Positions 1 through 64,000 of a stretch of DNA of 64,000 nucleotides are shown one piece after another. Origin of the DNA: Pyrobaculum neutrophilum V24Sta (GTDB lineage: Archaea; Thermoproteota; Thermoprotei; Thermoproteales; Thermoproteaceae). Both the position numbers and the translations under genes were made by a program. The notes below the pieces were generated by a model. It did no database searches and was not told where the DNA came from. It saw only the letters and a list, made by a program, of their open reading frames with translations. Positions within the stretch are counted from its first letter, which is position 1. Each line of letters starts with the position of its first letter. Where the stretch lies: the NCBI RefSeq assembly GCF_000019805.1, contig NC_010525.1, forward strand, positions 372,001-436,000, given 5' to 3'.

Positions 1-362
1 GGGCTAGGGAGCACAACGCCGAGGTGAAGAGGGTTGTCCTCTCGGTGCCGGTGGTATCGCAGCTGGACCTCTCCATCTTGCGGGAGGCTTTCGACATGTT
101 GAAGATGGATTCTAGGCTGGAGAAGGCTACCCTAGACGTAAAGGTGAGGTCTCCAAGGTACAGATGTAGGGCGTGTGGATACGTATTCGGCCACGAGGAG
201 GTCTCGTCCCAGATCGAGGCGCTGGTTGGGAAATATGGGGAGGAGTACCCGCTCCACCTCGTTCCCGAGCTTCTGCCGGCCTTTGTTAAATGCCCCAGGT
301 GCGGCTCCCACGACATCGAGGCGGATCTCGCAATACAGGTGGAGGAGATAGAGACGATATGA
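1..362 (+). CDS. hypA: HypA hydrogenase nickel-insertion protein (5' partial)
   Basis: Zinc-containing nickel metallochaperone that helps load nickel into [NiFe]-hydrogenase. The frame is open to the left edge. Residues before the first possible GTG start at 24 (R-E-H-N-A-E) look like the family's first helix, so the real start with its nickel-binding Met-His-Glu lies outside the window. Two zinc-ribbon pairs are visible, CRAC and CPRCGSHD, about 50 residues apart; the longer spacing is the archaeal HypA form. The stop overlaps the next start (ATGA), implying translational coupling with the HypB-like ATPase. Partial at the N-terminus; identity is good because both CxxC pairs and the flanking strands fit. 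Confidence 0.85.
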   Translation, partial: AREHNAEVKRVVLSVPVVSQLDLSILREAFDMLKMDSRLEKATLDVKVRSPRYRCRACGYVFGHEEVSSQIEALVGKYGEEYPLHLVPELLPAFVKCPRCGSHDIEADLAIQVEEIETI

Positions 363-1084
363 GGCCCCTGCTGGAGAGGGCTAGGGACAACCTCCGCGGC
401 AGGGAGGTGGTGGCTGTGATGAGCGGGAAGGGCGGCGTCGGCAAGTCCACCGTGGCGGCTCTCCTGGCTGTGGGGAGGGGCAACACGGCGCTGGTCGATC
501 TGGACATATTCGGCATGTCTACGCCGAGGCTCTTCGGCGTGGTTGGGAGGCTACACGAGGTGGAGAAGGAGGGGATTAGGCCTTTCGAGGTGGGGGGAGT
601 TAAGCTGTTTAGCCTCGGCGGTGTGGTTGGAGATAGGTATGTGGTTCTTCCGGGGGCTAACGAGGGCGGCGTGGTGGAGGCCATCCTCGCCTTCGCGGAC
701 CTCCGCGGCGTTGATAGGGTTGTGGTGGACATGCCGCCGGGCATGGGCGAGGCCCTCCTGGCGCTTGAGAGGGTGGCCAGGTTCAAGCCTGTGCTTGTGT
801 CTACGCCCTCCGCCATGTCTGTAAAGGTGGTGTCTCACCTGGCTGAGTACCTCGTGGAGAGGGGGGCGAAGCCGGCTGCCCTCGTGTTAAACATGGCCTA
901 TGTGGAGTGCGGCGGGGGTAGGGTGTACCCATTCGGCAGAGGAGATGATGCGAGGCGGCTGGCGGAGCGGCTGGGGGCGGCCTTGGTGGAGCTCCCCATA
1001 GACCCGGAGCTGGAGAGCTACGTTGGGAGAATCGGCGAATATAGGGGGCCCGCGTATAGGGAGCTCCTCAAGGCGGGGCTGTGA
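359..1084 (+). CDS. hypB: Mrp/MinD-type ATPase, archaeal HypB equivalent
   Basis: P-loop ATPase of the Mrp/NBP35 (MinD) class, 241 aa from an ATG that overlaps the hypA stop; an earlier in-frame ATG at 290 would lie inside hypA and is not preferred. Deviant Walker A SGKGGVGKST is near residue 23, and a D-M-P-P-G switch segment is present. In Thermococcus an Mrp-family ATPase next to hypA serves as HypB in place of the GTPase form. The same order here supports nickel delivery to hydrogenase as the job. An Fe-S scaffold role like other Mrp/NBP35 proteins is the alternative; I see no C-terminal CxxC, which weighs against it. Confidence 0.8.
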   Translation: MRPLLERARDNLRGREVVAVMSGKGGVGKSTVAALLAVGRGNTALVDLDIFGMSTPRLFGVVGRLHEVEKEGIRPFEVGGVKLFSLGGVVGDRYVVLPGANEGGVVEAILAFADLRGVDRVVVDMPPGMGEALLALERVARFKPVLVSTPSAMSVKVVSHLAEYLVERGAKPAALVLNMAYVECGGGRVYPFGRGDDARRLAERLGAALVELPIDPELESYVGRIGEYRGPAYRELLKAGL

Positions 1085-1668
1085 GCTACGGCGCCTCCTA
1101 CTACTTCTGGGCCATATACGGCACGGAGATAGACGTACCAGCTTTCTTAAACAAGCTGGTCGGCCTCGGCTACGAGGTTGGGAAGGCGTACTACAGGTCG
1201 GGCTCGGTCCAGGTGGAGCCCCTCCCGGGGGGCCACGCCGCGAGGAGGGTGTACGAGGAGGGGGAGGTGAGGGTTTATGTGGACACGGCTAGGTGGGCGG
1301 TTGGAGTATCCGGCGAGGGGTACCACCTCACGGCGAGGGGAGTAGCCGACGTCTCAAGGGCGTTTATGGAGCTGTCTTTCCCCGAGCCTCCCCGCGCAGA
1401 GTTCCACGTGTCTCTGGGCTTCTCCGGGGAGAACTGCAGGAGGGGGGTGGTGAAGATAGCCGACCTGGAGATGGCCGTCGACGGCTTTGTGCTTACGGCG
1501 GGGTCGCCTCAGGGGGGCGAGGGGGTCTACGCCGCCGTAAACCCCGCGGGGGGCGGGAGGTACATACTCTACGTCGTGGTGGGGGGCGGCTGGAGCTACG
1601 TGGTCACCTATATGAAGAGGATTGGAGATGTTTTAAACGGGATAGTGCAGTACGTAACCTGCAGATAA
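1081..1668 (+). CDS. Hypothetical protein in the hyp operon
   Basis: Protein of 195 aa that I do not recognise. The GTG start overlaps the stop of the HypB-like gene by 4 bp, so it is the third cistron of a tight operon and may take part in hydrogenase maturation. It is soluble in appearance, mixed alpha/beta, without signal peptide, membrane segment or metal motif. The C-terminus has a Gly-rich strand and turn run before a Tyr/Val-rich segment. No homologous family comes to mind; the function link is by position only. Confidence 0.6.
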   Translation: MSYGASYYFWAIYGTEIDVPAFLNKLVGLGYEVGKAYYRSGSVQVEPLPGGHAARRVYEEGEVRVYVDTARWAVGVSGEGYHLTARGVADVSRAFMELSFPEPPRAEFHVSLGFSGENCRRGVVKIADLEMAVDGFVLTAGSPQGGEGVYAAVNPAGGGRYILYVVVGGGWSYVVTYMKRIGDVLNGIVQYVTCR

Positions 1669-1686
1669 TTATAATTCGCTAGAAAT

Positions 1687-1694
1687 CTTTAAAT
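1687..1694 (+). promoter_or_regulatory. TATA box of CBS-domain gene
   Basis: CTTTAAAT centred about 26 nt before the ATG at 1715, so transcription would begin at that codon. This favours the ATG at 1715 over the one at 1706. Confidence 0.6.
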
Positions 1695-1714
1695 TCTAGA
1701 GTCGGATGTTTCCT

Positions 1715-2143
1715 ATGAAGGCGGGGGACATAGCCAGGAAACCGCCTGTGACGGTCGCCCAGACGGCCTCCATAAGAGAGGCGGCGAAGCTCATGGCCGA
1801 GGCGAGGGTTGGGCTTGTGGTGGTGGTGGACCCGGGGGACCCGGGGCGTATACTTGGCGTCGTGAGCGAGCGGGATGTGATAAGGGCGGTGGCCTCCGGC
1901 CTAGACCTATCGCGTCCGGTGAGAGACGTCATGTCCTCTCCTGTGGTCGCCGTAGATGCTGAGGAGCCGGTGCAGAACGCGGCTAGGGCTATGCGGAACC
2001 ACAACGTGAGACATGTGGTTGTGACAAGAGGCGGCCGCCTATACGGCGTTATCTCCATCAGGGATCTAATCGCTGAGCAGGACGTGTTAAAAAGCCTGGT
2101 TGAGGCCGCGGAGCCCGTGGAGAACCTACCCGCGGCTGACTAG
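1715..2143 (+). CDS. Tandem CBS-domain protein
   Basis: Stand-alone CBS pair (Bateman module) of 142 aa. Two repeats, about residues 5-60 and 70-130, each end in a typical strand and helix; G-V-V-S-E-R-D-V closes the first and G-V-I-S-I-R-D-L the second. Such modules bind adenosine nucleotides and act as energy sensors; the target is unknown. The start at 1715 is chosen from the TATA spacing, although an ATG three codons upstream is possible. It converges with two more CBS-pair genes on the other strand, and the last 4 bp overlap the end of the first. Confidence 0.85.
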   Translation: MKAGDIARKPPVTVAQTASIREAAKLMAEARVGLVVVVDPGDPGRILGVVSERDVIRAVASGLDLSRPVRDVMSSPVVAVDAEEPVQNAARAMRNHNVRHVVVTRGGRLYGVISIRDLIAEQDVLKSLVEAAEPVENLPAAD

Positions 2144-2532
2144 CCGTAGAGGGCCCTCAGCACGTCTCTAATCGAGACGACGCCCCTCAGCTCCCCGAAC
2201 TTGTTCACAACGATGAGGTGTCTAATGTTGTACTTCAGCATGAGCTCGGCCGCCTTCCCCACCGGCTCGTCTTCGTCTATCGTGATGAGGTCGGTAGAGG
2301 CGAAGGCCTCGACGGGGGTGGAGAGGGGCATGTGCATGCTGATTGCCCTCACGACGTCGCGCTCCGTGATTATCCCCACCGGCTTCTTGGTGTTCTGGGG
2401 GTTCACCACCACCAGAGCGCCTATGTTGTTCGTCGCGAGTTTCTCCGCCACCTCCACCAGCGTCTCCGTCGGCAACGCGACGATGGGCTCCTTCTTCACC
2501 AAGTCGGCTACTCTTCTGGCGGCGGCCACCAT
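2140..2532 (-). CDS. Tandem CBS-domain protein
   Basis: Second stand-alone CBS pair, 130 aa, with the repeat-end motifs G-I-I-T-E-R-D-V and G-V-V-S-I-R-D-V. The ATG lies 25 bp inside the 3' end of the upstream CBS gene, so the two are probably translated together. Homologous to both neighbours, so the trio most likely arose by duplication. Predicted to bind adenine nucleotides; no effector domain is attached. Confidence 0.83.
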   Translation of the reverse strand: MVAAARRVADLVKKEPIVALPTETLVEVAEKLATNNIGALVVVNPQNTKKPVGIITERDVVRAISMHMPLSTPVEAFASTDLITIDEDEPVGKAAELMLKYNIRHLIVVNKFGELRGVVSIRDVLRALYG

Positions 2533-2927
2533 GCCCTATCTCCAAGCGTCTTCAGCGCCCGGTCTTCTACCAGATCTCTGATGGAGAGGACGCCGGCCAC
2601 CGTCCCGTCTTCGTTTACCACCACTACGTGGCGCACGCCGCGGCTGCGCATGGCCTTGATAGCCGTGTAGATGTCCTCGTCTTTCTTGACCGTTAGGATG
2701 TTGCCCACGGTGCCCACCTCCTCCACCTTGGCGTCTAGCGTTCTGCCGGCGGCCACAGCCCTTATGATGTCGCGCTCAGATAGTACCCCCACGGGCCTCC
2801 TCGCTTGATCTGCTATCACCACAAGGCCGACGTTGTATTGCGCCATAATTTTGACGGCCTCCCTCAGCGTGGCGCCCGGGGGAACCGTGATAGGCTCCCG
2901 CCTTATGTAGTTCCCCACCTTATCCAT
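2508..2927 (-). CDS. Tandem CBS-domain protein
   Basis: Third CBS pair, 139 aa, first gene of a two-gene minus-strand operon. Repeat ends read G-V-L-S-E-R-D-I and G-V-L-S-I-R-D-L. A TATA box lies 26 nt before the ATG, consistent with a leaderless mRNA. The short C-terminal tail ending W-W-P-P-P-E-E is unlike the two relatives. Ligand and partner are unknown; the position next to PEP carboxylase would allow a role in reporting energy status, but that is speculation. Confidence 0.83.
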   Translation of the reverse strand: MDKVGNYIRREPITVPPGATLREAVKIMAQYNVGLVVIADQARRPVGVLSERDIIRAVAAGRTLDAKVEEVGTVGNILTVKKDEDIYTAIKAMRSRGVRHVVVVNEDGTVAGVLSIRDLVEDRALKTLGDRAWWPPPEE

Positions 2928-2946
2928 ATATTGTATAATTCCCTAC

Positions 2947-2954
2947 TTTATAAA
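2947..2954 (-). promoter_or_regulatory. TATA box of minus-strand CBS operon
   Basis: TTTATAAA on the minus strand, centred 26 nt from the ATG at 2927. It overlaps the last codon of the upstream PEP carboxylase gene. Confidence 0.6.
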
Positions 2955-2955
2955 T

Positions 2956-4341
2956 CTACCCCAGGAACTTTCTAAATTTGCCCATGGCGAGTATGTTAGA
3001 CTCGTTGCGGTTCATCCTGAGGAGGGATAGGTAGGTGCCGCTGGCTCTGGCGTTTATGCCTAGGTAGTCCATGGCCTCCTGGACGGTCTTGACAAGCTCC
3101 TCGGAGGTGTACTTAGCCGCCGTCTGGGGGTCGAAGAACTGGGCGTCGTACTCCCACTCCCTCTTTAGGGTGGGCAACGCCCTGAGGACCACGTCGAGTT
3201 GGTCGGACTTGGCCAGCTCCACGACGGTGGGAGCGTCGAGGAATATGGGCGGGAGCCCCATGGCGTACCAGGTGGAGGTGTAGACGATGGCCCTTGGCAT
3301 GTTCACCACCCTGTCCTCGGCTGTGATGTTTCTGCCGTAGACGGCCCAGCTCACCCTGTCTCTTGTGCCGGGGACGAGCCTCGCCACCTGCACCACCCTC
3401 TCTGCGTATTTCACAATGAGGGATCTGTAGGTGGAGGAGGCCTTCGTTATCAGCCCCTCCACCTCGGGCGTATCTATATCTCTGCTGGGTAGGCAACAGG
3501 CGTTTAGTATGGACTCCCTCACCCGTGTGTATTCGTCGTACGACGTGTCGTACCTCACCGCGGACTGTATGGTGGCAGTGTAGTAGCCCGCGTACTGGAT
3601 CACCTCCAGGTGGGAGAGGGTGGGGTTGTTTATGGCGCCTCTAAACGGGGGCGAGCCCATTCCGAGGATCGGGTATATCTTGACGCCCAGCTCCCTCTCC
3701 ACCGCCTTCACCTTCGAAAGCGTTGCGACTATGGCTAGGGCGGAGGCGATGTGGCCGTGTTTAACGGCGGAGTCGGACTTCCCCAGGAAGAGCCTCAGGT
3801 AGCGGGGCGGTTGGGACATCTGCTTGAGCAGGCCTCCGATGAGCTCGTCGGCCTTGAGCTGGGCCACAGCGTCCTCTATAAGCGGTATCAGCTCGGGCGG
3901 CTCCAGCTTGACGCCGGTCTCCCTGGTGTAGGCCTCGGTCTTGTGGATAAGCATCCTGTAGACGAGGCCGAGGGTCTCCACGTCCGCCACCATCGGCAAA
4001 ACCACCCACCTGATGGCCTGCCTACCAGTGAGCTTGGCCGAGAAATAGTTGGCGAGTATGGCAGCCTCCAGCGTCAGCATAGACCTCTCGAACTCCTCCA
4101 GCCTGGGGTTGGGCATCCTGGGCGTGAGGTAGAACTTCTCGCCCAGTGGGAGGCCGGAGTCGTGCGCCTTCACCGTGATGTCCTTGGGCTGGGCGTAGGG
4201 CGTGGTCTTGCCCTCGTAGTCGATCATGACCTCGTCGCATCCGTATGCTGTATACGCCACGATCGCCTCGTCTACCTCCTCGCTCGCCGTTACCTTAACC
4301 GTGGCGTCTGGGTGCTGTGTACACATTAGGCGGGGGATCAT
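2956..4341 (-). CDS. ppcA: Archaeal-type phosphoenolpyruvate carboxylase
   Basis: Carboxylates PEP with bicarbonate to oxaloacetate, one of the two carboxylation steps of the dicarboxylate/4-hydroxybutyrate cycle. The 461-aa length matches the archaeal PpcA family, about half the bacterial enzyme. The N-terminus I-P-R-L-M-C-T-Q-H-P-D is the family hallmark, followed by a Y-G-C-D-E-V-M-I-D-Y-E-G-K strand and G-M-G-S-P-P-F-R-G near residue 228. A minus-strand TATA box is placed for a leaderless transcript starting at this ATG. Downstream on the same strand are CBS proteins; upstream is a divergent alcohol dehydrogenase of the same cycle. Confidence 0.95.
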   Translation of the reverse strand: MIPRLMCTQHPDATVKVTASEEVDEAIVAYTAYGCDEVMIDYEGKTTPYAQPKDITVKAHDSGLPLGEKFYLTPRMPNPRLEEFERSMLTLEAAILANYFSAKLTGRQAIRWVVLPMVADVETLGLVYRMLIHKTEAYTRETGVKLEPPELIPLIEDAVAQLKADELIGGLLKQMSQPPRYLRLFLGKSDSAVKHGHIASALAIVATLSKVKAVERELGVKIYPILGMGSPPFRGAINNPTLSHLEVIQYAGYYTATIQSAVRYDTSYDEYTRVRESILNACCLPSRDIDTPEVEGLITKASSTYRSLIVKYAERVVQVARLVPGTRDRVSWAVYGRNITAEDRVVNMPRAIVYTSTWYAMGLPPIFLDAPTVVELAKSDQLDVVLRALPTLKREWEYDAQFFDPQTAAKYTSEELVKTVQEAMDYLGINARASGTYLSLLRMNRNESNILAMGKFRKFLG

Positions 4342-4361
4342 TATCTGCGTGATTAACCCTA

Positions 4362-4369
4362 CTTATAAG
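4362..4369 (-). promoter_or_regulatory. TATA box of ppcA
   Basis: CTTATAAG, centred 26 nt before the ppcA ATG. It shares a short AT-rich divergent region with the alcohol dehydrogenase promoter. Confidence 0.6.
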
Positions 4370-4426
4370 CGTTACTCCACTTTAAATTCCACAAATTATT
4401 ATTATAAAAACATTTCAACTGTAAAA

Positions 4427-4434
4427 CTTTAAAA
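4427..4434 (+). promoter_or_regulatory. TATA box of zinc alcohol dehydrogenase
   Basis: CTTTAAAA, centred 26 nt before the ATG at 4455. Together with the ppcA box it makes a divergent promoter for two cycle enzymes, a place where one regulator could act on both. Confidence 0.6.
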
Positions 4435-4454
4435 CTATGTAAAACACCTCTGGC

Positions 4455-5543
4455 ATGAAGGCGGCTGTGCTAAACCAGTACAACAAGCCGCTGGAGGTTG
4501 AGGATCTCGACGTCGAGAGGCCGCGGGAGGGGGAGGCGCTTGTGAGGATAAAGACGGCGGGGGTCTGCCACAGCGACCTCTACGTGCTGGAGGGGGCCAC
4601 CCCCGTGCCCACCCCGGTGGTCCCCGGCCACGAGGCCGTGGGCGTGGTGGAGGAGGTGGGACCGGGGGTCAAGAGCCTGCAACCGGGCGACTGGGTGGTG
4701 ACGAGCTTTGTCTGGCCCTGCGGCCGCTGTAGAAACTGCGTAAGGGGGAGGGAGAACCTCTGCGAGACCTTCGCCCAGGTTAGGCTAAAGGGGACGCTTC
4801 TAGACGGCACTACAAGGCTTAGGAAGAGGAGCGGCGAGGAGGTGAGGGCGTTCCTCGGCGGCACGTGGGCCGAGGCGTCGGTGGTGCCCGCCACGGCGGT
4901 GGCTAAGCTCCCCGAGGGGCTTAGGGGGAGGCAGGAGCTCGCCATGTTGGGTTGCGCCTTCTTGACGGCGTACGGCGCCGTGGTGAACTCCGGCTCCGTC
5001 TCTCCCGGCGACACCGTTGTGGTGGTGGGGACCGGGGGCGTGGGGCTCTCGGCGGTGCAGGTGGCCAAGGCCGTGGGGGCGAGGGTCATCGCCGTAGGCC
5101 GCAACCCCGACAAGCTGAAGGTGGCTGCGGAGCTGGGGGCGGAGGTGGTGAACACGAGGGAGGGGGACCCGGTGAAGGCCGTGAGAGATCTGACGGAGGG
5201 CAGGGGGGCAGACGTCGTGGTGGAGGCCGTCGGCAACGACGACACGATACAGATGGCCGTGGACATGGCCGCGCTCGGCGGGAGGGTGGTGCTGGTGGGC
5301 CTCATGCCGGTTGGCCACAAAACCCCCCTGGGCCTCGCCAGGGTGGTGCGTGGGGGGATCCAGATAGTGGGGAGCTACGGCGCTAGGCCGAGGGTAGATC
5401 TGCCGGCTGTTGTAGACATGGTGAAGAGGGGTCTTCTAAAGCCGGAAAAGCTGGCCGGCCCCACCTACAGGCTGGAGGAGATAAACCAGGCGGTGGAGGC
5501 GTTGAGAAGCGGCAAAGCCATAAGGCCTCTAGTCGTACCCTAA
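4455..5543 (+). CDS. Zinc alcohol dehydrogenase, probable succinate-semialdehyde reductase
   Basis: Medium-chain zinc-dependent dehydrogenase of 362 aa. Catalytic zinc ligands are in the G-V-C-H-S-D segment (about residue 38) and the G-H-E-A-V-G segment (about 60). The structural-zinc lobe is C-G-R-C-R-N-C with a later C. The Rossmann motif V-G-T-G-G-V-G-L-S is near 195. Its place beside 4-hydroxybutyrate-CoA ligase, succinyl-CoA reductase and 4-hydroxybutyryl-CoA dehydratase makes reduction of succinate semialdehyde to 4-hydroxybutyrate the likely reaction, as assigned by biochemistry in Thermoproteales. A general alcohol dehydrogenase cannot be excluded from sequence alone. Confidence 0.85.
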   Translation: MKAAVLNQYNKPLEVEDLDVERPREGEALVRIKTAGVCHSDLYVLEGATPVPTPVVPGHEAVGVVEEVGPGVKSLQPGDWVVTSFVWPCGRCRNCVRGRENLCETFAQVRLKGTLLDGTTRLRKRSGEEVRAFLGGTWAEASVVPATAVAKLPEGLRGRQELAMLGCAFLTAYGAVVNSGSVSPGDTVVVVGTGGVGLSAVQVAKAVGARVIAVGRNPDKLKVAAELGAEVVNTREGDPVKAVRDLTEGRGADVVVEAVGNDDTIQMAVDMAALGGRVVLVGLMPVGHKTPLGLARVVRGGIQIVGSYGARPRVDLPAVVDMVKRGLLKPEKLAGPTYRLEEINQAVEALRSGKAIRPLVVP

Positions 5544-5548
5544 CGGCC

Positions 5549-5573
5549 GGCCCCCATGGGGCCTACCCTTTTT
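5549..5573 (+). terminator. Possible terminator after alcohol dehydrogenase
   Basis: Six-bp arms GGCCCC and GGGGCC around a CAT loop, followed within 6 nt by a run of five T. It lies just after the stop and before the convergent ligase gene. Archaeal termination depends mainly on the T run, so the hairpin may be incidental. Confidence 0.4.
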
Positions 5574-5648
5574 AACAGCCGCTGGGAAAGGCGTTGACGT
5601 AATAGATAAAGGCTTTTTCAAAAACGTGTTAAAGACGTTTGGCGGTGT

Positions 5649-7538
5649 TTAGCCGAGTTTTTTCCTTAGCTCCTCCAGGGCCTCCTCGTCTTCTAGGGTG
5701 CTTAGGTCGCCTACGGGTTGCCCGGTGGCCATGGCCCTCAGCACCCTCCTCATGACTTTGCCTGTCCTGGTCTTGGGGAGCTTATCCAGTATCGCGACTT
5801 TTCCAATGACCGCCACGGGGCCGAGGGAGTTCCTGAGGTGTTTAACCACCTCCTCCTCCGTGATTTTCATGCCTTGTTTGGGCACCACGAAGACCCCCAG
5901 CACCTCGCCTCTGACCTCGTCTGGCACGCCCACCACGGCGGCTTCGGCTACGGCGGGGTGGCTGGTGAGTATGTCCTCCACCTCCCTGGTGGAGAGCCTG
6001 TGGCCGGCCACCTTTATCACGTCGTCGGAGCGGCCCATTATGTGGAGGTGGCCGTCTTGGTCTATGTAGCCGAGGTCGCCGGTGTAGTAGTAGCCTGGGA
6101 AGCGGGACCAGTAGGACTTGACGTATCTCTCCGGGTCGCGCCACAGGGTGTGTAGGAAGGCGGGGGGCAGCGGAGGCTTGGCCACCACGTGTCCCTTGGC
6201 GCCGGGCGGAAGCGGCTTCCCATCGTCGTCTAGGATCTGCAGGTTGAGGGTGGGGTAGGGCATGCCCACCGAGCCGTATTTGTAGCGGAAGCCGCCTAGG
6301 TTCATGGAGCCGGGGGCTGTGACGAAGCAGGCGGTCTCGGTCTGGCCCCATATGTCGGCTATCTGACAGTCGGGCCTCCCCCTACATACCTCCCGCCTCA
6401 TCCAGTTGTAGGCCTCCTCGTTGAGGACCTCGCCGGTGGGGTAGAGGGCCATTATGCTGTCTAGCTTGTACCTCCTGGGCCACTCGTCGCCGTATTTCAT
6501 CAACAGCCTGATGGCGGTGGGGGAGAACAACATGTGGGTGACCTTGTAGGTGTCGGCGATCTCCCACCAGATGCCGGGGTGGGGGTAGTCGGGGGCGTCT
6601 TCATACCAGAGGACGGTCAGGCCGTTGAGGAGGGGGCCGTGGACGCCGTAGTGGTGGCCGGAGATCCAGCCTATGTCTGCTGTGGAGAAGAAGACTATGT
6701 CCTCTCTGAAGTCCCTCTCGGCTCCGGTGAGGTGGTTGAAGGCGTACCAGATCCACACCATGTACTGGCCGTGTAGGTGGAGTATGCCCTTCGGCTTGCC
6801 GGTTGTGCCGGAGGTGTACAGTATGAAGAGCGGCGCCTCCCCGGGCACCCACTCGGGCTCTATGTAGGTGTTTGGGGGGATCTTGGCTATCTCCTCCTGC
6901 CACCAGAGGTCTCTGCCCTGCTTCATGGGGACCTCGACCCCCGTGTGTTTGTACACCACCGTGAATATGTCGTTGCCCACTATCTTCAGCGCCTCGTCTA
7001 CCGTGGGCTTCAGGGGGATCACCCTGCCGCGCCTCCTCATGCCGTCTGCGGTTATCACCACCTTGGCCTCGGCGTCTTTTATCCTCTCGGCGAGCGCCTG
7101 GGGGCCGAAGCCGGAGAAGACCACCGTGTGCACAGCCCCTATTCTGTTCACGGCCAACATCGCCACCATGGCCTCGGGTATCATCGGCATGTATATCGCC
7201 ACTCTGTCGCCCCGCTCTACGCCGAGGCTCTTCAGAAGCACGGCGAAGCGGTTGACCTCCCTGTAGAGGTCCCAGTACCTGAGCACCCTGGTGGCGCCGT
7301 CTGCCGAGACCCAGATCAACGCCGCCTTGTTGGCCCTCCCGCCTTTAACGTGCCTATCTAGGGCGTTGTAGGAGATGTTGGTCTTGCCGCCTACGAACCA
7401 CCTGTAGAAGGGGGGGTTGGAGTCGTCGTAGGTCTTCTCCCACCTCTCCCTCCAGTACAGCCTCTCCGCCTGCTTCTCCCAGAAGCCGATGGGGTCCTCC
7501 AGCGACTTCCTGTATACCTCTACGAACTCCGCGGACAT
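5649..7538 (-). CDS. 4-Hydroxybutyrate-CoA ligase (AMP-forming acyl-CoA synthetase)
   Basis: ANL-superfamily acyl-CoA synthetase, 629 aa, of acetyl-CoA synthetase length. A3 motif TSGTTGKPKG at 242-251, hinge and ATP motif YTGD at 485-488, catalytic lysine 594 in K-T-R-T-G-K. The acetate-pocket tryptophan of acetyl-CoA synthetases (W before Q-T-E) is glycine 398 here (D-I-W-G-Q-T-E-T). That change opens the pocket for longer acids and fits 4-hydroxybutyrate. The ATG lies 1 bp after the stop of the aldehyde dehydrogenase gene, so the two are one operon. It would activate 4-hydroxybutyrate for the dehydratase encoded across the divergent promoter. Confidence 0.88.
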   Translation of the reverse strand: MSAEFVEVYRKSLEDPIGFWEKQAERLYWRERWEKTYDDSNPPFYRWFVGGKTNISYNALDRHVKGGRANKAALIWVSADGATRVLRYWDLYREVNRFAVLLKSLGVERGDRVAIYMPMIPEAMVAMLAVNRIGAVHTVVFSGFGPQALAERIKDAEAKVVITADGMRRRGRVIPLKPTVDEALKIVGNDIFTVVYKHTGVEVPMKQGRDLWWQEEIAKIPPNTYIEPEWVPGEAPLFILYTSGTTGKPKGILHLHGQYMVWIWYAFNHLTGAERDFREDIVFFSTADIGWISGHHYGVHGPLLNGLTVLWYEDAPDYPHPGIWWEIADTYKVTHMLFSPTAIRLLMKYGDEWPRRYKLDSIMALYPTGEVLNEEAYNWMRREVCRGRPDCQIADIWGQTETACFVTAPGSMNLGGFRYKYGSVGMPYPTLNLQILDDDGKPLPPGAKGHVVAKPPLPPAFLHTLWRDPERYVKSYWSRFPGYYYTGDLGYIDQDGHLHIMGRSDDVIKVAGHRLSTREVEDILTSHPAVAEAAVVGVPDEVRGEVLGVFVVPKQGMKITEEEVVKHLRNSLGPVAVIGKVAILDKLPKTRTGKVMRRVLRAMATGQPVGDLSTLEDEEALEELRKKLG

Positions 7539-7539
7539 A

Positions 7540-8949
7540 TCAAAGCCCGAAGACGAGGAACTTGGGCTCTGTGTAGTATATCATGGTCGACCTCACGCCC
7601 TCTCTCCAGCCGAAGCCCGACATCTTAACGCCGCCGTAGGGAAGGGCATCGAACCTCACCCTGGTGCTCTCGTTTATCATGACCGCCCCCGCCTTTATGC
7701 CTCTCGCCACCCTAAGCGCCTTCCTGTAGTCCGAGGTGAAGACGGCCGACTGTAGGCCGTACTGGGTGGCGTTGGCGAGGCGGACGGCCTCCTCCTCCCC
7801 CTCGAAGGGCACCACGGGCAGAACCGGCCCGAAGACCTCCTCCCTAAGCGCCTTAGCCTCGGCGTCGCCGTCGAAGAGGAGGACGGTGGGCTCGTAGAAG
7901 TAGCCCCTCCTGTTCATTCTCCTGCCCCCCGCCGCCAGCTTAGCGCCTTTCTCAAGGGCGTCTTTCACTACGCCGTCCATGGCCTTCACTATCTTCTCGG
8001 AGATGAGGGGCCCCATGTCCGTGCTGTAGTCCATGGGGTCGCCCACCCTTATGGCTTTCACATAGCCGAGGAGGAGCTCCACGAACCTGGGGTAGACCTC
8101 CCGCTCCACGAAAACCCTCTTGGTGGCGTTGCAGTTCTGGCCCGCGTTTTCGTACCGGGCTCTGGCGACGATCCTAGCCGCCGCGTCTAAATCGGCGTCT
8201 TTAAACACCACGGCCGGGTCGGAGCCCCCTGGCGCTATCATGAACTTCTTCCCCCTGGAGGCGGCCTTAGCCGCCACCTGTAGCCCTACCGCTGTGCTAC
8301 CGGTGAAGTTTATCCCAGCGACCTTGTCGCTCTGGATAAGCTCGTCGAAGACCTCCTCCCCGCTGCCCACAACCACGTTTACCACCCCCTCGGGCACCCC
8401 AGCCCTCTTCATAATCTCCAGGAACTTGAGGGCGGTGAGGGGGGTGTAGGAGGAGGGCTTCACGACGACTGTGTTCCCCGCCGCGATGACGGGGGCCACC
8501 TTGTGGGCGAAGGTGGAGGCGGGGTTGTTGTAGCTGAGGGCCCCCCCGACGACGCCCACGGGCTCCCTCACGGCCACCACGAGCCTGTTTTCGTTGCCGA
8601 TTGGGTACTCGTAGGCGTCTACCCTGGGGGCGGACCCCTCCAGGATCAGTTTGGCCTCCTCCGCGCTGGAGCGGAAGATGTCTATCGCCCTCGTGATCTC
8701 CGCCTCCGCATCTCTGATGGGCTTTCCTGACTCCGCCACCAGCGTCTTGAGGAGGTCCTCCCTGGCGGCCTCGGCAAGCTCGGCGGTCTTCAGCAAGACG
8801 CGGGTCCTCTTCCTCAGGGGGAGAGCCGACCAGCTGGCGAAGGCGTCCCACGCGGCGTCTATGGCCCTCCTCACGTCTTCTCTCGTGGCTTGTGGGAGCT
8901 CGGCGATTGCCTCCTCGGTGGCTGGATTAACCACCACTAGGTTTGTCAT
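7540..8949 (-). CDS. Aldehyde-dehydrogenase-family succinyl-CoA reductase
   Basis: ALDH-superfamily protein of 469 aa. Nucleophile Cys273 sits in G-Q-N-C-N-A-T and the oxyanion Asn in S-Y-N-N-P. The general-base glutamate of hydrolytic ALDHs (E in E-L-G-G) is Ala239 here (A-P-G-G). CoA-acylating enzymes do not need that base, so the sequence supports reduction of succinyl-CoA to succinate semialdehyde rather than oxidation of the aldehyde to the acid. First gene of a two-gene operon with the 4-hydroxybutyrate-CoA ligase and divergent from the dehydratase. Biochemical work in Thermoproteales assigned a protein of this family to that step. Confidence 0.85.
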   Translation of the reverse strand: MTNLVVVNPATEEAIAELPQATREDVRRAIDAAWDAFASWSALPLRKRTRVLLKTAELAEAAREDLLKTLVAESGKPIRDAEAEITRAIDIFRSSAEEAKLILEGSAPRVDAYEYPIGNENRLVVAVREPVGVVGGALSYNNPASTFAHKVAPVIAAGNTVVVKPSSYTPLTALKFLEIMKRAGVPEGVVNVVVGSGEEVFDELIQSDKVAGINFTGSTAVGLQVAAKAASRGKKFMIAPGGSDPAVVFKDADLDAAARIVARARYENAGQNCNATKRVFVEREVYPRFVELLLGYVKAIRVGDPMDYSTDMGPLISEKIVKAMDGVVKDALEKGAKLAAGGRRMNRRGYFYEPTVLLFDGDAEAKALREEVFGPVLPVVPFEGEEEAVRLANATQYGLQSAVFTSDYRKALRVARGIKAGAVMINESTRVRFDALPYGGVKMSGFGWREGVRSTMIYYTEPKFLVFGL

Positions 8950-8969
8950 ATGGCGCCCACCTCTCTTTT

Positions 8970-8978
8970 TTAAAAAGC
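8970..8978 (-). promoter_or_regulatory. TATA box of succinyl-CoA reductase operon
   Basis: CTTTTTAAA read on the minus strand, about 25 nt before the ATG. The pentamer-rich AAAGCTTT element here recurs before the divergent dehydratase at 9040-9048. Confidence 0.5.
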
Positions 8979-9042
8979 TTTTCTACATACAATATATATG
9001 AGAATCTTTGTAATTATTTAACATTATGAATATTCTAAAAAG

Positions 9043-9050
9043 CTTTAAAT
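9043..9050 (+). promoter_or_regulatory. TATA box of 4-hydroxybutyryl-CoA dehydratase
   Basis: CTTTAAAT, centred 26 nt before the ATG at 9071, in the 121-bp divergent region between two cycle operons. Confidence 0.6.
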
Positions 9051-9070
9051 AGGGCTGTCGGCGCGGTGTC

Positions 9071-10564
9071 ATGGGGCTACGGACGGGAGATCAGTACGTT
9101 GAAGGCCTCCGCAACAGAAAACACGTCAAGGTTTACGTGATGGGGAAGAGGGTTGAGGACGTAACCACCAACCTGTTCATGAAGCCCTCCCTCCTCTCCT
9201 TCAAGGCCACCTTCGACGCCGCTTTCCAGGAGGACACCCGCGACCTGGCCAGGGCCTACAGCCCCTTCATAAACGAGGAGATAAACAGGTTTGTACACAT
9301 ACACCAAGGCCCTCAGGACCTCGTGGCCAAAGTCAAGCTGCTCAGAGCCCTCAGCCACAAGACCGGCTCGTGCTTCCAGAGGTGCGTGGGGTGGGACGGC
9401 TTAAACACCATGTACATCATAACGGGCAAGCTCGCCGAGAAGGGCAAGCCGGTGTATAGAGAGCGCTTCCTCAAGTACCTAGAGGAGGTCCAGAGGAGGG
9501 ATCTCGCGCTGGCTGGGGCGATGACGGACGCAAGAGGCGTGAGGTCTCTAAGACCCCACGAGCAACCCAACCCAGACGCCTACGTCAGAGTGGTGGAGGA
9601 GAGAGACGACGGCATAATCGTCAGAGGGGCGAAGGCCAACATCACCGGCGTAGCCCTAGTCGACGAGGTGATCGTGATGCCCACCAGGGCTATGACTGAG
9701 AAGGACGCCCCCTACGCCGTGGCCTTCGCCGTGCCGCTGGACAGCCCCGGCGTCACGGTCGTGGTGGGTAGGCAGATAAACGACGTGAGGAAGGCCGAGG
9801 GCGACATCGACGGGTTGCCGTATATGTCCCACCACGAGGGCCTCATAATATTCGAGGACGTGTTCGTGCCCTGGGACAGGGTCTTCCTCTACCAGGAGTG
9901 GCAGTGGGCGGGCCCGCTGGTGGAGGTCTTCTCCGCCTTCCACCGCCAGGGCTACGCCGGATGTAAGTCGGGGCTGGGCGACGTGATCATAGGGGCGGCC
10001 TACAACCTGGCGAAGCAGATCGGCGTGGCCGACAAGCCCAACATCGTGGATAAGCTGACAGAGATGGTGTTTCTAAACGAGAGCATGTACAGCGCCGGCC
10101 TCGCCGCCAGCTGGGAGGGGAAGAAGCTACTGAAGGACGGGGGCTGGTGGGTGAACCCGATGTACGCCAACGTCACGAAGCACTTGGTGTCTAGGTTCCC
10201 CTACGAGATCTCCCGCCTCTCTCACGACATAGCCGGGGGCATAATCGGGACGGCCCCCAGCGAGTTCGACCTCAAAAACTCCGAAATTAGGCAGCTGGTG
10301 GAGAAGTACCTCCAGGGCGTGCCGGAGTTCACGGCTGAGGATAGGCTGAGGATGCTCAGGTTGCTGGAGAACGTAAGCGTCAGCGTGGGCTTCCTCATAG
10401 AGTCGGTACACGGCGCGGGGTCCCCCGCGGCGCAGAAGATAGTCTTCTCTAGGCTGTACGACTTCCAGGGCGCTGAGGCTGTAGCGAAGAGGCTGGCGAG
10501 GATGAGGGGCCCCGAGCCGCCGGGGACGCCCGAGCCGCACAAGAAGTCTGACGTGGAAAAGTAA
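9071..10564 (+). CDS. 4-Hydroxybutyryl-CoA dehydratase
   Basis: Radical dehydratase/isomerase that converts 4-hydroxybutyryl-CoA to crotonyl-CoA, the key enzyme of the 4-hydroxybutyrate part of the cycle. It uses FAD and an unusual [4Fe-4S] cluster. Expected ligands are present: Cys101 and Cys105 (C-F-Q-R-C), His291 and Cys298 in H-R-Q-G-Y-A-G-C-K, matching the Cys99/103, His292 and Cys299 set of the clostridial enzyme; Lys299 follows the last ligand. Length 497 aa is normal for the family. Monocistronic, leaderless by TATA spacing, and followed by the fumarate reductase genes. Confidence 0.95.
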
Positions 10565-10611
10565 TTATAGAAAATTAACATGTTTTTCTTCTTCAGTAAT
10601 TACAAAAATTG

Positions 10612-10619
10612 TTTTTAAA
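10612..10619 (+). promoter_or_regulatory. TATA box of fumarate reductase operon
   Basis: TTTTTAAA centred 26 nt before the ATG at 10639. It overlaps the only longer in-frame start (10609), so that start cannot be on the mRNA. Confidence 0.6.
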
Positions 10620-10638
10620 CCCTAGAGCAAATCGGCGT

Positions 10639-12366
10639 ATGGATTTACTTACATATGACGTGGTGGTGGTGGGCAGCGGCCTTGCCGGCTTGAGGGCCGC
10701 GGTGGCCGCCGCCGCCCGGGGGGCCTCGGTGGCCGTTGTCACCAAGACCTCGGGCCCCCGGTCCCACAGCATCTCCGCCGAGGGGGGGATGGCCGCGGTG
10801 GTGCACCCGGAGAAGACCGGCGACAGCCCGGAGCTCCACGCCTACGACACAGTGAAGGGCGGGGACTTCCTGGTGGATCAGGAGGCGGCTATGGTTCTGG
10901 CGAGGGAGGCCCCCGCCGAGGTTAAGTTCCTGGACTCCATCGGGGTTCCCTGGAGCAGAGACCCCGACGGCAGCTACAGCTTGAGGATGTTCGGCGGTAT
11001 GTCTAAGCCTAGGACTGTGTTTGCCAAGGACAAGACGGGGTTCTACATAATGAGCGCGCTGTATAGACACGCCCGGTCCTTCCACAACATCCACTTCTAC
11101 GAGGAGCACATCGTCACGAGGCTGGTGGTGAAAAACGACGTCTTCTACGGCCTGGTGGCGCTGGACATGAGGAGGGGGGAGCTGGTGGGGTTCGTGGCCA
11201 AGGCTGGGGTCATCGCGGCGGGGGGCGCGGGGAGGCTCTACCGTATGACCACCATGGGGTGGCTAAACACGGGCGAGGTTCTGGGCTACGCGCTTAAGGC
11301 GGGCGCGGCGCTGAGGGATATGGAGTTCGTCCAGTGGCACCCAACGGCGCTGGTCCCAAGCGGCATACTGATCAGCGAGGCCGCCAGGGCCGAGGGGGGC
11401 TACCTCGTCAATAGACACGGCGAGAGGTTCATGAAGAGGTACGCCCCCGAGAAGATGGAGCTGGCGCCGAGGGACGTGGTGTCTAGGGCGATAATCACCG
11501 AGTGTATGGAGGGCAGGGGGTTCCTCCACGACTCGGGCCTCTGCTACGTGGGCCTCGACGTTAGGCACATAGACAGGAAGAGGCTGGAGGAGAGGCTACC
11601 CCTCCTCCTGGAGCTCTCCAAGACCTACGCCGGGGTTGACCCAACCACGGAGCTGATCCCCGTGAGGCCGGCCGTCCACTACTTCATGGGGGGCATATAT
11701 ACGGACGTCCGGGGGAGGGTGCTGAACCACAGGGGTGAGTGGATCCGGGGGCTCTGGGCGGCTGGGGAAGCCGCCTCCACCGGCGTACACGGGGCCAACA
11801 GGCTGGGCTCCAACTCCCTGTCTGAGTGCGCCGTCTGGGGGAGGATCGCGGGGGAGGAGGCCGCGGCCTACGCGGCTGAGAGACCCGCCCCGGGGGCCAC
11901 CGCCGTGAGGCTGGAGATGCAGAAGGAGGAGGAGCACATCGCGAGGCTGTCTAAGAACGAGCGCGGCGGCGAGAGCCCCCCCAGCCTGAGGAAGAAGCTT
12001 CAGGACATCATGGAGAGGGGGGCCGGCATAGTTAGACACGGCAGCGCGGCGTCTGAGGCCATGCAGAAGCTCAACCGGCTCTTCAACGCGCTGGAGGAGA
12101 TGAGGATTACGGACGGGGGGAGGGTTTACAACATGGAGCTGAGGGAGGCGCTTGAGCTGGAGGGGATGCTCTACGCAGCCCAGGCCGTTTTGACGGGCGC
12201 CCTGCTGAGGCAGGAGTCAAGGGGGGCGCACTACCGGCTGGATTTCCCGAGGCGGGACGACGGGTGGCTTGTCCACACGGTGTACTACCTCTACGGCGGC
12301 GCTATGCACGTCTCAACGGCGAAGGTGGAGGTCACCAGGTGGATGCCCGAGGCTAGGAGGTACTGA
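10639..12366 (+). CDS. sdhA: Fumarate reductase/succinate dehydrogenase flavoprotein subunit
   Basis: FAD subunit of 575 aa. Dinucleotide-binding V-V-G-S-G-L-A-G is at residues 9-17; the histidine for covalent FAD is H43 in R-S-H-S-I-S-A-E-G-G. The substrate region H-P-T-A-L and the later M-G-G-I-Y-T-D and G-S-N-S-L segments are typical. In the cycle it reduces fumarate to succinate. The start is set by the TATA box, 30 bp downstream of a longer in-frame alternative. The stop overlaps the start of a short iron-sulfur protein (TGATG). No membrane-anchor subunits follow, so the complex may be soluble or anchored by genes elsewhere. Confidence 0.88.
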   Translation: MDLLTYDVVVVGSGLAGLRAAVAAAARGASVAVVTKTSGPRSHSISAEGGMAAVVHPEKTGDSPELHAYDTVKGGDFLVDQEAAMVLAREAPAEVKFLDSIGVPWSRDPDGSYSLRMFGGMSKPRTVFAKDKTGFYIMSALYRHARSFHNIHFYEEHIVTRLVVKNDVFYGLVALDMRRGELVGFVAKAGVIAAGGAGRLYRMTTMGWLNTGEVLGYALKAGAALRDMEFVQWHPTALVPSGILISEAARAEGGYLVNRHGERFMKRYAPEKMELAPRDVVSRAIITECMEGRGFLHDSGLCYVGLDVRHIDRKRLEERLPLLLELSKTYAGVDPTTELIPVRPAVHYFMGGIYTDVRGRVLNHRGEWIRGLWAAGEAASTGVHGANRLGSNSLSECAVWGRIAGEEAAAYAAERPAPGATAVRLEMQKEEEHIARLSKNERGGESPPSLRKKLQDIMERGAGIVRHGSAASEAMQKLNRLFNALEEMRITDGGRVYNMELREALELEGMLYAAQAVLTGALLRQESRGAHYRLDFPRRDDGWLVHTVYYLYGGAMHVSTAKVEVTRWMPEARRY

Positions 12367-12668
12367 TGAGGGTGAAGGTACACGTTAAGAGGGGTAGAGA
12401 GGGGGCGCAGTACTACCAGACCTACGAAGTGGAGGCGCCGGAGAGCACCACGGTGCTGGACCTCCTCCTCTCGATTAGGGAGACGCTGGACGGTAGCCTC
12501 TCCATGAGGTACGCCTGCAGGATGGGCGTCTGCGGCGCCTGCACCATGGTCATAAACGGCGTGCCGAGGCTCGCATGCGCCGTAAAGATCTCCGACTTGA
12601 AAACAGACGAGATCTTCGTGGAGCCTCTACGGGGGAAGAAGGTAATTAAGGATTTAGTTACTGAATAA
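12366..12668 (+). CDS. 2Fe-2S ferredoxin-domain protein, truncated SdhB-like
   Basis: Only the N-terminal [2Fe-2S] half of a succinate dehydrogenase/fumarate reductase iron-sulfur subunit: Cys51, Cys56, Cys59 and Cys71 in the C-x4-C-x2-C-x11-C pattern. It ends at the segment V-I-K-D-L-V, which in full SdhB leads into the [4Fe-4S]/[3Fe-4S] domain, then stops after 100 aa. A typical SdhB is about 230-250 aa. No Cys-rich remainder is found in any frame downstream before the next gene. Either the second domain was lost, or it is encoded elsewhere. Start overlaps the flavoprotein stop, so it is surely co-translated. Confidence 0.8.
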   Translation: MRVKVHVKRGREGAQYYQTYEVEAPESTTVLDLLLSIRETLDGSLSMRYACRMGVCGACTMVINGVPRLACAVKISDLKTDEIFVEPLRGKKVIKDLVTE

Positions 12669-12710
12669 TCATGTTGAAAAGGTTGATATAGAAGTTTACA
12701 CAGGTTGAGC

Positions 12711-14039
12711 ATGAAGACAGTGGTAGTGGTGGGGGGCGGCACTGCCGGGGCGACTGCCGCTTCCAGGGCCAAGAGGCTGTGCCCCCAGTGCAGGGTGGTG
12801 CTGGTGGAGGCCTCTAGGTACATAACCCACGCCCCCTGCGCCATCCCCTACGCCATCGGGGGCTTCGCCCAGGGGGAGATCTGGCTATACAGCGAGGAGG
12901 AGTTCGAGAGCGAGAGGGGGGTGGAGGTGTATACGGAGACCCGGGCCGTGGACGTGGCGGGGGACAAGGTGTTTCTGGAGGGGAAGCTGGGGGGCTCCCT
13001 CAGATTCGACGTCTTGGTGGTGGCCGTGGGGGCTAGGCCGGCGGTGCCCAAGGTGGAGGGGGTGGAGCTGGAGGGGGTTCTGCCGGTGAGGGGGGTGGAG
13101 GTGGTGGATAAGGCGAAGAGGCTCCTCCAGGGGGCTAGAGACGTGGCGGTGGTTGGGGCGGGCTACATCGGGGTGGAGATGGCCGACGTCTTGGCCCAGA
13201 TGGGCAAAAGGGTGGTGCTCATAGACGGGAGCCCCAGGCCTCTGGCCAAGTCGCTTGACCCGGACATGTCCGCGGTGGTGGCTCGGTACATGGGGGAGAG
13301 GGTGGAGCTGAGGCTGGGGGAGAGGCTTGTGAGAATCGGGGGTGAGGGGGGCAGGGCTAGGTATGTGGAGACCGACGGGGGCCGCTACCCCGCCGACGTT
13401 GTGTTCCTCGCCACGGGGGTGAGGCCCAACGTCGACCTCGCCCTGAAGGCCGGCGCGAGGCTGGGCCAGACGGGGGCTGTGGAGGTGAACGAGTACATGG
13501 AGACGGCGGCGCCCGCCGTCTATGCCGCAGGCGACGTGGCCGAGGCGAGGCATGCGGTGACGGGGGAGCCCGTGTGGATACCGCTGGCCATCTACGCCAA
13601 CAAGATGGGGTGCGTCGCTGGGACAAACGCCGGTCTGGGGAGGAGGGCCATCTCCTTCCCGCCGGTGGCCGGCGCCTCGGTGACCAAGTTCCTCGACATG
13701 TACATTGGATCCACCGGGCTCACCGAGGAGGAGGCGAGGAGGAGGGGCATCTACGGCAACTCCATCTCCATCTCCGCGACGGACAAAGCGAGGTATATGA
13801 AGGGCGCCGTAGACGTAACCCTAAAGGCGGTGGTGGATAGGGAGGGCAGGCTGGTGGGGATGCAGATCGTGGGCCGGACCCCCTCGGTGGGCGGCCTGGT
13901 GGACCTGGCCACCCAGTTCCTGGGGAGGCCCGTGGAGGATATGTTCAAGGCCGAGTACTCATACATGCCCTTCACCGCCTCGCCCTGGCATCCCTTCACC
14001 ATAATCGCAAGGCTCTACCTCAGGGAGAGGCTTAGGTAG
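12711..14039 (+). CDS. CoA-disulfide reductase / NAD(P)H:sulfur oxidoreductase-like flavoprotein
   Basis: Single-cysteine pyridine-nucleotide disulfide oxidoreductase, 442 aa. N-terminal FAD motif V-V-G-G-G-T-A-G, second nucleotide motif V-V-G-A-G-Y-I-G near 145, FAD-closing A-A-G-D-V near 270. The redox Cys is residue 43 (A-P-C-A-I-P-Y), the same position as in CoA-disulfide reductase, NADH oxidase and archaeal sulfur/polysulfide reductases. For a sulfur-reducing archaeon NAD(P)H-dependent sulfur or CoA-disulfide reduction is plausible; substrate cannot be told from sequence. The ATG at 12711 is preferred over TTG 12705 from a weak TATA-like TTGATATA. The 3' end overlaps the convergent gene by 81 bp. 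Confidence 0.8.
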   Translation: MKTVVVVGGGTAGATAASRAKRLCPQCRVVLVEASRYITHAPCAIPYAIGGFAQGEIWLYSEEEFESERGVEVYTETRAVDVAGDKVFLEGKLGGSLRFDVLVVAVGARPAVPKVEGVELEGVLPVRGVEVVDKAKRLLQGARDVAVVGAGYIGVEMADVLAQMGKRVVLIDGSPRPLAKSLDPDMSAVVARYMGERVELRLGERLVRIGGEGGRARYVETDGGRYPADVVFLATGVRPNVDLALKAGARLGQTGAVEVNEYMETAAPAVYAAGDVAEARHAVTGEPVWIPLAIYANKMGCVAGTNAGLGRRAISFPPVAGASVTKFLDMYIGSTGLTEEEARRRGIYGNSISISATDKARYMKGAVDVTLKAVVDREGRLVGMQIVGRTPSVGGLVDLATQFLGRPVEDMFKAEYSYMPFTASPWHPFTIIARLYLRERLR

Positions 14040-14456
14040 CCTAACGGCCTGGAGCTTGGGGGTGCCCTCCAGCCACCCCTCGGGGTGGTACCAATCCCTC
14101 ACCACCCTGAAGCCGCAGCTCTCCAGGTGCCGCCCCATCCTGGTCTCGGCCGGGGGTACGCCGGCCGCCAGCTGGCGGGCGGTCTCCCTATCGTCCAGGT
14201 ACTCGACGTAAAGCAGGTCCCCAGCCTCCATGTACCTGGCAAATAGGCGGTACAGCTCCGCCTCCACCGGCGTCCCCAAGACCCGCAGGTTGAAGAGCTC
14301 CGCCCAGGGCCCGTAGTAGGGCGGCCTCCCGAAGAAGATCTTGGCGTAGGCCACCACCTCGCCGCCCCTCATCACAACGGCGTTTACCTCCTCGGCGAAG
14401 CGCCCCCTCCACACCCGGAAGGAGAAGGCCCCGTCGTTGAAGAGGTCGCGCAACAC
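13959..14456 (-). CDS. Conserved hypothetical protein (possible DUF1122/GNAT-like)
   Basis: Protein of 165 aa from a GTG placed about 26 nt after a minus-strand TATA-like TTTTTATTTG. The body, with V-V-A-Y-A-K-I and L-L-Y-V-E-Y strands and an E-S-C-G-F segment, looks like an acetyltransferase-type fold and resembles archaeal DUF1122 proteins from memory; this is tentative. The last 27 codons overlap the end of the convergent flavoprotein gene, unusual in this compact but rarely overlapping genome, so the C-terminal tail may be a recent extension. Confidence 0.55.
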   Translation of the reverse strand: MLRDLFNDGAFSFRVWRGRFAEEVNAVVMRGGEVVAYAKIFFGRPPYYGPWAELFNLRVLGTPVEAELYRLFARYMEAGDLLYVEYLDDRETARQLAAGVPPAETRMGRHLESCGFRVVRDWYHPEGWLEGTPKLQAVRLPKPLPEVEPCDYGEGMPGRGGEGHV

Positions 14457-14514
14457 GGCCCACCCCGAACCTCAAATAAAAACTCTACAGTTGGCTTAAA
14501 GGCGGTGGATATGC

Positions 14515-14979
14515 GTGGACATCCTCAGGGCGATCACGGGGGCGTTACTCCCCCGCCGCGAGCCGCCTCTGCTGAGGAAGCTCGGCGAGGGCGCCTTCCC
14601 AATATACGGAGCCGCCCTCCGCCTACTGCCCCGGATCCCCCCGGAGGCGGCTGCGGACCTCAGACTCCTAGGCGTGATAGATGGGGCGGGCCGCGCCACG
14701 CCGCTGGGGGCCCACGCCGCCAGATGCGCCTGGATAGAAGACGACGGGGCCCTCGGCGCGGTCCCCCTCGTCCTATGCCGCGTGAGAGGCTGGCAGATAG
14801 AGGAGGCCCACTACTGCCGGAGACTGCGCGCGAGGCCCGACAGGTGGCTGGCGAGGGCCGTGGAGCTCGCGGGGCCCCACCTCCTCTCCTGCCTCCCCTA
14901 CGGGGCCGACGCCGGGGCGCTGGCTGATCTCACAGCTCGGCGTATCCCGCGATCCTGGGCTTCTTCGGCCTCGCGTTGA
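14515..14979 (+). CDS. Hypothetical protein, Cys/Arg-rich
   Basis: Unrecognised 154-aa frame with a GTG start, divergent from the DUF1122-like gene. It is Leu/Ala/Arg-rich with two C-R segments around residues 87-101 and a C-L-P-Y-G near 122. Regular helix-like amphipathic spacing suggests a real soluble protein. The last 15-20 residues overlap an opposite-strand gene fragment and may be read past the natural end. The alternative frame in the same DNA is Pro/Arg-rich and looks like a shadow. Confidence 0.45.
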   Translation: MDILRAITGALLPRREPPLLRKLGEGAFPIYGAALRLLPRIPPEAAADLRLLGVIDGAGRATPLGAHAARCAWIEDDGALGAVPLVLCRVRGWQIEEAHYCRRLRARPDRWLARAVELAGPHLLSCLPYGADAGALADLTARRIPRSWASSASR

Positions 14980-15220
14980 CGTTTACCACTCTCCCCGCAA
15001 CCGGCAACTTGCCGTTCACCACGTCCACCTGTGCCTTCCCCAGCTCTGCTATGAAAAAAATAGATACCGGTTTTAACCCCCCCCCCCAAAGGGCGAGGCT
15101 TTCGGTTGTAACGTTGGGCCCTAGGACAACGGGCCCACCTAGTTCCAACACGGGCTCAGCTTTTAGTATGAGGCTCGATCTTGACCTTGCATGTTGGAAG
15201 TAGCCGGCTGTCGGCTCTCC
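14930..15220 (-). pseudogene. 5'-truncated gene fragment at island edge
   Basis: About 95 codons of protein-like sequence (for example V-L-G-P-N-V-T-T-E-S and the C-terminal A-R-P-K-K-P-R-I-A-G-Y) end at a normal stop. There is no ATG or typical N-terminus; the first usable start is GTG at 15151. The frame is closed by a TAA at 15221-15223, where base composition changes to the AT-richer restriction island. I read this as the C-terminal part of a native gene cut by the island. It crosses the 11-C tract in frame as W-G-G-G. No family recognised. Confidence 0.4.
15077..15087 (+). repeat. 11-bp poly-C tract
   Basis: Uninterrupted run of eleven C, the longest homopolymer I noticed in the window. 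Long C/G runs in Pyrobaculum aerophilum are known to vary in length within a culture, so this tract may be a slippage site. Confidence 0.8.
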
Positions 15221-15432
15221 TTAGTATTGCTTTCCGTTAGCAATCTGCATCTAATAGCTCTGGCGGACAGATCTGATCATAGTGAGGAACCGTATTTAAG
15301 AGACAGATGCGGAGATATTCTTAAGTTGCTTTAAAAAGTAGATTTATAGGTCGTGGAGAGAACTAGGTACGTGATTTCAAGCTTGATCGCCATGCGTCTT
15401 CCTGAAGAAAATGCGGCCTTTCGTGCGGTGCC

Positions 15433-16821
15433 ATGAAGACGTATACGGTAGTGTCGCTGTTTTCTGGGGCAGGTGGTCTAGACCTAGGCTTTGTCCAGTC
15501 AGGCAGGTACAGGATGTTGTTTGCGAATGACGTACTCTCATCTGCGCTCACAACCTACGCAAAAAACCTCGATTTGAAGCTGGAGCTGTGCTCATCTCGG
15601 CGGACAGAAGCGCGGCCAGGTGTAGCCCTGGTGTGCGATGTGGCTGAAGTGGACTTCGCCCCCCTTGGCGATGTGGATGTCATTGTTGGAGGGCCGCCCT
15701 GTCAGGACTTTTCTATAGTGAGGGGGCCATCCTGGGATAGGAGGGGGATTGAGGTTAGGAGGGGAAGGCTCTACGCTCACTTCGTGAGGGCGCTGGCTAC
15801 GCTCAGGCCTAAGGCCTTTGTATTTGAAAATGTTCCAGGTCTCATCAGCACCAACGGTGGTCTTGCCTACAAGGTCATCCTCGACGATTTTTCAAACTTG
15901 AAGCTCCGCTGGGAAGAAGTTAGAAAGGTAGCCGGCGCGGACGGAACCGGCGTCAAGCCAGAGGGCTACGAGATAGTCTTCGCTGACGTTGTAGATTTTG
16001 CAAAGCTGGGCGTTCCACAGAGGCGAGAAAGGCTGATTATCGCAGGACTCAGGAGGGATATCGTAAAGAACAGAGACGTCTGGGACATAAGAGCGAAGTT
16101 TAGCAGAGCTGTGCACGGCGGAGGGCTTCTCTTCTTTAAGTACCCGCTGACAGCGATCGAAGCCTTTGAAGGATCTACGCTTGAGAATCTCGGCGATGTC
16201 TACAGAGAAGTAATGAGGGAGTGGGAAGGCGTGTGGAAGGAGGTAGGCACACCGCGGGCTTACGAATGGAAGGAAAGGGAGTGGGACAGGCTTACCTTTG
16301 ATATAGTGAAGGACTATCTGACCGTCAGCGGGATAAGAGACGCGTCCGACTTCGACGAAGCCATGGAGCAACACAAGAGGGTGCTCACAGAGCTTGGATA
16401 CTACGGCGTGCCGGTGTCGAGCCTTAAGCTCCAGGACGGAACCACCGAAGAGCCGAGCGAGGATCCGCGCGTCATTGAAAGGATGAGGATGATACCGCCT
16501 GGAGAAAACCACGAATTCGTGCGAGGCACAAAGTGGGAAGTGGAGGGCAGAGGCATCAGCCTAGTCTACAGGAGGCTCCACCCACTAAAGCCTTCATACA
16601 CGATAGTGGCCTACGGTGGGGGAGGCACCCACGGCTACCACTACCGGCGCAACCGCGCCACCTTGACGCTCAGAGAGCGGGCGAGACTTCAGACCTTCCC
16701 CGATACTTTCCTCTTCTACGGCAAAAGGAGCGAAATTAGGGCACAGATTGGCGAGGCCGTGCCGCCCTTAGCCGGGAAAAAGATAGCACAAGCCCTAGCC
16801 GAAGTGCTCGACATGCTTTAA
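15433..16821 (+). CDS. DNA (cytosine-5) methyltransferase of a restriction-modification system
   Basis: C5-MTase of 462 aa with motifs in standard order: I F-S-G-A-G-G-L-D-L-G-F (10-20), IV G-G-P-P-C-Q with nucleophile Cys90, VI E-N-V-P-G (132-136), VIII Q-R-R-E-R (196-200), X near the C-terminus (Q-I-G-E-A-V-P-P). The stretch between VIII and IX, about 200 residues, would hold the target-recognition domain. It methylates C5 of cytosine at an unknown site to protect host DNA. Convergent with a nuclease gene, ends overlapping by 4 bp. AT-richer codon use than the neighbours indicates transfer. TATA-like elements lie about 85 nt upstream, so unlike most genes here it may have a leader. Confidence 0.92.
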   Translation: MKTYTVVSLFSGAGGLDLGFVQSGRYRMLFANDVLSSALTTYAKNLDLKLELCSSRRTEARPGVALVCDVAEVDFAPLGDVDVIVGGPPCQDFSIVRGPSWDRRGIEVRRGRLYAHFVRALATLRPKAFVFENVPGLISTNGGLAYKVILDDFSNLKLRWEEVRKVAGADGTGVKPEGYEIVFADVVDFAKLGVPQRRERLIIAGLRRDIVKNRDVWDIRAKFSRAVHGGGLLFFKYPLTAIEAFEGSTLENLGDVYREVMREWEGVWKEVGTPRAYEWKEREWDRLTFDIVKDYLTVSGIRDASDFDEAMEQHKRVLTELGYYGVPVSSLKLQDGTTEEPSEDPRVIERMRMIPPGENHEFVRGTKWEVEGRGISLVYRRLHPLKPSYTIVAYGGGGTHGYHYRRNRATLTLRERARLQTFPDTFLFYGKRSEIRAQIGEAVPPLAGKKIAQALAEVLDML

Positions 16822-17891
16822 AGCTCCTCTACAAGTCTCTCCCACTCCCCCCTCCCACGCTTCAAAGCACCGCTACTTACTATGAAGTGAAGCGTGCGAG
16901 TGAAGTCGCCGATACCCTCAAACTCGATTTTTACATTCTCCGGGAGATCTGGATATCTCTCCCTCAACATCTGAAGAAGCTTTCCCCTATACTTTGGAAG
17001 CTCCCTTGTGCTCGGGTTCCAAAAACCAACGAATCTGTTTACAATAAACCTCTTCTTCTTCTGCACTCCATCGGCCAGCACTATTTCTTCACGGCTTTTC
17101 AGCCTATCGCCATAGACCCTCTTGTCAAAGAAGCCAGCAACGTAAGCCGGTATGTTCTCAAACTCCGGCATCTCTGACCAAAGCTCCTCTAAAAGTCCGC
17201 CATCTGCTATGCCAAGTCTAGTAGACATCTCAAATATCTTGTCCCTGATTACGCTTATTTTTTTGAGAAAAGCTAAGAAGTGCCATCTGGTCACCCCCAC
17301 CCTAACCAGCACAAAAATATCACTGTGCTCTATCTGGGCATAGGGCACATCCAGCCATATTCCGCGCAACTTAGTAGTCTTGATGCTGACGTTAAGGTTT
17401 GGTCTTCTTCCATTAACCAGCTTAATATCGGAAGGAAGATAGTTAGAGATGCTACCCAGCCCGTAGTCCAGCTCGGCGTAGATGCCGAATCTCTCCCGCA
17501 ACCATCGAACGAACGCAATCTCTCCAAGAAGTCCTCTAATGACGTCTGTCCACTGTTGCGCCAGATCCCTCTGTCTTGCTGTGCCGTAGTCAGTTGCAGA
17601 TAGGCGCGGCGCAATCCTCAGCGCGTGCAACGCGGCTTCAAGATAATCTTTCTCATCCAGCACAATACTGCTCCATGCAAGCCATTGGATCCATTCCTGA
17701 ACACCACCGAGGGATTCTATATCGCCCCCCTTTACAGCCCCTTCGCACAGAACCTCCACATGGCGTACACCCCTGCGATCCTCACAGCCGAGAAATTCTT
17801 TGGGAAGAAGCCCCCTTCCAACCCCCTCCTCTACAGACGCTATGCAGTCATTTACAGAGGCTCTCGTTCTCCCTGTACCTCTGCTAGACAC
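16818..17891 (-). CDS. Putative type II restriction endonuclease
   Basis: Unnamed 357-aa protein convergent with the C5 methyltransferase, the usual place for the cognate nuclease. A PD-(D/E)XK-like core is visible: Glu124 in G-E-I-A-F, Asp155 in L-P-S-D-I-K and S169-I-K171, followed by T-T-K. The middle position carries Ser rather than Asp/Glu, seen in some restriction enzymes. A GTG start sits 26 nt after a TTTATAT box, so a leaderless GTG is likely. Recognition site unknown. AT-rich codon use matches the methyltransferase and supports joint acquisition. Confidence 0.7.
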   Translation of the reverse strand: MSSRGTGRTRASVNDCIASVEEGVGRGLLPKEFLGCEDRRGVRHVEVLCEGAVKGGDIESLGGVQEWIQWLAWSSIVLDEKDYLEAALHALRIAPRLSATDYGTARQRDLAQQWTDVIRGLLGEIAFVRWLRERFGIYAELDYGLGSISNYLPSDIKLVNGRRPNLNVSIKTTKLRGIWLDVPYAQIEHSDIFVLVRVGVTRWHFLAFLKKISVIRDKIFEMSTRLGIADGGLLEELWSEMPEFENIPAYVAGFFDKRVYGDRLKSREEIVLADGVQKKKRFIVNRFVGFWNPSTRELPKYRGKLLQMLRERYPDLPENVKIEFEGIGDFTRTLHFIVSSGALKRGRGEWERLVEEL

Positions 17892-18249
17892 GGTTCTAAT
17901 ACTTCATTAATATAAAAACATCGATTGACAGATACCGCAACTAAAATGGCAAATACTAGGCACTAATTGTTGTAGGGTTATCTTCGCTATACACTCCTGT
18001 ATATACAAGAGCGCTTTAATGCTTTGGCATACCTTCAAGGTCTGGCACATATCCGCACCTCCCAAAGCGATAGCCGCGGTTTCTTCAACACCGCTTCACT
18101 TTCTCTGATCCTGTGCTCAATGTTAAAGATTTAACAAGCCGCTACCCTATCAAGTTGCAAAGATCGATAGAGATCCTCCGTTAATATTCTCTTAGAAAAA
18201 GAAAATTCAGTAGGAAATCTATAAATACTAGATTTTACGATTTAATGCT
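17892..18249. other. Non-coding stretch inside the restriction island
   Basis: AT-rich 358 bp between divergent genes. It carries the minus-strand TTTATAT box of the nuclease gene at its left and CTATAAAT (18219-18226) for the next operon at its right. No convincing frame, RNA gene or repeat seen between them. Confidence 0.5.
18219..18226 (+). promoter_or_regulatory. TATA box of glycosylase operon
   Basis: CTATAAAT centred about 26-28 nt before GTG 18250. It would drive the Cys-rich protein and the DNA glycosylase together. Confidence 0.55.
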
Positions 18250-18603
18250 GTGGGCGCCAGATCAATGGCGCAGATAGCTGGTGGAGGCAGATGCGGTTAT
18301 TTTCATCCAAAAAAGGAGCCAGATCCTCAGCGTCATTCTGAAACGGTAAGAAGATTGAGAGAGCGGCTTGAAGGGGTTGGATGTATATGCGAAGAAGAGG
18401 CAGAAGTCAAGTCTGGCCGCGCTGATTTAGTGTGCACATGTGGCGGTGAAATCTACAGGACTAGTCGTATCCGCAGATGTGCTGATGGTTGCCATATCTG
18501 CGTGAGGGCTCCGCGCTATGCGTGTGTTCTTCCGCCGGTTCATGAGGGCTTGACGGTGTCTAAAGCGCTGGCATGGAGGCTGGCAGAGAAGCTTGGGCTG
18601 TAG
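18250..18603 (+). CDS. Small Cys-rich protein upstream of DNA glycosylase
   Basis: Unrecognised 117-aa protein with about nine cysteines: C-G-Y-F-H near 15, C-I-C near 48, C-T-C near 64, then C-A-D-G-C-H-I-C. The pattern suggests zinc binding. A segment S-G-R-A-D-L-V-C followed by G-G-E-I-Y recalls the central strands of PD-(D/E)XK nucleases but lacks the E-x-K, so any nuclease reading is weak. GTG start from TATA spacing; ATG 18265 is an alternative. The 3' end overlaps the glycosylase start by 31 bp, so the two are translationally linked within the restriction island. Confidence 0.55.
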   Translation: MGARSMAQIAGGGRCGYFHPKKEPDPQRHSETVRRLRERLEGVGCICEEEAEVKSGRADLVCTCGGEIYRTSRIRRCADGCHICVRAPRYACVLPPVHEGLTVSKALAWRLAEKLGL

Positions 18604-19250
18604 CTGTCAAGGCTGTAGCTGAGTGGTGCGTCGAGAGTTGCGACCGCAGTCTGCCGTGGCGCGTGTCGGGTTCGCCGTGGCATGTTCTGCTGGCTGCAGT
18701 GCTTTTAAGGAAAACCACGGTGGCTCAGGTTCTTAAAGTCTGGCCCCGCCTCGTGCAGAGGTACAGCTCGCCTTCCGCGCTCGCCGGAGCTGACAGGGAG
18801 CGGCTGGAGGAGGATCTCAAGCCGCTTGGCCTCGAGAGGGTCAGGGCGAGGTTGTTGCTGGAGCTGGCTGAGCTCCTCTGTAGCAGATATCGGTGTGAGG
18901 TGCCGTGCAGACGTGAAGATCTAGAGGGCCTGCCCGGGGTTGGGCCGTACATCGCAAGTGAGGTTCTGCTGTTGGGATGCGGCGTGCCTGCCCCCCTCCT
19001 TGACCGCAATGCAATTAGGGTTCTCGAAAGGGCTCTGGGCCTTAAGTCGGATAGGAGAAGGCCTCACACAGATCCAGCGCTGTGGAGGGCGGCCCAGATG
19101 TTGACGCCAGTCGAGCTACGGCTTGCAAGGTGCTTCTGGCTCGGCGTGGTAGACCTCGGGCGGAAGGTCTGCAGACCTAAGAATCCACGGTGCGGCGCAT
19201 GTCCGCTTAAGGACGTGTGCAGATACAGGGGAGGGAATCGCAATGCTTAA
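18573..19250 (+). CDS. MIG-type T:G mismatch thymine-DNA glycosylase
   Basis: HhH-GPD base-excision enzyme with [4Fe-4S] cluster, 225 aa. L-P-W-R at 27-30, helix-hairpin-helix L-P-G-V-G-P-Y at 120-126, catalytic Asp144 in L-L-D-R-N, and cluster ligands Cys200, 207, 210, 216 (C-x6-C-x2-C-x5-C). Tyr126 occupies the position that is Lys in endonuclease III and Ser in MutY; Tyr126 with Asp144 is the signature of Mig.MthI, which removes T from T:G pairs formed when 5-methylcytosine deaminates. Mig.MthI itself is encoded next to a C5 methylase system. Here the gene sits in the same island as a C5 methyltransferase, fitting repair of methylation-driven damage at high temperature. Confidence 0.88.
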   Translation: MEAGREAWAVAVKAVAEWCVESCDRSLPWRVSGSPWHVLLAAVLLRKTTVAQVLKVWPRLVQRYSSPSALAGADRERLEEDLKPLGLERVRARLLLELAELLCSRYRCEVPCRREDLEGLPGVGPYIASEVLLLGCGVPAPLLDRNAIRVLERALGLKSDRRRPHTDPALWRAAQMLTPVELRLARCFWLGVVDLGRKVCRPKNPRCGACPLKDVCRYRGGNRNA

Positions 19251-19252
19251 AA
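19245..19252 (+). promoter_or_regulatory. TATA box of beta-propeller gene
   Basis: GCTTAAAA overlapping the end of the glycosylase gene, centred 26 nt before ATG 19273; it selects this start over GTG 19264. Confidence 0.5.
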
Positions 19253-19272
19253 GTTTTCAGTAAGTGGGCTGT

Positions 19273-20250
19273 ATGAGGCTTGCTGTTAAGTGGAGGGCAC
19301 CTGTCTGCGGAAGGGCGCTGGCTCGCTGGAGCCCGAGGGGTGGCCTTCTGGCTCTCATCTGCGAAAGCCTGGACCGGCGCGATAACTATATGGTTGCGGC
19401 TTACAGCGAGCAGGGCATAGCGCTGTGGAGGCAGGAGTTTTATTCTGTGGTAGATGCCGCCTTTTCGCCTGATGGTCGCCGCTTGGGAGTGCTCCGTGAA
19501 GGAGGCGAGCTAGAGATTCTGGACGCGGAGAGCGGGGCTCGCCAGAAAACTGTCGATCTCTCCAGGTTTATGTGGCAACACAAGCTTGGAACCGTTTTTG
19601 ACGCCGCTTCTGTTTCGTGGTCTTCAGGTGGCGTAATTGGAGGGGTTTCATATGATGATAAGGTTCTTTTTGTTGAGGCTAAGCCAGGTGGTTCAGGTGG
19701 ATCAGAGGAGGTGTTCCGAGCGCTGTGGGCGTGGAGGGTAGAGACGTCGGCGTCCTCCGGCGGCACTGGGGTGCCTCTTCTGCGCTTTAGCCCAGCGGAT
19801 GCTAACTTGGCGGCCGTAGGCACCAGGAGCGGCGAGCTTATTTATGTCAACCTTGCCTCTAAGAGCATACAGAGAATACCTGCAACCGTGAGGTTTCTTG
19901 AGTGGAGCCCGGACGGGAGATGGCTTGTCGTAGGCGGTAGCGAAACCCTTAGGCTGTATGACAGTCATGGAAGAATAGCTGGTTCAGCCGCTGTATCTGC
20001 AGACGCCGCTGTCTGGATCTCTGAGGATGCTCTGCTTGTCTCCGGCGCCGCATTTACCGTCTACTCCTTGAAGGGGGATAGCCTTAGGCCTGTGAGGCAC
20101 ACTGTAGCTAGGGCTCCTCGGTGCGACTGCGCAGAGGGCGTTGCACATATGGCATACAGCCGCGCGGACAAAGCGCTGGCAGTGGTTTACAGAATTGAGA
20201 GATTCGGAAGACTCTGCGTATACAGCTTAGACGGAACAGTCGCAAGCTGA
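19273..20250 (+). CDS. WD40-like beta-propeller protein
   Basis: Protein of 325 aa built from repeats of strand blades: A-F-S-P-D-G-R-R-L-G near 65, L-R-F-S-P-A-D near 175, L-E-W-S-P-D-G-R-W-L near 215, each followed by a W/Y-containing blade end such as I-L-D-A and L-Y-D-S. This is the S-P-D-G signature of WD40/TolB-type propellers, about six to seven blades. No signal peptide is visible, so it is probably cytoplasmic and binds a partner. It is the last gene of the AT-richer restriction island; whether it serves restriction or repair is not known. Confidence 0.7.
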   Translation: MRLAVKWRAPVCGRALARWSPRGGLLALICESLDRRDNYMVAAYSEQGIALWRQEFYSVVDAAFSPDGRRLGVLREGGELEILDAESGARQKTVDLSRFMWQHKLGTVFDAASVSWSSGGVIGGVSYDDKVLFVEAKPGGSGGSEEVFRALWAWRVETSASSGGTGVPLLRFSPADANLAAVGTRSGELIYVNLASKSIQRIPATVRFLEWSPDGRWLVVGGSETLRLYDSHGRIAGSAAVSADAAVWISEDALLVSGAAFTVYSLKGDSLRPVRHTVARAPRCDCAEGVAHMAYSRADKALAVVYRIERFGRLCVYSLDGTVAS

Positions 20251-20637
20251 AAAGACGCTCTGGAATCCTACGCCCTGCGTCTGCTACCTCAAAGACTTCT
20301 GAGTTTAAGACGCCGGTTGCGGATATCATGAGCTGGCTCGTAAGCCTGCGGCACATGGCTCTGGTCTGCGGCTCCGCTCTGACGTGGATGAAACAGATGA
20401 GGCCCGCCGTAGTAAGCAACATGCTGTGGCTCCCCAACCCCACGCGTTAGGAGTCGTGAATATCCATGGGTTGGTAGGGACTGGGGGATGGCTTGAGGTT
20501 TCAAGCTGAGCAGGTCCTTGGCGGCACTGGTGACTCCATGTTGTCTGTGTCTTATTTTAACGGGTAGAAGGAGACGCTGAAGTGTGCCGATTTTATGCAG
20601 AATCTCTAATGTCTGCTCCAGGCGCGGGCTCTAGGCT
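20251..20637. other. Stretch without clear gene at right edge of restriction island
   Basis: Nearly 390 bp with only short broken frames, including a 40-codon Met/Trp-rich one at about 20327-20449 that I do not trust. Composition returns to the GC-rich average after about 20640. Probably decayed island DNA. Confidence 0.4.
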
Positions 20638-20645
20638 AAAACTTT

Positions 20646-20672
20646 ATACCTCCCTAGTTACTAGGGAGGTAT
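20646..20672 (+). promoter_or_regulatory. Perfect palindrome overlapping promoter and start codon
   Basis: Twelve-bp arms ATACCTCCCTAG and CTAGGGAGGTAT around TTA. It begins at the end of the TATA-like AACTTTATA (20639-20647) and ends in the ATG at 20671, covering the expected transcription start. Placement suits a repressor operator, perhaps for self-regulation by the NTPase's operon; a 5' RNA hairpin is the alternative. Confidence 0.7.
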
Positions 20673-21750
20673 GTTGTTTAGGGAGGGGCCTGTGGAGCGG
20701 CCCGACGAGCTTTTTGATAGAGAGGCCGAATTGGAAGAGCTGAGGAGGGCGCTGGGGGAGAGGAGGGTGGTGGCGCTTCTGGGGGTGAGGCGGGTGGGGA
20801 AGACGTCTCTGGCGAGGGCGGCGACGTGGGATCTGCCTAGGGTCTACGTAGACGTGAGGGAGTTCGAGTGGCGCACCTATGTCACCTGGGACGACTTCTA
20901 CGGCGTTTTGAGGTCCGCCCTTCCGAGGTCTAGGAGGCTTTTGGAGGCGCTGTCTAAAATCTCCGGCGTCTCTGTGGCGGGTCTGGAGATTAGCTTTGCC
21001 GTTGGCAGGGGCAGGCCTCCGCCTGCCGAGTTGCTGAAGGCCTTGGATAGGTGGGCCGAGTCGGAGGGGGCCCGCATCGTCTTTGTCATAGACGAGGCGC
21101 AGGAGCTCCATAAGCTGAAGGGCGGCTCCTTCGCGCCTCTCCTCGCCTGGGCATACGACAACTTGTCCAACGTCGTCTTCCTCCTCACGGGCTCCAAGGT
21201 TGGGCTTATACACCGCCTCCTGAGGCCGGAAGACCCCCAGTCGCCGATGTACGGCCGCTACATATATACAATACACGTGGGGCCGCTCCCCAGAGATAGA
21301 GCTAGGGAGTTTCTCGCAAGGGGTTTAGAGGAGGCTGGCGTGAGATACGCCGAGGAGGCGCTGGAGGTTGCCGTCGATAAGCTAGGCGGCGTCATCGGCT
21401 GGCTGGCCTATCTAGGCCTCGAGGCGGTCAAGGCGGGGGGGCTTACAGAGACCCTCGTCGCCGAGGCGCTGGAGAAGGCGGCGCGTCTCGCCTGGGGCGA
21501 GTTCTGCAGATTTGTGCAGCTGAGGCAGAGCCGGAGGTACATCTACATAATGCAGGCGGCGGCCGAAGGAGCCGCGTGGTCTGAGATAAAGAGGTATCTA
21601 GAGATCAGAGAAGGCCCCCTCTACGACGCAGAGCTCTCCAGACTCCTAAAAACGCTGGTGGAGGAGGGCTGGCTGGAGAAAAACGACGTGTACAGGCCGG
21701 CAGATCCACTGCTTAGACACGCGGCGAAGACCGCCGCCTCTTGCCGGTAA
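20671..21750 (+). CDS. Archaeal STAND-type NTPase (PF01637-like)
   Basis: Archaeal ATPase of 359 aa. Walker A G-V-R-R-V-G-K-T at 38-45, Walker B F-V-I-D-E-A-Q near 133, a sensor-like L-L-T-G-S-K near 172, and a C-terminal winged-helix-like part (L-L-K-T-L-V-E-E-G-W-L). This family is expanded in hyperthermophilic archaea and its biological role is mostly unknown; several members lie in mobile or defence loci. Monogenic, with a palindrome over the transcription start that suggests tight repression. Confidence 0.82.
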   Translation: MLFREGPVERPDELFDREAELEELRRALGERRVVALLGVRRVGKTSLARAATWDLPRVYVDVREFEWRTYVTWDDFYGVLRSALPRSRRLLEALSKISGVSVAGLEISFAVGRGRPPPAELLKALDRWAESEGARIVFVIDEAQELHKLKGGSFAPLLAWAYDNLSNVVFLLTGSKVGLIHRLLRPEDPQSPMYGRYIYTIHVGPLPRDRAREFLARGLEEAGVRYAEEALEVAVDKLGGVIGWLAYLGLEAVKAGGLTETLVAEALEKAARLAWGEFCRFVQLRQSRRYIYIMQAAAEGAAWSEIKRYLEIREGPLYDAELSRLLKTLVEEGWLEKNDVYRPADPLLRHAAKTAASCR

Positions 21751-21781
21751 AGCGGCTTCGACGCCCGGCCTTTCCGCCGTC

Positions 21782-22213
21782 CTAGAAAGCCACGTCTTGA
21801 TCCCAGCCGTCCGCCGCCTCGAGCTCCTCCAGCGCGAGGGCCGTGAGCAGGGCTGTGTTTAGGATGCCGGCGGCGAGCATGAGGGGTATGGCGGGTTCGT
21901 AGAGCTGGAGGATCTGCTCCGCCTCCTCCTCCCTGCCCGCTCTTCTCAGCTCGGCGGCTTTTTCCACGTCCTCCCTGGCCTTCTCCCTCCACTGGGCTAG
22001 AGTCCTCCACCCCTGGGGGGTTAGGCTGTAGACCGTCTTTTTGGCGAGGAGCCCCCTCTGGGTCTTCTCCACGAGGCCGGCCTCGGCGAGGGCGGCCAGC
22101 ACCGCCTCGGCGTCGTGGGGCTCGAGGTCGAGCTCCTCGGCCAGCTCCCCCGCGGTTTTGCCGCCCCGAGACAGCGACTCGAGAGCGGCGTAGTATATGG
22201 GCTTGAACTCCAC
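21782..22213 (-). CDS. Winged helix-turn-helix regulator
   Basis: Protein of 143 aa. The N-terminal 70 residues form an ArsR/MarR-like winged helix (K-T-A-G-E-L-A-E-E-L-D, then L-V-E-K-T-Q-R-G, wing K-T-V-Y-S-L-T-P-Q-G). A charged helix follows, and the C-terminal third contains a hydrophobic A-I-P-L-M-L-A-A-G segment that could aid dimerisation. A TATA box TTTTTATA lies 26 nt upstream. It shares a 54-bp divergent region with the broken nucleotidyltransferase gene and could regulate it. Confidence 0.7.
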   Translation of the reverse strand: MEFKPIYYAALESLSRGGKTAGELAEELDLEPHDAEAVLAALAEAGLVEKTQRGLLAKKTVYSLTPQGWRTLAQWREKAREDVEKAAELRRAGREEEAEQILQLYEPAIPLMLAAGILNTALLTALALEELEAADGWDQDVAF

Positions 22214-22232
22214 GGGGAGAGGGGTCGAGGGA

Positions 22233-22240
22233 TATAAAAA
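22233..22240 (-). promoter_or_regulatory. TATA box of winged-helix gene
   Basis: TTTTTATA on the minus strand, centred 26 nt before ATG 22213. A plus-strand box GTTTTAAG (22241-22248) lies back to back for the divergent gene starting at GTG 22268. Confidence 0.5.
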
Positions 22241-22267
22241 GTTTTAAGGCAGGGCGCAGAGGGGGAC

Positions 22268-22972
22268 GTGGCGAGGAGGTTCCCTCCCCAGGTGGCCGAG
22301 GAGAGGCTGGAGAAGATCGTGGCGATGGCGGCTAGAGCTGGTAGAAACGTCCTGTGGCTGTCGAGAGACGCCTTCACGCTTAGGAGCTGGGAGCCGCATG
22401 TGAGGTTCCGGGCGAGGTACGTAGACGGGGCCTATGTCCTCGAGGAACAGCTGTAGCTCTGCGGTGGCCTCGCCGGATTAAACGCGGAACTTGAGAGAAG
22501 GGGCCTCGGCCGAGTTGTAATCGTAGGCGGCTTCGCCATGGAGCTCTACAGCGGCGGAGTGTATAGGACCGGAGACGTCGACTTTGTGCTAGATACGCAC
22601 AGCCCCCAGACCGCTTTGGAGGTTTTCACGGCGTTGGCCAACGCGGCGGGTTGGCGGAGGGTGTCCAGAGTGTGGGAGGGGCCGAGCCCTCTTTACCTAG
22701 ACCTCGTCGGTTTTGAATACTTGGGTAGGGTGAAAGAGCTGCGGGCCTGCGGCTCTAGGCTTTACGTCCAGTCGCCTGAGGACTCCGTCGTCTCAACTCT
22801 CGCCGCCTGCGTTTGGCGGAATTCGCCGGCTGACTGCGAAAGAGCGGCGGCTGTGCTCGCGGCCCAGTGGGAGCAGATCGACTGGGGCTACCTGAGGGAG
22901 AGGGCAGAGAAGGAGGAGGTCTTGGAAAAGCTCATGGAGTTGGCGGATAAGGTGGCGCGGCTCAGAGGTTAG
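22268..22972 (+). pseudogene. MNT-type nucleotidyltransferase gene interrupted by in-frame TAG
   Basis: One continuous frame carries a 62-codon N-terminal part, a TAG at 22454-22456, then a long downstream part that stays open with no intervening start. The downstream part has the nucleotidyltransferase core V-V-I-V-G-G-F-A-M followed by Y-R-T-G-D-V-D-F-V, the G-G and D-x-D elements of minimal nucleotidyltransferases. The first Met after the TAG is the M of that core, so initiating there (22538) would remove the G-G motif. The simplest reading is a recent nonsense mutation; suppression or a sequencing error are alternatives. Leaderless GTG start from a TATA-like GTTTTAAG. Confidence 0.65.
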
Positions 22973-23063
22973 GGCCGGCGCTTTGTACAGTCGGCGCGCG
23001 GGGCGCGGTCAGTTTTCCGCAACACGTCTGTGGACGTTTCAGCGCGGCGGGGGGTATAGAAAC

Positions 23064-23071
23064 GTTTAAAT
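23064..23071 (+). promoter_or_regulatory. TATA box of hypothetical two-gene operon
   Basis: GTTTAAAT centred 26 nt before ATG 23092, favouring that start over an earlier TTG at 23074. Confidence 0.6.
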
Positions 23072-23091
23072 ATTTGTATCCTTCTCTTGTT

Positions 23092-24174
23092 ATGGAGAGG
23101 TTTTTGAGGGATCTCAGGGAGTTCACCCAGATGTGGAACGAGAGGATCTTCGAGAGGCCTATGGTCTACCTCCCGGCTTGGGCCGGGGTGGACGACGTGT
23201 TGGCCATGAGCATCCTGTCCCCGCCGGACTACCTCCGGGTCCCCCTTGAGGAGGCCTTGACAAAATTGAGGAGACCTTCAGCGTTTCTGGGGTACGGGGG
23301 GAGGCTGGTGGAGAGGGGCGAGCCCCTCCCCGACGACGTGTTTGTGCTAGACCCGCCTAGGGGGGCGGCCGAGGCGGGCTTGCCCTCGTCGGCGGCCGGC
23401 GTAGCCCTCAGAGTTAGAGAGGCCGGCCGCGCCGCCAAGCCCAACAGAGACCTCAAACGGTGGGTTCAGGCGCTGGAGCTGTACAAGGCGGGGAGGAGCA
23501 ACGACCCCGGCTTCACCTACGGCAGGTTACGGGTCTCCCTAGTTAGGTCGGTTCTGCTGGATTTCGCCTACGTCAACCCCAACCTCGACGCCTCAGTCTT
23601 CAACTTCTCCTTCAAGGCGGCCAAGGAGGCCGTTAGGGAGGCCCACAACGCGCTGGTCAACGCGGCGTGGGACGCCGCCTCCGACATCCCGTGGGGGGAC
23701 CTCCCCATCGTCATCACCGAGGCGGCTCTCCACATGTTGACCCACCCCCCCGACGTGGCCAAGCGCCTGAAGCCGAAGCGCCGTCCCTGGGTGGGCCTCC
23801 TAGACGTGGTGTTCTACATATCCAAGGGGGAGAAGCTGTTCTACGAGGCGGCGAGGAACGTCTTCGACCTCATCGCCAGGGAGATCCTGAAGTTGCGCTG
23901 GAATTGGCGCCGCGCCGCGGCGGAGGTCTGGGTTAGGGGGGCGCCCTCAGCCGTGGAGGCCGTCTTAATACACACGAAGCTGAGACCCCACGTGGCTCTG
24001 GAGCTCTACCTAGAGATGGTTGGGCAGCCGGCGCAGCTCTACCTCTTCTACAGCCCCGACCTCCGCGACGAATACATCGCCATTACGCCCCTCCCACTGG
24101 ACGCCCCCAGGTTGAGAGACGGGACATACGTCCTCAGATACGGGAGGGAGCTCGCCTCTCTGGCGGAGCCATGA
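23092..24174 (+). CDS. Hypothetical protein, first gene of a pair
   Basis: Unrecognised soluble protein of 360 aa. It is rich in Pro, Arg and aromatic residues, with R-P-M-V-Y-L-P-A-W near 28 and long helical stretches after residue 150 (for example F-K-A-A-K-E-A-V-R-E-A). No P-loop, metal motif, signal peptide or membrane segment is seen. The stop overlaps the next start by 4 bp. Codon use is normal for the genome, so this is probably a lineage-specific gene rather than a recent import. Confidence 0.65.
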   Translation: MERFLRDLREFTQMWNERIFERPMVYLPAWAGVDDVLAMSILSPPDYLRVPLEEALTKLRRPSAFLGYGGRLVERGEPLPDDVFVLDPPRGAAEAGLPSSAAGVALRVREAGRAAKPNRDLKRWVQALELYKAGRSNDPGFTYGRLRVSLVRSVLLDFAYVNPNLDASVFNFSFKAAKEAVREAHNALVNAAWDAASDIPWGDLPIVITEAALHMLTHPPDVAKRLKPKRRPWVGLLDVVFYISKGEKLFYEAARNVFDLIAREILKLRWNWRRAAAEVWVRGAPSAVEAVLIHTKLRPHVALELYLEMVGQPAQLYLFYSPDLRDEYIAITPLPLDAPRLRDGTYVLRYGRELASLAEP

Positions 24175-24602
24175 AGGCGTGGGTGACCTACGGCGCACCT
24201 GACCCGAGAGACCTCTCCCAGCTACTGGGCATTAGGCTGGACCCGGAGAGGTTCCACAAGATGCTCCGCATGCGTCTGGAGGAGGAGCTGGAGCCCGTGG
24301 TGGCGTCCATACTGAACGCCCTCGGCGTGGAGGCGGAGGTGGAGTGGGTCCCCGAGCCGGCCTCGCCCGAGCTACCCCACAACCTCCCCGTGGACTACAT
24401 GGAGAGGTACTGGGCCGTCCTGGGCGCGTATGTGGAGGAGGTGGTGAGACACATGAGGCTGAAGGTATACGACGACGCGCCCATAGCCTCAGTGGAGCTC
24501 GGCCACATAATCAAAAAAGATCGCTTCTACAGGTTTGACCTAGAGCTCATACTCTCAACCGCCCTTACGTGGGCAAGCGAAGACTCCACACCAGGTCGTT
24601 GA
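24171..24602 (+). CDS. Hypothetical protein, second gene of a pair
   Basis: Unrecognised 143-aa acidic protein whose ATG overlaps the stop of the preceding gene (ATGA). Mostly helical, with W-A-V-L-G-A-Y-V-E-E-V near residue 80 and an I-I-K-K-D-R-F-Y segment near 110. The two probably form a complex. The 3' end lies about 200 bp from the right end of the TnpB element, which reads toward it. Confidence 0.6.
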   Translation: MKAWVTYGAPDPRDLSQLLGIRLDPERFHKMLRMRLEEELEPVVASILNALGVEAEVEWVPEPASPELPHNLPVDYMERYWAVLGAYVEEVVRHMRLKVYDDAPIASVELGHIIKKDRFYRFDLELILSTALTWASEDSTPGR

Positions 24603-24699
24603 GCCATCCGCGCCACGGCGTAGCTAAGCCCCTCGCCGCCTCCCGCAGAGTCAGAACATGCAGATCCCGGGAAATCCCCGTGCCCACATGGGAGACCCA

Positions 24700-24950
24700 T
24701 GAGCAACCACGTAGGGGGCGTCGGCGTCTCCCCTCTCGCCCCGGCGGCGTCGGCCTAAGCCGGCGCAGGTGTCGAATCCCAAAGCTCCCAAGTCGATGAC
24801 CTCCTCCCCGCCCTAGAGGGCGGGGGCCGCACTGTGGGGGTCTCGGCCGTTGCCCCTCTTCGGGGTTAATCCGTTTGACGTGGGGTAGTACGTCTCTATC
24901 CTCCTCGGCGCCGGCGTTTCGAAGCCCAGGTTTGCGGCGATGTTTCTCGC
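24700..24950 (-). ncRNA. Candidate omega RNA of the TnpB element
   Basis: In IS605-type elements a guide RNA overlaps the 3' end of tnpB and the right transposon end, with the guide taken from flanking DNA. Here the right end is marked by the hairpin 24806-24825 and a G-G-T-C-A-T-C tip at about 24798. The RNA would run from the 3' part of tnpB through this tip into the flank. Presence is inferred from family knowledge; exact ends cannot be read. Confidence 0.3.
24806..24825. repeat. Right-end hairpin of TnpB element
   Basis: Perfect 9-bp stem with AG loop directly after the tnpB stop codon. Its sequence closely matches the left hairpin and resembles the orphan end at 26957-26977. Confidence 0.75.
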
Positions 24951-26252
24951 GGCGTTTACATCGGCGTTCAGCGCAACGCCGAACTTCCTGCAGACGTACA
25001 GCCCTCTATACACTCTACCGTTTTCATGGATTTCGCCGCAGATGGAGCACGCCCTAGACGTGCTGTGTTCGTCTACAACGTACAGCTTTATCCCGTACTC
25101 CGCCAGCACCTCCGCCAGCCTCTGCACAAGCCTTCTGTACCCCCATACGCTGACCACGTACTCGCTCTGCTGATCGTGAGCTATGTCCTCTGGATAGCCG
25201 ACGTAGACCTCCGACACTCCCGATTCCCACAGCATCTCGGCGAGTCCTCTGACCGCTGTATTTCGATAATGCCTCAGCCTCTCCCTCATCTTCCAGAGAG
25301 CCCTCAGATATCTCCTATGCCACTCCGCCCACGGCAGTCCCAAGTTCCTCCTCACATCCCGCACGCTCTGGTAGAGGGCCTTCTGCCTCTTCCACCAGAA
25401 GTACTCAGCCTTCAGCGGAGTCCCCTTGATTAGGATTGCCTTATCGCTACCTTCAATTACCACGGCGAAGAGGTTGCTTATGCCGACGTCTATGAACGCT
25501 CTTTTGTTGCCTCTGGGCTGCCTTATCTGTATTCTGTCGTATGTCCCCCTCACGTACTGCCTAGGCTTGGCCGGCTTTCCAACCTCCACGGTGAGGTAGG
25601 CGAACCACCTCCCCCGCTCGTATACGATCTCCAGTCTGCCCTGCTTCCCGCTCCACTTTATCACCCCGGCGTATCTTACGCGCATGCCGAAGTCCTTAAG
25701 GACGATGTAGCCCTCGCCGTCGTTGATGGGCTCCACGTAGTATCGGTCGCTTCTGACGATAAGGCGTTTCACCCTTTTGCCGAGGAGTCTGTCCTTCCAG
25801 TACCCCGGCGGCGAGACCTTCTTCATGTGGAGCTCGCCGGCGTTCAGCTTGGCCAGGAGGGCGAAGAAGCTGAGCCACGCCTCGTTGTTCTTGTTGAGCA
25901 CCTGCCCCACGTTGACCTTCAGGACGTCTCTGTACTTCCTGTATACCTCTCTGTACGTGCCCCTTAGGTCTACGCCCTGCTTTGCGAAGAACTGTTGTCT
26001 CCTTAAGTAGTTCACCTCGTTCCACGCTTTGGCCGCGGCGTCTGCCAGCTTGTGTAGCTTCCTCTCCTGTGGAGTCGTGGGGAGGAGGCGCAGGCGGGCC
26101 GTCCGCGTGGAGGGCATCTGGGCGGGGTGTCCCCCCGCCGGGGCCATCCCACGCTTGGGTTCACCCCCCGCGCGGCGTCCGCCCCTCCCCCTCTTTTTCT
26201 CCGCTTTCTTCACCAACTCTGCCACCAAAAAATATAGATGGTTTAAAACCAT
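24813..26252 (-). CDS. tnpB: TnpB (IS605 OrfB) RNA-guided nuclease
   Basis: RuvC-type nuclease of IS605-family elements. Catalytic residues are Asp255 (F-I-D-V-G-I), Glu355 (G-Y-P-E-D) and Asp431 (N-A-D-V-N-A-A). The zinc ribbon is imperfect: Cys402, Cys405 and Cys421 remain, but the fourth position is Phe424 (C-R-K-F). The start is uncertain. ATG 26252 lies in the left hairpin and a TATA-like TTTTAAAC lies inside the first codons, so GTG 26225 or ATG 26117 are alternatives. The conserved domain begins right after the latter, and the extra N-terminal 45 residues are Lys/Arg/Gly-rich. Activity is possible but the ribbon defect is a caution. Confidence 0.85.
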   Translation of the reverse strand: MVLNHLYFLVAELVKKAEKKRGRGGRRAGGEPKRGMAPAGGHPAQMPSTRTARLRLLPTTPQERKLHKLADAAAKAWNEVNYLRRQQFFAKQGVDLRGTYREVYRKYRDVLKVNVGQVLNKNNEAWLSFFALLAKLNAGELHMKKVSPPGYWKDRLLGKRVKRLIVRSDRYYVEPINDGEGYIVLKDFGMRVRYAGVIKWSGKQGRLEIVYERGRWFAYLTVEVGKPAKPRQYVRGTYDRIQIRQPRGNKRAFIDVGISNLFAVVIEGSDKAILIKGTPLKAEYFWWKRQKALYQSVRDVRRNLGLPWAEWHRRYLRALWKMRERLRHYRNTAVRGLAEMLWESGVSEVYVGYPEDIAHDQQSEYVVSVWGYRRLVQRLAEVLAEYGIKLYVVDEHSTSRACSICGEIHENGRVYRGLYVCRKFGVALNADVNAARNIAANLGFETPAPRRIETYYPTSNGLTPKRGNGRDPHSAAPAL

Positions 26253-26272
26253 CCCCGCCCTGATGGGCGGGG
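26253..26272. repeat. Left-end hairpin of TnpB element
   Basis: Eight-bp stem CCCCGCCC/GGGCGGGG with TGAT loop, abutting the longest possible tnpB start. Confidence 0.7.
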
Positions 26273-26384
26273 CTTGTTGTTTGCGTTGTCACGGGGCTGA
26301 GCCACACCCTCGCCGGCCGTGGCCCTCGCATCTCATCTAGTTACCGCCTCTGTAGCTCGAATAGTGCCGGAGTTTTTAGTAAAA

Positions 26385-26392
26385 CTTTAAAT
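26385..26392 (+). promoter_or_regulatory. TATA box of DUF973 gene
   Basis: CTTTAAAT centred 26 nt before ATG 26412. Confidence 0.6.
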
Positions 26393-26411
26393 ATTGAACT
26401 GATGTTGAGAT

Positions 26412-26840
26412 ATGGCTGCGGGCTTGGAGGGCTTAAGACTGCTGAGGAGCGGGATTCAGTATCTCATCATCTCGGTTGTTTTATCGCTTGTGTTGTGGCT
26501 TCTGGGCCCGGTGTTTGGACTCATCGCCGCGGTGGCCGCGTTCGTCCTCGCGATCCTCGGGTTTGTGAAGATCTGGCGGGGCTTCACGGCGCTGGAGTCC
26601 GTGGTCGGTAGCACCACCTTGGGCAAGGTGGGCGTGATCTTGATAGTGACGGTGATTCTGGCGATCGTTGGCGTGGTGCTCCTGGGCATACAGCTCTATA
26701 AGATAGGCGCCCACTTCAACGAGGGGACTCTGAAGGCTGGGGGGATCGTAACCGCCATACCCCTCATCTCTTTCATAGGACTAATACTTGCATACGTCGG
26801 CCTCGGCAATCTGCTAAGCAGCCAGACCGCAAAAGCTTAA
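26412..26840 (+). CDS. DUF973-like membrane protein
   Basis: Small integral membrane protein of 142 aa with four hydrophobic segments, about 15-35, 38-55, 72-92 and 112-133. The opening G-L-E-G-L-R-L-L-R-S-G and the pattern of helices match crenarchaeal DUF973 proteins, of unknown function. No signal peptide separate from the first helix. Own leaderless promoter. Downstream lies an orphan transposon end rather than a partner gene. Confidence 0.7.
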   Translation: MAAGLEGLRLLRSGIQYLIISVVLSLVLWLLGPVFGLIAAVAAFVLAILGFVKIWRGFTALESVVGSTTLGKVGVILIVTVILAIVGVVLLGIQLYKIGAHFNEGTLKAGGIVTAIPLISFIGLILAYVGLGNLLSSQTAKA

Positions 26841-27316
26841 CAACCCCCTTTTTACCACACACAGCTCCCCCCGACCTTAACCACGACAAGGTCGCGGTCG
26901 GCGTAAGTCCTCTTCGACATCCACAGCCGTCGGAAGACGGCGTTGCAACAGAAAGCCTCCCCTTTAGGGCAGGGGAGTAAGTCATCTGGGGATTGGTATG
27001 TAGAAACGGAGCGGTCCTCCCCCGCGCCGGGCAGACACTCGAGCTGCTGTGAGGCGCTCCCCGCGGGACCTCTGGACGACACAGCGCATTAACCCGCTCC
27101 ATGATCACAATGCGGTTGCGCCGGCCTACCTGCCAGTCAGCTGTATATCCCCGAGCCGGCTTGCACCGCCGGCCCACAGGGCGCCGGGATTGTTTCCCAC
27201 CTAGTTGGGAAATTTCCATCTTATGTGTCCCAACTTTTTGTGACAAATGCGCGGCGTGGGGGTCGTGGCGGGGGGCTTTAGCAGACGGGGCCGTCGATTG
27301 GTATATCTGCAGACGC
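26841..27316. other. Intergenic region with orphan transposon end
   Basis: About 480 bp without a convincing gene. It contains an IS605-like end (26951-26986). Remaining frames are Arg/Gly/Cys-rich and broken. Probably debris of an older insertion. Confidence 0.45.
26951..26986 (+). mobile_element. Orphan right end of an IS605/IS1341-type element
   Basis: Hairpin CTCCCCT/AGGGGAG with TTAGGGC loop (26957-26977), followed by AGTAAGTCATC. The right end of the neighbouring TnpB element has the same layout, TAGGGCGGGG then AGGAGGTCATC, on the other strand. No tnpB is found on the expected side, so this looks like a remnant or a non-autonomous derivative. Confidence 0.45.
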
Positions 27317-27772
27317 CTAGCGGAGCTCTTCGAGGAAGGCCGCTCCCAACCTACGGATCTCGTCTACGGCGTCCCGCATCTCCTTTTCGATTTTCTTGAA
27401 GAGGGCAGTGCCCCCGATTCTCCTGGCGGTGGCTATCACGAGGCAGTCCGGGAGCGCTATCTTTAGCCTCTTCTTGAGCTCTCCGGCGAAGATCGACGTG
27501 TGTATGTCCACATCTACAACGTCGGCCCTCCTCGTGACCCACGTCGCGAAGTTTCTAGCCTCTCCGTTGGGGTCCTCTACGCCGGCCGTGTCGGAGATCC
27601 TTGACGCGACATACAGCGTCTCGGCTAAGGTGACGGCGTTTACGTAGAGCTCTAGCTCCCCCCTTGCGGCCCTCTGGAAGATGCTTTCGACGAGGCCCCT
27701 GTAGGGGGACCTGGCAACGATGTACTCAACTAGTACGCTAGTGTCAAGTACCAGCTTCTTTCCCAAGCGCAT
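27317..27772 (-). CDS. vapC: VapC-type PIN-domain toxin
   Basis: PIN-domain ribonuclease, 151 aa. Acidic residues: Asp9 in V-L-D-T-S-V-L-V-E-Y, Glu near 51 in A-E-T-L-Y, Asp near 108 in L-P-D-C-L-V-I-A-T-A. The last acidic site is less clear; the segment A-L-F-K-K-I-E-K-E-M seen here is typical of a crenarchaeal PIN subgroup. Its ATG lies 29 bp inside the end of the AbrB-type antitoxin gene, the normal VapBC arrangement. Predicted target is RNA; specificity unknown. Confidence 0.85.
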   Translation of the reverse strand: MRLGKKLVLDTSVLVEYIVARSPYRGLVESIFQRAARGELELYVNAVTLAETLYVASRISDTAGVEDPNGEARNFATWVTRRADVVDVDIHTSIFAGELKKRLKIALPDCLVIATARRIGGTALFKKIEKEMRDAVDEIRRLGAAFLEELR

Positions 27773-28025
27773 CTAGCCTTCTGTCCCACTCCCCCTTCTC
27801 CTCCTCAACTGCTTCTTCCACCTCTTCGGGGCTTACATCCACCACCCTGGGCTTAAGCGGCCTTATCACGATAGCCCCCCCGACGACCTCCGCCACGACC
27901 TCCTCGCCCTCTTTAATCCCCGCCTCCTCTCTCAGAGCCTTGGGCAGGACCACAACCCCCTTCTTATAGACCCTGAGCACGGCCCTAGACGCCCCGCGTC
28001 TCGCCACGACAAAGTTAAACCTCAT
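27744..28025 (-). CDS. vapB: VapB-type antitoxin, AbrB/SpoVT fold
   Basis: Antitoxin of up to 93 aa. AbrB swapped-hairpin DNA-binding segment V-Y-K-K-G-V-V-V-L-P-K-A-L-R-E-E-A-G with E-G-E-E-V around residues 20-45, then an acidic C-terminal helix that would wrap the toxin. A TATA box CTTATAAAT directly abuts the ATG at 28025, too close to serve it; standard spacing points to GTG 28007, six codons in. Overlaps vapC, so co-translated and probably autorepressed through a site at the promoter. Confidence 0.82.
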   Translation of the reverse strand: MRFNFVVARRGASRAVLRVYKKGVVVLPKALREEAGIKEGEEVVAEVVGGAIVIRPLKPRVVDVSPEEVEEAVEEEKGEWDRRLDALGKEAGT

Positions 28026-28456
28026 ATTTATAAGTTTAACTGTGGATATTAGGGCTAGCCGAAGCCGCTTGCTACACCGTTTGCCCCTGGGCCCCCTCCG
28101 CTGTTCACTGCTGACTCACGCCCGGGGGCTTTCTCCTCGCCCACGCCTTGGCCGGCGCCTACGGCGCGGGGTCGCCGAACAGGAGAAGCGACGGCGTAGC
28201 CCCCTCCTCCGGGTGCCGGCCTGAGTTGGGCTAAGACGCCGCCGTAGATGTGCGCTGTTAAGCCCTCCGCCTACGTCGAAAACGCAGAACTTTCATGACT
28301 GCAGCCCAGTTGCGCCGCCGTATTTCTTACGCCGGCGTAGCGTTGGTTTTGGTGTCGTACCTCTGGGCTCTCTAAACTCTGCCGTAGCCTCTGCGTGGGG
28401 TTCTGCACGTTGTGCTTGCTGGGGGCTCGGCCGCTCTATCCGCGGCCGCGGTTACT
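28026..28456. other. Intergenic region upstream of CARF gene
   Basis: About 430 bp. It holds the vapBC promoter at its left edge and the CARF-gene promoter at its right. Frames between are short, Arg/Pro-rich and unconvincing. No repeat-spacer array is present. Confidence 0.45.
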
Positions 28457-28464
28457 GTTATAAG
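28457..28464 (+). promoter_or_regulatory. TATA box of Csx1-like gene
   Basis: GTTATAAG centred 26 nt before GTG 28484. It places the start at that codon, 24 codons after the first possible in-frame GTG (28412). Confidence 0.55.
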
Positions 28465-28483
28465 GCGAGGCGTTTACTGCGGC

Positions 28484-29866
28484 GTGAGGGTTCTCCTCGT
28501 CTCCGTGTGGGGGCACCCGCCGGGGTGGAGGAAGGCGAGGTTTGTGGCTGAGGGGGTGGGGGGGAGGGCATTCCGGGGGAGGGCCCACGCCGGGGTGGGG
28601 TGCCTCCCCGCGCAGGTGCTGGCTACCTACCTCGCCAAGTCGGGGCTTGAGGTGGCGACGCTGGTGGTGGGCTTCGACTCCGCCGTGGATCCCGGCGGCG
28701 GAGACCTGAGGAGGAGGGCTGTGGAGCAGTACCTCATGTGGGCGGAGGAGGTGGAGCTACAGGCCGAGGTGGTGGCGGCGGCCGGCGTGGGGGTGCACCA
28801 CGGCTGGCGCTTCGAGGGGACGCCGGAGGCTGTCTTCTCAGATGTCTTCAAGGCCGTCTGGGAGAGGTCGGAGGGGGTTTTCCAGATCTACCTCGACCTA
28901 ACCCACGCCCCTCCCCACCTCGCCGCGCCTGTCTACTACGCCGCGGCGGCCGCGGCAGCGGGTAGGGGGGCCGAGGACAAGCTGGTGGTGGTGTCCGCCG
29001 AGGCGGCCGAGGTGGAGGGGGAGCCCTGTCTCCAGGAGGCGCCGAGGCCGCCGGTGGAGGGCACGCCTGTCCTTAGGCTACTCGACTCGTCTGAGCTACA
29101 GTCGGTGGTGCAGAGGGTGAGGGAGGCGGCGTCTCTCCGGTGGCTGTCTGCGCCGGGCCGGGCCAGGTGTAGCCGCCTCGGCCGCCTCGTTTGGCTCCTC
29201 TCCAACGGCCTGGGGCCGCTGGTGTATCCAGGCGCCGTCTTCGAGGGGTGGGAGCCTTCCTTCGGACCTCCCGAGGGGCCTCCCAAGCTGGAGGAGTCAC
29301 GGCCGGTGGTGGAGGGGCGCGCCGTCCGCTACCAACACATGCGTCCCGACGCGGCTGTGGACGCCGCGCTTTATCAAGTGTGGAGGGAGCTGGGCCACCT
29401 CTTCCCCGGCGGCGCCCCCCTGGTGGACTTCCTCACGGCGGCGGCTGGGGAGCTGGAGAGGCGGGGCGCCCCGCGGGCCGCGGAGGCGCTGAGAGACGCC
29501 GCCCGCGAGGCGGCGCAACTGGAGAAGACCTTCACGGCGGTTAACGGCCCAGACTCCGCCATCTGGCCGGAGGTGTGGCACGCAGCAGAGAGGCTGGGCC
29601 CCCCGGCGGACCCCCGAGAGTACGTGGGGGAGCTCGCCGAAGCCCTCCCCCAGGCCAGGCGGGAGCTTGAGGAGGAGAGGCGGCGGGTGGCAGAGAGGGG
29701 GCCGGACCCCAGGCTGGTGAGGGACTTTCTAACGCGCGGAGGCCTCGCACCCCTCTTCATAAGGCGGATAGACCTCAGAGGAGGCAGAATAGTCAAGGTG
29801 GTGTACGACGGCAGAACGGTGGAGCGCCTCCTCAAACACCTGGAGCAGAAGGCCCCGCCCTGCTAA
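28484..29866 (+). CDS. Csx1-like CARF/HEPN protein with altered HEPN active site
   Basis: Protein of 460 aa related to the Csx1/DxTHG group of type III CRISPR ancillary effectors. The N-terminal CARF part opens with a V-R-V-L-L-V-S-V-W-G-H-P strand typical of Csx1, and D-L-T-H-A at 138-142 matches the D-x-T-H-G motif. Such CARF domains bind cyclic oligoadenylate. A helical C-terminal domain ends in R413-D-F-L-T-R-G-G-L, which lines up with the HEPN motif R-N-x-x-x-H; the catalytic His is Arg418 (codon CGC, one transition from CAC) and Asn is Asp. RNase activity is therefore doubtful. No cas genes or array nearby; a CARF ring-nuclease gene lies 1.1 kb downstream on the other strand. Confidence 0.72.
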   Translation: MRVLLVSVWGHPPGWRKARFVAEGVGGRAFRGRAHAGVGCLPAQVLATYLAKSGLEVATLVVGFDSAVDPGGGDLRRRAVEQYLMWAEEVELQAEVVAAAGVGVHHGWRFEGTPEAVFSDVFKAVWERSEGVFQIYLDLTHAPPHLAAPVYYAAAAAAAGRGAEDKLVVVSAEAAEVEGEPCLQEAPRPPVEGTPVLRLLDSSELQSVVQRVREAASLRWLSAPGRARCSRLGRLVWLLSNGLGPLVYPGAVFEGWEPSFGPPEGPPKLEESRPVVEGRAVRYQHMRPDAAVDAALYQVWRELGHLFPGGAPLVDFLTAAAGELERRGAPRAAEALRDAAREAAQLEKTFTAVNGPDSAIWPEVWHAAERLGPPADPREYVGELAEALPQARRELEEERRRVAERGPDPRLVRDFLTRGGLAPLFIRRIDLRGGRIVKVVYDGRTVERLLKHLEQKAPPC

Positions 29867-30149
29867 GCCCCCCCTGCGGCCCCCCGGGCCACCCCGCGGA
29901 GGCTCCCAGAGGCGGCCGCGGACGGGTCGTCGAGGGCCGGCGGTGCCAACTAGCCGTTCCCCGGGGGCTGGCTGCAGTGCACGAGATTAAAGCGAGGTCG
30001 AGAGGGGAAACGGCTGTTTCTCGAGTAGCCAGCACCTCTTCTTGGCCCCGGCTACGTGCTTCTCTGCGGCTTGAAAAGCCGTATGTTAGACAGCGCAGCC
30101 CTCTTTACAGCCATCTCCACGCCTACTCGGCACGGGGGACCGACCACGT
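29867..30149. other. Intergenic region
   Basis: GC-rich 283 bp between convergent genes. I see no gene, RNA or repeat. Confidence 0.4.
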
Positions 30150-30625
30150 CTAGAACCCCAGCGACGAGAGGATCTCCTCGATGCCGCGCAACAGCGTTTC
30201 GATGTCTCTCCTCGCCGCCTCGTCGCCCCTGTAGGGGCTCAGCACCCCCTCGGGGTCGGGCCCGTTGTACTGGTGTATCCAGAGCGCCTTGTCTGTTAAG
30301 GCGTCTACCCTCCCCCCTATCGCCATGGCCACCTCCTTGAGGTACGTCGTCGGCATAACTGCAATAACCCAATCTACCCTGTCCACCCTCGCCCCCTGCC
30401 CCTCAGCTTGACCTTGCCAGGGTAGAGCCTGGCCAGCTCCTCCCTCCTCTCCGCGGCAAGCGCCGCCACTAGAGCCTTCCAGGCCTGAAACGCCTTACCG
30501 GCGGCGTTTCGCAATAGACCTTGCTCAAGGAACTTTCTAGCCAACGCGGCCTCAGCCCTAGCCTCCTCAAGCCTCACCCTCCTGTACCCCGCCAGGTCGA
30601 GCCAAGGCTTAGGCAGAGCCCCCAC
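30150..30625 (-). pseudogene. PaREP1-family gene split by a frameshift
   Basis: Two overlapping frames give the two halves of one PaREP1/PaREP8-type protein. The first half (from GTG 30625, 26 nt after a TTTATAAT box) contains R-N-A-A-G-K-A-F-Q-A-W. The second half contains V-D-W-V-I-A-V-M-P-T-T and Y-N-G-P-D-P-E-G. The frame changes between about 30374 and 30400 in a G-rich stretch, and a single-base shift rejoins them. Intact relatives occur at 53.7 and 57.2 kb. Function of the family is unknown; the helical core resembles HEPN domains. Confidence 0.65.
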
Positions 30626-30937
30626 GACGCCGCTGTAGTTGAAAATTATAAATCTGGCGCCGGACCTCAGAAGGCGTATAGCAGTCCCTAGAGGCGCTAG
30701 CCCGCAACCCGGACCGCGGGCTTGAGACGGCGCCGGTCAAGCGATGGGGGGCGACCCGCCGCACCGCATCTGCTCCGCCCGTTACAGCGGCGCTGTGCGC
30801 CACAGGTCGCCGGGGAGTGATGACGAAGACCGTGTATGTCCTCCGACGCGCGGCGAGAGTTAGAGAGACGCGTGGCCGACGTCGTGTATAGGGCAGTGCG
30901 CCGGCGGCTGTCGCGGCGTGTTAATGGGGGGCCGGCG
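30626..30937. other. Intergenic region with a GC hairpin
   Basis: Contains the TATA box of the PaREP1 gene (30646-30653) and a 7-bp hairpin AGCCCGC/GCGGGCT with a 10-nt loop at 30699-30722. No gene recognised. Confidence 0.4.
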
Positions 30938-31606
30938 CTAGGTGTCGCCGAGGAGCTCGGCTAGGAGGGGGTTTAGGGCTCTGTCTGGGGTGAGTAGGCC
31001 TATCGCCTCTAGGTGCTGTACATCGAGGCCTAGGGCTCTGGCGAGGAGCCCCTCGTCTATCTCGCCGCGGTGGAACTTCTTCACTGCGTCTGCGACGTCG
31101 AGTGGGGTCATGGGCAGTAGGACGGCCTCTCTGAAGGTCTCGTGTATGTAGGCTACTCCGTTGGCGCCGGCGAGATATGCGGCCGCGTAGGTGGACTCTG
31201 GCTTGAAGCCGCCGGTGGCTACTACGTAGGCTAGGGCGCCCCCGGCGCGGGCGGTTCGTACGTCTCTGGCCACCTCCTTGGCCAGGTTGAGGAGGCCCTT
31301 TTCGAAGTCTTTCCCCAGCTGCTGTATAACCTTGACCTGTGCCTTGACTTGGATGAGGCGCTCGACCGCCTGGGCGAGGGCCTCGGCGGCTCTCCTCCCA
31401 TCGTCTGTGTCTGTGGCGTACAGCGCCGCCGCGGGCCTGGAGAAGAGGGCGGGCCACCTCTCTCTTAGGGAGAGGAGGGTGTTGAGCTCGGCGGAGGCCC
31501 TCCTGGGGTTCTGCACGGCGTACTCCACGATGTCCCGCGCGCCGTCTCTCTGGGCGTTGACCAGGAGGGAGATCCCGACCGTCACGGCGAAGAAGACAGG
31601 CCTCAT
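30938..31606 (-). CDS. CARF ring-nuclease-like protein (APE2256/Crn1 family)
   Basis: Protein of 222 aa from ATG 31606; the frame continues upstream but family homology starts here. Hallmarks of the APE2256 (Crn1) CARF family are V-T-V-G-I-S-L-L-V-N (8-17) with Ser13 at the position of the conserved nucleotide-binding Ser, A-E-L-N-T-L (39-44), T-G-G-F-K-P-E (131-137) and a Y-I-H-E turn (153-156). Crn1 enzymes cut cyclic tetra-adenylate and switch off type III CRISPR effectors. The C-terminal 55 residues form an extra helical domain. Its neighbour at 1.1 kb is a Csx1-like CARF protein, suggesting one cyclic-oligoadenylate circuit. Weak TATA at about 31626-31635. Confidence 0.72.
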   Translation of the reverse strand: MRPVFFAVTVGISLLVNAQRDGARDIVEYAVQNPRRASAELNTLLSLRERWPALFSRPAAALYATDTDDGRRAAEALAQAVERLIQVKAQVKVIQQLGKDFEKGLLNLAKEVARDVRTARAGGALAYVVATGGFKPESTYAAAYLAGANGVAYIHETFREAVLLPMTPLDVADAVKKFHRGEIDEGLLARALGLDVQHLEAIGLLTPDRALNPLLAELLGDT

Positions 31607-31650
31607 GGCGGCAGATGGAGCGCGTTTTGAATAGTTGCCGCCGGGGTAGC

Positions 31651-31658
31651 ACTTAAAT
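31651..31658 (+). promoter_or_regulatory. TATA box of metallo-beta-lactamase gene
   Basis: ACTTAAAT centred 26 nt before ATG 31679, in a 72-bp region divergent from the ring-nuclease-like gene. Confidence 0.55.
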
Positions 31659-31678
31659 AGTCCTTTCGGGTTTTTGCT

Positions 31679-32482
31679 ATGCGGGTGACGATTCTCGTGG
31701 ATAACTACCTCACGGATGTCAAATCCATTAGGCACAGGCTGAGGGGGGAGTGGGGGTTCGCGGCATATCTCCACGACCTCAAGATCCTCTACGACACCGG
31801 CCTCTCGGGGGATGTCCTCCTGCACAACATGAGGGAGCTGGGGATCGACCCGGACGAGCCGGATGTCCTCGTGCTCAGCCACCGCCACAGCGACCACACA
31901 GGCGGGGTGCTGGCTTTCCTAAAGGCGCGGAGGAGGCCCATCACGGTGTACGCCCACCGGCTGATCTTCGAGCGGGCGGCCGTGAGGGACTCGAAGGGGG
32001 AGGTGGACATCAGCGCGCCGTTTGACCTCCCGTTTCTCCAGAGACACGGCGCTAGGCTTGTGGCGGTGGAGGAGCCCCGGGAGATACTCCCCGGGGTCTA
32101 CGTGTCGGGGGAGATCCCCAGGAGGTGGGGCCCCTCCCACGTGGGCGGCGTCTCCGACTTGGTGAGGGACGACATGGCGCTGTATATCTCCAGCGGCGGC
32201 CTGGTGGCTTTAACCGGCTGCGGCCACTCGGGGGTCGAGAACATCGTGGAGTACGGCCTTCAGGTGACGGGCGCCAAGAGGCTTAGGGGGGTCGTGGGGG
32301 GCCTCCACTTCATGGGCCTCCAGGGGGATAGGGTGGCGGAGGCCGCGAGGTACCTCGCCTCAAAGGGGCCGGAGCTCGTGGTGGGGACCCACTGCACCGG
32401 CGTGATGGGGGTTGCCAAGCTGGCGGAGGCGCTCGGCCCCGCGGCGCGGGTGGGGGGCGTCGGCGTGGAAATAGATATTTAG
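31679..32482 (+). CDS. Metallo-beta-lactamase-fold hydrolase
   Basis: MBL-fold protein of 267 aa. Zinc motif L-S-H-R-H-S-D-H-T-G-G near 65-75, plus later ligands in T-G-C-G-H-S (about 180) and V-G-T-H-C-T-G (about 240). The spacing and the T-G-C-G-H motif fit the subgroup that includes archaeal dihydropterin-ribofuranosylaminobenzene phosphate synthase. The true substrate is open. Leaderless promoter; an 18-bp gap to the next gene suggests an operon. Confidence 0.8.
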   Translation: MRVTILVDNYLTDVKSIRHRLRGEWGFAAYLHDLKILYDTGLSGDVLLHNMRELGIDPDEPDVLVLSHRHSDHTGGVLAFLKARRRPITVYAHRLIFERAAVRDSKGEVDISAPFDLPFLQRHGARLVAVEEPREILPGVYVSGEIPRRWGPSHVGGVSDLVRDDMALYISSGGLVALTGCGHSGVENIVEYGLQVTGAKRLRGVVGGLHFMGLQGDRVAEAARYLASKGPELVVGTHCTGVMGVAKLAEALGPAARVGGVGVEIDI

Positions 32483-32500
32483 GGGGGCCCCCAGCCTCAA

Positions 32501-33043
32501 GTGTCCGAGGTAGACCTAGTACTGCTTGCGGTACTCCTCTTCGCAGGGTGGTACCTCGGCGCGTCGCTGGCGGCTAGGTGGATAAACAGGAGGGCGGTAT
32601 CCCGATGCGGCTGCGAGGCGGCTAGGTGGCTAGGCGGCGCCTCCTCCCTCTACGTCGACTTGAGGTGCGGGGGGAGGCGGGTGGAGGTGTTCATCAACAG
32701 ACTACCCTGGGACAACCCCCTCAACCTGGCCGCATCACTCGTCGCACGCAGGAGAGGCTACACGGCGGTTAGGCTTAAGGCGGACGCAGACCTCGGGGTC
32801 TTCGACGCGTCTAGGGTGGGGTCGGGGCGGCGGATAGGCGCCTTCTACGTCGTAAACACGTCGGGCCCCCGGTGGGCGGTGGAGGCGGCGGCTAAGGCGG
32901 GGGAGGAGGCGGGCGCCTGGAGGGTGACCGCCTCCGGCGGCGTCCTACAGCTACTGTTCCCCCACACTGACTGCGGAAGGGCTGTCCAGTCGGCGTTGAC
33001 CTTCCTTGAAAAGCTACCGCGGGGCCCGCCCGCGGGCGGCTGA
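32501..33043 (+). CDS. Hypothetical membrane-anchored protein
   Basis: Unrecognised 180-aa protein with GTG start. One hydrophobic N-terminal helix (about 5-27) followed by R-W-I-N-R-R, predicting an N-terminal anchor with a cytoplasmic domain. The rest is mixed alpha/beta with C-G-C near 37 and a P-W-D-N-P segment near 68. It follows the MBL-fold gene at short distance. No family recognised. Confidence 0.55.
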   Translation: MSEVDLVLLAVLLFAGWYLGASLAARWINRRAVSRCGCEAARWLGGASSLYVDLRCGGRRVEVFINRLPWDNPLNLAASLVARRRGYTAVRLKADADLGVFDASRVGSGRRIGAFYVVNTSGPRWAVEAAAKAGEEAGAWRVTASGGVLQLLFPHTDCGRAVQSALTFLEKLPRGPPAGG

Positions 33044-33067
33044 ACTTCGGCGTCTGTCGAAACAACA

Positions 33068-33075
33068 CTTTATTA
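33068..33075 (+). promoter_or_regulatory. TATA box of cstA
   Basis: CTTTATTA centred 26 nt before ATG 33096, which discards an upstream in-frame start at 33006 inside the previous gene. Confidence 0.5.
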
Positions 33076-33095
33076 GTCCATATTGCTGGGGGGAT

Positions 33096-34862
33096 ATGTT
33101 TAACACCCCCGCACCATACATACTCCTGGGCCTCGTGCTCTATTTTTTGACATACCGCTTCTACGCCAGGTGGGTAGATAAGAAGATTTGGGAGACCGAC
33201 CCCAACAGACCCACCCCGGCGAGGCTCTACTTCGACGGCGTTGAGTTCTTCCCCGTCTCTAAATACGTCCTCTTCGGCTACCAGTTCAAGTCCGTAGCCG
33301 CGCTCGGCCCCATAGTTGGACCTGTCGTAGCTACTCTGTTTTTTGGCTGGGCGCCGGCGCTCTTGTGGGTTATATTTGGTAATATGTTCATCGGCTGGGT
33401 TCAGGACTACTCAGCAATGATGATGTCGATTAGAAGCGAGGGGAGGTCAATGGGCCCCATCACCTACAAGCTACTGGGAGATAAGGCGAGAAAGATCCTA
33501 CTCATCTATATAATATTCTACCTCATTATCATTACTGCCGTATTTGAGTGGACGATCGTAGACGTGTTCAACCGTGTGCCGGGCACTTTTACAGCGGTAT
33601 TGTTTGTACTAGCAGGTGGTGTGGTTTTCGGATTGTTGATTTTTAGGATGAGACTCGATGTTTTATTGGCTACGTTGGTTGCTTTAGCTATTGTCCTAGT
33701 TGGATATTTCACGGTGGTGCTTTTGCCTTATGCTAGACAGCCTGGGACTAACTTCCTTGATAGCTCTGAGTTTTTTGTTTCACATAATTTCGACAAGAGG
33801 TTAACCTATCCAGGCACTTTTACAGTTCTCTTTTGGCTAATAGTTGTATCAATCCTCTATTATATATCATCTATTACCCCAATGCCACGGTTTTTACTTC
33901 CGACAGTCTATGTTGGGTATTTGCCTTCAATAATCGCACTTGTATTAGTTCTAATAGCGGCGGTATTTACTCCTATAAGTGGATTAGCTATTCAACAACC
34001 TGCGATGAAGGAGTTCTACGTCGATCCTCTGAAGGATCCCCGCGGCGGTCCGCTTTGGCCTATTCTCTTTGTGACAATAGCCTGCGGCGCTATATCGGGC
34101 TGGCATAGTCTCGTCTCCTCCGGCTTAACCTCTAAGCAACTGGAGTATGAGACAGATGCCTTACCGGTGGGGGGAGGCGCCATGATGACTGAGGGAGCGG
34201 TAGCGCTTTCTTCCATAGCATCTGTTATGGTGTTGGAGCGTGTAACTGGGACAGCGGCAGACTATGTGCAAGGCGCGACTTTGCTCACAACCTCTCTGTA
34301 CAGGATTCCAGCAGTTTATATGAGTATCCTGTATGGGATTTTCGTCGCCGTTATGGGGCTTATTACATCTATGCTATTTGTGAGGGTATTCAGACTTGTT
34401 ATGGCTGAGCTGTTTGAAGATACACCGCTTGGCAACAAACATATTTCTACATTACTAATAATCATACTATCTGGGTTTTTGGCGTTTGTAGGTAGCTGGA
34501 CTAATCTGTGGGTGTTCTTTGGAGGCACAAACCAACTGTTGGCTGCTCTTGCGCTACTTCTAGTCGCTATTTTCCTGGCAAGTATAAAGAAGCCAAATGC
34601 GTACGTCTTCATCCCGGGAATTTTCATGACGGTAACTACGCTTGCTGCATTAGCGTGGGAGACCTATGTCTACGGTCTCTACGGAGTTTTAAACACGCCA
34701 ATGCCAGTGCAGAAGTCCGTAGCTGTACTTTACGGCAATACGCTAGTTCAAGTCGCAAATATTCTGTCAGCGGCCTTCGGTGCCTTATTGCTTGTACTTG
34801 GAGTGCTGATGAGCTATTATCTACTAGCCGGCTGGGCCAAGTATCGGAGGGGTCAAAAATAA
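33096..34862 (+). CDS. cstA: CstA-family transporter
   Basis: Carbon starvation protein A family, 588 aa, about 16 hydrophobic segments spread over the whole length. Typical elements are F-G-Y-Q-F-K-S-V-A-A-L-G-P-I-V-G-P near 60, I-S-G-W-H-S-L-V-S-S-G-L near 345 and G-G-T-N-Q-L-L-A near 470. In bacteria CstA/BtsT members import peptides or pyruvate, so organic-acid or peptide uptake is likely. The first 400 bp have local GC-rich codon use, while the rest is much more AT-rich (many TTA, ATT, TTT codons), a mosaic that suggests recombination with a foreign allele. An ArsA-like operon begins 22 bp downstream. Confidence 0.88.
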   Translation: MFNTPAPYILLGLVLYFLTYRFYARWVDKKIWETDPNRPTPARLYFDGVEFFPVSKYVLFGYQFKSVAALGPIVGPVVATLFFGWAPALLWVIFGNMFIGWVQDYSAMMMSIRSEGRSMGPITYKLLGDKARKILLIYIIFYLIIITAVFEWTIVDVFNRVPGTFTAVLFVLAGGVVFGLLIFRMRLDVLLATLVALAIVLVGYFTVVLLPYARQPGTNFLDSSEFFVSHNFDKRLTYPGTFTVLFWLIVVSILYYISSITPMPRFLLPTVYVGYLPSIIALVLVLIAAVFTPISGLAIQQPAMKEFYVDPLKDPRGGPLWPILFVTIACGAISGWHSLVSSGLTSKQLEYETDALPVGGGAMMTEGAVALSSIASVMVLERVTGTAADYVQGATLLTTSLYRIPAVYMSILYGIFVAVMGLITSMLFVRVFRLVMAELFEDTPLGNKHISTLLIIILSGFLAFVGSWTNLWVFFGGTNQLLAALALLLVAIFLASIKKPNAYVFIPGIFMTVTTLAALAWETYVYGLYGVLNTPMPVQKSVAVLYGNTLVQVANILSAAFGALLLVLGVLMSYYLLAGWAKYRRGQK

Positions 34863-34884
34863 ATATCGGTATCGTTTTTCTGCC

Positions 34885-35133
34885 ATGGGTTTTCTAGACA
34901 GGATTAGGGAGGTGGTGGAGGGGCTCACCGTCCATGGCCAATCCACCAGCATTTTGAAGATCAAGGCGCAGATCGACAACTTGTTTATGATTATTACGCT
35001 GGGGGACATGTTGGGTATTCCGATCCTCCCGCCTTACTACTCCCTTAGGCTTGTGCCGTATGTCTTCCCCAATATACAGAACTGGAAGAGGTATATGCTT
35101 AGGGAGAGGGACTTCACGGATCTGGTGTCATGA
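34885..35133 (+). CDS. Small protein paired with ArsA-like ATPase (paralogue 1)
   Basis: Protein of 82 aa with a single hydrophobic stretch around 32-48 and the motif L-G-D-M-L-G-I-P followed by Y-Y-S-L-R-L-V-P-Y-V-F-P. The same motif recurs in the last gene of the operon, so the two are paralogues bracketing the two ATPases. The stop overlaps the start of the first ATPase (ATGA). It could be a membrane-associated partner or a client-binding subunit. A TATA-like AATAAATAT lies over the cstA stop codon at the right distance. No known family recognised. Confidence 0.7.
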   Translation: MGFLDRIREVVEGLTVHGQSTSILKIKAQIDNLFMIITLGDMLGIPILPPYYSLRLVPYVFPNIQNWKRYMLRERDFTDLVS

Positions 35134-36134
35134 TCGGCCTCGGCGGTCTCCTTGAGAGGAACCCCCGCCTCAAGGTCTTTATCTACGCGGGGAAGGGGGG
35201 GCTTGGGAAGACTACGCTTAGCGCGGCGACGTCGGTTAAGCTGTCTAGCCTTGGGAAGAAGACGCTTGTGTTTAGCACGGATCCTCAGGCGTCGCTGAGC
35301 GACGTGTTTGAGCAGAACGTGTTTGGGAGGGGGGAGGTTAAGCTGGCGGAGAACCTCTACGTGATGGAGATCGACGCCGACAAGAAGATTAACGAGTACG
35401 TGGCCTCCATCAAGAAGAAGATCGTCGATATGTACCGCCTTGATAAGCTTCCTCCAGACATCGAGGAGTATATCGACAGCGCGGCGGCTGAGCCGGCGAT
35501 GTACGAAAGCGCTGTTTACGACGCCATGGTGGACGTGGTGTCTGAGGGGAGGTACGACTACTACGTCTTCGATATGCCTCCCTTTGGCCACGGGATTAGG
35601 ATGATCGCCATCGCTGACGTCATCAGCAAGTGGGTGGAGAAGATCACCGAGCTTAGGAGGCAGGCCTACGAGTACGGCCGTGTGGCGGCTTCGCTTAAGA
35701 AGCAGAAGTTGACCTACGAGGACGAGATCTTGAGGGAGCTGGAGTACATCAGGGGGCGTATCCTCAAGTTCCGCGACATAGTTATGAACTCCGAGACGAC
35801 GGCTTTTATGACGGTCATGACGCCGGAGAGGATGACCATCCTCGACACTGAGAAGGCGCTGGAGATGTTCGAGTCGCTGGGTCTGAGGCTGACGGGGATA
35901 GTGGTTAACCAGGTGTATCCGCCTGAGCTGGCTAAGAACCCCGACGCCCCGGCCTACATTAGGCGTAAGGTGGAGGAGCAGCGGAAGTACATGGCCGAGA
36001 TCGCCGACAAGTTCGGGAAGTACATCATCGCGGTGGTGCCCATGTTGAACAGGGAGCCGAAGGGCCTCGACACGCTTAAGGCCGTGGCGGAGGAGCTCTG
36101 GAGGCCGAGCAGGAGGCTGGAGGAGTACATATGA
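35130..36134 (+). CDS. ArsA/Get3-like ATPase (paralogue 1)
   Basis: P-loop ATPase of 334 aa. Deviant Walker A G-K-G-G-L-G-K-T at about 22-29 with the signature Lys. Switch I is near D-P-Q-A-S-L-S-D-V (51-60), and switch II reads D-M-P-P-F-G-H-G where ArsA/Get3 has D-T-A-P-T-G-H. A C-terminal V-V-N-Q-V-Y-P-P resembles the A-loop of Get3. The cysteine pair used by eukaryotic Get3 for zinc dimerisation is absent. Overlaps both flanking genes by 4 bp. A role in membrane-protein targeting or metal handling is possible; without arsenic genes nearby I do not call it an arsenite pump. Confidence 0.8.
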   Translation: MIGLGGLLERNPRLKVFIYAGKGGLGKTTLSAATSVKLSSLGKKTLVFSTDPQASLSDVFEQNVFGRGEVKLAENLYVMEIDADKKINEYVASIKKKIVDMYRLDKLPPDIEEYIDSAAAEPAMYESAVYDAMVDVVSEGRYDYYVFDMPPFGHGIRMIAIADVISKWVEKITELRRQAYEYGRVAASLKKQKLTYEDEILRELEYIRGRILKFRDIVMNSETTAFMTVMTPERMTILDTEKALEMFESLGLRLTGIVVNQVYPPELAKNPDAPAYIRRKVEEQRKYMAEIADKFGKYIIAVVPMLNREPKGLDTLKAVAEELWRPSRRLEEYI

Positions 36135-37111
36135 GGCAGCTCCTAGACCAGAGGGTTAAGTACATCTTCTTTGGGGGGAAGGGGGGCGTGGGCAAGACCG
36201 TGGTGGCGGCGGCGACGGCGCTCTACCTGGCAGAGTCTGCGGGGGAGAGGACCCTCCTCGCCTCCTTCAACCCCGTGCACTCCCTATCCTCGGTCTTCGG
36301 CCAGGACCTCTCGGGGGGCGTAGTTAAGGAGGTTCGGGGGGTGAGGAACCTGTGGGCTGTGGAGGTGCAGTACGACGACATCGTGGAGAAGTACAAGGCG
36401 AGGATCTCGAACCTGCTTAGGGAGATGCTTAAGATGGCGGAGCTTTCTGTGGACATCAAACCGCTTATAGACATAGCCACCACCAACCCGGCCTTCCACG
36501 AGGCGGCCTCCTTCGACAAGATGATGGACGTGGTTCTCAAGGAGGGGTCGAAGTTCGACCGGGTTATCTTCGACATGGCGGCTGTGGCCAACGCGGTGCG
36601 GCTGATCGGCCTCTCCAAGCTCTACGGCGCCTGGCTTCAGAGGACTATAAAGATGAGGATGGAGACCCTCTCCCTGAAGGAGCAGCTGTCTTTCCGCAAG
36701 GAGAAGGTTAGGGAGGAGATAGAGAGGGACCCCGTGTTGGCCGAGCTGAAGGACTTATACAGCCGCTATATGGAGGTAAGGAAGGTGCTGACCGACCCGG
36801 CCCAGACGCGGTTTGTCTTCGTCACGATACCCACGGTGCTCTCCATCTCGGTGGTGCAGAGGTTTATAGAGATGGTGAAGGCGTACGAGATACCCTTCGG
36901 CGGGGTGGTTGTGAACATGGTGATTCCGGGGGAGGAGGCGGCTAGGGACGCCACGGGCTTCCTCAGGAGCAAGTACGAGGAGCAGCAGAGGAACCTCGAG
37001 GTGATTAGGCAGTCCTTCTCGCCGCATATCCTCGCCTCGGTTAGGCTTTTCCCCGAGGACATAGTAGGCCTTGAAAGGCTGAGGCAGTTCGTGGCCGAGC
37101 TCGTTAGATGA
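36131..37111 (+). CDS. ArsA/Get3-like ATPase (paralogue 2)
   Basis: Second ATPase, 326 aa. Walker A G-K-G-G-V-G-K-T at about 17-24, switch I N-P-V-H-S-L-S-S-V where paralogue 1 has D-P-Q-A-S-L, so the usual Asp is Asn. Switch II is D-M-A-A-V-A-N-A, lacking the G-H of the family. The C-terminal part keeps V-V-N-M-V-I-P. The divergence suggests one catalytic and one regulatory subunit in a heterodimer with paralogue 1. Start and stop overlap the neighbours by 4 bp, so all four genes are translated as one unit. Confidence 0.8.
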   Translation: MRQLLDQRVKYIFFGGKGGVGKTVVAAATALYLAESAGERTLLASFNPVHSLSSVFGQDLSGGVVKEVRGVRNLWAVEVQYDDIVEKYKARISNLLREMLKMAELSVDIKPLIDIATTNPAFHEAASFDKMMDVVLKEGSKFDRVIFDMAAVANAVRLIGLSKLYGAWLQRTIKMRMETLSLKEQLSFRKEKVREEIERDPVLAELKDLYSRYMEVRKVLTDPAQTRFVFVTIPTVLSISVVQRFIEMVKAYEIPFGGVVVNMVIPGEEAARDATGFLRSKYEEQQRNLEVIRQSFSPHILASVRLFPEDIVGLERLRQFVAELVR

Positions 37112-37362
37112 AGGCGCTTAGGGACTTCCTATTTGGGCTCCTCTTCCTCGACCTCTACCACGAGACTGCTAAGTTGAACAGGCAGCTTAACCTCCTCATG
37201 TCTATCCTCCTCTTCGGCGACTTCCTGGGGGTCCCCCTCCTCACGAGCTACTACTCCCTGCGTCTTCTGCCCTACGCCTACCCCGCCCTTTCCGAGTTTA
37301 GGAAGGAGGCTGTTAAGGAGCACGAGATCTTTGACCTGCTTTCGGAGTACCATGTCCACTGA
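37108..37362 (+). CDS. Small protein paired with ArsA-like ATPase (paralogue 2)
   Basis: Protein of 84 aa homologous to the first gene of the operon: L-F-G-D-F-L-G-V-P then Y-Y-S-L-R-L-L-P-Y-A-Y-P. Hydrophobic stretch around 28-45. The conserved G-D-x-L-G-x-P and Y-Y-S-L-R-L elements are the main signature of this unnamed pair. Overlaps the end of the second ATPase (ATGA) and the start of the next gene by 11 bp. Confidence 0.7.
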   Translation: MKALRDFLFGLLFLDLYHETAKLNRQLNLLMSILLFGDFLGVPLLTSYYSLRLLPYAYPALSEFRKEAVKEHEIFDLLSEYHVH

Positions 37363-37783
37363 GTTCAGCTGGCACGCCATTGCGGTGGGGAACAGGGTGC
37401 TGGGGCTCTACAACTTCCTGGTGCTGAGCGCCCCCCCGACCTGGCGTATCGTGGTTATGCCCATGGCCTCCGACGTGTTTAAACACAGGGAGGTAGACGG
37501 AGTTAAGTGGGTGAGAGATGGGGAGGTTATGCACTTCGTGAGAGACGGGGGGAGGGCCTACGTCCTCAAGATCAAGGCTAGGCCGGGGCGGAGGGTGGGG
37601 AAGGGCGAGCCCATCACGGTGGGGGGCCACCAGGGCGTCTACAGGACGTCCAAGGGGAGGGGAGGGCTGAGGCTGGCTGTGGAGTTCTACTGCGACGTAA
37701 CAGACCGAACCCTCACCGTGGAGCTGGAGGGCCTCGACGGCCTTGACGTCCTCAACTACATAGGGGGGAGCCGGTGCCACTGA
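37352..37783 (+). CDS. Hypothetical protein after ArsA-like operon
   Basis: Unrecognised 143-aa protein, beta-rich, starting at an ATG inside the last codons of the small paralogue. Contains F-S-W-H-A-I-A-V-G near the start and F-Y-C-D-V-T-D-R-T near 112. No membrane segment. The overlap puts it in the ArsA-like transcription unit; it may be a further subunit or client. Confidence 0.55.
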   Translation: MSTEFSWHAIAVGNRVLGLYNFLVLSAPPTWRIVVMPMASDVFKHREVDGVKWVRDGEVMHFVRDGGRAYVLKIKARPGRRVGKGEPITVGGHQGVYRTSKGRGGLRLAVEFYCDVTDRTLTVELEGLDGLDVLNYIGGSRCH

Positions 37784-38076
37784 AGGTCGTCGTCGTTGCG
37801 GTCTTCGGGGGTAGGGCCGGCCCGTGCCGTAGTTGCGTATACGCCGCGGGGGCCGCTGGGGTGGACGCCACCGTGGAGATGCCCGGCGACGACCTCAGCT
37901 GGCTCCCCCGCCTCCTGAAGAGGCTGGGCGCCCCGGCGGAGGTCCACCTGGTCCACGCCCTATCGCTACGGGGGCTCTACTTCATGGTTAGGTACCGGAC
38001 TGGGAAACTACCTCTCGTCCTTGTAGACGGGAGGAGGATAGAGCCGGGGGAGCTGAGGCGGCTCCTCCAGGCGTAA
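37774..38076 (+). CDS. Thioredoxin-like small protein
   Basis: Protein of 100 aa from a GTG overlapping the previous gene by 10 bp. The order strand, C-R-S-C redox motif (18-21), helix, then K-L-P-L-V-L-V-D-G with a likely cis-proline and E-L-R-R-L-L tail matches a glutaredoxin/thioredoxin fold. C-x-x-C suggests disulfide exchange or metal transfer. Substrate unknown; the operon position hints at service to the ArsA-like complex. Confidence 0.6.
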   Translation: MPLKVVVVAVFGGRAGPCRSCVYAAGAAGVDATVEMPGDDLSWLPRLLKRLGAPAEVHLVHALSLRGLYFMVRYRTGKLPLVLVDGRRIEPGELRRLLQA

Positions 38077-38100
38077 GTTGTTTAAATCGCCCCGGTTTAT

Positions 38101-38988
38101 GTGTGGATCTTGGCGGCTCTGGCGCTTCTAGCTCTCCTCCTCCTCACGGGGGAGGGGGTCCTCGTGGGGCTGAGGTGGGGGGTCCCCGTTTTCCTCCCCC
38201 TGGATAGACACGTGGTGGTTCTCGGCCCCACGCGGAGCGGCAAGAGCCGCCTGGCGAAGAAGATAGTGAGGAGGTCCGGCCTGCCGGCGCTTATCCTGGA
38301 CTGGGTTGGTGAGTACGACCTGGGGCTGAGGGTTGACGCGAGGCACCTGAGGTACGACCTCAGGGGCTTCGACAAGAAGCTCCTCGCCGAGATCATCGGC
38401 CTCTCGCTCAACTTAAACGAGCCCTCCATCTACTTCCTCTACAGGGCTGTGAGAAACGCCGAGGTGAAGAGGATAGGGGACGTGTTGGAGGCGCTTGAGA
38501 GCTTCCTAGTCACGTCTAGGGCTGAGGTGGAGATGCGGGCCGCCATCGCCAGGAGGCTGGAGTACATCGTGGAGGTTCTGGAGAGGGGGAGGGTGCCTCT
38601 GGACCTCCTCCTGAGGCTGAGGAGGACGGTGGTGATCGACCTCTCCAGGCTTAGGCTCTACGAGGAGAAGGTGCTGGTGTCCCTCTTCGTCCTCGCCCTC
38701 CTGTACGACAGGGTTCAGAAGGAGGGCGTCTCCCGCCAGCCGAGGAAGCTCCTCGTCGTAGACGAGGCCCAGAACGTGATCAAGAGGGGGGACGTGGTTA
38801 GGCACCTTGTGTTCGAAAGCGCAAAGTTCGGGCTGAGGGTTCTGCTCGTGACCAACGAGGTTCCTCCCGACGACGTCCTCGTCCACTCCTACATCATAAT
38901 CACGAGGCCGCACATGATGTACAAGCTACAGACCAAGAGAAGCGCCCTGGTGATCGACAACAAGGTGGTGGAGATGAAGATAGTATAG
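38101..38988 (+). CDS. Membrane-anchored HerA/FtsK-like ATPase
   Basis: P-loop ATPase of 295 aa with an N-terminal hydrophobic helix (1-16). Walker A G-P-T-R-S-G-K-S near 41-48, Walker B L-L-V-V-D-E-A-Q near 217-224, and a sensor-like L-L-V-T-N-E-V. This arrangement fits the HerA/VirB4-like group that moves DNA or protein through membranes or works in recombination. It lacks the large N-terminal HAS barrel of true HerA, so it is a short variant. A TATA-like GTTTAAAT lies only 18 nt upstream, so the start could be a few codons further in. Confidence 0.7.
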   Translation: MWILAALALLALLLLTGEGVLVGLRWGVPVFLPLDRHVVVLGPTRSGKSRLAKKIVRRSGLPALILDWVGEYDLGLRVDARHLRYDLRGFDKKLLAEIIGLSLNLNEPSIYFLYRAVRNAEVKRIGDVLEALESFLVTSRAEVEMRAAIARRLEYIVEVLERGRVPLDLLLRLRRTVVIDLSRLRLYEEKVLVSLFVLALLYDRVQKEGVSRQPRKLLVVDEAQNVIKRGDVVRHLVFESAKFGLRVLLVTNEVPPDDVLVHSYIIITRPHMMYKLQTKRSALVIDNKVVEMKIV

Positions 38989-39118
38989 GCGCCGTGTTTT
39001 TCGTATATTTTCCAGCACAGCCCGGGTCTTCGATGCACATAATCCAGCCAGTCCGCGGGAATTCCGGCGGCCTTTTCTATATATGCGGTGAATCTATGTA
39101 AATAGGGTGTCCGAAAAA

Positions 39119-39126
39119 CATATATT
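39119..39126 (+). promoter_or_regulatory. TATA box of glnA
   Basis: CATATATT centred 26 nt before ATG 39146. It lies inside the longer possible reading frame from 39107 and rules that start out. Confidence 0.55.
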
Positions 39127-39145
39127 CCCTCCATCTCCGCCGTCT

Positions 39146-40441
39146 ATGCAGGTGGAAGGGATTGACGTCTGGAGGGTGCTAAAAGGCGCTGGGGTGAAAT
39201 ACGTCTACTTCGTGATAGTGGACATCTACGGGAGGCCGCGCGTAGACATAATGCCGATCGACATGGCCAAAGACGCGTTTATCGACGGCGTTCCCTACGA
39301 CGGCTCCTCCATCCCCGCCTACAGCACCGTCAACAGAAGCGACTTCGTGGCGGTGGTTGACCCATCCGCCGTCTATGTGGAGAGCTGGAACGGCGGGAAG
39401 GCCGCCTACGTCTTCACCAACACCCTCGACGGCAACGCGCCATCTCCACTGGACCCACGTAACGTGCTTAAGCAGGTCCTCGAGAGGGCGGAGAAACGCG
39501 GCTACCAGTTCAAAATCGGCGTGGAGGTGGAGTACTTCGTCGTCAGGGGCAACCCGCCGGAGTTGCCCGAGAAGGCTGGCTACTTCGACGTGCCGCCTGA
39601 CGCGACGAGGAAGGTGGTGGAGGAGATCATGGAGAACTTCGCCGCGGCGGGCCTCGGCGAGACCAAGACGCACCACGAGGTGGCGCCGTCCCAGTTCGAG
39701 GTAAATATCCCATACGGCAACCCGCTGAAGACGGCGGACTCCATACTGATGTTTAAGACCATGGCCAGGGCCGTGGCGGCTAAACACGGCTACACGGTGA
39801 CGTTTATGCCCAAGCCCTTCTGGGGCATGAACGGAAGCGGCGCCCACACCCACATATCTGTGTGGAAGGACGGCAAGAACCTGATGGCCTCCGTGAAGGA
39901 GCCCACCCAGGAGCTCAAGTGGGTGGTGGGCGGCATATTGAACAACGCCATATCTATATCCGCGATCGTGGCGCCCACCGTCAACTCCTACAAACGCCTA
40001 GTGCCTCACCACGAAGCGCCCACCCGCGTCGTGTGGGGCCTCGGCAACCGCTCCGCCATGGTACGCGTGCCATACTACGGCGGGAAGATAAACAGGATTG
40101 AGTACAGACACCCAGATCCCTCCATGAACCCCTACCTGGCCTTCGCCGCCGTGGTGCTGGCTGGGCTGGAAGGCCTAGAGAACAGGATAGAGCCGCCGCC
40201 CCCGGTCCAGGAGGTGGCCTACGACCTCCAGGGCGTTAGGGAGACGCCGCCTAACCTCGGCGCCGCGCTGAAGTACATGGAGGAGGGCAAAATCGCGAGG
40301 GAGCTACCAAGCGACTTCGTGAAGGCGTACCTCGGCGTGAAGCAGGCCGAGTGGCAGAGCTACGCCCAGCAGTACCAGTGGGAGAAGACCTGGAACACCA
40401 TCACGCCCTGGGAGTACGAGCAGTATCTAACCACCGTCTAA
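39146..40441 (+). CDS. glnA: Glutamine synthetase, type I
   Basis: ATP-dependent amidation of glutamate, 431 aa. Metal and substrate motifs: Y-D-G-S-S-I near 53, E-V-E-Y-F near 132, N-G-S-G-A-H-T-H-I-S near 233 and the R-Y/E-Y-R-H-P-D-P-S-M-N-P-Y-L block near 323. Length agrees with archaeal GS I. Its stop codon overlaps the start of a class II amidotransferase, and a glutamate-synthase FMN domain follows, so ammonia assimilation is clustered. Confidence 0.95.
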   Translation: MQVEGIDVWRVLKGAGVKYVYFVIVDIYGRPRVDIMPIDMAKDAFIDGVPYDGSSIPAYSTVNRSDFVAVVDPSAVYVESWNGGKAAYVFTNTLDGNAPSPLDPRNVLKQVLERAEKRGYQFKIGVEVEYFVVRGNPPELPEKAGYFDVPPDATRKVVEEIMENFAAAGLGETKTHHEVAPSQFEVNIPYGNPLKTADSILMFKTMARAVAAKHGYTVTFMPKPFWGMNGSGAHTHISVWKDGKNLMASVKEPTQELKWVVGGILNNAISISAIVAPTVNSYKRLVPHHEAPTRVVWGLGNRSAMVRVPYYGGKINRIEYRHPDPSMNPYLAFAAVVLAGLEGLENRIEPPPPVQEVAYDLQGVRETPPNLGAALKYMEEGKIARELPSDFVKAYLGVKQAEWQSYAQQYQWEKTWNTITPWEYEQYLTTV

Positions 40442-41103
40442 TGTGTAGAATTCTTTTTTCCCTTGGAAAACCCCCCAGAGAGATCCTCCTCGATTTTGTC
40501 CAGGTGTCCAGGAGGGACCGGACAATGGGCTGGAGCCACGGGTCGGGCTGGGGCGCGCTCTGGGCCCGCCCGGGGTCCTACGGCCTGTATAAATCCACGA
40601 AGCCCATATGGGAGGACTATGTAGAGCCGCCGGACGGATATATGCTGTATATACTACACAGCAGGTTGGCCTCCGTGGGCGAGCCGGCTCTGGAGAACAC
40701 CCACCCCATCGTGAGGGGTAGATACGCCATTGCCCACAACGGAACTATAGACAAGGAGAGGTACAGAGCGGCTCTGAGGGAGGCGGGCGTGGAGGTGGGG
40801 GAGCTAGACGGCTCCACAGACAGCGAACTGCTGCTCAAGGCCGTGGTGGCGCTGGGCGGAGACGAAGCCGCGGTTAAAAAAGCCGCCGAGTTGGCCAAGC
40901 CCCATCTCGACCCCCAGGAGCCAGTGCTCAACTTCGTCTTCGTAGACCTGGCCGGCTTGGCCATCTTCTACACCTACAGAGGGGAGGAGCACCCCCACTT
41001 CGTGCCGGTGGAGAAAGACGGCGTGGTCGCCTCGGAGCCCCTAGGCGACGGCGGAGGCTGGAGGCCGCTGGAAAACGGCAAAACAGTGGTGGCGAAATTC
41101 TAG
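40441..41103 (+). CDS. Class II glutamine amidotransferase (glutamate synthase GATase subunit)
   Basis: N-terminal-nucleophile amidotransferase of 220 aa; the start Met is followed directly by Cys2, the catalytic nucleophile after Met removal. L-H-S-R-L-A-S near 73 and A-H-N-G-T-I near 97 are the standard GATase-II motifs, and D-G-S-T-D-S-E follows. Start overlaps the glnA stop. In many archaea glutamate synthase is split, with this domain on its own gene near the FMN domain, which is found 112 bp downstream. It would release ammonia from glutamine for that subunit. Confidence 0.85.
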   Translation: MCRILFSLGKPPREILLDFVQVSRRDRTMGWSHGSGWGALWARPGSYGLYKSTKPIWEDYVEPPDGYMLYILHSRLASVGEPALENTHPIVRGRYAIAHNGTIDKERYRAALREAGVEVGELDGSTDSELLLKAVVALGGDEAAVKKAAELAKPHLDPQEPVLNFVFVDLAGLAIFYTYRGEEHPHFVPVEKDGVVASEPLGDGGGWRPLENGKTVVAKF

Positions 41104-41214
41104 GAGAAAAACCGTTTATCCGAGACAAAGTACTTACACACGGGGGGCAGATAGATAGGTGGTGCCTATGGTCAGGCGGCTTCTCTGTACTTTGTATACG
41201 TAGTGTAGAAAACG

Positions 41215-42618
41215 GTGGCTGTGTTGCCCCATATGCTTCCGCTTGCCAAGCTCATCCTTAGGCTTAGGGGGCTCTACTTCGGAATAAGGGGCTTCAAGGA
41301 GTTTTTCGAGGACTACCCAGTGGACGAGATAGCCCACCGGGCGCTCCGGGGGAAAGAGGCGGTGTATCCCTTCGGCCTCCTCGCCTCCTATGGAAGCGCC
41401 GTGCTCGGCGCTGGGGTACACAGGAGGGGGTGCCCCCGCTTCTACACCCTCGACGACATCCAGCTGATGCCCCCCGCCTTCACCCCCCTTAGGCTTAAGA
41501 AAGCCGCCGAGTTGCTCCGGGAGCCGACCTTCGCCGACGTCAGCACCGAGACCTGGGTGGGGGGCTTCCCCGCGTCTATGCCCGTGGCGGTGGGGTCCAT
41601 GGGCTCCACAGACGTCGCCAGCAAAACAGCCATCGCTATTGCTAAGGCGGCGGCCAAGGCGGGCATCCCCCTCGGCATCGGGGAAAACGTCGCCACAGTG
41701 AGGGGGTACTCCAGGAGGATCACCAGAGGCCACCCCTCCTTCAAGGAGCGCCTCCTGGCCTATTTGACCAACATGGGGAAACACGGGGGTGTGTTTATCC
41801 AACAGAGCGTGGAGGACGCCTACGACGAGCTGTGGAACAGAGTCTACAGCGATAAGGACTTGGAGCAGTACGTGGAGGAGGGGAGGATCGGCTTCGAGAT
41901 AAAGGTGGGCCAGGGGGCCAAGCCCGGCCTCGGCGGCGTCATCAAGATCCCCAGGGAGCAGGCGGAAAAGCTGAGGCAGAAGTATCTAATAGATTACGAC
42001 GGCGGGAAATACGCCACGCGCTACTCCGTCCCAGGCACCTTCACAAGGGAGATACTGGCGGGCGCCATAAGGTTTATGAAGACTGCCTATCCAAAGGCAA
42101 AGATCTGGATCAAGCTAGGGCCCTTTAGAGACGCCGCCGAGGTGATAGAGGTGGCGAGCAGAGAGGGGGCAGACGCCGTGGTGGTAGACGGGAAGGAGGG
42201 CGGCACGGGGATGGCCCCCACCGTCGCCCTAAAGGACCTGGGCTACCCCACGGTAGTGGGGCTGAAGTACATAAAAGCGGCTAGAGAGGCGGGGGTGAAG
42301 ACCTCCCTCCTCATCGCCGGCCGGCTCTACAACGGCGGACACGTGGCCAAGGCGGTTGCCCTAGGCGCAACGGCGGTCTACATGTCAAGACCCTTCCTAA
42401 TAGCGGCGTTGACAAAGGGAGAAGAGGGCGTGTTGAGGTACATAGAGTCGCTCAAGGTGGAGCTCCAGATGGCCGTCTCCGCCCTCGGCAAATACGACGT
42501 CAAAGACCTAGCCCCCGAGGACGTAGCCGCCGCTGCCAAGGACCTCGCCGAGATGCTGTCAATCCCCTATATATACGCTAGCCCTCCAAAACCTTTAGAA
42601 GCCTTTCAGCAAGCCTAA
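41215..42618 (+). CDS. gltB: Glutamate synthase FMN-binding domain protein
   Basis: Central plus FMN domain of glutamate synthase as a separate 467-aa protein. Recognisable parts are G-I-G-E-N-V-A-T-V near 147, K-V-G-Q-G-A-K-P-G-L-G-G near 228, G-K-E-G-G-T-G-M-A-P near 324 and the FMN phosphate loop L-I-A-G-R-L-Y-N-G near 365. Cysteines for the [3Fe-4S] cluster of bacterial GltB are not obvious. Start GTG 41215 with GTG 41221 as alternative, near a TATA-like TTGTATAC. The 3' end overlaps the convergent glycosyltransferase by 41 bp. Confidence 0.88.
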   Translation: MAVLPHMLPLAKLILRLRGLYFGIRGFKEFFEDYPVDEIAHRALRGKEAVYPFGLLASYGSAVLGAGVHRRGCPRFYTLDDIQLMPPAFTPLRLKKAAELLREPTFADVSTETWVGGFPASMPVAVGSMGSTDVASKTAIAIAKAAAKAGIPLGIGENVATVRGYSRRITRGHPSFKERLLAYLTNMGKHGGVFIQQSVEDAYDELWNRVYSDKDLEQYVEEGRIGFEIKVGQGAKPGLGGVIKIPREQAEKLRQKYLIDYDGGKYATRYSVPGTFTREILAGAIRFMKTAYPKAKIWIKLGPFRDAAEVIEVASREGADAVVVDGKEGGTGMAPTVALKDLGYPTVVGLKYIKAAREAGVKTSLLIAGRLYNGGHVAKAVALGATAVYMSRPFLIAALTKGEEGVLRYIESLKVELQMAVSALGKYDVKDLAPEDVAAAAKDLAEMLSIPYIYASPPKPLEAFQQA

Positions 42619-43702
42619 CCCCGTCGAACCTCCTAAGGGCGTACTCCCTATTTCTAGCCCCAAGCTCCGCCGCGTCCGCCGCCAGAGCCCACTCCAGAGC
42701 CTCCGCCAGCGCGTCGGCGTCCCCCGGAGGGACAAGCCTAGCCCCGGGCGCGCCCCCCACCACCTCGGGAAGACCTCCGACGTCTGAAGCCACGACCACC
42801 CGCCCCCTCACCAAGCCCTCCAGAGCGGCGTAGCCAAAGGGCTCCCACCAGAGGGAGGGGACAGCCACCACGGAGACTGACCTGTGCACCTCCTCCAGCT
42901 CCCACGGCGTTAGGTCCCCAAGCGCCACCACGCCAGGGGGGCGGCTTCTCAGAGCGGAGGCCCGCGTCATATACAGCCTCGCCCCCCCGCCGAGGCGCGC
43001 CCACGCGCGCAACAGCACGTAGACCCCCTTCCATGGGCTCAGCCCGCCGAAGTAGCCCACCGCCCTACCCCCCGGCGGGAGATACTGCAGAGGAGGCGCC
43101 GGGTTGTACACCACGTGGCTCCTGGGCACGTCGCCGAAGTGTTCGGCGAAGAGCCTACGCTGCGCCTCAGATACGAACACCAGCGCATCCGCCCGCCTCA
43201 CGGCCTCGGCAAACAGCGGGTTGAACAAGCCGTTTAACACCTGCGAGGCAACCGCCCTCCAGAGGGGCCGCCCCAGCCACCTCTCCTGGAGGTGTATACA
43301 CCCCCAGCAACTCCTCGTCTCAGGGCGGCAGACGGAGCCCCCCCTCGCGTTGTAAAGCGTCCCCACGGGACAGGCTGGGTCGTAGCTGTGTAGGTGGACA
43401 ACCGCCCTCCTACCCATCCTCTTCGCCAGAGGCACCAGCTCCCAGTAGGCCGAGGCGAAGTAGGCCACGTCGCACCACTCCAGCGCCCTCCTAGCCCCAA
43501 GCGGCGGGGCGTGGAACTTCCTCGTCCCCGCGCCCCCCAGCTCCGCCACATCAAGCCCCTCCCACCTCGCGCCCCCCCGCCTCACGTAGACCCTAACTCT
43601 GACCCCCAGCTCAGCGAGCAACCTCGCGTAGAGGTACGTGGCGAGCTCCGCGCCCCCCTCCCCCAGCGGCCAGAGGGATTCGGAAAAAACGGCGACCTTC
43701 AC
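42578..43702 (-). CDS. Family 4 glycosyltransferase
   Basis: GT-B-fold transferase, 374 aa. N-terminal G-E-G-G-A-E-L-A-T acceptor loop; C-terminal nucleotide-sugar site with F-G-G-L-S-P-W-K-G near 212 and the E-x7-E motif E-P-F-G-Y-A-A-L-E near 292. A Cys-rich insert (C-x-P... C-W-G-C near 130) resembles the extra loop of some archaeal GT4 enzymes. The start overlaps the upstream membrane protein by 4 bp. Donor and acceptor are unknown; the neighbourhood implies protein N-glycan or surface polysaccharide synthesis. Confidence 0.85.
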   Translation of the reverse strand: MKVAVFSESLWPLGEGGAELATYLYARLLAELGVRVRVYVRRGGARWEGLDVAELGGAGTRKFHAPPLGARRALEWCDVAYFASAYWELVPLAKRMGRRAVVHLHSYDPACPVGTLYNARGGSVCRPETRSCWGCIHLQERWLGRPLWRAVASQVLNGLFNPLFAEAVRRADALVFVSEAQRRLFAEHFGDVPRSHVVYNPAPPLQYLPPGGRAVGYFGGLSPWKGVYVLLRAWARLGGGARLYMTRASALRSRPPGVVALGDLTPWELEEVHRSVSVVAVPSLWWEPFGYAALEGLVRGRVVVASDVGGLPEVVGGAPGARLVPPGDADALAEALEWALAADAAELGARNREYALRRFDGVRLAERLLKVLEG

Positions 43703-44985
43703 CCCCTATACAGCGCGGTGCTGCCCCAGCTGGCGACCCTCACGCCCGGCGGCGGGCCCACCTCGCGTATACACGGCATATACCACTGGCGGGGGTCGGG
43801 AGGCGTATACACGTAGAAGTCGGCCCGCGTCCACCGACAGGCCGTCAAATTCACCCTAACGTCGGGCCTGTAGGCGTAGGCCAGGGGGAGGAGCCACGGG
43901 TCAAGGCTCCACTGCACCTCCACTGTAGAGTTGCTGGGGAGAGCCGCCAGCACGGCGCGGTAGGCGTCGAGCTGGCCCGGCGTGATCCTATCCACCGGCT
44001 GGTAAAGCCCAGGCAGAGCCCCGAGAGCCCACGCCCAGCCTCCCGCGGCTGGGAAGGCTGAATACGCCGCAAGGGCCAGCCCCGTCCAGCCGGAAGCCGC
44101 CGCCGAGGCCGGCAACAGAAGAGCCGCCACTCTGTACAGCCTCTCCCCGTAGGCGGAGCTCGCCGCCCCAATGACGAGCAACAGAAGAGACGCCGCGGCC
44201 AGAGGAGCTACAGCCCTCTTCCTAAGCCCCAGGAGGGCGAGCGGTATTAGGACCGCAGGCGAGGAGCCGTAGAAGGCGTAGACCAACCCCCACCCGGGGT
44301 CCCAGGGCATCGGCGGCGCAGAGGCCGCCTGCCCCGCCAGCTCCAGCACTGAGAGGGCCTTGTGCCAGAGGAGCACGGCGACGAGGGCGATGTAGACGGC
44401 GAGGGCCAGCCGGGCCCTCCTCCCGCCGTAGACTGCGTACATCACCGAGAGAAGCCCGCCGTAGGCAACGCCGAGGTAGTTGGTAAAGATAGAGGGCGCC
44501 AGCGCGGCGACGGCGGCGGCCGGCCGCCCCCTGGCGTAGAGGTAGAGCGACAGCGGGACAAACACCAGGAGGACCGTCTTATCCGCGATCTGGCCGTCGA
44601 CGAGGCCGGCCAGAGTTCTCACCGAGGCCGTCACGAGGTAGAACGATGCGAGGAACGGCGCCGGGACCCCCGCCGCCTTGAAGTAGAGCCCGTAGAGCGC
44701 CACGCCCAGGAGCGCCAGCGCGGCGGCGTATACGGCGAAGGCCCTCCCCAGCGCCAGGGGGTCCCCCCAGAGGAGACCCAGGAGGTGGGGGATGCCGGGG
44801 TACTCCCAGGGAGTTGTGAAAACGGCGGCTGGGTCACCCCTGAGGAGAAGGGCGAAGTAGACGTGTATGGGGTAGTCGTCTCCCCGTGGGAGCCATGACG
44901 CGTTGAGCCACAGCTGCTGTAAGTAGAAACACAGATAAGGGATATATAGGGGGAGCATTACATAGCCAATGCGGGGCCACCTCAT
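43699..44985 (-). CDS. Multispanning membrane protein of glycan cluster
   Basis: About 428 aa, with some 10-11 hydrophobic segments and a soluble C-terminal part of about 90 residues. An early P-R-G-D-D-Y-P loop after the first helix has the acidic pair typical of GT-C-fold polyprenyl-sugar transferases. Start not certain: ATG 44985 overlaps the divergent gene, and ATG 44958 is equally possible. It couples to the GT4 gene by ATGA. Likely transfers a sugar from a lipid carrier at the outer membrane face; not a confirmed family. Confidence 0.65.
   Translation of the reverse strand: MRWPRIGYVMLPLYIPYLCFYLQQLWLNASWLPRGDDYPIHVYFALLLRGDPAAVFTTPWEYPGIPHLLGLLWGDPLALGRAFAVYAAALALLGVALYGLYFKAAGVPAPFLASFYLVTASVRTLAGLVDGQIADKTVLLVFVPLSLYLYARGRPAAAVAALAPSIFTNYLGVAYGGLLSVMYAVYGGRRARLALAVYIALVAVLLWHKALSVLELAGQAASAPPMPWDPGWGLVYAFYGSSPAVLIPLALLGLRKRAVAPLAAASLLLLVIGAASSAYGERLYRVAALLLPASAAASGWTGLALAAYSAFPAAGGWAWALGALPGLYQPVDRITPGQLDAYRAVLAALPSNSTVEVQWSLDPWLLPLAYAYRPDVRVNLTACRWTRADFYVYTPPDPRQWYMPCIREVGPPPGVRVASWGSTALYRG
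44941..44948 (+). promoter_or_regulatory. TATA box of secreted hypothetical gene
   Basis: GATATATA centred 26 nt before ATG 44969; it lies inside the N-terminal coding part of the divergent membrane protein. Confidence 0.55.
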
Positions 44986-45496
44986 CACGGCAGCCACAGC
45001 AGCCGCCTTCACCGCGGCCGCCCTAATAGCGGTCCTAGCGCCGCCCATAGACCTCCTGGAGCGGCTGAGGGCCGGGGTCTACACCGCCTACTTCTCCTGG
45101 GGCCTCGTGGCGGCTGACGGAAGCCACGCCTACGGCGTAGTCCACGGCTACAAATTCGCGGTGAACCTCTGGCGGGCTGTGATATGCGACCCCGAGGGCC
45201 GCTGCACCTCGCAGGAGATAAACGCCATATCGCTCTACCTCAGCCTCAAGGCCGCGGGGAAGCTCAACATAGAGGACCTCGGCGGTGGGTGCTACAAGGT
45301 CCTCCTCAAGCCGACGCAACTCGCCGGGAGAACCATCGCCTTCGACGGGAGGCTCTGCCTCGCCCCAGACGGATCGCCGAGGGAGGTGTCCGGGGTGCTC
45401 CAGATAGACGGCCGCCCCCTGGACGTATCCGGCACACCGCAACGGGTTATCCATGACTTCCCTATGTCTGACTTCCTCGCTGTCCACGGCGGCTGA
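44969..45496 (+). CDS. Secreted or membrane-anchored hypothetical protein
   Basis: Protein of 175 aa with an N-terminal hydrophobic stretch (about 5-25, Ala-rich) resembling a signal or anchor. The remainder has C-D-P-E-G-R-C near 75, two further Cys (G-G-C-Y near 108, R-L-C-L near 128) and beta-rich segments, consistent with an extracellular disulfide-bearing domain. It lies on the opposite strand inside the glycan cluster and its 3' end overlaps the GT2 gene by 35 bp. Function unknown. Confidence 0.6.
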   Translation: MRGHLITAATAAAFTAAALIAVLAPPIDLLERLRAGVYTAYFSWGLVAADGSHAYGVVHGYKFAVNLWRAVICDPEGRCTSQEINAISLYLSLKAAGKLNIEDLGGGCYKVLLKPTQLAGRTIAFDGRLCLAPDGSPREVSGVLQIDGRPLDVSGTPQRVIHDFPMSDFLAVHGG

Positions 45497-46628
45497 CCAC
45501 CGCGGCGTCGACGAGTAGCGCAACGACGGCGCCCGCCAAGGCGTAGTAGGCCCACTCGGCCAGCTTGTTAGCTGTTGCGGCGTCGCCGACCCCCAGGTAG
45601 TACGCCGCTACGGCTAGAAGCGCCATGAAGGACAAGACAAGCCCCCTCCCCACGTGGAGAAGCGGCGTCTCCGCCTCGCTCCCCTCAGCCGAGGCCGGCG
45701 CCGCCGGCGGCGCTGGCTCGGGCATGGGAGGGAGGCAGTCGGTGGGGAGGCGTAGATCCCTCCTCCTCACGGCGGCTTGAAGCCTCAACACCGCCGTGGC
45801 CAGCGGGAGCAACGCCACAGATAGGGCGCCGAGCATCAACAGGATCAGGGAGAGGAGGCCCAGCATGTAGTGGGGGACGCCTTGGTAGAAGAACCTATAC
45901 GCCACCCACGACCCCAGCGCGACGCCAGGCACGAGGAGAAGCGCGCCGAGGAGGGATAGGGAAAGGGTGGGGTTGAGGCGGTATGCAAGCGAGAGGGACT
46001 TCAACGCGATGGATAGGCCGTGCCAAGGCCTCAGCTTCTTCTTTCCGACCCTCCTCCTGTACCCGATCTCCACCTCGGCCACCCTAGCCCCGGCCGCCAG
46101 AGCCTTCGCGAGGAGGTCAACCTCTAGGTCGAAGCCCCTGGCCTCGAGAGCGGCGTCTCTAAGCACCTCCGTCTTGGCGGCGTACATCCCAGTGAGGGGG
46201 TCCCTTATGTCTACGCCGAAGAGAAGCCTGAAGAGCCAGCCCAAGGCCCCGTTGCCCAGCTTGTACACAAGGGGCATCTCGCCCCTTCTAGCGCCGAGGA
46301 CGACGTCGTAGTGGCGGAGGAGGGGCAACAGCTTTTTGAGGTCCTCAGCCGGATATGTATAATCGGCGTCTAGAAAAGCCACGTAGGGGGTGTCGACGTA
46401 CATGAGGGCCGTCCTCACGGCCATCCCCTTCCCCCTGCCCATCTGGGGGACCACTCTAACGCCAAGCCTCTTCGCCACCTCGACGCTACCGTCTGTGGAG
46501 CCGCCGTCTACCACCAAGATGTTGCTGAACCCCGCCGCCCTAAGCTCCTCAACTACCCGGGGGAGGGCCTCGGCCTCGTTTAAAACTGGAAGCACAACGG
46601 TTATACACACGTCGTGCCGAAAACTCAC
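45462..46628 (-). CDS. Dolichyl-phosphate sugar synthase-like family 2 glycosyltransferase
   Basis: GT2 enzyme of 388 aa with membrane tail. Catalytic part: V-L-P-V-L-N-E-A-E near 15, D-G-G-S-T-D-G-S near 42, the D-A-D metal site in F-L-D-A-D-Y near 90, and D-P-L-T-G-M-Y near 143, all typical of DPM1-like transferases. Four hydrophobic segments follow (about 220-300 and 330-370). It probably charges a dolichyl phosphate carrier. The GTG start is chosen because it overlaps the upstream stop as GTGA. Confidence 0.85.
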   Translation of the reverse strand: MSFRHDVCITVVLPVLNEAEALPRVVEELRAAGFSNILVVDGGSTDGSVEVAKRLGVRVVPQMGRGKGMAVRTALMYVDTPYVAFLDADYTYPAEDLKKLLPLLRHYDVVLGARRGEMPLVYKLGNGALGWLFRLLFGVDIRDPLTGMYAAKTEVLRDAALEARGFDLEVDLLAKALAAGARVAEVEIGYRRRVGKKKLRPWHGLSIALKSLSLAYRLNPTLSLSLLGALLLVPGVALGSWVAYRFFYQGVPHYMLGLLSLILLMLGALSVALLPLATAVLRLQAAVRRRDLRLPTDCLPPMPEPAPPAAPASAEGSEAETPLLHVGRGLVLSFMALLAVAAYYLGVGDAATANKLAEWAYYALAGAVVALLVDAAVVSRRGQRGSQT

Positions 46629-47728
46629 CCTTTTAAGTATATAAGCCTGTAGGCCGACTCGACAGGCCCCTCCAGGGGGCAACCGCAGGCGAAGGAGCGG
46701 GCGTACCTCAACGCCCACCCCCAGTCTAGGCCGAAGAAGTAGACCTGGATAAGGTACGGAACTGCGGCGAGAAGCGCGAAGGCCCAGAGGGGCCTCAGCC
46801 TGGCGAAGGGGAGAACAGCGGCGAAGTGCCTATATACAAACCCGGCGTATTCCTCCGGCGCCCGCGCCGTGAGGAGAGCCCCCAAGACGCCCGCCAGAGG
46901 CACCACGCCGGCTCTACCCGCCGAGACCGCGGCGGACAACACAACGGCCAGCTCCAGCGCCAGCTTTATGTACCAGAACCACTCCGCCCTAAAAGCCAGC
47001 TTCTCCACGACCGAGAGGAGGTCCGTCCCCGGTATACGCCAGAGGAGCGACGTGAGAACCCAAGACTGGGGAGCCAGGAGGGCCAGAGGCGCCAGGAGCA
47101 GCGACCAGGGCGCGCCGTACAGCGCCACGAAGAGCAGAGCCACCGCCCCCCCGTAGATGTGAAACCCGGCGGCAAGAGCCGCAGAGAGGAGGGCTAACCC
47201 CCAGCGCCTCTGCTGGGCGAAATACGCCGCCGTCCACGCCAGAGGCATGGCCATGGCGAAATGCCCAAACACCAGGGGCTCCGGCGCCAGCAGAGGCCAC
47301 AGGACGGCCCCCCTCCCCCACGCCTCCGCCAAAGCCCTAGAGGCCAGGGCCGCTACGCCAACTGCGAAAAGCGTGCCCTCAACCGCCAGCTCAAGCGGCG
47401 GCATGTGAGGGAGGTAGGTAAGCGGGGCGTAGGTCCTCCACACCGGCGAAATCTGCGCCGCGTACCAGAGAGCCTCGTAGTAGGGGATGGGGCGGCCCGC
47501 CAGATACGGCAGGAGGAGGAATTTGCCGAAAGCCGCCGCGAGGGCGTAGAGGGCAAGTCTGTCGAGCTTAAGGCCGCGCGCCGCCGCCACAGCCGCCAGA
47601 GCCGCGGCGGCGCCGAGAGGCGGGCTAAAGCCGTACAGGACGTATAGGAGGTAGGCGGCGAGGACGCCGTAGGCCGCGCCCCACCTCCCCCCGACCGCCA
47701 AGCCGCCCAGTAGGGCTAAGACGATCAC
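46625..47728 (-). CDS. Multispanning membrane protein, possible mannosyltransferase
   Basis: Protein of 367 aa with about ten hydrophobic helices. A loop with P-Y-Y-E-A-L-W-Y near 82 and G-F-H-I-Y-G-G near 190 recalls GT-C polytopic sugar transferases, but the acidic motif is weak. Flanked by a flippase and a GT2 gene with 4-bp overlaps on both sides, so it belongs to a glycan-assembly operon. No precise family recognised. Confidence 0.6.
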   Translation of the reverse strand: MIVLALLGGLAVGGRWGAAYGVLAAYLLYVLYGFSPPLGAAAALAAVAAARGLKLDRLALYALAAAFGKFLLLPYLAGRPIPYYEALWYAAQISPVWRTYAPLTYLPHMPPLELAVEGTLFAVGVAALASRALAEAWGRGAVLWPLLAPEPLVFGHFAMAMPLAWTAAYFAQQRRWGLALLSAALAAGFHIYGGAVALLFVALYGAPWSLLLAPLALLAPQSWVLTSLLWRIPGTDLLSVVEKLAFRAEWFWYIKLALELAVVLSAAVSAGRAGVVPLAGVLGALLTARAPEEYAGFVYRHFAAVLPFARLRPLWAFALLAAVPYLIQVYFFGLDWGWALRYARSFACGCPLEGPVESAYRLIYLKG

Positions 47729-48987
47729 GGCGCTTTAGACAGCACCATCTTCACCAGACGGGCGTAGTCCCCCACGCGGAAAAGCCCAGATATGTGCAAA
47801 ACGGCCACCGCCCCGGCCGCCGCCGCAAGCCCCCCCACGGGGCCTAGGAGGTAGGCAAGGGGCGCCAGCGCCGCCGTTAGGACGAGACCCCCCGCGAGGG
47901 GCCGCCTGGGCAGAGACCTCAGCGAGAGGAGGAAGGGCGGGAGGAAGCCGGCCGTCAGCGCTATGCCGGGAGGAAGCAGAGCGGAGGCTGTCGCCACCGA
48001 GGCCGAGCCAACCGCGCCGAGCACGGCCAGATCGCCCCACCGCCTCTCCACGTTGTACACAGCCGACGCCATAGACACGGCCGTCAGCTCCACCACAGCC
48101 GGCATCGCCGCCGCCAGCGACGCCGCCTCCCCCGCATATTCTCTGCCAAGTAGCGACATCAGGAGGGGGGAGGCGCCGGCCGCCGCCACAGCCAGCGGGA
48201 CGTTTACGCCGAGGGCCGCCCTGAGCCCCCTCTCCGCCAGCGACGTGCCGCCCTCCACCATCACAGGCACGCTGGCCTGGGCCAAGGCGCCGGCCACCGA
48301 GGAGGCGGCGAGAACCGCCATGGCGAGGAGATACAAAACCCCGGCCTGCCCAGTGTTCCCAAGCGCCCCCGCCACCACGACGCCCAGCGAAACGGCGAAC
48401 CCAACCGAGAAGTTCACAGCGTAGTTGCTGAGGCCAGCCGCGAGGAAGTCCCCCCAGCCCCCCGGCCTAGAGAGGCCCACCCGCGCAGCCGCGTAGATCC
48501 CCGCCGCAACCGCCGAGGCCAGAGAGGCGGCTGTGAAGGCAAAAAGCGGGGGGGCGGCGAATGGAAGAGCCAACTTCAGCACAGCCCCCACCAGAGCCGA
48601 GTAGAAGTACCCCGCAGAGGAGCCGGAAGCCACCAGAGCCCCGGCGGCCGCCCCAAAGAAGAGGGAGGAGGCGAGGAGCAACGGCGCCCAGTCGAACCCC
48701 AGCGCCGCCAGGGCCCCGCCCCCCGCCAGCGAGAGGAGGGCAGCGGCCACATAGGCTGTGGCCAAAGCGGAGCCGCCCCTCTCCGGCACAAACCTAAGCG
48801 TGTAGCTCTGGAGACCGATGTTCAAAAGCGCAGAGGCCACGTTGGCCGCCGCCACCTCATACGCCGCCGCCCCCAGGCCAGCCCTCCCCCCCAGCCTCGC
48901 GGCGATGCTCCAAAACACAAGGCCAGACAACGTAGTAGCCGCCGTGGCTGCCGTGATCCAAGCCGCGCTTTTTACAGCCCTCTCCAC
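47725..48987 (-). CDS. Wzx/MATE-like polysaccharide flippase
   Basis: Polytopic protein of 420 aa, about 12 hydrophobic helices, with the first-helix pattern of RfbX/Wzx exporters (W-I-T-A-A-T-A-A-T-T-L-S-G-L near 10). Predicted to flip lipid-linked glycans. First gene of the minus-strand glycan operon; a TATTTATATAG box about 24 nt upstream gives a leaderless ATG. The rich Ala/Val/Leu content makes family assignment less certain than the topology. Confidence 0.72.
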   Translation of the reverse strand: MERAVKSAAWITAATAATTLSGLVFWSIAARLGGRAGLGAAAYEVAAANVASALLNIGLQSYTLRFVPERGGSALATAYVAAALLSLAGGGALAALGFDWAPLLLASSLFFGAAAGALVASGSSAGYFYSALVGAVLKLALPFAAPPLFAFTAASLASAVAAGIYAAARVGLSRPGGWGDFLAAGLSNYAVNFSVGFAVSLGVVVAGALGNTGQAGVLYLLAMAVLAASSVAGALAQASVPVMVEGGTSLAERGLRAALGVNVPLAVAAAGASPLLMSLLGREYAGEAASLAAAMPAVVELTAVSMASAVYNVERRWGDLAVLGAVGSASVATASALLPPGIALTAGFLPPFLLSLRSLPRRPLAGGLVLTAALAPLAYLLGPVGGLAAAAGAVAVLHISGLFRVGDYARLVKMVLSKAP

Positions 48988-49003
48988 GCCCCAGAGACGC
49001 CCC

Positions 49004-49702
49004 CTATATAAATAGGTAGACGAAGCCCGTTGCCGTTATGAGTAGTCCCATGGCGGCGTCTAGGAGGCGCTGGTTTCCGGAGCAGCTGACGAGGCGTTGG
49101 CCTAGGAATATCCCCAGCCCCGCCACGAAGCCCCCCATCACCACCCGGTGCTTAAGCTCCACGCTTAACGCCACCTCACTAACCCTAGCCGCCGGGAGGA
49201 GAGCCTCAAGCTCTCTAACAAACGCCCTAGCGAGGGCAAAACTAGCCGCTGTTCCAATAAACACATCTAGCACGCCAACTAGGAAGTTTAACGCAACTCG
49301 GGCCGCCGGGTGCTTGAGGTGGAACTCCCTCGGCCCCCACGCGGCGTCTGCCAGCAACCTCCCGCCGGTGGCGAACATGGCGGCGGCTACGAGGTATTTG
49401 AGGATGGGAAGGGGGAGGAGTAGGAAGGCTAGGAATCCGGCGGCTATGCCGGCTAGCGCCGTGAGCGACCCCACCCGGAATATAGGCCCCTGCACCGCTT
49501 TTCGAGACGCGGCTAGGTTCAGCGCTATGGCTACAGCCGCCGCGATGGCGAAGCCAAGCAACACGGCGAAGGGGTCCTCCCCCGCGAAAATCAACACAGG
49601 AAAGAGGACGATGCTTGCGTAGGCCCCCTCTCTACTAGCCGTAGAAAGAGCGCCGGCAAAAAACCCAGCGTAAAACCACAAGGCAACCCTCCCCCAATCC
49701 AC
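49004..49702 (-). CDS. TauE/SafE-family membrane transporter
   Basis: Integral membrane protein of 232 aa, seven to eight helices in two halves. [12 protein letters not shown] near 15 and [12 protein letters not shown] near 140 are the paired internal-repeat loops of TauE/SafE anion exporters. GTG start 26 nt after a TTTTATAT box. Substrate unknown; sulfite or sulfonates are usual for the family. Divergent from the hydantoinase operon. Confidence 0.75.
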
Positions 49703-49740
49703 AGCGGCGGGAGAAAACGAATATAAAACAATTTCGCAAA

Positions 49741-49748
49741 GGTTTTAT
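49741..49748 (+). promoter_or_regulatory. TATA box of hyuAB operon
   Basis: GTTTTATC-type element centred about 25 nt before ATG 49769; back to back with the TTTTATAT box of the TauE-like gene at 49721-49728. Confidence 0.5.
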
Positions 49749-49768
49749 CCCCGCGACTCTTTACAGAA

Positions 49769-51718
49769 ATGCCGCGGCGGATCGTGGCGGTGGACGTCGG
49801 GGGGACCTTCACGGACTTCGTCGCAGTGGACGAGACGGGGGCGGTGAAAACCCTCAAGATGTTGTCCACGCCGAGGGAGCCGGAGAGGGCCGTGGCGGAG
49901 GGGCTGTCCAGGCTGGACTTCGGCGAGGTTCTCCACGCCTCCACCATCGGCACAAACGCCCTCCTCGGCCAGATGGGGCTGGAGCTTCCCAAGGTTGCGC
50001 TCTTCACCACGAGGGGCTTCCGCGACGTGATAGAGATAGGGCGGCAGAACAGGCCTAGGCTGTACGACCTCTACTTCGCCAAGCCACGCCAGCTTGTGCC
50101 AAGGGAGCTCAGGTTCGAGGTAGACGAGAGAACGCTGGCAGACGGCACAGTGGAGAAGGCCGTCGAGCCCACTGAGGTGGAGGCGCTGGCCGCCCGCGCC
50201 CGATCCATGGGCGCCGTAAGCGCCGCGGTGGCCTTCCTCCACTCCTACGCAAACCCCAGCAACGAGAAAGCCGCCAAGGAGGTGCTCCAGAGGTGGTTCA
50301 GCTACGTCACCGCGTCGCACGAGGCGGCGCAGGAGCCTAGGGAGTACGAGCGCTTCTCCACAGCCGTCGTCAACGCGGCTTTGATGCCGCTGGTAGGACG
50401 CTACCTGTCCCGCCTGAGGGAGTTCGTAGAGGGCAGAGGCGGGTCGCTCTACGTCATGTCCAGCTCCGGCGGACTTGTGACAGTTGAGGAGGCCGCCAGG
50501 AGGCCTGTGCAACTGGTAGAGTCGGGCCCCGCGGCCGGCGTCGTCGCCGCGGCTGAGCTGGCCAAGCTGGCGGGTGAGGCCAGAGTAATCTCCTTCGACA
50601 TGGGAGGAACGACGGCGAAGGCCGGCACGGTGGTGGACTTCCAGCCGTCCATCACCACAGAGTACGAGGTAGGCGGGGAGAGCCACAGAGGGAGGCTTGT
50701 CAAAGGCTCGGGCTACCCTGTGAGGTTCCCCTTCGTAGATCTGGCCGAGGTGTCGGCGGGCGGGGGGACGGTCATATGGAGAGACGCGGGAGGCGCCCTC
50801 AGGGTGGGGCCCATAAGCGCGGGGGCGGACCCAGGGCCCGTCTCCTACGGCAGGGGAGGCACCCAGCCAACGGTCACAGACGCAAACCTAGCCCTGGGCA
50901 GAATCCCGGAGGCCTTGGCCGGCGGCGCGCTGAAGCTCAACGCCAAAGCCGCATTAGAGGCGTTGGGCAAGCTGGGCGACCCAGTCGACGTAGCTGCAGA
51001 CGCGGTAAAGCTTGTGGATGTGGAGATGGCGAGAGCCATAAGGCTGGTCACGGTGGAGCGGGGTCTAAACCCGGGGGACTTCGCGCTTATGGCCTTCGGC
51101 GGGGCGGGGCCGCAACACGCCGCGGAGCTCGCCGAGGAGGTCGGCATAAGCCGCGTGTTGGTGCCCCCCCTCCCGGGGGTATTCACCTCGCTGGGCATGC
51201 TCATGGCCGACTTCCGGTTCGAGGCCAGGATGGCCTACCCCAGAGACCTGGAGGGCGGGTTTAGACGGCTGGAGGAGGAGCTGGCCCGGTACCGCCCCGA
51301 CTACTACGTGAGATATGCCGACGTTAGATATGTGGGGCAGGGCTGGGAGCTCACGATCCCACTAGGCCAAGATCTCACGCCACAGGCCGTCAGGCGGGCC
51401 TTCGAGGAGAAACACAAGGCGACCTACGGATTTGTCCTAGACAGGCCGGTGGAGGTTGTGACGATACGCGTGTTCGCCGTCGTGAAGAGGCAGAAGCCGA
51501 AGCTCCCACAGCCGCCGGAGGGGGGAGACCCCGCGCCGCAGGAGAAGGAGGTCTACTTCGACGGCTGGACTAAAGCCGCAGTTTACAACAGGTCGGAGCT
51601 ACCGCTGGGCTACCGGGTGAGGGGCCCAGCGCTGATCGTCGAAGACTACTCCACCACGGTGGTGCCGCCGAGGTGGGAGGCGGAGGTGAAGAGGTACGGA
51701 CTTGAGCTGAGGCTATGA
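49769..51718 (+). CDS. hyuA: Hydantoinase A / 5-oxoprolinase-type ATPase subunit
   Basis: ATP-dependent subunit of N-methylhydantoinase/oxoprolinase-type enzymes, 649 aa. Actin-like ATP-binding motifs are D-V-G-G-T-F-T-D-F at 7-15, F-D-M-G-G-T-T-A-K near 280 and [10 protein letters not shown] near 440. The pair with HyuB, overlapping by 4 bp, gives the full enzyme that opens cyclic amides or, in related acetone-carboxylase-type systems, carboxylates ketones. The substrate is not readable from sequence. Confidence 0.88.
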
Positions 51719-53259
51719 GGTGGGAGATCATCTACAAAGCCACTGAGTACATCGCCGAGGAGGCCGGGATCGCGCTGAGGAACTCCGCATTCTCGCCCAA
51801 CATCAGAGAGCGCATGGACCACAGCGTCGCTGTGGTAGACGCAGAAGGCCGCGTCGTGGCGCAGGCCGAGCACATACCGGTCCACCTGGGGTCCCTCCAC
51901 GTCGGAGTTAGAAACCTGCTGGGGGCCGTCGAGGAGCTGGGGGAGGGCGACGCCGTTTTAACCAACGACCCGTACATCGCCGGGACACACCTCAACGATG
52001 TCCTCCTGTTGTACCCAGTCCACTGGCGGGGGAGGCTCGTCGCCTACATAGCCTCGAAGGCGCACTACGTAGATGTGGGAGGGCCCCTCCCCGCGTCGCT
52101 TAACCCACGGGCGGAGACCATATACGAGGAGGGGGTCGTCATACCGCCCGTGAAAATACTGAGGCGGGGGGAGCTAAATAGGGAGGCCCTGTCTTTCATC
52201 CTGGAGAACTTCAAAACGCCGGAGGCCGCGCGGGGCGACCTAGAGGCTCAGCTCGCAGCCTCGCGCGTCGGCGCGGCTAAGGTGAGAGAGCTCTTCGAGC
52301 GCTACGGCGAGAGGGTGCTAGACGCCTGGAGAGAGGCCGTGGAATACGGCAGGAGGCTGGCCCTAGGCGAGATTTCCAGGTGGCCCCGGGGGAGGTACGA
52401 GGCCGTCGACTATCTCGACTGGAGGGGGGAGCTACTGCCCATTAGAGTTGCGCTCGAGGTGGGAGAGGGCGGGGTGAGGGCGGATTTCACGGGGACGGCG
52501 AGGCAGGCCGAGGCCCCCATAAACGCCGTCTTCGGGGTGACCTACTCCGCGGCGGCTTTCGCGGTTAGGGCGGCGCTGGCCGCCGACGTGCCGACAAACC
52601 ACGGCTTCTACAGCGTTGTGGAGGTGGAGGCCCCCCTGGGCACCATAGTCAACCCCGTGAAACCCGCGGCGGTGGGCGCCGGCAACCTGGAGACAAGCCA
52701 GAGGGTGGCGGACGCCGTCTTCATGGCCCTCTCCAGGGCACTGCCGGGGAGGATCCCCGCGGCGGGCTCCGGCACAATGATGAACGTGATGATCGGAGGC
52801 GTCTGGAGAGGCAGATACTGGTCCTACTACGAGACAATAGGCGGCGGGACAGGCGGGCGGCCCAACAGCCCAGGCGTCTCCGGCGTCCACGTCAACATGA
52901 CAAACACCCTAAACACCCCCATAGAAATAGCGGAGAGGACATACCCCATCAAGTTCACCGCCTACAAGATACGCGAGGGGAGCGGAGGCCCCGGCAGATA
53001 CAGAGGCGGAGACGGAATAGTCCGGGCCTTCAAGACGCTGGCCCCCGCCACCCTCTCGATAATAGCCAGCCGCTTCGACACCCGGCCGTGGGGGCTAGAG
53101 GGCGGCTGCCCCGGAAAGCCGGCAAAAGCCCTAGTCAAGAGGCGGGGCGGAGAATTCGCCATAAGGTCAGACACGGTGTACCTCGACGAAGGCGACGAAG
53201 TCGTGATAGAGACGCCAGGCGGAGGAGGCTACGGCCCCCCAGACCAGCCCTGCGATTAA
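51715..53259 (+). CDS. hyuB: Hydantoinase B / 5-oxoprolinase-type subunit
   Basis: Partner subunit, 514 aa. Hallmarks: E-R-M-D-H-S-V-A near 36, H-I-P-V-H-L-G-S near 60, N-D-P-Y-I-A-G-T-H-L-N-D near 82 and G-G-G-G-Y-G near the end. The first ATG overlaps hyuA's stop. The histidine and aspartate clusters around 60-95 hold the metal site in the family. The 3' end overlaps a convergent DsrE-like gene by 4 bp. Confidence 0.88.
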   Translation: MRWEIIYKATEYIAEEAGIALRNSAFSPNIRERMDHSVAVVDAEGRVVAQAEHIPVHLGSLHVGVRNLLGAVEELGEGDAVLTNDPYIAGTHLNDVLLLYPVHWRGRLVAYIASKAHYVDVGGPLPASLNPRAETIYEEGVVIPPVKILRRGELNREALSFILENFKTPEAARGDLEAQLAASRVGAAKVRELFERYGERVLDAWREAVEYGRRLALGEISRWPRGRYEAVDYLDWRGELLPIRVALEVGEGGVRADFTGTARQAEAPINAVFGVTYSAAAFAVRAALAADVPTNHGFYSVVEVEAPLGTIVNPVKPAAVGAGNLETSQRVADAVFMALSRALPGRIPAAGSGTMMNVMIGGVWRGRYWSYYETIGGGTGGRPNSPGVSGVHVNMTNTLNTPIEIAERTYPIKFTAYKIREGSGGPGRYRGGDGIVRAFKTLAPATLSIIASRFDTRPWGLEGGCPGKPAKALVKRRGGEFAIRSDTVYLDEGDEVVIETPGGGGYGPPDQPCD

Positions 53260-53591
53260 GGCTTGACGTATATATAGCCCTGCTGAACCAACTCCACAAT
53301 TTTCACGATGCCCGCAGGCACAACCTCCGCCTCTGCCACAAGAGACGAGGGGTCAATCCCCAAGTTCCTAAGCGCGTTGCTACAGACGTAGAACCTCACC
53401 CCCCTCCTAGCCAGCGACGCGATCCTCTCCCCAAACTGGGACCCCCTAACGAAGTGCCTCACCCCAGGCCCGTTAGCCACCAGAGCCACCTCCCCCCGCC
53501 CAACAGCCGCGAGAAAGTTCTCCGCATTAGACAACGCAATAGACATCGGCCCCACATCATCGCTATCCACATGAAGCAACAGCCTATACAC
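53256..53591 (-). CDS. DsrE/DsrF-like protein
   Basis: Small 111-aa protein of the DsrE fold. H-V-D-S-D-D near the start, V-A-N-G-P-G-V near 38, the conserved Cys in F-Y-V-C-S-N near 70 and the family tail G-Y-I-Y-V-K-P. DsrE-like proteins carry sulfur as persulfide on that Cys. GTG 53591 is chosen from a CGTTTATTTG element; GTG 53609 is the longer alternative. Useful in a sulfur-metabolising host, though the partner is unknown. Confidence 0.75.
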   Translation of the reverse strand: MYRLLLHVDSDDVGPMSIALSNAENFLAAVGRGEVALVANGPGVRHFVRGSQFGERIASLARRGVRFYVCSNALRNLGIDPSSLVAEAEVVPAGIVKIVELVQQGYIYVKP

Positions 53592-53665
53592 GACCCAAAA
53601 CACCCACACCCAAATAAACGTTACCGCCTACAAAACGCCACCCCCCGAAAAACCCACTACACCCC

Positions 53666-54223
53666 TCACCCGCCGAAGCCCAACGCCCTCCTTAGGCCGG
53701 CCAAAGCCTCCCCAAGCTCAGACGTCCACCCCACCCTCGTCCTCAAACCCTCCACCCCCTTCGCCAGTTCCGATATTAGCAAGACGACGTCTCTCGCCGC
53801 CTCCTCCCTAGAAGTGTACTTCGAGAGGGCGCCGTCCGGGTCCGGCCCGTGGTACTGGTAGTCGTGGAGATCGAGGGCTACAGCCGTATAAGGCGAAACG
53901 CCAGCGTGCCCCACCTCTTCGAGCATCTGTGAGAGTCTTTTCATTTTGGTTGTGGGGAGGCGGGGGACGGCCGTGGACTCCAGCCAGCGCCTCTCCTCCT
54001 CGCTCTTGGCGGCGGCCTTGAGTCTTTCCAGCTCTAGCCTCATGAGAGCCGCCATGTACGCCCTCCACGCCTGGAAAGCCTTCCCCGCCGCATTCCTCAC
54101 GAGACCGCGTTGTAGGAAGTCAAGGGCTAGCTTGGCTTCGACGAGAGCCTCAAGAAGACGCGCCGCGACGTACCCCTCCTCCGTGGGCCTAGGAAGAGGT
54201 CTCTCCAAAAACTCGGCAGACAC
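53666..54223 (-). CDS. PaREP1-family protein, copy 1
   Basis: Member of the Pyrobaculum PaREP1/PaREP8 family, 185 aa from a GTG set by TATA spacing (longer GTG at 54238 possible). Core R-N-A-A-G-K-A-F-Q-A-W near 45, R-L-P-T-T-K-M near 95 and Y-Q-Y-H-G-P-D-P-D-G near 135 are the family signature. Helical, HEPN-like in outline, function unknown. Nearly identical to the gene at 57.2 kb, including its promoter, so the two are recent duplicates. Confidence 0.78.
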   Translation of the reverse strand: MSAEFLERPLPRPTEEGYVAARLLEALVEAKLALDFLQRGLVRNAAGKAFQAWRAYMAALMRLELERLKAAAKSEEERRWLESTAVPRLPTTKMKRLSQMLEEVGHAGVSPYTAVALDLHDYQYHGPDPDGALSKYTSREEAARDVVLLISELAKGVEGLRTRVGWTSELGEALAGLRRALGFGG

Positions 54224-54250
54224 CACAAAAAGATACACAGCTTTTAAAAA
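54217..54250. repeat. 34-bp exact repeat, copy 1 (PaREP1 promoter)
   Basis: Identical to 57777-57810. It spans the start codons and TATA-like TTTTTAAAAG of both PaREP1 genes, in the same orientation. High identity continues into the coding regions. Confidence 0.85.
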
Positions 54251-54368
54251 ACTATAGACCTAGGACAACTGCGTCACAAGCCCCGATTGGCGCGCTCAGC
54301 CACGGCTTGAGACTCACGGGCTGGCGACACATCAACTACAGGGCCGACGCACCTGAACGCCTTAAACC

Positions 54369-54875
54369 TCAGAGAACTTCCGCATAGCCGGTTATAGAGT
54401 CGTTGCAGTATAGTATTCTCAGCTGTGTGCCGCTTGGCTTGTATCTAGAGCGCTCTCTACGCACGAGCGTAGCGACCCTCTGGAACACCTCCATCGGGAT
54501 CACTACTACGCAGTTCTTGACAACCCCCACCCCCCTCCTACTAGGCGAGTTGAACCTGTTTACCACCTCCTCGGCCCACCTGAGGCAACTCTCGCACTTC
54601 TGCCTAAGCGTATCGGGGTTCAGCGCATCATCTGCTTTATTCTTATCGACAGCTATTCTTTTGAGCTCAACTGAGTAGATCTCCACATAGTTGTCTCTTC
54701 TAAGGACAACGACGCAGTCGCAATGCGGCCCCTCAGCTACTGCCTCCTCGCCGTCTGCAAACAGAATCGTGACTCCCCTATCCGACAGCGCCACTGAGCA
54801 GTCGTTTTCTCCGCAGATGCAACAGCGCCTACCCACGTTGGGCGTCTGAAGGCAGTCAGGCCGCAGACCCGGCAT
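54369..54875 (-). CDS. Putative PD-(D/E)XK nuclease partner of ATPase
   Basis: Protein of 168 aa with a Cys-rich front (C-C-I-C near 18, C near 26) that may bind zinc. Its core D53-C-V-V-V followed 17 residues later by E70-L-K72 fits a PD-(D/E)XK nuclease active site. The C-terminal half has a C-E-S-C pair near 93 and a V-V-I-P-M-E strand. It starts 6 bp after the ATPase stop. An ATPase plus nuclease pair is a common form for anti-mobile-element defence; this specific pair is not one I know. Confidence 0.55.
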   Translation of the reverse strand: MPGLRPDCLQTPNVGRRCCICGENDCSVALSDRGVTILFADGEEAVAEGPHCDCVVVLRRDNYVEIYSVELKRIAVDKNKADDALNPDTLRQKCESCLRWAEEVVNRFNSPSRRGVGVVKNCVVVIPMEVFQRVATLVRRERSRYKPSGTQLRILYCNDSITGYAEVL

Positions 54876-54881
54876 ATTTGC

Positions 54882-56483
54882 TCACCTCCGGCGGCTCGCA
54901 AGGCGAAAGGCCCAATCGGTGAGCTCGTCGATTACCCTGCTTATCCCAGGTACCTCCTTGCCGAGCACGTCCTCCGGCCTCACAGCCGCCACCCTGCCCT
55001 CTCTTGTGAATTCGTAGATCCTCAGGTCTACGGCGGCCTCCGCCACGGCCCCAGCCAACACGTCAACGCCCTCCTTCACATGGGGCAGAACCCTCGCCAG
55101 CAGCTCCACAACCCATTGCCTGTCCGGCCTCTGCACCGCCAGCTGGCTCATGGTGATGGCCAACAGATCGCTGTGTGTGGTAGCCACGACCCTACACCCG
55201 CACAGAGCCGGTAGCGAGACTAAGAAGAGCGCCATCGCTATCTGCGCCCCGGGGTGCAACTGGGCCTCGGGCTCCTCGACAAGCACCAGAGATCTACCGC
55301 CCACGCTCAGCAGGGAGAAGAGAAGGCCGGCGACCTCGCCCACAAGAGCGGAAGACAGCCGAATCTCGACAAGCGACCCACGCCAGTCCCTGTACATCAC
55401 CCTCCCTGCGGCGCCCGGCACCAGCCTGCCCTCCAGCAGAGGCGCGGCGGCGTCGAGAACCCTCGCCCCCGCCTCGTCGAGCCACTCCAACAGACGCCTC
55501 CGCCCCTCGCTCGCCCAGTAGACATAGCTCGCCAACACGCCTGGATAGAACTCCTCAACCAACCTACGCAGGTACACAGGCCTGGCATACGGCTCCCTAG
55601 AGGCGCTCTCCAGCGCCAAGACGAGCACACTTCTGCCAAAAGGAACAAAACGCAGCCCCTCAAAACCAAGGCGGCTCCTCAAAGCGCCGCGGACGCCCCC
55701 CACCACAGCACTAGAAAGATAGGCAGCCGACCTGCGCACAACCTTAGACACCAACTCCTCCACATACTCGTCCAACGCCTTGGACAAACCCCCATCGGTT
55801 TTCTCCACGCGGCCGGCGCCCCCCGGCGAGAAAGCCCGCGTATCTATGCGGAACTCAAGCCACACACTCGACCTCCCACCCACCCCAACATCAAAGTGAA
55901 GACTCACCGAGGACGAGAACAGCAGACGCTCCAACTCATCACCCCCACAACCCAACCTCCTAAGTACTTCACCTGCCTGCCCAAACCACCCCAACGGATA
56001 CCGGCGCTCCGCCTCAACACGGAGTCTCTGCGCGCCCACAACATCAAGCGGCTCGAGCGGCTCAAGCCGCACCGCGTCCACCCCCCTCACAGGCACAAGC
56101 TCGGCCATAAAGCCGTAAAACGCGTCCACAGCCATCTGCCTCAAGACACCCACGTCCACCGCCCACTCCATCGGCGGACCTCTAACGACAACAGAGCCCC
56201 CGGCCTCAGCCACCTTAAGACCCACCTCGCCCATCCGCCCCAAAACGGTACGAGCCTCTTCAACCCCACCCGACCTCAAAGCCGCAACCAGCTCAACCAC
56301 CCCAGAAACCAACCTCCGGACGCTCGACGACGCCTCCGCCCGGAACTCGCGCTCTAGATACTCCGCAATCCTAGCCGACAGCCTCCTCTCCACACGCCCA
56401 GCGGCGTACCTGTCAAGAGGCGACAGCTTCGCATAGATTGCCCGCAGAGCGTTTACAATGGGCCTGGGCTCCGCCGTCTGCAA
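54882..56483 (-). CDS. ABC/OLD-like ATPase lacking Walker A (probably 5'-truncated)
   Basis: Protein of 533 aa with the C-terminal half of an AAA_21/OLD-type ATPase: signature-like S-S-A-L-V-G-E near 377, Walker B L-V-L-V-E-E-P-E-A-Q (399-408) and H-loop A-T-T-H-S-D (434-439). The N-terminus begins at I-V-N-A-L-R-A-I-Y, the helix that normally follows Walker A; no G-x4-G-K-S/T exists in the frame or upstream. The only start is TTG at 56483 and a TGA lies six codons before it. The gene appears to have lost its first 30-40 codons, perhaps when the upstream RHH-PaREP1 gene arrived. May be inactive. Confidence 0.65.
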   Translation of the reverse strand: MQTAEPRPIVNALRAIYAKLSPLDRYAAGRVERRLSARIAEYLEREFRAEASSSVRRLVSGVVELVAALRSGGVEEARTVLGRMGEVGLKVAEAGGSVVVRGPPMEWAVDVGVLRQMAVDAFYGFMAELVPVRGVDAVRLEPLEPLDVVGAQRLRVEAERRYPLGWFGQAGEVLRRLGCGGDELERLLFSSSVSLHFDVGVGGRSSVWLEFRIDTRAFSPGGAGRVEKTDGGLSKALDEYVEELVSKVVRRSAAYLSSAVVGGVRGALRSRLGFEGLRFVPFGRSVLVLALESASREPYARPVYLRRLVEEFYPGVLASYVYWASEGRRRLLEWLDEAGARVLDAAAPLLEGRLVPGAAGRVMYRDWRGSLVEIRLSSALVGEVAGLLFSLLSVGGRSLVLVEEPEAQLHPGAQIAMALFLVSLPALCGCRVVATTHSDLLAITMSQLAVQRPDRQWVVELLARVLPHVKEGVDVLAGAVAEAAVDLRIYEFTREGRVAAVRPEDVLGKEVPGISRVIDELTDWAFRLASRRR

Positions 56484-56513
56484 ACCGGCGAATCGCCCTC
56501 AGAGAGCTACAAA

Positions 56514-56522
56514 GATATTAAT
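56514..56522 (+). promoter_or_regulatory. TATA box of RHH-PaREP1 gene
   Basis: ATATTAATA, symmetric, centred 26 nt before ATG 56545; could also serve the minus-strand ATPase gene, about 36 nt away. Confidence 0.5.
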
Positions 56523-56544
56523 ACGTGTAGCGTGGGGAAGTTCA

Positions 56545-57033
56545 ATGTCGGCTCTGACCCTCCCGCGCAACATCGCCGAGCGCGTCAGGGAGGAGGCGAG
56601 GAGGCTTGGGATGAGCGTCGAGGAGTACCTCGTCGACCTGCTCACCCAGGGCCTCGACCCCCGATCCCGCGCCGAGGAGTACATAAACGCGGCGAGGGAC
56701 CTCCTGGAGCAGGCCAGGGAGGAGCTGGAGAGAGGCGACGTGAGGCAGGCCGCTGAGAAGCTGTGGGGCGCCGCCGCCCTAGCCGTGAAGGCCTACGCGG
56801 CGTGGAGAGAGGGGCGGAGGCTCGCCAGCCACGGCGAGCTGTGGGAATACAGCACAGTCCTCCGCAGAGACCTCGGCAGGTGGGCCGCAGACGCGTGGAA
56901 CGCCGGAAACGCCATGCACACGTGCTTCTACGAGGGCTGGTGCAGGAAGGAGCACGTGGAGGACGCCATTGAGGAGGTGGGGAAGCTGGTAAGAGAAGTA
57001 GAAACCAGAATCAAGACCGGCCAGACGCAGTAG
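56545..57033 (+). CDS. Ribbon-helix-helix plus PaREP1-domain fusion protein
   Basis: Protein of 162 aa. Residues 1-40 (L-T-L-P-R-N-I-A-E-R-V then M-S-V-E-E-Y-L-V-D-L) look like an RHH/CopG DNA-binding domain. Residues 45-155 form a PaREP1-type helical domain: Y-I-N-A-A-R-D-L-L-E-Q-A, A-A-E-K-L-W-G-A-A-A-L-A-V-K-A-Y and an H-T-C-F-Y-E-G-W segment. The two-part design resembles antitoxins or HEPN-type partners. Leaderless start at ATG 56545. Divergent from the truncated ATPase. Confidence 0.68.
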   Translation: MSALTLPRNIAERVREEARRLGMSVEEYLVDLLTQGLDPRSRAEEYINAARDLLEQAREELERGDVRQAAEKLWGAAALAVKAYAAWREGRRLASHGELWEYSTVLRRDLGRWAADAWNAGNAMHTCFYEGWCRKEHVEDAIEEVGKLVREVETRIKTGQTQ

Positions 57034-57210
57034 CGCCAGGCACCCCTCACCCGAAGGCAGACCCCAGCCACCGGCGGCAACCGCCACAAACAACAAACCC
57101 AGCTACAGAAACGGCGGAGCCCCCACGAGGCCCCCCTCAGCCACCGCAACCGCCGAGATGCCACCGAGACGACAAGGCCACCGCCCTACAGAACCCCAAA
57201 CCACCCGGAG

Positions 57211-57783
57211 CTACCCAACGCCACCCCCCGAAGGCCCCCCAAGGGCCCCCTTGACCTCCTCCAAAGCCCTCTCCAGCTCCCCCGTCCACTTGACCCTTGT
57301 CTTCAGGGCCTCCACACGCCTGGCCAGCTCGCGCAACAGCGCCACGACGTCTCTCGCCGCCTCCTCCCTAGAAGTGTACTTCGAGAGGGCGGCGTCTGGG
57401 TCCGGCCCGTGGTACTGATAGTCGTGGAGGTCAAGAGCCTTGTCCACAACAAAAGACAAGCCGACATGCCCCACGTCCTCGAGCATCTGTGAGAGCTTTT
57501 TCATCTTGGTTGTGGGGAGGCGGGGGACGGCTGTGGATTCGAGCCAGCGCCTCTCCTCTTCGCTCTTGGCGGCGGCCTTTAGCTTCCCGAGCTCAAGCCT
57601 TAGGAGGGCCGCCATGTACGCCCTCCACGCCTGGAAGGCCTTCCCCGCCGCGTTCCTCACCAGGCCGCGCCGCAGAAACTCCAGCGCAAGCCCAGCCTCC
57701 ACAAGAGCCTCAAGAAGACGCACCGCCACATACTCCTCGCCGGTAGGCTTAGGAAGAGGCCGCTCCAAAACCTCCCCAGACAC
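57211..57783 (-). CDS. PaREP1-family protein, copy 2
   Basis: Near-duplicate of copy 1, 190 aa from GTG 57783 (frame extends to 57846). Same core R-N-A-A-G-K-A-F-Q-A-W, R-L-P-T-T-K-M and Y-Q-Y-H-G-P-D-P-D; differences cluster in the region before the last core motif and at the C-terminus, which has extra Gly. Same orientation and same promoter DNA as copy 1. Together they bracket the ATPase, nuclease and RHH-PaREP1 genes. Confidence 0.78.
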   Translation of the reverse strand: MSGEVLERPLPKPTGEEYVAVRLLEALVEAGLALEFLRRGLVRNAAGKAFQAWRAYMAALLRLELGKLKAAAKSEEERRWLESTAVPRLPTTKMKKLSQMLEDVGHVGLSFVVDKALDLHDYQYHGPDPDAALSKYTSREEAARDVVALLRELARRVEALKTRVKWTGELERALEEVKGALGGPSGGGVG

Positions 57784-57810
57784 CACAAAAAGATACACAG
57801 CTTTTAAAAA
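57777..57810. repeat. 34-bp exact repeat, copy 2 (PaREP1 promoter)
   Basis: Partner of 54217-54250, same orientation, 3.56 kb apart. Homologous recombination between the copies would delete the intervening module. Confidence 0.85.
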
Positions 57811-57907
57811 CTTTAGAGCTCGGCCATCCACCTCATCCACGCACAAGTCGGGAACTGAAAGCCCTGCCCTAGGACGAGGCTGGACTATCTAAACCACCCA
57901 CTTCTGG

Positions 57908-58309
57908 CTAAGCCCGCCCCGCCTTCAACAGCTCCACCAAGAGGCGCTGGATCTCCAGCAGGGTCTTCTGCACGTCGTCTATACGGGCGCTTAGGGCGTC
58001 AATCCGCCTGTTTGTCTCATCAATTCTCCTGCTTAGGCTCTCCGCCACCGTGTCTATCCTCTTGTTTAGGCTTTCTGCCAGCGCGTCAATCCTCTGGTTT
58101 GTGGCGTCGATCCTCTGTTCTAGGCGTGTGATTTCTCCTCTTATCCCTCCCAGCTCGTTTACGATGGTGCCGAGGTACAACAGAAAGATGTCTTCTGTGG
58201 AGAGCTTTTTGCCCTCTCTTAGCTTCTCCACCACCTTGTCCACGGCTGTTCTGAGAGCCTCCTGCGCAACGGCGCCATGGAGTCCATAGCACACCCCCCA
58301 CGGCCACAT
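57908..58309 (-). CDS. Coiled-coil protein
   Basis: Protein of about 133 aa. After L-S-T-E-D-I-F-L-L-Y-L-G near 35 it is dominated by 7- to 11-residue repeats of the type R-I-D-A/T-x-x-E-S-L, giving a long coiled coil (about 55-120). Similar short coiled-coil proteins are common in Pyrobaculum and function is unknown. The start is uncertain: ATG 58309 or GTG 58294; the frame continues upstream to 58456 but that part is Pro/Arg-rich and not protein-like. Confidence 0.6.
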   Translation of the reverse strand: MWPWGVCYGLHGAVAQEALRTAVDKVVEKLREGKKLSTEDIFLLYLGTIVNELGGIRGEITRLEQRIDATNQRIDALAESLNKRIDTVAESLSRRIDETNRRIDALSARIDDVQKTLLEIQRLLVELLKAGRA

Positions 58310-59101
58310 ATAGACATAACGCCGGCGAGGAGGAGGAAGGCCGCCTTTATAAGCCGCTGTAGGACCGGGCTGGCGCGGAGACCGGAAGAGCCAAGCGCGA
58401 GGCCCAGGAAGGGGCGAGCGGTCGACGCGGGCGCCTGGAGACTGGCCCGGGGGCACGTATGCGGCACAGAGCCGACGACCTCGCCCGCGATCTGTAGGCC
58501 CCGGGCGACGCCCTTGACGCCGTCTTTACGGCAGTCGGTTATAACCGGGGCCGCTTCTCCGCCAAAAACAAGGCCGTCCTTAGGGCTTACGTCCTCTACA
58601 AAGCGAGGTTACGTAGACGCTACGGGTAACCCCGCCGCCACAGCGCCCGGAGGCCCCAGGCCCAATGCGGTCAGCCATACTCACCACATCGCCCGAGCCG
58701 GCCGCGCCCCCACAGGCGCATCTGCACGGCCACCACTCCTCACACCACAGTTGACAGCTCGAAAAACCGCGCGGGCGTCTATGTGAGGATTCCCAAAGAG
58801 CGCCAAACGCTATCCAGAGCCCACAAGCCCCCGAGCGCCTTTAAAAGGATAACCAACCGACCGACGAACAAAGCCCCAGACTCCGCCCTCGCCAAATCCC
58901 CATTTTTAAAAACCTCGCCCCCATCCGCCTCAAAGCTCCTCCGATCATTGGCTCCCGCTGAAGAAAAACGAGGCAATTTCGCCGTCACCTAGAGAAATGT
59001 CGGAGAAGAGCCTGCCCCTCCCCAAGTTGGCGATGCTGTTTCGGCAACCACTCCTATAGGCGCATCTACAACCACAAGGCATCTCCGCAATTCACCAATT
59101 G
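58310..59101. other. Decayed region between coiled-coil and HEPN-like genes
   Basis: Nearly 800 bp. One small plus-strand frame at 58459-58629 reads protein-like (V-F-T-A-V-G-Y-N-R-G-R-F) but has an in-frame TAG after 12 codons. A minus-strand frame at 58779-58988 of 69 codons is possible but unrecognised. A TATA-like CTTATAAA sits at 58345-58353. No RNA gene or array found. Confidence 0.4.
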
Positions 59102-60079
59102 TTAGACAGGTGGTGGATAGAACCCCCAGTAATTCTCTATATCGGCGTAAAATCTCAATTCTATTATTTTTTCTCTCATTCGTTCATATTCTCCACTCGG
59201 TATTGAATGCCAAAGCAGTAGGCTTATGTAATTAGTATAGACGGCAAACGCTCTCGGAGCCCACGTTTTCGCACCATGCATAAACTCGTTTCTCCAATTG
59301 CGAAGTATAGCACGCCAATTTGAACCGTAAATATCCCAAATCCCCTCAATAACCTTATTCATTTCTTGGATATCTTCTCGGAGAGTTTGTGGAAGACGCG
59401 GCACGACCTTCTCCTCAAATATTGATAGTATTCGCCCCAGAGTTTTCTTTCCCCCGATCTCTCTTTTAGTCTCGTCGTCTCCATACAATTCGATGAGTAG
59501 CTTGACAACCGTTTCGAAGGTAGCCGCCGCTATTGGTATTCCAATGACGAACTTATTTGAAATAATCTGTTTGACATGTCTATTTACAACCGAATCTACT
59601 ACCCTATTAAGGATAACCCCCTCACGTGTCTGCGGCGTATAGCCTAACCTCGATAAACACAAGTGAAATAGAAGGTATAGAAGTTCAATAGACTCTCTTT
59701 CACGAAGAGCCTTAAGCAAGGGAGAGCTGTTTTCAAAAAATCTAAACACCTCTGCGCTCCAAGCCCAGTACTCATAATGATCCCAATTGATTTGTATCTC
59801 AAGAGTTTTTGTTAAATATATCGCAAGCCTTCTAAGTATACGCAAGGGAAGCAGAGGTATTGCAGGCGGAATAGCTGGGTTTTCCCTATTAAGAACGGGA
59901 AGTCTCGCCCTAAGAGTGAATTCATGTTCTATAGGAGTTACATTATCCTCAGCATACATCTGCTCAAAACTTGAAACATTAATGTATCTCTTACCCTCAG
60001 TTTTCCATTTTTCAACGTATTCATTACATACACTCCTTATAACAACTTCAAGACCAAAGTCGTCATTCAAACTTCCCAT
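59102..60079 (-). CDS. AT-rich HEPN-like hypothetical protein
   Basis: Protein of 325 aa encoded by DNA much AT-richer than either side. It is largely helical, with W-D-H-Y-E-Y-W-A-W near 100. R263-N-E-F-M-H268 near the C-terminus, in a W-R-N-E-F-M-H-G context, is a canonical R-x4-H HEPN motif, suggesting ribonuclease activity or a HEPN-type structural domain. It stands alone, without an obvious antitoxin. Foreign origin is likely from composition. A TATA-like TTTTAAAT lies 17 nt upstream, closer than usual. Confidence 0.6.
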   Translation of the reverse strand: MGSLNDDFGLEVVIRSVCNEYVEKWKTEGKRYINVSSFEQMYAEDNVTPIEHEFTLRARLPVLNRENPAIPPAIPLLPLRILRRLAIYLTKTLEIQINWDHYEYWAWSAEVFRFFENSSPLLKALRERESIELLYLLFHLCLSRLGYTPQTREGVILNRVVDSVVNRHVKQIISNKFVIGIPIAAATFETVVKLLIELYGDDETKREIGGKKTLGRILSIFEEKVVPRLPQTLREDIQEMNKVIEGIWDIYGSNWRAILRNWRNEFMHGAKTWAPRAFAVYTNYISLLLWHSIPSGEYERMREKIIELRFYADIENYWGFYPPPV

Positions 60080-60182
60080 ATATAGCTACAATATTTAAAA
60101 GCCTCCCCTCCAGCGTCTCTGTGTAATCCACAACAAGCCTGATTGTGTTGGACACAATCACCACAGTAGAGGAGAAAAAGAG

Positions 60183-60746
60183 TCATATGGGGTATTCGAA
60201 GTTGGTCTCTGCCTCCCTAAGCGGCGGGCACCTCCGGTCCTTCTCGCTGAGGATTGCGTCTCCTATGGGCCAGGGGATGCCCACCTCGGGGTCATCCCAC
60301 CTCACGCAGCGCTCGTGCTGCGGGCTGTACTCCTTAGTCATGAGGTACATGAAGAGGGTGCCGTCTTCCAGCGCCTGGAAGCCGTGGGCGAAGCCCGGCG
60401 GAATCCACAGAAGCCTCGGCTCGTCGGCAGACAGCTCCACCGCCACGTACCTCCCAAACCAAGGCGACCCCCTCCTAACGTCGACGGCCACGTCCAGGAC
60501 CCGCCCCCTGAGGACAGTCACCAGCTTCCCCTGCTCAGCCGGCTTAAGCTGGTAGTGGAGCCCCCTCACCACCCCCCGCCGCGACATGCTCACGCTCACC
60601 TGCACAAAGTCGTAGGGCACGCCCCCCGCCAGGAAGTCGGTGCGCTTGTAAAGCTCGGCGAAGAACCCCCTCTGGTCGGGGAAGACCACAGGCTCTATGA
60701 GAATTACGTCCGGGATCTCAAGCCTCTTGAAGCTCCTAAACGGCAT
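60183..60746 (-). CDS. rmlC: dTDP-4-dehydrorhamnose 3,5-epimerase
   Basis: Cupin epimerase, 187 aa, third step of dTDP-L-rhamnose synthesis. F-P-D-Q-R-G-F-F near 22, R-G-L-H-Y-Q with the catalytic His near 65, V-L-R-G-R-V-L-D-V-A-V-D near 78 and P-P-G-F-A-H-G-F near 117 are all conserved. Last gene of the operon, overlapping rmlD by 11 bp. Confidence 0.95.
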   Translation of the reverse strand: MPFRSFKRLEIPDVILIEPVVFPDQRGFFAELYKRTDFLAGGVPYDFVQVSVSMSRRGVVRGLHYQLKPAEQGKLVTVLRGRVLDVAVDVRRGSPWFGRYVAVELSADEPRLLWIPPGFAHGFQALEDGTLFMYLMTKEYSPQHERCVRWDDPEVGIPWPIGDAILSEKDRRCPPLREAETNFEYPI

Positions 60747-61584
60747 ACTTCACGAAGTGCCTAAGGGCCTCCCTCAGCGGAGGCAGGGACAGCCCCATAG
60801 ACGCCGCCCTAGACGTGTCCAGGCTGGAGTCCCGAGGCCGCCTAGCCGCCAGCCGCGCCTCAGACAGCCTCGCCGGCTTCACAAGGCCCCTGTCCACCCC
60901 CAGGGCCTCCGCCAGAGCCACCGCGAACTCGAACCGGGTGGCGGGCTCCCCAGCGATGTGGAGAACCCCCTCCACATCCCGCTCCAGAAGATCCGCGAGG
61001 CGCTCCGCCAGAAACGGCACATACGTCGGCGAAAGCCTCTGATCCACAAAAGCCCTCACCTCCTCCCCCCGCCTGAGCCTCAGAAGAGCCTCAACCCCAA
61101 AGTTCCTCTTCCCATGAGGGCTCACCCCAAAGAGCCCGCTCACCCTCACCACCACCCCACCCCTCGCCAACACAGGCCCCTCCCCCAGCAGCTTAGACAA
61201 GCCGTAGTAGTTCACGGGGTTGGGGACGTCCCCCTCCCTATACATCCCCCTCTCCCCGTCGAACACGTAATCCGTCGAGATGTACACCACCCGCCTAGCC
61301 GCCCTAGCCACCGCCAACGTCGCCAGGAAGTTAGCCCTATACGCCCTCGCCCGATCCACCTCACACCCATCCACGTCCGTATAGGCAGCCGCGTGGACCA
61401 CCACGTCAGCCTGACGCACCACCTCCGGAACCCCAGCCTCAAGATCAGCCCTCACCCACTCCACCCCCTCCAGCCCCCCGCCCCTCTCCCGGTACACCCC
61501 ATACACCCTATACCCCCTCTCCGCCAGCTCCCTCGCCACCCACCACCCCAGCAGCCCCCCAGCCCCCGTCACCACTACCTCCAT
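60736..61584 (-). CDS. rmlD: dTDP-4-dehydrorhamnose reductase
   Basis: Short-chain reductase, 282 aa, final step to dTDP-L-rhamnose. N-terminal G-A-G-G-L-L-G-W, catalytic Tyr-x3-Lys as Y-Y-G-L-S-K near 128, and S-T-D-Y-V-F-D-G near 104. Overlaps rmlB by 10 bp and rmlC by 11 bp, a tight operon. Confidence 0.94.
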   Translation of the reverse strand: MEVVVTGAGGLLGWWVARELAERGYRVYGVYRERGGGLEGVEWVRADLEAGVPEVVRQADVVVHAAAYTDVDGCEVDRARAYRANFLATLAVARAARRVVYISTDYVFDGERGMYREGDVPNPVNYYGLSKLLGEGPVLARGGVVVRVSGLFGVSPHGKRNFGVEALLRLRRGEEVRAFVDQRLSPTYVPFLAERLADLLERDVEGVLHIAGEPATRFEFAVALAEALGVDRGLVKPARLSEARLAARRPRDSSLDTSRAASMGLSLPPLREALRHFVKYAV

Positions 61585-62537
61585 GGCTCATCCGCAAGCA
61601 CGTACTCGTCCAGGAGGGGGCGCCACCACCACTCGTTCTCCCTATACCACTCCACGGTCCTCCTAAGCCCCTCCTCAAGAGACACCTCAGGCCTCCACCC
61701 CAGCCCCCTCAGCCTGTCGCAACGCATGGCGTACCTCATATCCTCCCCCGGCCTCCCCCGCACGTACTTCACAGACCCACCCAGCGCAGAGGCGATCCTC
61801 TCCACCACCTCCCGCACAGACGCCGGCTGCCCCGCACAGACGTTGTAGATGCCCCCGTCCACCCCCCGCTCGATGACCACCTCCAGCGCCCGCACGAAAT
61901 CCCCCACATAAAGCCAATCCCTCACCTGCCGCCCATCCCCATAGATCGTGGCGGGCCTACCCAACAGGAGCCGCACAATGGTGCGGGGGATCAGCTTCTC
62001 CGGATGCTGAAACGGCCCGTAGTTGTTACAAGGCCTAACAATCCTAAACCTAACCCCATACGTCCTCCCATACGCCTGCACCAGCAGGTCCCCAGCGGCC
62101 TTAGAGGCGGAGTAGGGGCTACTGGGCCTCATAGGCCAAGACTCGTCCGCCTCGCCGCCGCCTGCGAGATCCCCATACACCTCGTCCGTAGAGATGTGGA
62201 CATAGAGAAAGCCAAGCCTCCGCGCCGCCTCCAGAACCGAATACACCCCCCAGACGTTAGTCGTAAGAAAAGGCGCCGGGTCGTTAATAGAGCGGTCCAC
62301 GTGCGTCTCCGCCGCAAAGTTAACCACCACATCCGGCCTAAACCGCGACAAGACGTAGAAGAGGAGCTCGAAATTCGCCACGTCCCCCCTCACAAACTCC
62401 ACCTCCACCCCCCTAAGGTTCTCGAGACGCCCCGCATACGTCAGCTTATCGTAGACAAGCACCTCGCCGCGGCCCGCCACATGCCTCACGAAGTTACTCC
62501 CCATAAACCCAGCCCCTCCGATGACCACCACCCTCAT
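61575..62537 (-). CDS. rmlB: dTDP-glucose 4,6-dehydratase
   Basis: Extended short-chain dehydratase, 320 aa. NAD motif G-G-A-G-F-M-G-S at 7-14, S-T-D-E-V-Y-G near 116 with the Asp-Glu pair used in water elimination, and Y-S-A-S-K near 140. Second enzyme of the pathway. Start overlaps the rmlA stop by 4 bp. Confidence 0.95.
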   Translation of the reverse strand: MRVVVIGGAGFMGSNFVRHVAGRGEVLVYDKLTYAGRLENLRGVEVEFVRGDVANFELLFYVLSRFRPDVVVNFAAETHVDRSINDPAPFLTTNVWGVYSVLEAARRLGFLYVHISTDEVYGDLAGGGEADESWPMRPSSPYSASKAAGDLLVQAYGRTYGVRFRIVRPCNNYGPFQHPEKLIPRTIVRLLLGRPATIYGDGRQVRDWLYVGDFVRALEVVIERGVDGGIYNVCAGQPASVREVVERIASALGGSVKYVRGRPGEDMRYAMRCDRLRGLGWRPEVSLEEGLRRTVEWYRENEWWWRPLLDEYVLADEPWR

Positions 62538-63592
62538 AGCTCCACCCGGCTAAAGTCCGAGATTATAAGCCTTGCCTCCCCCCTAAGATCCCGCCGCGAC
62601 CTCACCACGCTACGCCTACCCAACACGCTGTCCACAAGCCTAAGCCCGCCCACCTCCACCTCCGCCTCGCTGAGAAGAAGAGACCGCGACGCGCCTCCCG
62701 ACGCCAGGCGCGCCCCCGACTCCAGCGACACGTAGTGCTCCACCACCGCCCCCCGCCCCACGTACGCCCCCGGCCCCACGTAAGCCGGGCCGAACACCCT
62801 CCCCTCAACCACGGCCCCCTTTTCCACGACCACCCGCCCCAGCACCTCCCCCCGGACCTCCCCCTCCACCCTCGCCCCCGCGTGGTCAAGGAGAAGATAC
62901 ACCGCCTCCAGAAGGCCCTCCGGCGTCCCCACGTCCTTCCACCAGCCGTCAACGAAGTCAAACCCCACCCTCCTCCCCCGGTCGATAAACCACTGGATGA
63001 GATCCGTCACCTCGTACTCCCCCCTCCACGACGGCTTAAGCGACGAGAAAGCCCTCGCCACGTCCTCCGGATCCCTAAACATATACACGCCGACCACCGC
63101 CAAGTCCGAAATCGGCTCCCTAGGCTTCTCCACCAGCTTAACCACCCGGCCGTCCCTAAGGACGGCCACCCCAAACCGGCTCGGGTCGGGCACCCTCGCC
63201 AGGAGGATGTAGACGTCGAAATCCCCCTCCAAAAAGGCACGCACGTGGCGCTTGATGCCCCCCGCCAAGATGTTATCCCCCAGATAAACCACAAAGGGGC
63301 CCTTTAACTCGGGCAACGCCAGGCTGATGGCGTGGGCGATCCCCAGCCGGCGCTCCTGCCAGAAGTAGCGCACCCGCACCCCCAGGCGAGAGCCGTCCCC
63401 CAGATGCTCCTGAATCAGATGCCCCAGATACCCCACAACCACCCCCACCTCCGAAACCCCAGCCTCAGCAAGGTGGACGATGGGGTATTCGATCATCGCC
63501 CTACCCAGAAGCGGAATGAGGTGCTTCGGAGTAGAAAAAGTAAACGGCCTAAGACGCGAGCCCTCACCCCCGGCAAGAACAAGTCCGAACAT
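62534..63592 (-). CDS. rmlA: Glucose-1-phosphate thymidylyltransferase, long form
   Basis: Nucleotidyltransferase of 352 aa making dTDP-glucose. G-G-E-G-S-R-L-R-P-F-T near 8-18, G-D-N-I-L near 103 and V-E-K-P-R-E-P near 155. A left-handed beta-helix tail after about 250 marks the longer archaeal/RmlA2-like version. A minus-strand TATA box lies in the end of the upstream glycosyltransferase, so rmlABDC has its own leaderless promoter. Confidence 0.93.
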   Translation of the reverse strand: MFGLVLAGGEGSRLRPFTFSTPKHLIPLLGRAMIEYPIVHLAEAGVSEVGVVVGYLGHLIQEHLGDGSRLGVRVRYFWQERRLGIAHAISLALPELKGPFVVYLGDNILAGGIKRHVRAFLEGDFDVYILLARVPDPSRFGVAVLRDGRVVKLVEKPREPISDLAVVGVYMFRDPEDVARAFSSLKPSWRGEYEVTDLIQWFIDRGRRVGFDFVDGWWKDVGTPEGLLEAVYLLLDHAGARVEGEVRGEVLGRVVVEKGAVVEGRVFGPAYVGPGAYVGRGAVVEHYVSLESGARLASGGASRSLLLSEAEVEVGGLRLVDSVLGRRSVVRSRRDLRGEARLIISDFSRVEL

Positions 63593-63593
63593 G

Positions 63594-64000
63594 CTACTTA
63601 GGACTTTTCAAAAAATATTTAAGCGCGAAATGAGCAACTTTCCGTCTCCCAAGAATAGGTATGAGTAATAATGCAATGAATGACCTAGGTGTTGGATATT
63701 GATTCATAAATATACCCTTAAGAAGTCTAGATATTAATCTATAATACGATATATTATATACCCTTCTACATGTGAAAATAGTGTTAAATATATAGACAGG
63801 TATAGCGTTACTAAAGTAAAATTTTAATATCAATTTTCTTAGGTTATTGTCATGAATTTCCTTTAAAAGCAAATCTAGATCTAATGAATATCTATTAAGA
63901 GTACATATGATCTTATTCATAGTTGTTAAATCACCGTTTTGTAATTGAGAATTGCCAGCACCAATTCTATAAAATGTCAATCTATCAGGGATATGCTTAA
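63594..64000 (-). CDS. Glycosyltransferase, C-terminal part (partial)
   Basis: The frame runs off the right edge, so the N-terminus is missing. Visible are L-T-F-Y-R-I-G-A-G-N-S and L-L-K-G-I-F at the tail, the pattern of the C-terminal region of family 2 glycosyltransferases (L-x-x-Y-R motif). DNA is strikingly AT-rich against the GC-rich rml genes 1 bp away, suggesting a recently acquired surface-glycan gene. The stop is 1 bp before rmlA. Confidence 0.6.
   Translation of the reverse strand, partial: KHIPDRLTFYRIGAGNSQLQNGDLTTMNKIICTLNRYSLDLDLLLKEIHDNNLRKLILKFYFSNAIPVYIFNTIFTCRRVYNISYYRLISRLLKGIFMNQYPTPRSFIALLLIPILGRRKVAHFALKYFLKSPK
63616..63623 (-). promoter_or_regulatory. TATA box of rmlABDC
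   Basis: CTTAAATA on the minus strand, centred 26 nt before the rmlA ATG, lying in the last codons of the upstream AT-rich gene. Confidence 0.55.

Follow-up and report, generated by a model that had tools for sequence, protein, structure and literature searches.

Genes and features at the locus

The stretch of DNA under study (hereafter the window, 64,000 nucleotides) spans positions 372001 to 436000 of the Pyrobaculum neutrophilum V24Sta genome, a single contig of 1,769,823 bases, and carries at about 400 kb of the latter a Csx1-type CARF-HEPN gene (window 28484-29866, + strand) that appears disarmed, the HEPN and CARF motifs of its 460-residue product being lost. The reading frame extends from a GTG start at 28484 to a TAA stop at 29864-29866 and comprises 460 codons without stop or frameshift. 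A TTATAA element some 24 bases 5' of the GTG (28458-28463, + strand), read from the sequence, is a possible leaderless archaeal promoter; a promoter scan of the sigma-70 type, which does not cover archaeal promoters, returned nothing, and Rfam at gathering thresholds and a tRNA scan were likewise empty for the window. Upstream of the gene lie a VapBC-like pair consisting of a PIN domain protein and a MazE-fold antitoxin (27317-28025, - strand) and an IS605-type TnpB gene (24813-26252, - strand). Downstream, at a distance of 1.07 kb and in convergent orientation, a gene for a 222-residue Crn1-type ring nuclease is found (CARF7, Cas_APE2256; 30938-31606, - strand), both Cas10 genes of the genome being far off.

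The CARF domain covers approximately residues 1-175 (28484-29008, + strand), as indicated by the match of residues 4-173 to the Pfam family Csx1_CARF PF22230 (E 1.6e-10, 42 bits versus a curated cut-off of 24.7) and by the alternation of strands and helices in a low-confidence structure model. The PADLOC profile CARF9--CARF_HEPN (PDLC01956) covers residues 1-459 over profile positions 1-458 of 459 (E 9.2e-131), and the protein combines a full-length CARF9 CARF-HEPN architecture with a Csx1-family CARF domain at its N-terminus. The claim of the initial annotation that the N-terminal half is a Csx1-like CARF domain with a D-x-T-H motif, here D138, T140 and H141, is thereby borne out. The structure model, built from three sequences, has a mean pLDDT of 50.6, too poor for pocket comparison, and its top Foldseek matches are Csx1 and Csm6, a result that would indicate the kind of fold and nothing further. 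Searched as a single sequence, the protein gave no PDB match better than E 0.29, and its family profile matched 2I71 (E 8.7e-10), Csm6 6O6S and 4EOG, entries that also head the Foldseek list. A single-protein scan of the genome contig collection found no relative, an alignment-based scan of that collection found two loci, and a scan of viral contigs found no relative.

The protein resembles the known Csx1 enzymes (PfuCsx1 4EOG, SsoCsx1 2I71 and SisCsx1) in its length, its CARF-then-HEPN order, its D-x-T-H motif, R413 and its conserved core, but differs from them in having no HEPN histidine, no ligand G-x-N and no NSEPYP loop, and in having no Cas10 nearby. Likeness to the Crn1 enzymes Sis0811 and Sso2081 of CARF7 belongs to the neighbour at 30938-31606, which is a separate protein.

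The HEPN catalytic site

The HEPN motif of the protein reads RDFLTRGGL (residues 413-421; 29720-29746, + strand) and aligns column for column with that of all eight homologues, RDFLTR standing against RNFLAH. At this place seven of the eight homologues have RN and the one of genome G005 has RH, and in every case x-x-A-H-x-G follows. R413 is kept, and the catalytic histidine is replaced by Arg418, whose codon is CGC (29735-29737), so that the replacement of His by Arg and of Asn by Asp noted earlier is confirmed. Other R-x4-6-H strings occur in the protein at residues 28-35 and 279-285 only, both of them off the conserved site, and the other two forward frames over the HEPN stretch contain no HEPN-like motif.

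In this genome and 18 relatives, PF22230 has 31 matches, which represent 30 genes because one gene is split. Motifs were read in 30 of the 31 matching rows, one fragment row being left out, and the CARF motif was readable in 27 genes; it could not be read in two fragments and in two genes interrupted by in-frame stops. Among these 27 genes the HEPN motif fits the search pattern in 22, and L109 and L117 also have R-x4-H at that place. In two further genes, L105 (genome G002) and L119 (G001), R-x4-H turned up in a different frame, which suggests that the reading frame is disrupted; both have an intact CARF motif. The window gene is thus alone among the 27 readable genes of the 19 genomes in having no HEPN R-x4-H in any inspected frame. 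Comparison of relatives had been proposed to see whether the R...R form is fixed in Pyrobaculum; it occurs in none of the other 26 readable genes, and a form fixed throughout the genus is ruled out. The change of Asn to Asp is not telling in itself, because L103 and L115 combine Asp at this position with the catalytic His (RDFVAHAGLL). L047 (from the incomplete genome G269), one of five relatives that are more distant, has Gly where the HEPN Arg would stand, its HEPN His and its CARF motif being intact.

The variant H368A of TTHB144 is reported to have no RNase activity (PMC6599890). That the protein of the window would not cut RNA, as the initial annotation had proposed, is well supported by inference from the absent histidine and the off-site position of the other R-x4-6-H strings.

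The CARF ligand pocket

The ligand turn reads DLTHAPPH where DLTHGxN-F/Y is expected from the alignment (residues 138-145; 28895-28918, + strand), D138, T140 and H141 being kept and G-x-N being replaced by A142, P143 and P144. Among the 27 Csx1-CARF genes that could be read in the 19 genomes, 26 have H-G-x-N, the window gene being the exception. Further on, the NSEPYP loop of the homologues has been reduced to the remnant SAEAAE (residues 171-176; 28994-29011, + strand), two codons having been deleted in frame. Three of eight breaks in conserved hydrophobicity (F134Q, L143P and F145H) also fall at the ligand turn. The gene scores 44.8 bits against PF22230, versus 94.9 for its syntenic counterpart in genome G004 and 112.5 for the paralogue L002 of its own genome.

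Conserved contacts of SisCsx1 with cOA4 are described as Y14, Y19, S51, T154, H155, G156 and N158, and N158 is described as shaping the loop so that the amide of G156 contacts phosphate (PMC6754442). When residues are matched by the shared motif, without direct alignment to SisCsx1, the equivalents of T154 and H155 are kept, G156 corresponds to Ala142 and N158 to Pro144; NSEPYP, in turn, would correspond to the SisCsx1 loop 180-182. According to the same source, the SisCsx1 single mutants N158A, H155A and S51A keep detectable RNase activity, abolition taking a double mutant (PMC6754442), and for this reason loss of cA4 binding by the protein is likely, not proven. A sound CARF domain had been assumed earlier from D-x-T-H: the motif is there, but G-x-N and most of NSEPYP are gone. 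The accompanying expectation that the protein binds cyclic oligoadenylate finds no support in a pocket that retains only T and H out of T, H, G and N, and in which the loop is shortened and hydrophobic residues are broken.

Relatives and genomic setting

Homologues of the protein were matched in eight of 19 genomes of the family (its own included), amounting to eight besides the window gene, and the same eight were obtained among 81 genomes of the class. The syntenic counterpart in G004 (P. islandicum by inference) shares 54% identity with the window gene, is flanked by the same gene blocks, lies far from Cas10 and has an open frame with RNFLAH, DLTHGLN and NSEPYP intact. The paralogue L002 (G000:C1:1046059-1047453), 46% identical over residues 2-457 and adjoining Cas10 and a CRISPR array, also has intact motifs (RNFLAH, DITHGIN and NSEPYP), and a third Csx1-CARF gene of the same genome, with RNIVAH, lies at 523 kb. 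Since the syntenic copy of G004 and the paralogue are both intact, loss of the motifs is specific to the copy in the window and not to the genus. L002 and L004 are Csx1 genes 93% identical across two genera, L002 being Cas10-linked, and this identity suggests a recent transfer.

Synonymous divergence between the window gene and its G004 counterpart is high (NG86 dS 2.7) when compared with the 142 gene pairs from the compared stretches, this pair included, whose median identity is 90% and whose median dS is 0.29 (from 126 positive estimates). Simple recent orthology to the G004 gene is ruled out by this difference, and one locus therefore holds old diverged alleles or xenologues.

Ten members of the close family were found, seven of them open and motif-intact and three broken, in three different ways. 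In the P. oguniense TE7 homologue (L036 5986-7460) a frameshift lies inside the CARF domain. In G007 an N-terminal remnant (L144, G007:C46:27430-27777, - strand), covering model positions 2-84 of 472, adjoins an open ring nuclease gene. More widely, frame disruption, a stop or truncation affects at least six of the 29 other Csx1-CARF genes in the 19 genomes.

Cas10 palm matches of the genome lie at 515 kb and 1,045 kb, versus 400 kb for the window gene, and association of the latter with a type III locus was not found. CRISPR arrays by both Cas10 matches are listed for P. neutrophilum in a 2012 survey (PMC3396285), whose list for this organism starts at 511,830 and gives csx1 as Tneu_0572, 1138 and 1154 and csm6 as Tneu_1144. 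In the open-licence literature we found no printed description of the gene at 400 kb, or of an inactivated or pseudoenzyme CARF-HEPN protein matching it. As regards P. islandicum, the survey, in what it says of the type III-A system, places neither csx1 nor csm6 beside it (PMC3396285). An intact and unlinked Csx1 gene (G004:C1:139632-141029, - strand; L003/L010) is the only PF22230 match in G004, and it is a candidate for the effector found missing there.

The neighbouring ring nuclease

Assignment of the neighbouring gene relies on matches to PF09651 (E 6.1e-32) and CARF7 (E 3e-63), on its best PDB match, Sis0811 (E 4.8e-12), and on alignment, Crn1 being a member of CARF7 (PMC12409355). Its lysine (in GGFK) aligns with K169 of Sis0811, and its serine (in TVGIS) was read from the family alignment; as both are kept, the gene is, judged by sequence, a CARF7/APE2256 member with the catalytic-type Lys and Ser. 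Relative to eight close relatives it has lost eight of 68 invariants, peers having lost 0 to 9, and it has lost none of the 14 positions invariant in 18 relatives. It is the only PF09651 match of its genome, and the G004 genome has none.

Of the 13 genomes matched by both families, the present one among them, 10 have a PF09651 match no more than 3 kb from one to PF22230. A broken effector, with a ring nuclease gene close by that is open or almost so, occurs in the present genome and in G007, G072 and G001 (the ring nuclease of G001 seems frameshifted near its end), both genes are interrupted in G067, and the effector near the ring nuclease reads open in G002, G006, G056, G058 and G069. The window locus is best seen as such a Csx1 plus ring-nuclease cassette in which the effector has been silenced.

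Decay versus constraint in the window gene

Twenty of 72 positions invariant in the eight other homologues are lost in the window gene, two of them by deletion. In leave-one-out counts, losses amount to 0 to 2.7% for five other homologues and 13% for that of G004, rising to 20% in G006, a deep outgroup, and to 24% in G005, where the gene is frameshifted. Three of the counts of invariant positions come from small families. The losses fall preferentially in a functional set, chosen after the alignment had been seen, made up of D, T, H, G and N, of the five NSEPYP letters that are invariant, and of R, A and H in the HEPN motif (9/13 versus 11/59 elsewhere, Fisher p 0.0007). Counting the NSEPYP loop once leaves 5/9 (p 0.028), and when only residues published as ligand-binding or catalytic are counted, there is no enrichment (3/6 versus 17/66, p 0.34).

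With the paralogue as outgroup, the window gene has accumulated 74 unique protein changes versus 43 in the G004 copy (Tajima's test, p 0.004), and more distant outgroups give weaker results (G009, p 0.037; G006, p 0.25). Composition has shifted as well, GC1 and GC2 being 0.76 and 0.52 versus 0.61-0.64 and 0.40-0.46 in homologues, and the shifts from the G004 partner are exceeded by only 3 and 2, respectively, of the 142 gene pairs. The GARP shift relative to G004 is exceeded by one of the 142 pairs, absolute GARP content not being extreme (17 of 310 non-overlapping ORFs are higher). The GC1 and GC2 shift indicates that constraint has weakened under GC bias. Elsewhere in the window, the gene at 14500-14976 (G000:C1:386500-386976), 37.6% identical to its G004 match, also has GC1 and GC2 strongly raised in comparison with that match.

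Other features speak of constraint. Compared with intact relatives, the gene shows deletions in frame only, and a codon model rejects an omega of 1 on the branch of the window gene, both for the whole gene and for each third (2 delta lnL 20 to 31); omega on this branch is not raised, an estimate to be read with the caveat of saturated synonymous changes and non-stationary composition. Among 119 all-hydrophobic columns, 52 differ between the window gene and the G004 gene, and hydrophobicity was preserved in 44 of these, 29 to 32 being expected; between the G004 gene and the paralogue, it was preserved in all 34 columns that differ. As most of these columns remain hydrophobic, the fold was constrained for most of the branch. 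A simulation of neutral decay by substitution only gave probabilities of 0 to 0.17 over 30 settings for a frame without stop and with at least 18 lost invariants: 0 in the six settings with 0.05 changes per site, and 0.001 to 0.17 in the 24 with at least 0.1. In 21 of these 24 it did not exceed 0.08, and the peak was reached at 90% GC equilibrium. In the CARF half, changes unique to the window gene are spread evenly over codon positions (0.238, 0.220 and 0.258), a pattern whose neutral look is discounted because conditioning on agreement with GC-rich outgroups biases third positions and because the codon model disagrees. A later, short relaxed phase after long constraint fits these observations. 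Nonetheless, since an open frame, in-frame deletions and a kept hydrophobic core amount to long constraint, the protein may instead be a retained non-catalytic partner.

Discussion

We consider it probable, at roughly 0.6, that the window gene is a silenced Csx1-type cOA effector in early decay whose off-switch, the ring nuclease, has been kept. The protein, if made, would probably neither cut RNA nor respond properly to cA4. Loss of the effector may have been tolerated or even favoured, given that two other motif-intact Csx1-CARF genes are present in the genome and that an uncontrolled RNase would be toxic. The ring nuclease would be the part of the cassette still working, and could remove the cA4 produced by the two Cas10 proteins whose genes lie elsewhere on the chromosome.

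Considering that (i) the frame is open and its deletions are in frame, (ii) neutrality is rejected and the hydrophobic core is kept, (iii) functional invariants are lost preferentially, and (iv) Csm6 and Csx1 are described as acting as dimers or hexamers of dimers (PMC10897365, PMC6754442), a maintained pseudo-effector, with fold and dimer surfaces retained for pairing with the paralogue L002, which looks active, and damping it in a dominant-negative manner, or for holding some other partner, deserves attention, even if we regard it as rather unlikely. Its form is absent from all relatives, the accelerated change and the GC-driven shift in composition point to weakening constraint, and the preference for functional sites is not significant when published residues alone are counted. 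Still more tentative is the specific proposal of a ligand-blind dominant-negative protein, in which the active site and the ligand turn were lost first under selection for the fold, and which would pair with the Cas10-linked paralogue and, together with the ring nuclease, restrain the type III RNase arm; the order of losses lends it some support.

A cA4 sponge, binding the messenger and leaving RNA uncut, is improbable because the ligand pocket is damaged: T140, H141 and the CARF domain remain, and SisCsx1 with single pocket mutations still responds (PMC6754442), but here Gly and Asn of the phosphate turn have become Ala and Pro, Phe134 and Phe145 have become Gln and His, NSEPYP is lost, so that no intact pocket is found, and the adjoining ring nuclease gene could already remove cA4. 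Even less credit can be given to an active RNase with changed chemistry or ligand, for which the kept R413 and the natural occurrence of Asp in two relatives might be invoked, considering that the HEPN R-x4-H was found, in the gene's own frame or another, in each of the 26 further genes readable in the 19 genomes, and that TTHB144 H368A is reported as inactive (PMC6599890). Although one assembly was to hand, an error of sequencing or assembly is hardly conceivable with so many changes across the whole protein, an open frame and a single-contig genome. Thus, out of the three fates offered by the initial annotation for this protein, a relic fits best, a sponge is weak, and a signal relay can be entertained only as a ligand-independent protein partner.

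Silencing of the effector with retention of its off-switch is, as an event, of an ordinary class, the retirement of a toxic effector, caught at an unusually legible stage. The window gene shows one possible retirement route for cOA effectors, in which both the active site and the sensor are changed within an open frame and the ring nuclease is kept. As the PADLOC profile still matches such a protein over its full length, surveys based on profiles only would overcount active effectors.

Follow-up and report, generated by a model that had tools for sequence, protein, structure and literature searches.

An apparent CstA transporter operon of Pyrobaculum neutrophilum encoding an unequal pair of ArsA/Get3-type ATPases, two CstX proteins and a CstY homologue

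Described CstA systems and organization of the locus

CstA relatives import pyruvate or peptides. Uptake by CstA of E. coli requires a small protein, YbdD (PMC5847655). Operons that join CstA with CstX and an ArsA-type ATPase were described by Castillo and Saier in 2010, with CstY in some archaea, among which Thermococcus kodakarensis is listed with CstA, CstX and CstY, so that the association of CstA, CstX and ArsA is not new (PMC2963123). The same study reported two adjacent ArsA proteins in P. arsenaticum (Par1 and Par2; 334 and 327 aa) together with two CstX proteins (Par11 and Par12). In its proposal CstX links ArsA to CstA and ArsA provides the energy, and co-evolution of these components was argued. 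It also noted that the carrier of the ArsA-ArsB pump is able to work alone (PMC2963123). In our literature search, which covered few subscription journals, neither CstX nor the link between CstA and ArsA was the subject of a later study, and ATP-driven transport by CstA was not reported.

The DNA analysed here (the window) is a stretch of 64,000 nucleotides of the P. neutrophilum V24Sta genome, in which eight genes of the same direction, with short gaps or overlaps between them, occupy positions 32501-38076 (Table 1) and on sequence grounds form one apparent operon, CstA included. A preliminary description of the window had recognized the order S1-A1-A2-S2 with 4-bp overlaps, which is right to the base with ATGA at all three junctions, and had taken these four genes as a free-standing module. 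The latter view is contradicted by the tie of the core to the CstA transporter and by its place in the eight-gene run, as the CstA gene (its start placed by inference at the ATG of MFNTPAPY) ends 22 bp 5' of S1, F5 overlaps the end of S2 and c5 overlaps the end of F5. In agreement with the first reading, the 30-42 kb region of the window showed no arsenic genes. In the complete genome (1.77 Mb, one contig) S1 and S2 are the only S proteins and A1 and A2 the sole strong ArsA matches.

Table 1. Genes of the eight-gene run in P. neutrophilum (positions within the window)
Gene product	Position	Strand	Evidence
CstY homologue (180 aa, GTG start), N-terminal TM helix and soluble domain; divergent	32501..33043	+	hhalign to CstY families
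CstA-type transporter (588 aa, ~13 hydrophobic segments), pair-specific clade	33096..34862	+	PF02554 E 7.5e-103; tree
S1 (CstX-1), putative small adaptor (82 aa)	34885..35133	+	NF041419 E 1.1e-8, under cut-off; S1 family alignment
A1, ArsA/Get3-type ATPase (334 aa), catalytic residues complete	35130..36134	+	PF02374 E 3e-69; motif table; tree
A2, ArsA/Get3-type ATPase (326 aa), switch I Asn, switch II without Gly-His	36131..37111	+	PF02374 E 6e-60; motif table; tree
S2 (CstX-2), putative small adaptor (84 aa)	37108..37362	+	NF041419 E 7.8e-6, under cut-off; homologous to S1
F5 (143 aa), recurrent fifth component, PsbP/Mog1/Tsi3-like all-beta fold	37352..37783	+	alignment; model; fold search
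c5, thioredoxin-like protein (100 aa, GTG start), CxxC	37774..38076	+	match of a relative; recurrent neighbour

Conserved asymmetry of the ATPase pair

A1 and A2 are 31% identical and score 234 and 203 bits against PF02374 (gathering cut-off 24.3). As recognized earlier, the two differ by Asp versus Asn in switch I (STDPQASL in A1, SFNPVHSL in A2) and by the presence or absence of Gly-His in switch II (DMPPFGHG in A1, DMAAVANAV in A2). Our comparison of relatives, which were labelled A1 or A2 by similarity in a way that does not impose a single residue, showed the switch-I Asp and the switch-II Gly-His in all 98 A1 proteins, and the switch-I Asn with Ala-Asn replacing Gly-His in all 94 A2 proteins, while the P-loop (GKGGxGKT) lysines and Thr were intact in 192/192. 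Asn is likewise found in four more A2 proteins, all archaeal, whose switch II (DTAPVAHT) is intermediate. Two-ArsA loci from about ten phyla encoded one Asp and one Asn ATPase in every case (95/95, a count that includes contigs retrieved twice, the distinct loci being somewhat fewer), and single ArsA proteins have Asp at switch I. This conserved one-Asp/one-Asn asymmetry across two-ArsA loci is new.

Phylogenetic analysis, based on a short search with long branches among the outgroup rows, recovered A1 and A2 as two clades, sister to each other (supports 97 and 99), whose branching orders mirror one another, which points to the origin of both lineages in one ancient duplication that would have preceded the inheritance or exchange of the operon among lineages. 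The hydrolysis-dead D57N mutation of yeast Get3, at the same position as the A2 Asn, traps the ATP-bound state (PMC12506534), and A2 is therefore predicted to bind ATP without hydrolysis while A1 hydrolyses. The asymmetric heterodimer put forward in the preliminary description is thus upheld in its asymmetry by the 95 loci and the mirrored clades, and we infer that the two subunits dimerize.

Archaeal Get3-like structures and algal ArsA1 are closest to A1 and A2. Neither window protein contains a cysteine, and CxxC, the zinc motif of the Get3 tail-anchored targeting factor, is absent from both and from 191 of 192 A1/A2 relatives. The Met-rich stretch of an archaeal Get3-like chain (SGFMKMMKKLLPF) is shortened in A1 and A2, with about five-fold fewer Met (client-segment means of 1.0 in A1 and 0.6 in A2 versus 5 in 3ug6, the overall hydrophobic share being similar). 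A third, very divergent ArsA-like protein of 389 aa was observed 5 kb from a paired module in one other locus (L074:16159-17328). The solitary plasmid ArsA proteins of three haloarchaeal loci examined (L108-L110), found without CstA, and an Alicyclobacillus ArsA pair located in an arsenic operon were rejected as representatives of the same system.

CstX, CstA and the accessory proteins

The two small proteins share the motifs noted at first sight (GDMLGIP and YYSLRL in S1, GDFLGVP and YYSLRL in S2), with 33% identity over 78 positions, and the homology of their families is shown by hhalign (probability 99.9, E 2e-32). They had initially been thought to match no known family, which is incorrect; both are CstX (Castillo and Saier 2010, PMC2963123), in that they fit the account of a protein of ~90 aa encoded with CstA and ArsA, a match by description, and both are distant kin of the NCBIfam family cory-CC-star (NF041419). 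Their scores (34.9 bits for S1 and 25.8 bits for S2) lie under the equivalog cut-off of 80 and the terminal CC of cory-CC-star is missing from both, which makes them homologues and not members of that family. The family is hence a known one, with a function that has been proposed yet never settled, and it extends well beyond a single species, as S proteins occur in 48 Thermoproteota genomes. CstX was rejected as a homologue of YbdD (Sel_put, PF04328; hhalign probability 1.6%), although both are small CstA partners, and no Asterix match was found among CstX members. Many S2 proteins end in a His residue. PDB sequence searches with the CstX, CstY and F5 profiles returned nothing significant, and CstA had no PDB relative by sequence.

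The window CstA scores 345.6 bits against PF02554 (cut-off 27). Among 398 Thermoproteota genomes, which share kinship and are not independent trials, CstA was found in 79 (PF02554) and S proteins in 48 (NF041419); all 48 also possess CstA, and no S protein was detected in the 319 genomes that lack it. The remaining 31 CstA-bearing genomes, including those of family f17 with a low-scoring CstA, had no NF041419 match and may hold either diverged CstX or none. The YbdD family gave no match over its cut-off in the 398 genomes.

The S-A-A-S order recurs in other members of the family and further afield, so that it does not reflect chance. In archaeal loci CstA adjoins the S and ArsA genes nearly always, whether or not it shares their strand, and gene orders vary (S-A-A-S, S-S-A-A). 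The broad CstX alignment had no sufficiently conserved stretch, and genomes were scanned with an alignment of S1 only, which biases the resulting 80 loci towards the paired type; CstA was present in 74 of them, A1 in 75 and both ATPases in 70. Most of the incomplete loci end at contig edges, and two (L146, L178) have some flanking room yet no visible CstA. The phyla represented include Thermodesulfobacteriota, Chloroflexota, Bacillota, Actinomycetota, Acidobacteriota, Gemmatimonadota, Spirochaetota, Bacteroidota, Rokubacteria, Thermoproteota and others. In the CstA tree the proteins from paired operons group in a single clade (support 100), and this separate CstA clade is a new observation.

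Some loci depart from the common pattern. Third-position G+C of the window CstA gene is 0.51 in comparison to 0.72-0.87 in its neighbours, while in other Thermoproteaceae loci the CstA value is much nearer that of the neighbouring genes. The protein still groups with those of close relatives, and a recent replacement by a lower-GC copy is possible. Two genomes of the genus Pyrobaculum (L095, L096) are without the paired module and have a single-ArsA CstA operon in its place, with an extra helical protein of 108-120 aa (c41) ahead of the small protein. In one genome (G200, locus L081) S-A-A-S lies ~40 kb from CstA, a rare separation, and a gene matching the CCDC47 model (CstY) adjoins CstA.

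The family of the window CstY (c44) aligned with two other CstY families, c7 (hhalign 96.6%, E 5e-10) and c3 (85.4%, E 6e-6), and the window protein has a KD maximum of 2.17 at residues 6-24. A CstY relative (L125) was modelled with a pLDDT of 94.8, and its best three PDB matches by Foldseek (E 7.5e-7, 2.6e-5 and 5.7e-5; TM 0.50-0.65; next match E 0.08) are chains of ribosome-translocon structures. One of these, 9i78_4, is annotated as CCDC47, and we take the other two, 7tm3_4 and 6w6l_7, to be CCDC47 from our knowledge of those structures and their titles. The Pfam CCDC47 model (PF07946) was matched by 12 of 41 CstY proteins, of which one (L088) passed its cut-off (30.0 versus 27.7 bits), and CstY genes adjoining CstA were among the best matches of a PF07946 genome scan. 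The window CstY, a divergent member, gave no direct CCDC47 match. CstY thus appears CCDC47-like by predicted fold in one relative and by Pfam score in another, a resemblance that is new.

Two additional recurrent genes, also new here, encode the PsbP-like F5 and the thioredoxin-like c5. An alignment of 29 F5 sequences showed H93, C114, C142 and H143 to be invariant, and these residues may constitute a metal or redox site; C142 and H143 lie at or near the extreme C-terminus. The F5 model (pLDDT 94.4) was weakly PsbP/Mog1/Tsi3-like in the fold search (best E 5e-4). c5 carries CxxC at residue 18, and one relative (L142) matches Thioredoxin_3 at E 5e-4, under the cut-off, while the window c5 itself gave no thioredoxin match.

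Proposed function and comparison with known systems

With slightly better than even confidence we propose a multi-subunit CstA transporter in which a Get3/ArsA heterodimer, half-active and anchored through two CstX adaptors, gates or energises transport, a reading favoured by the tie of these genes to CstA, by their co-descent with a distinct CstA clade and by the ArsA-ArsB precedent. CstA would be the membrane carrier. A1 and A2 would pair as an obligate heterodimer of the Get3/ArsA type, with two nucleotide sites; the catalytic Asp and ATP hydrolysis would fall to A1, while A2, locked by its Asn, would bind ATP and have a regulatory or clamping role. Docking of the unequal ATPases on CstA or CstY would be the task of the CstX pair, with S1 presumably serving A1 and S2 serving A2. 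CstY would act as the scaffold at the membrane, through its single TM helix and its CCDC47-like cytosolic domain. A single ATP cycle of the heterodimer would then drive or gate substrate passage, by analogy with the service of ArsA to ArsB. Counted against such a transporter complex are the lack of an ArsA neighbour for E. coli cstA, the resemblance of CstY to an assembly factor and not to a transporter subunit, and the 31 of 79 CstA-bearing Thermoproteota genomes without detectable CstX.

A second reading, possible though short of even in our estimate, draws on the likeness of CstY to CCDC47 and on the kinship of the ATPases with Get3. In it the Get3-like heterodimer, CstX and CstY would stand outside the working transporter as a dedicated machine that inserts, folds or assembles CstA, and would be a prokaryotic counterpart, devoted to one client, of the eukaryotic GET and PAT/multipass-translocon factors. 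This reading agrees with the CCDC47 matches of the CstY relatives and with the closeness of A1 and A2 to Get3-like structures and algal ArsA1, but the genes are hardly ever apart from CstA, which would be odd for a general insertase, and the absence of CxxC and the shortened, Met-poor client stretch would also speak against general tail-anchor targeting. Membrane-protein targeting, one suggestion of the preliminary description, consequently survives as CstA assembly alone, strengthened by CstY, and its suggestion of a cofactor machine draws little support from the thioredoxin-like neighbour and the invariant Cys/His of F5. The fullest version of the assembly reading, a prokaryotic client-specific machine with a half-active Get3-like heterodimer and a true CCDC47 homologue, we consider doubtful. 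The ATPase pair could instead be a switch that senses energy or nucleotide state and toggles a proton-coupled CstA without powering it; YbdD is reportedly all that E. coli CstA requires (PMC5847655) and a half-dead ATPase would suit a timer or switch, as D57N traps ATP (PMC12506534), yet so large and strictly conserved a machinery would be costly for regulation alone, and this outcome seems unlikely. Arsenic or metalloid efflux, to which PF02374 membership and database names such as 'arsenical pump-driving ATPase' might lead, is excluded in practice by the cysteine-free A1 and A2, the near-complete absence of CxxC from their relatives and the lack of ars genes nearby.

In summary, an orphan ATPase pair gains a named partner in CstA, a widespread nutrient transporter that becomes linked to an ATPase and a CCDC47-like protein, and a Get3/ArsA pair with one predicted active and one predicted locked member is strictly conserved across about ten phyla. 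PAT components are said to be lacking in prokaryotes (PMC9630114); were the assembly machine to hold true, it would counter that statement and give the GET-like and PAT-like arms of membrane-protein biogenesis in eukaryotes a common relative among prokaryotes. Two questions thereby become open to test, namely if ATP can drive CstA and if the eukaryotic PAT complex has kin in prokaryotes.

In comparison to the operons of Castillo and Saier (PMC2963123), whose paired cluster had no CstY, the paired operon described here carries F5 and c5 besides a CstY homologue, and where homodimers were suggested there, the pair was asymmetric in every locus tested. In the minimal unit, found on Paracoccus and Pseudochrobactrum plasmids, the homologous cory-CC-star protein adjoins CstA and a single ArsA. 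The E. coli CstA-YbdD system likewise pairs CstA with a required small partner protein, but its cstA has no adjoining ATPase gene. To judge from the modelled relative, CstY shares with CCDC47 of the PAT complex and multipass translocon a fold and the combination of a TM helix with a cytosolic domain. It is shorter, however, as it does not reach the coiled-coil part at the C-terminal end of the profile, and it is bound to a single transporter. A1 and A2 match the archaeal Get3-like proteins 3ug6 and 3zq6 in P-loop, switch regions and overall sequence, and differ from Get3/TRC40 as two separate, unequal subunits with no CxxC and a Met-poor client-binding stretch. Mycobacterial Rv3679/Rv3680 (BagA/BagB; PDB 6bs3) also comprise two separate Get3/ArsA-like proteins in one entry, although their sequence similarity to A1 and A2 is remote (E about 1e-4). 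The ArsA-ArsB pump has in common a peripheral ArsA-type ATPase of two homologous halves serving a carrier, whereas in the paired operons these halves are separate genes whose products have no cysteines, and the carrier is CstA instead of ArsB.
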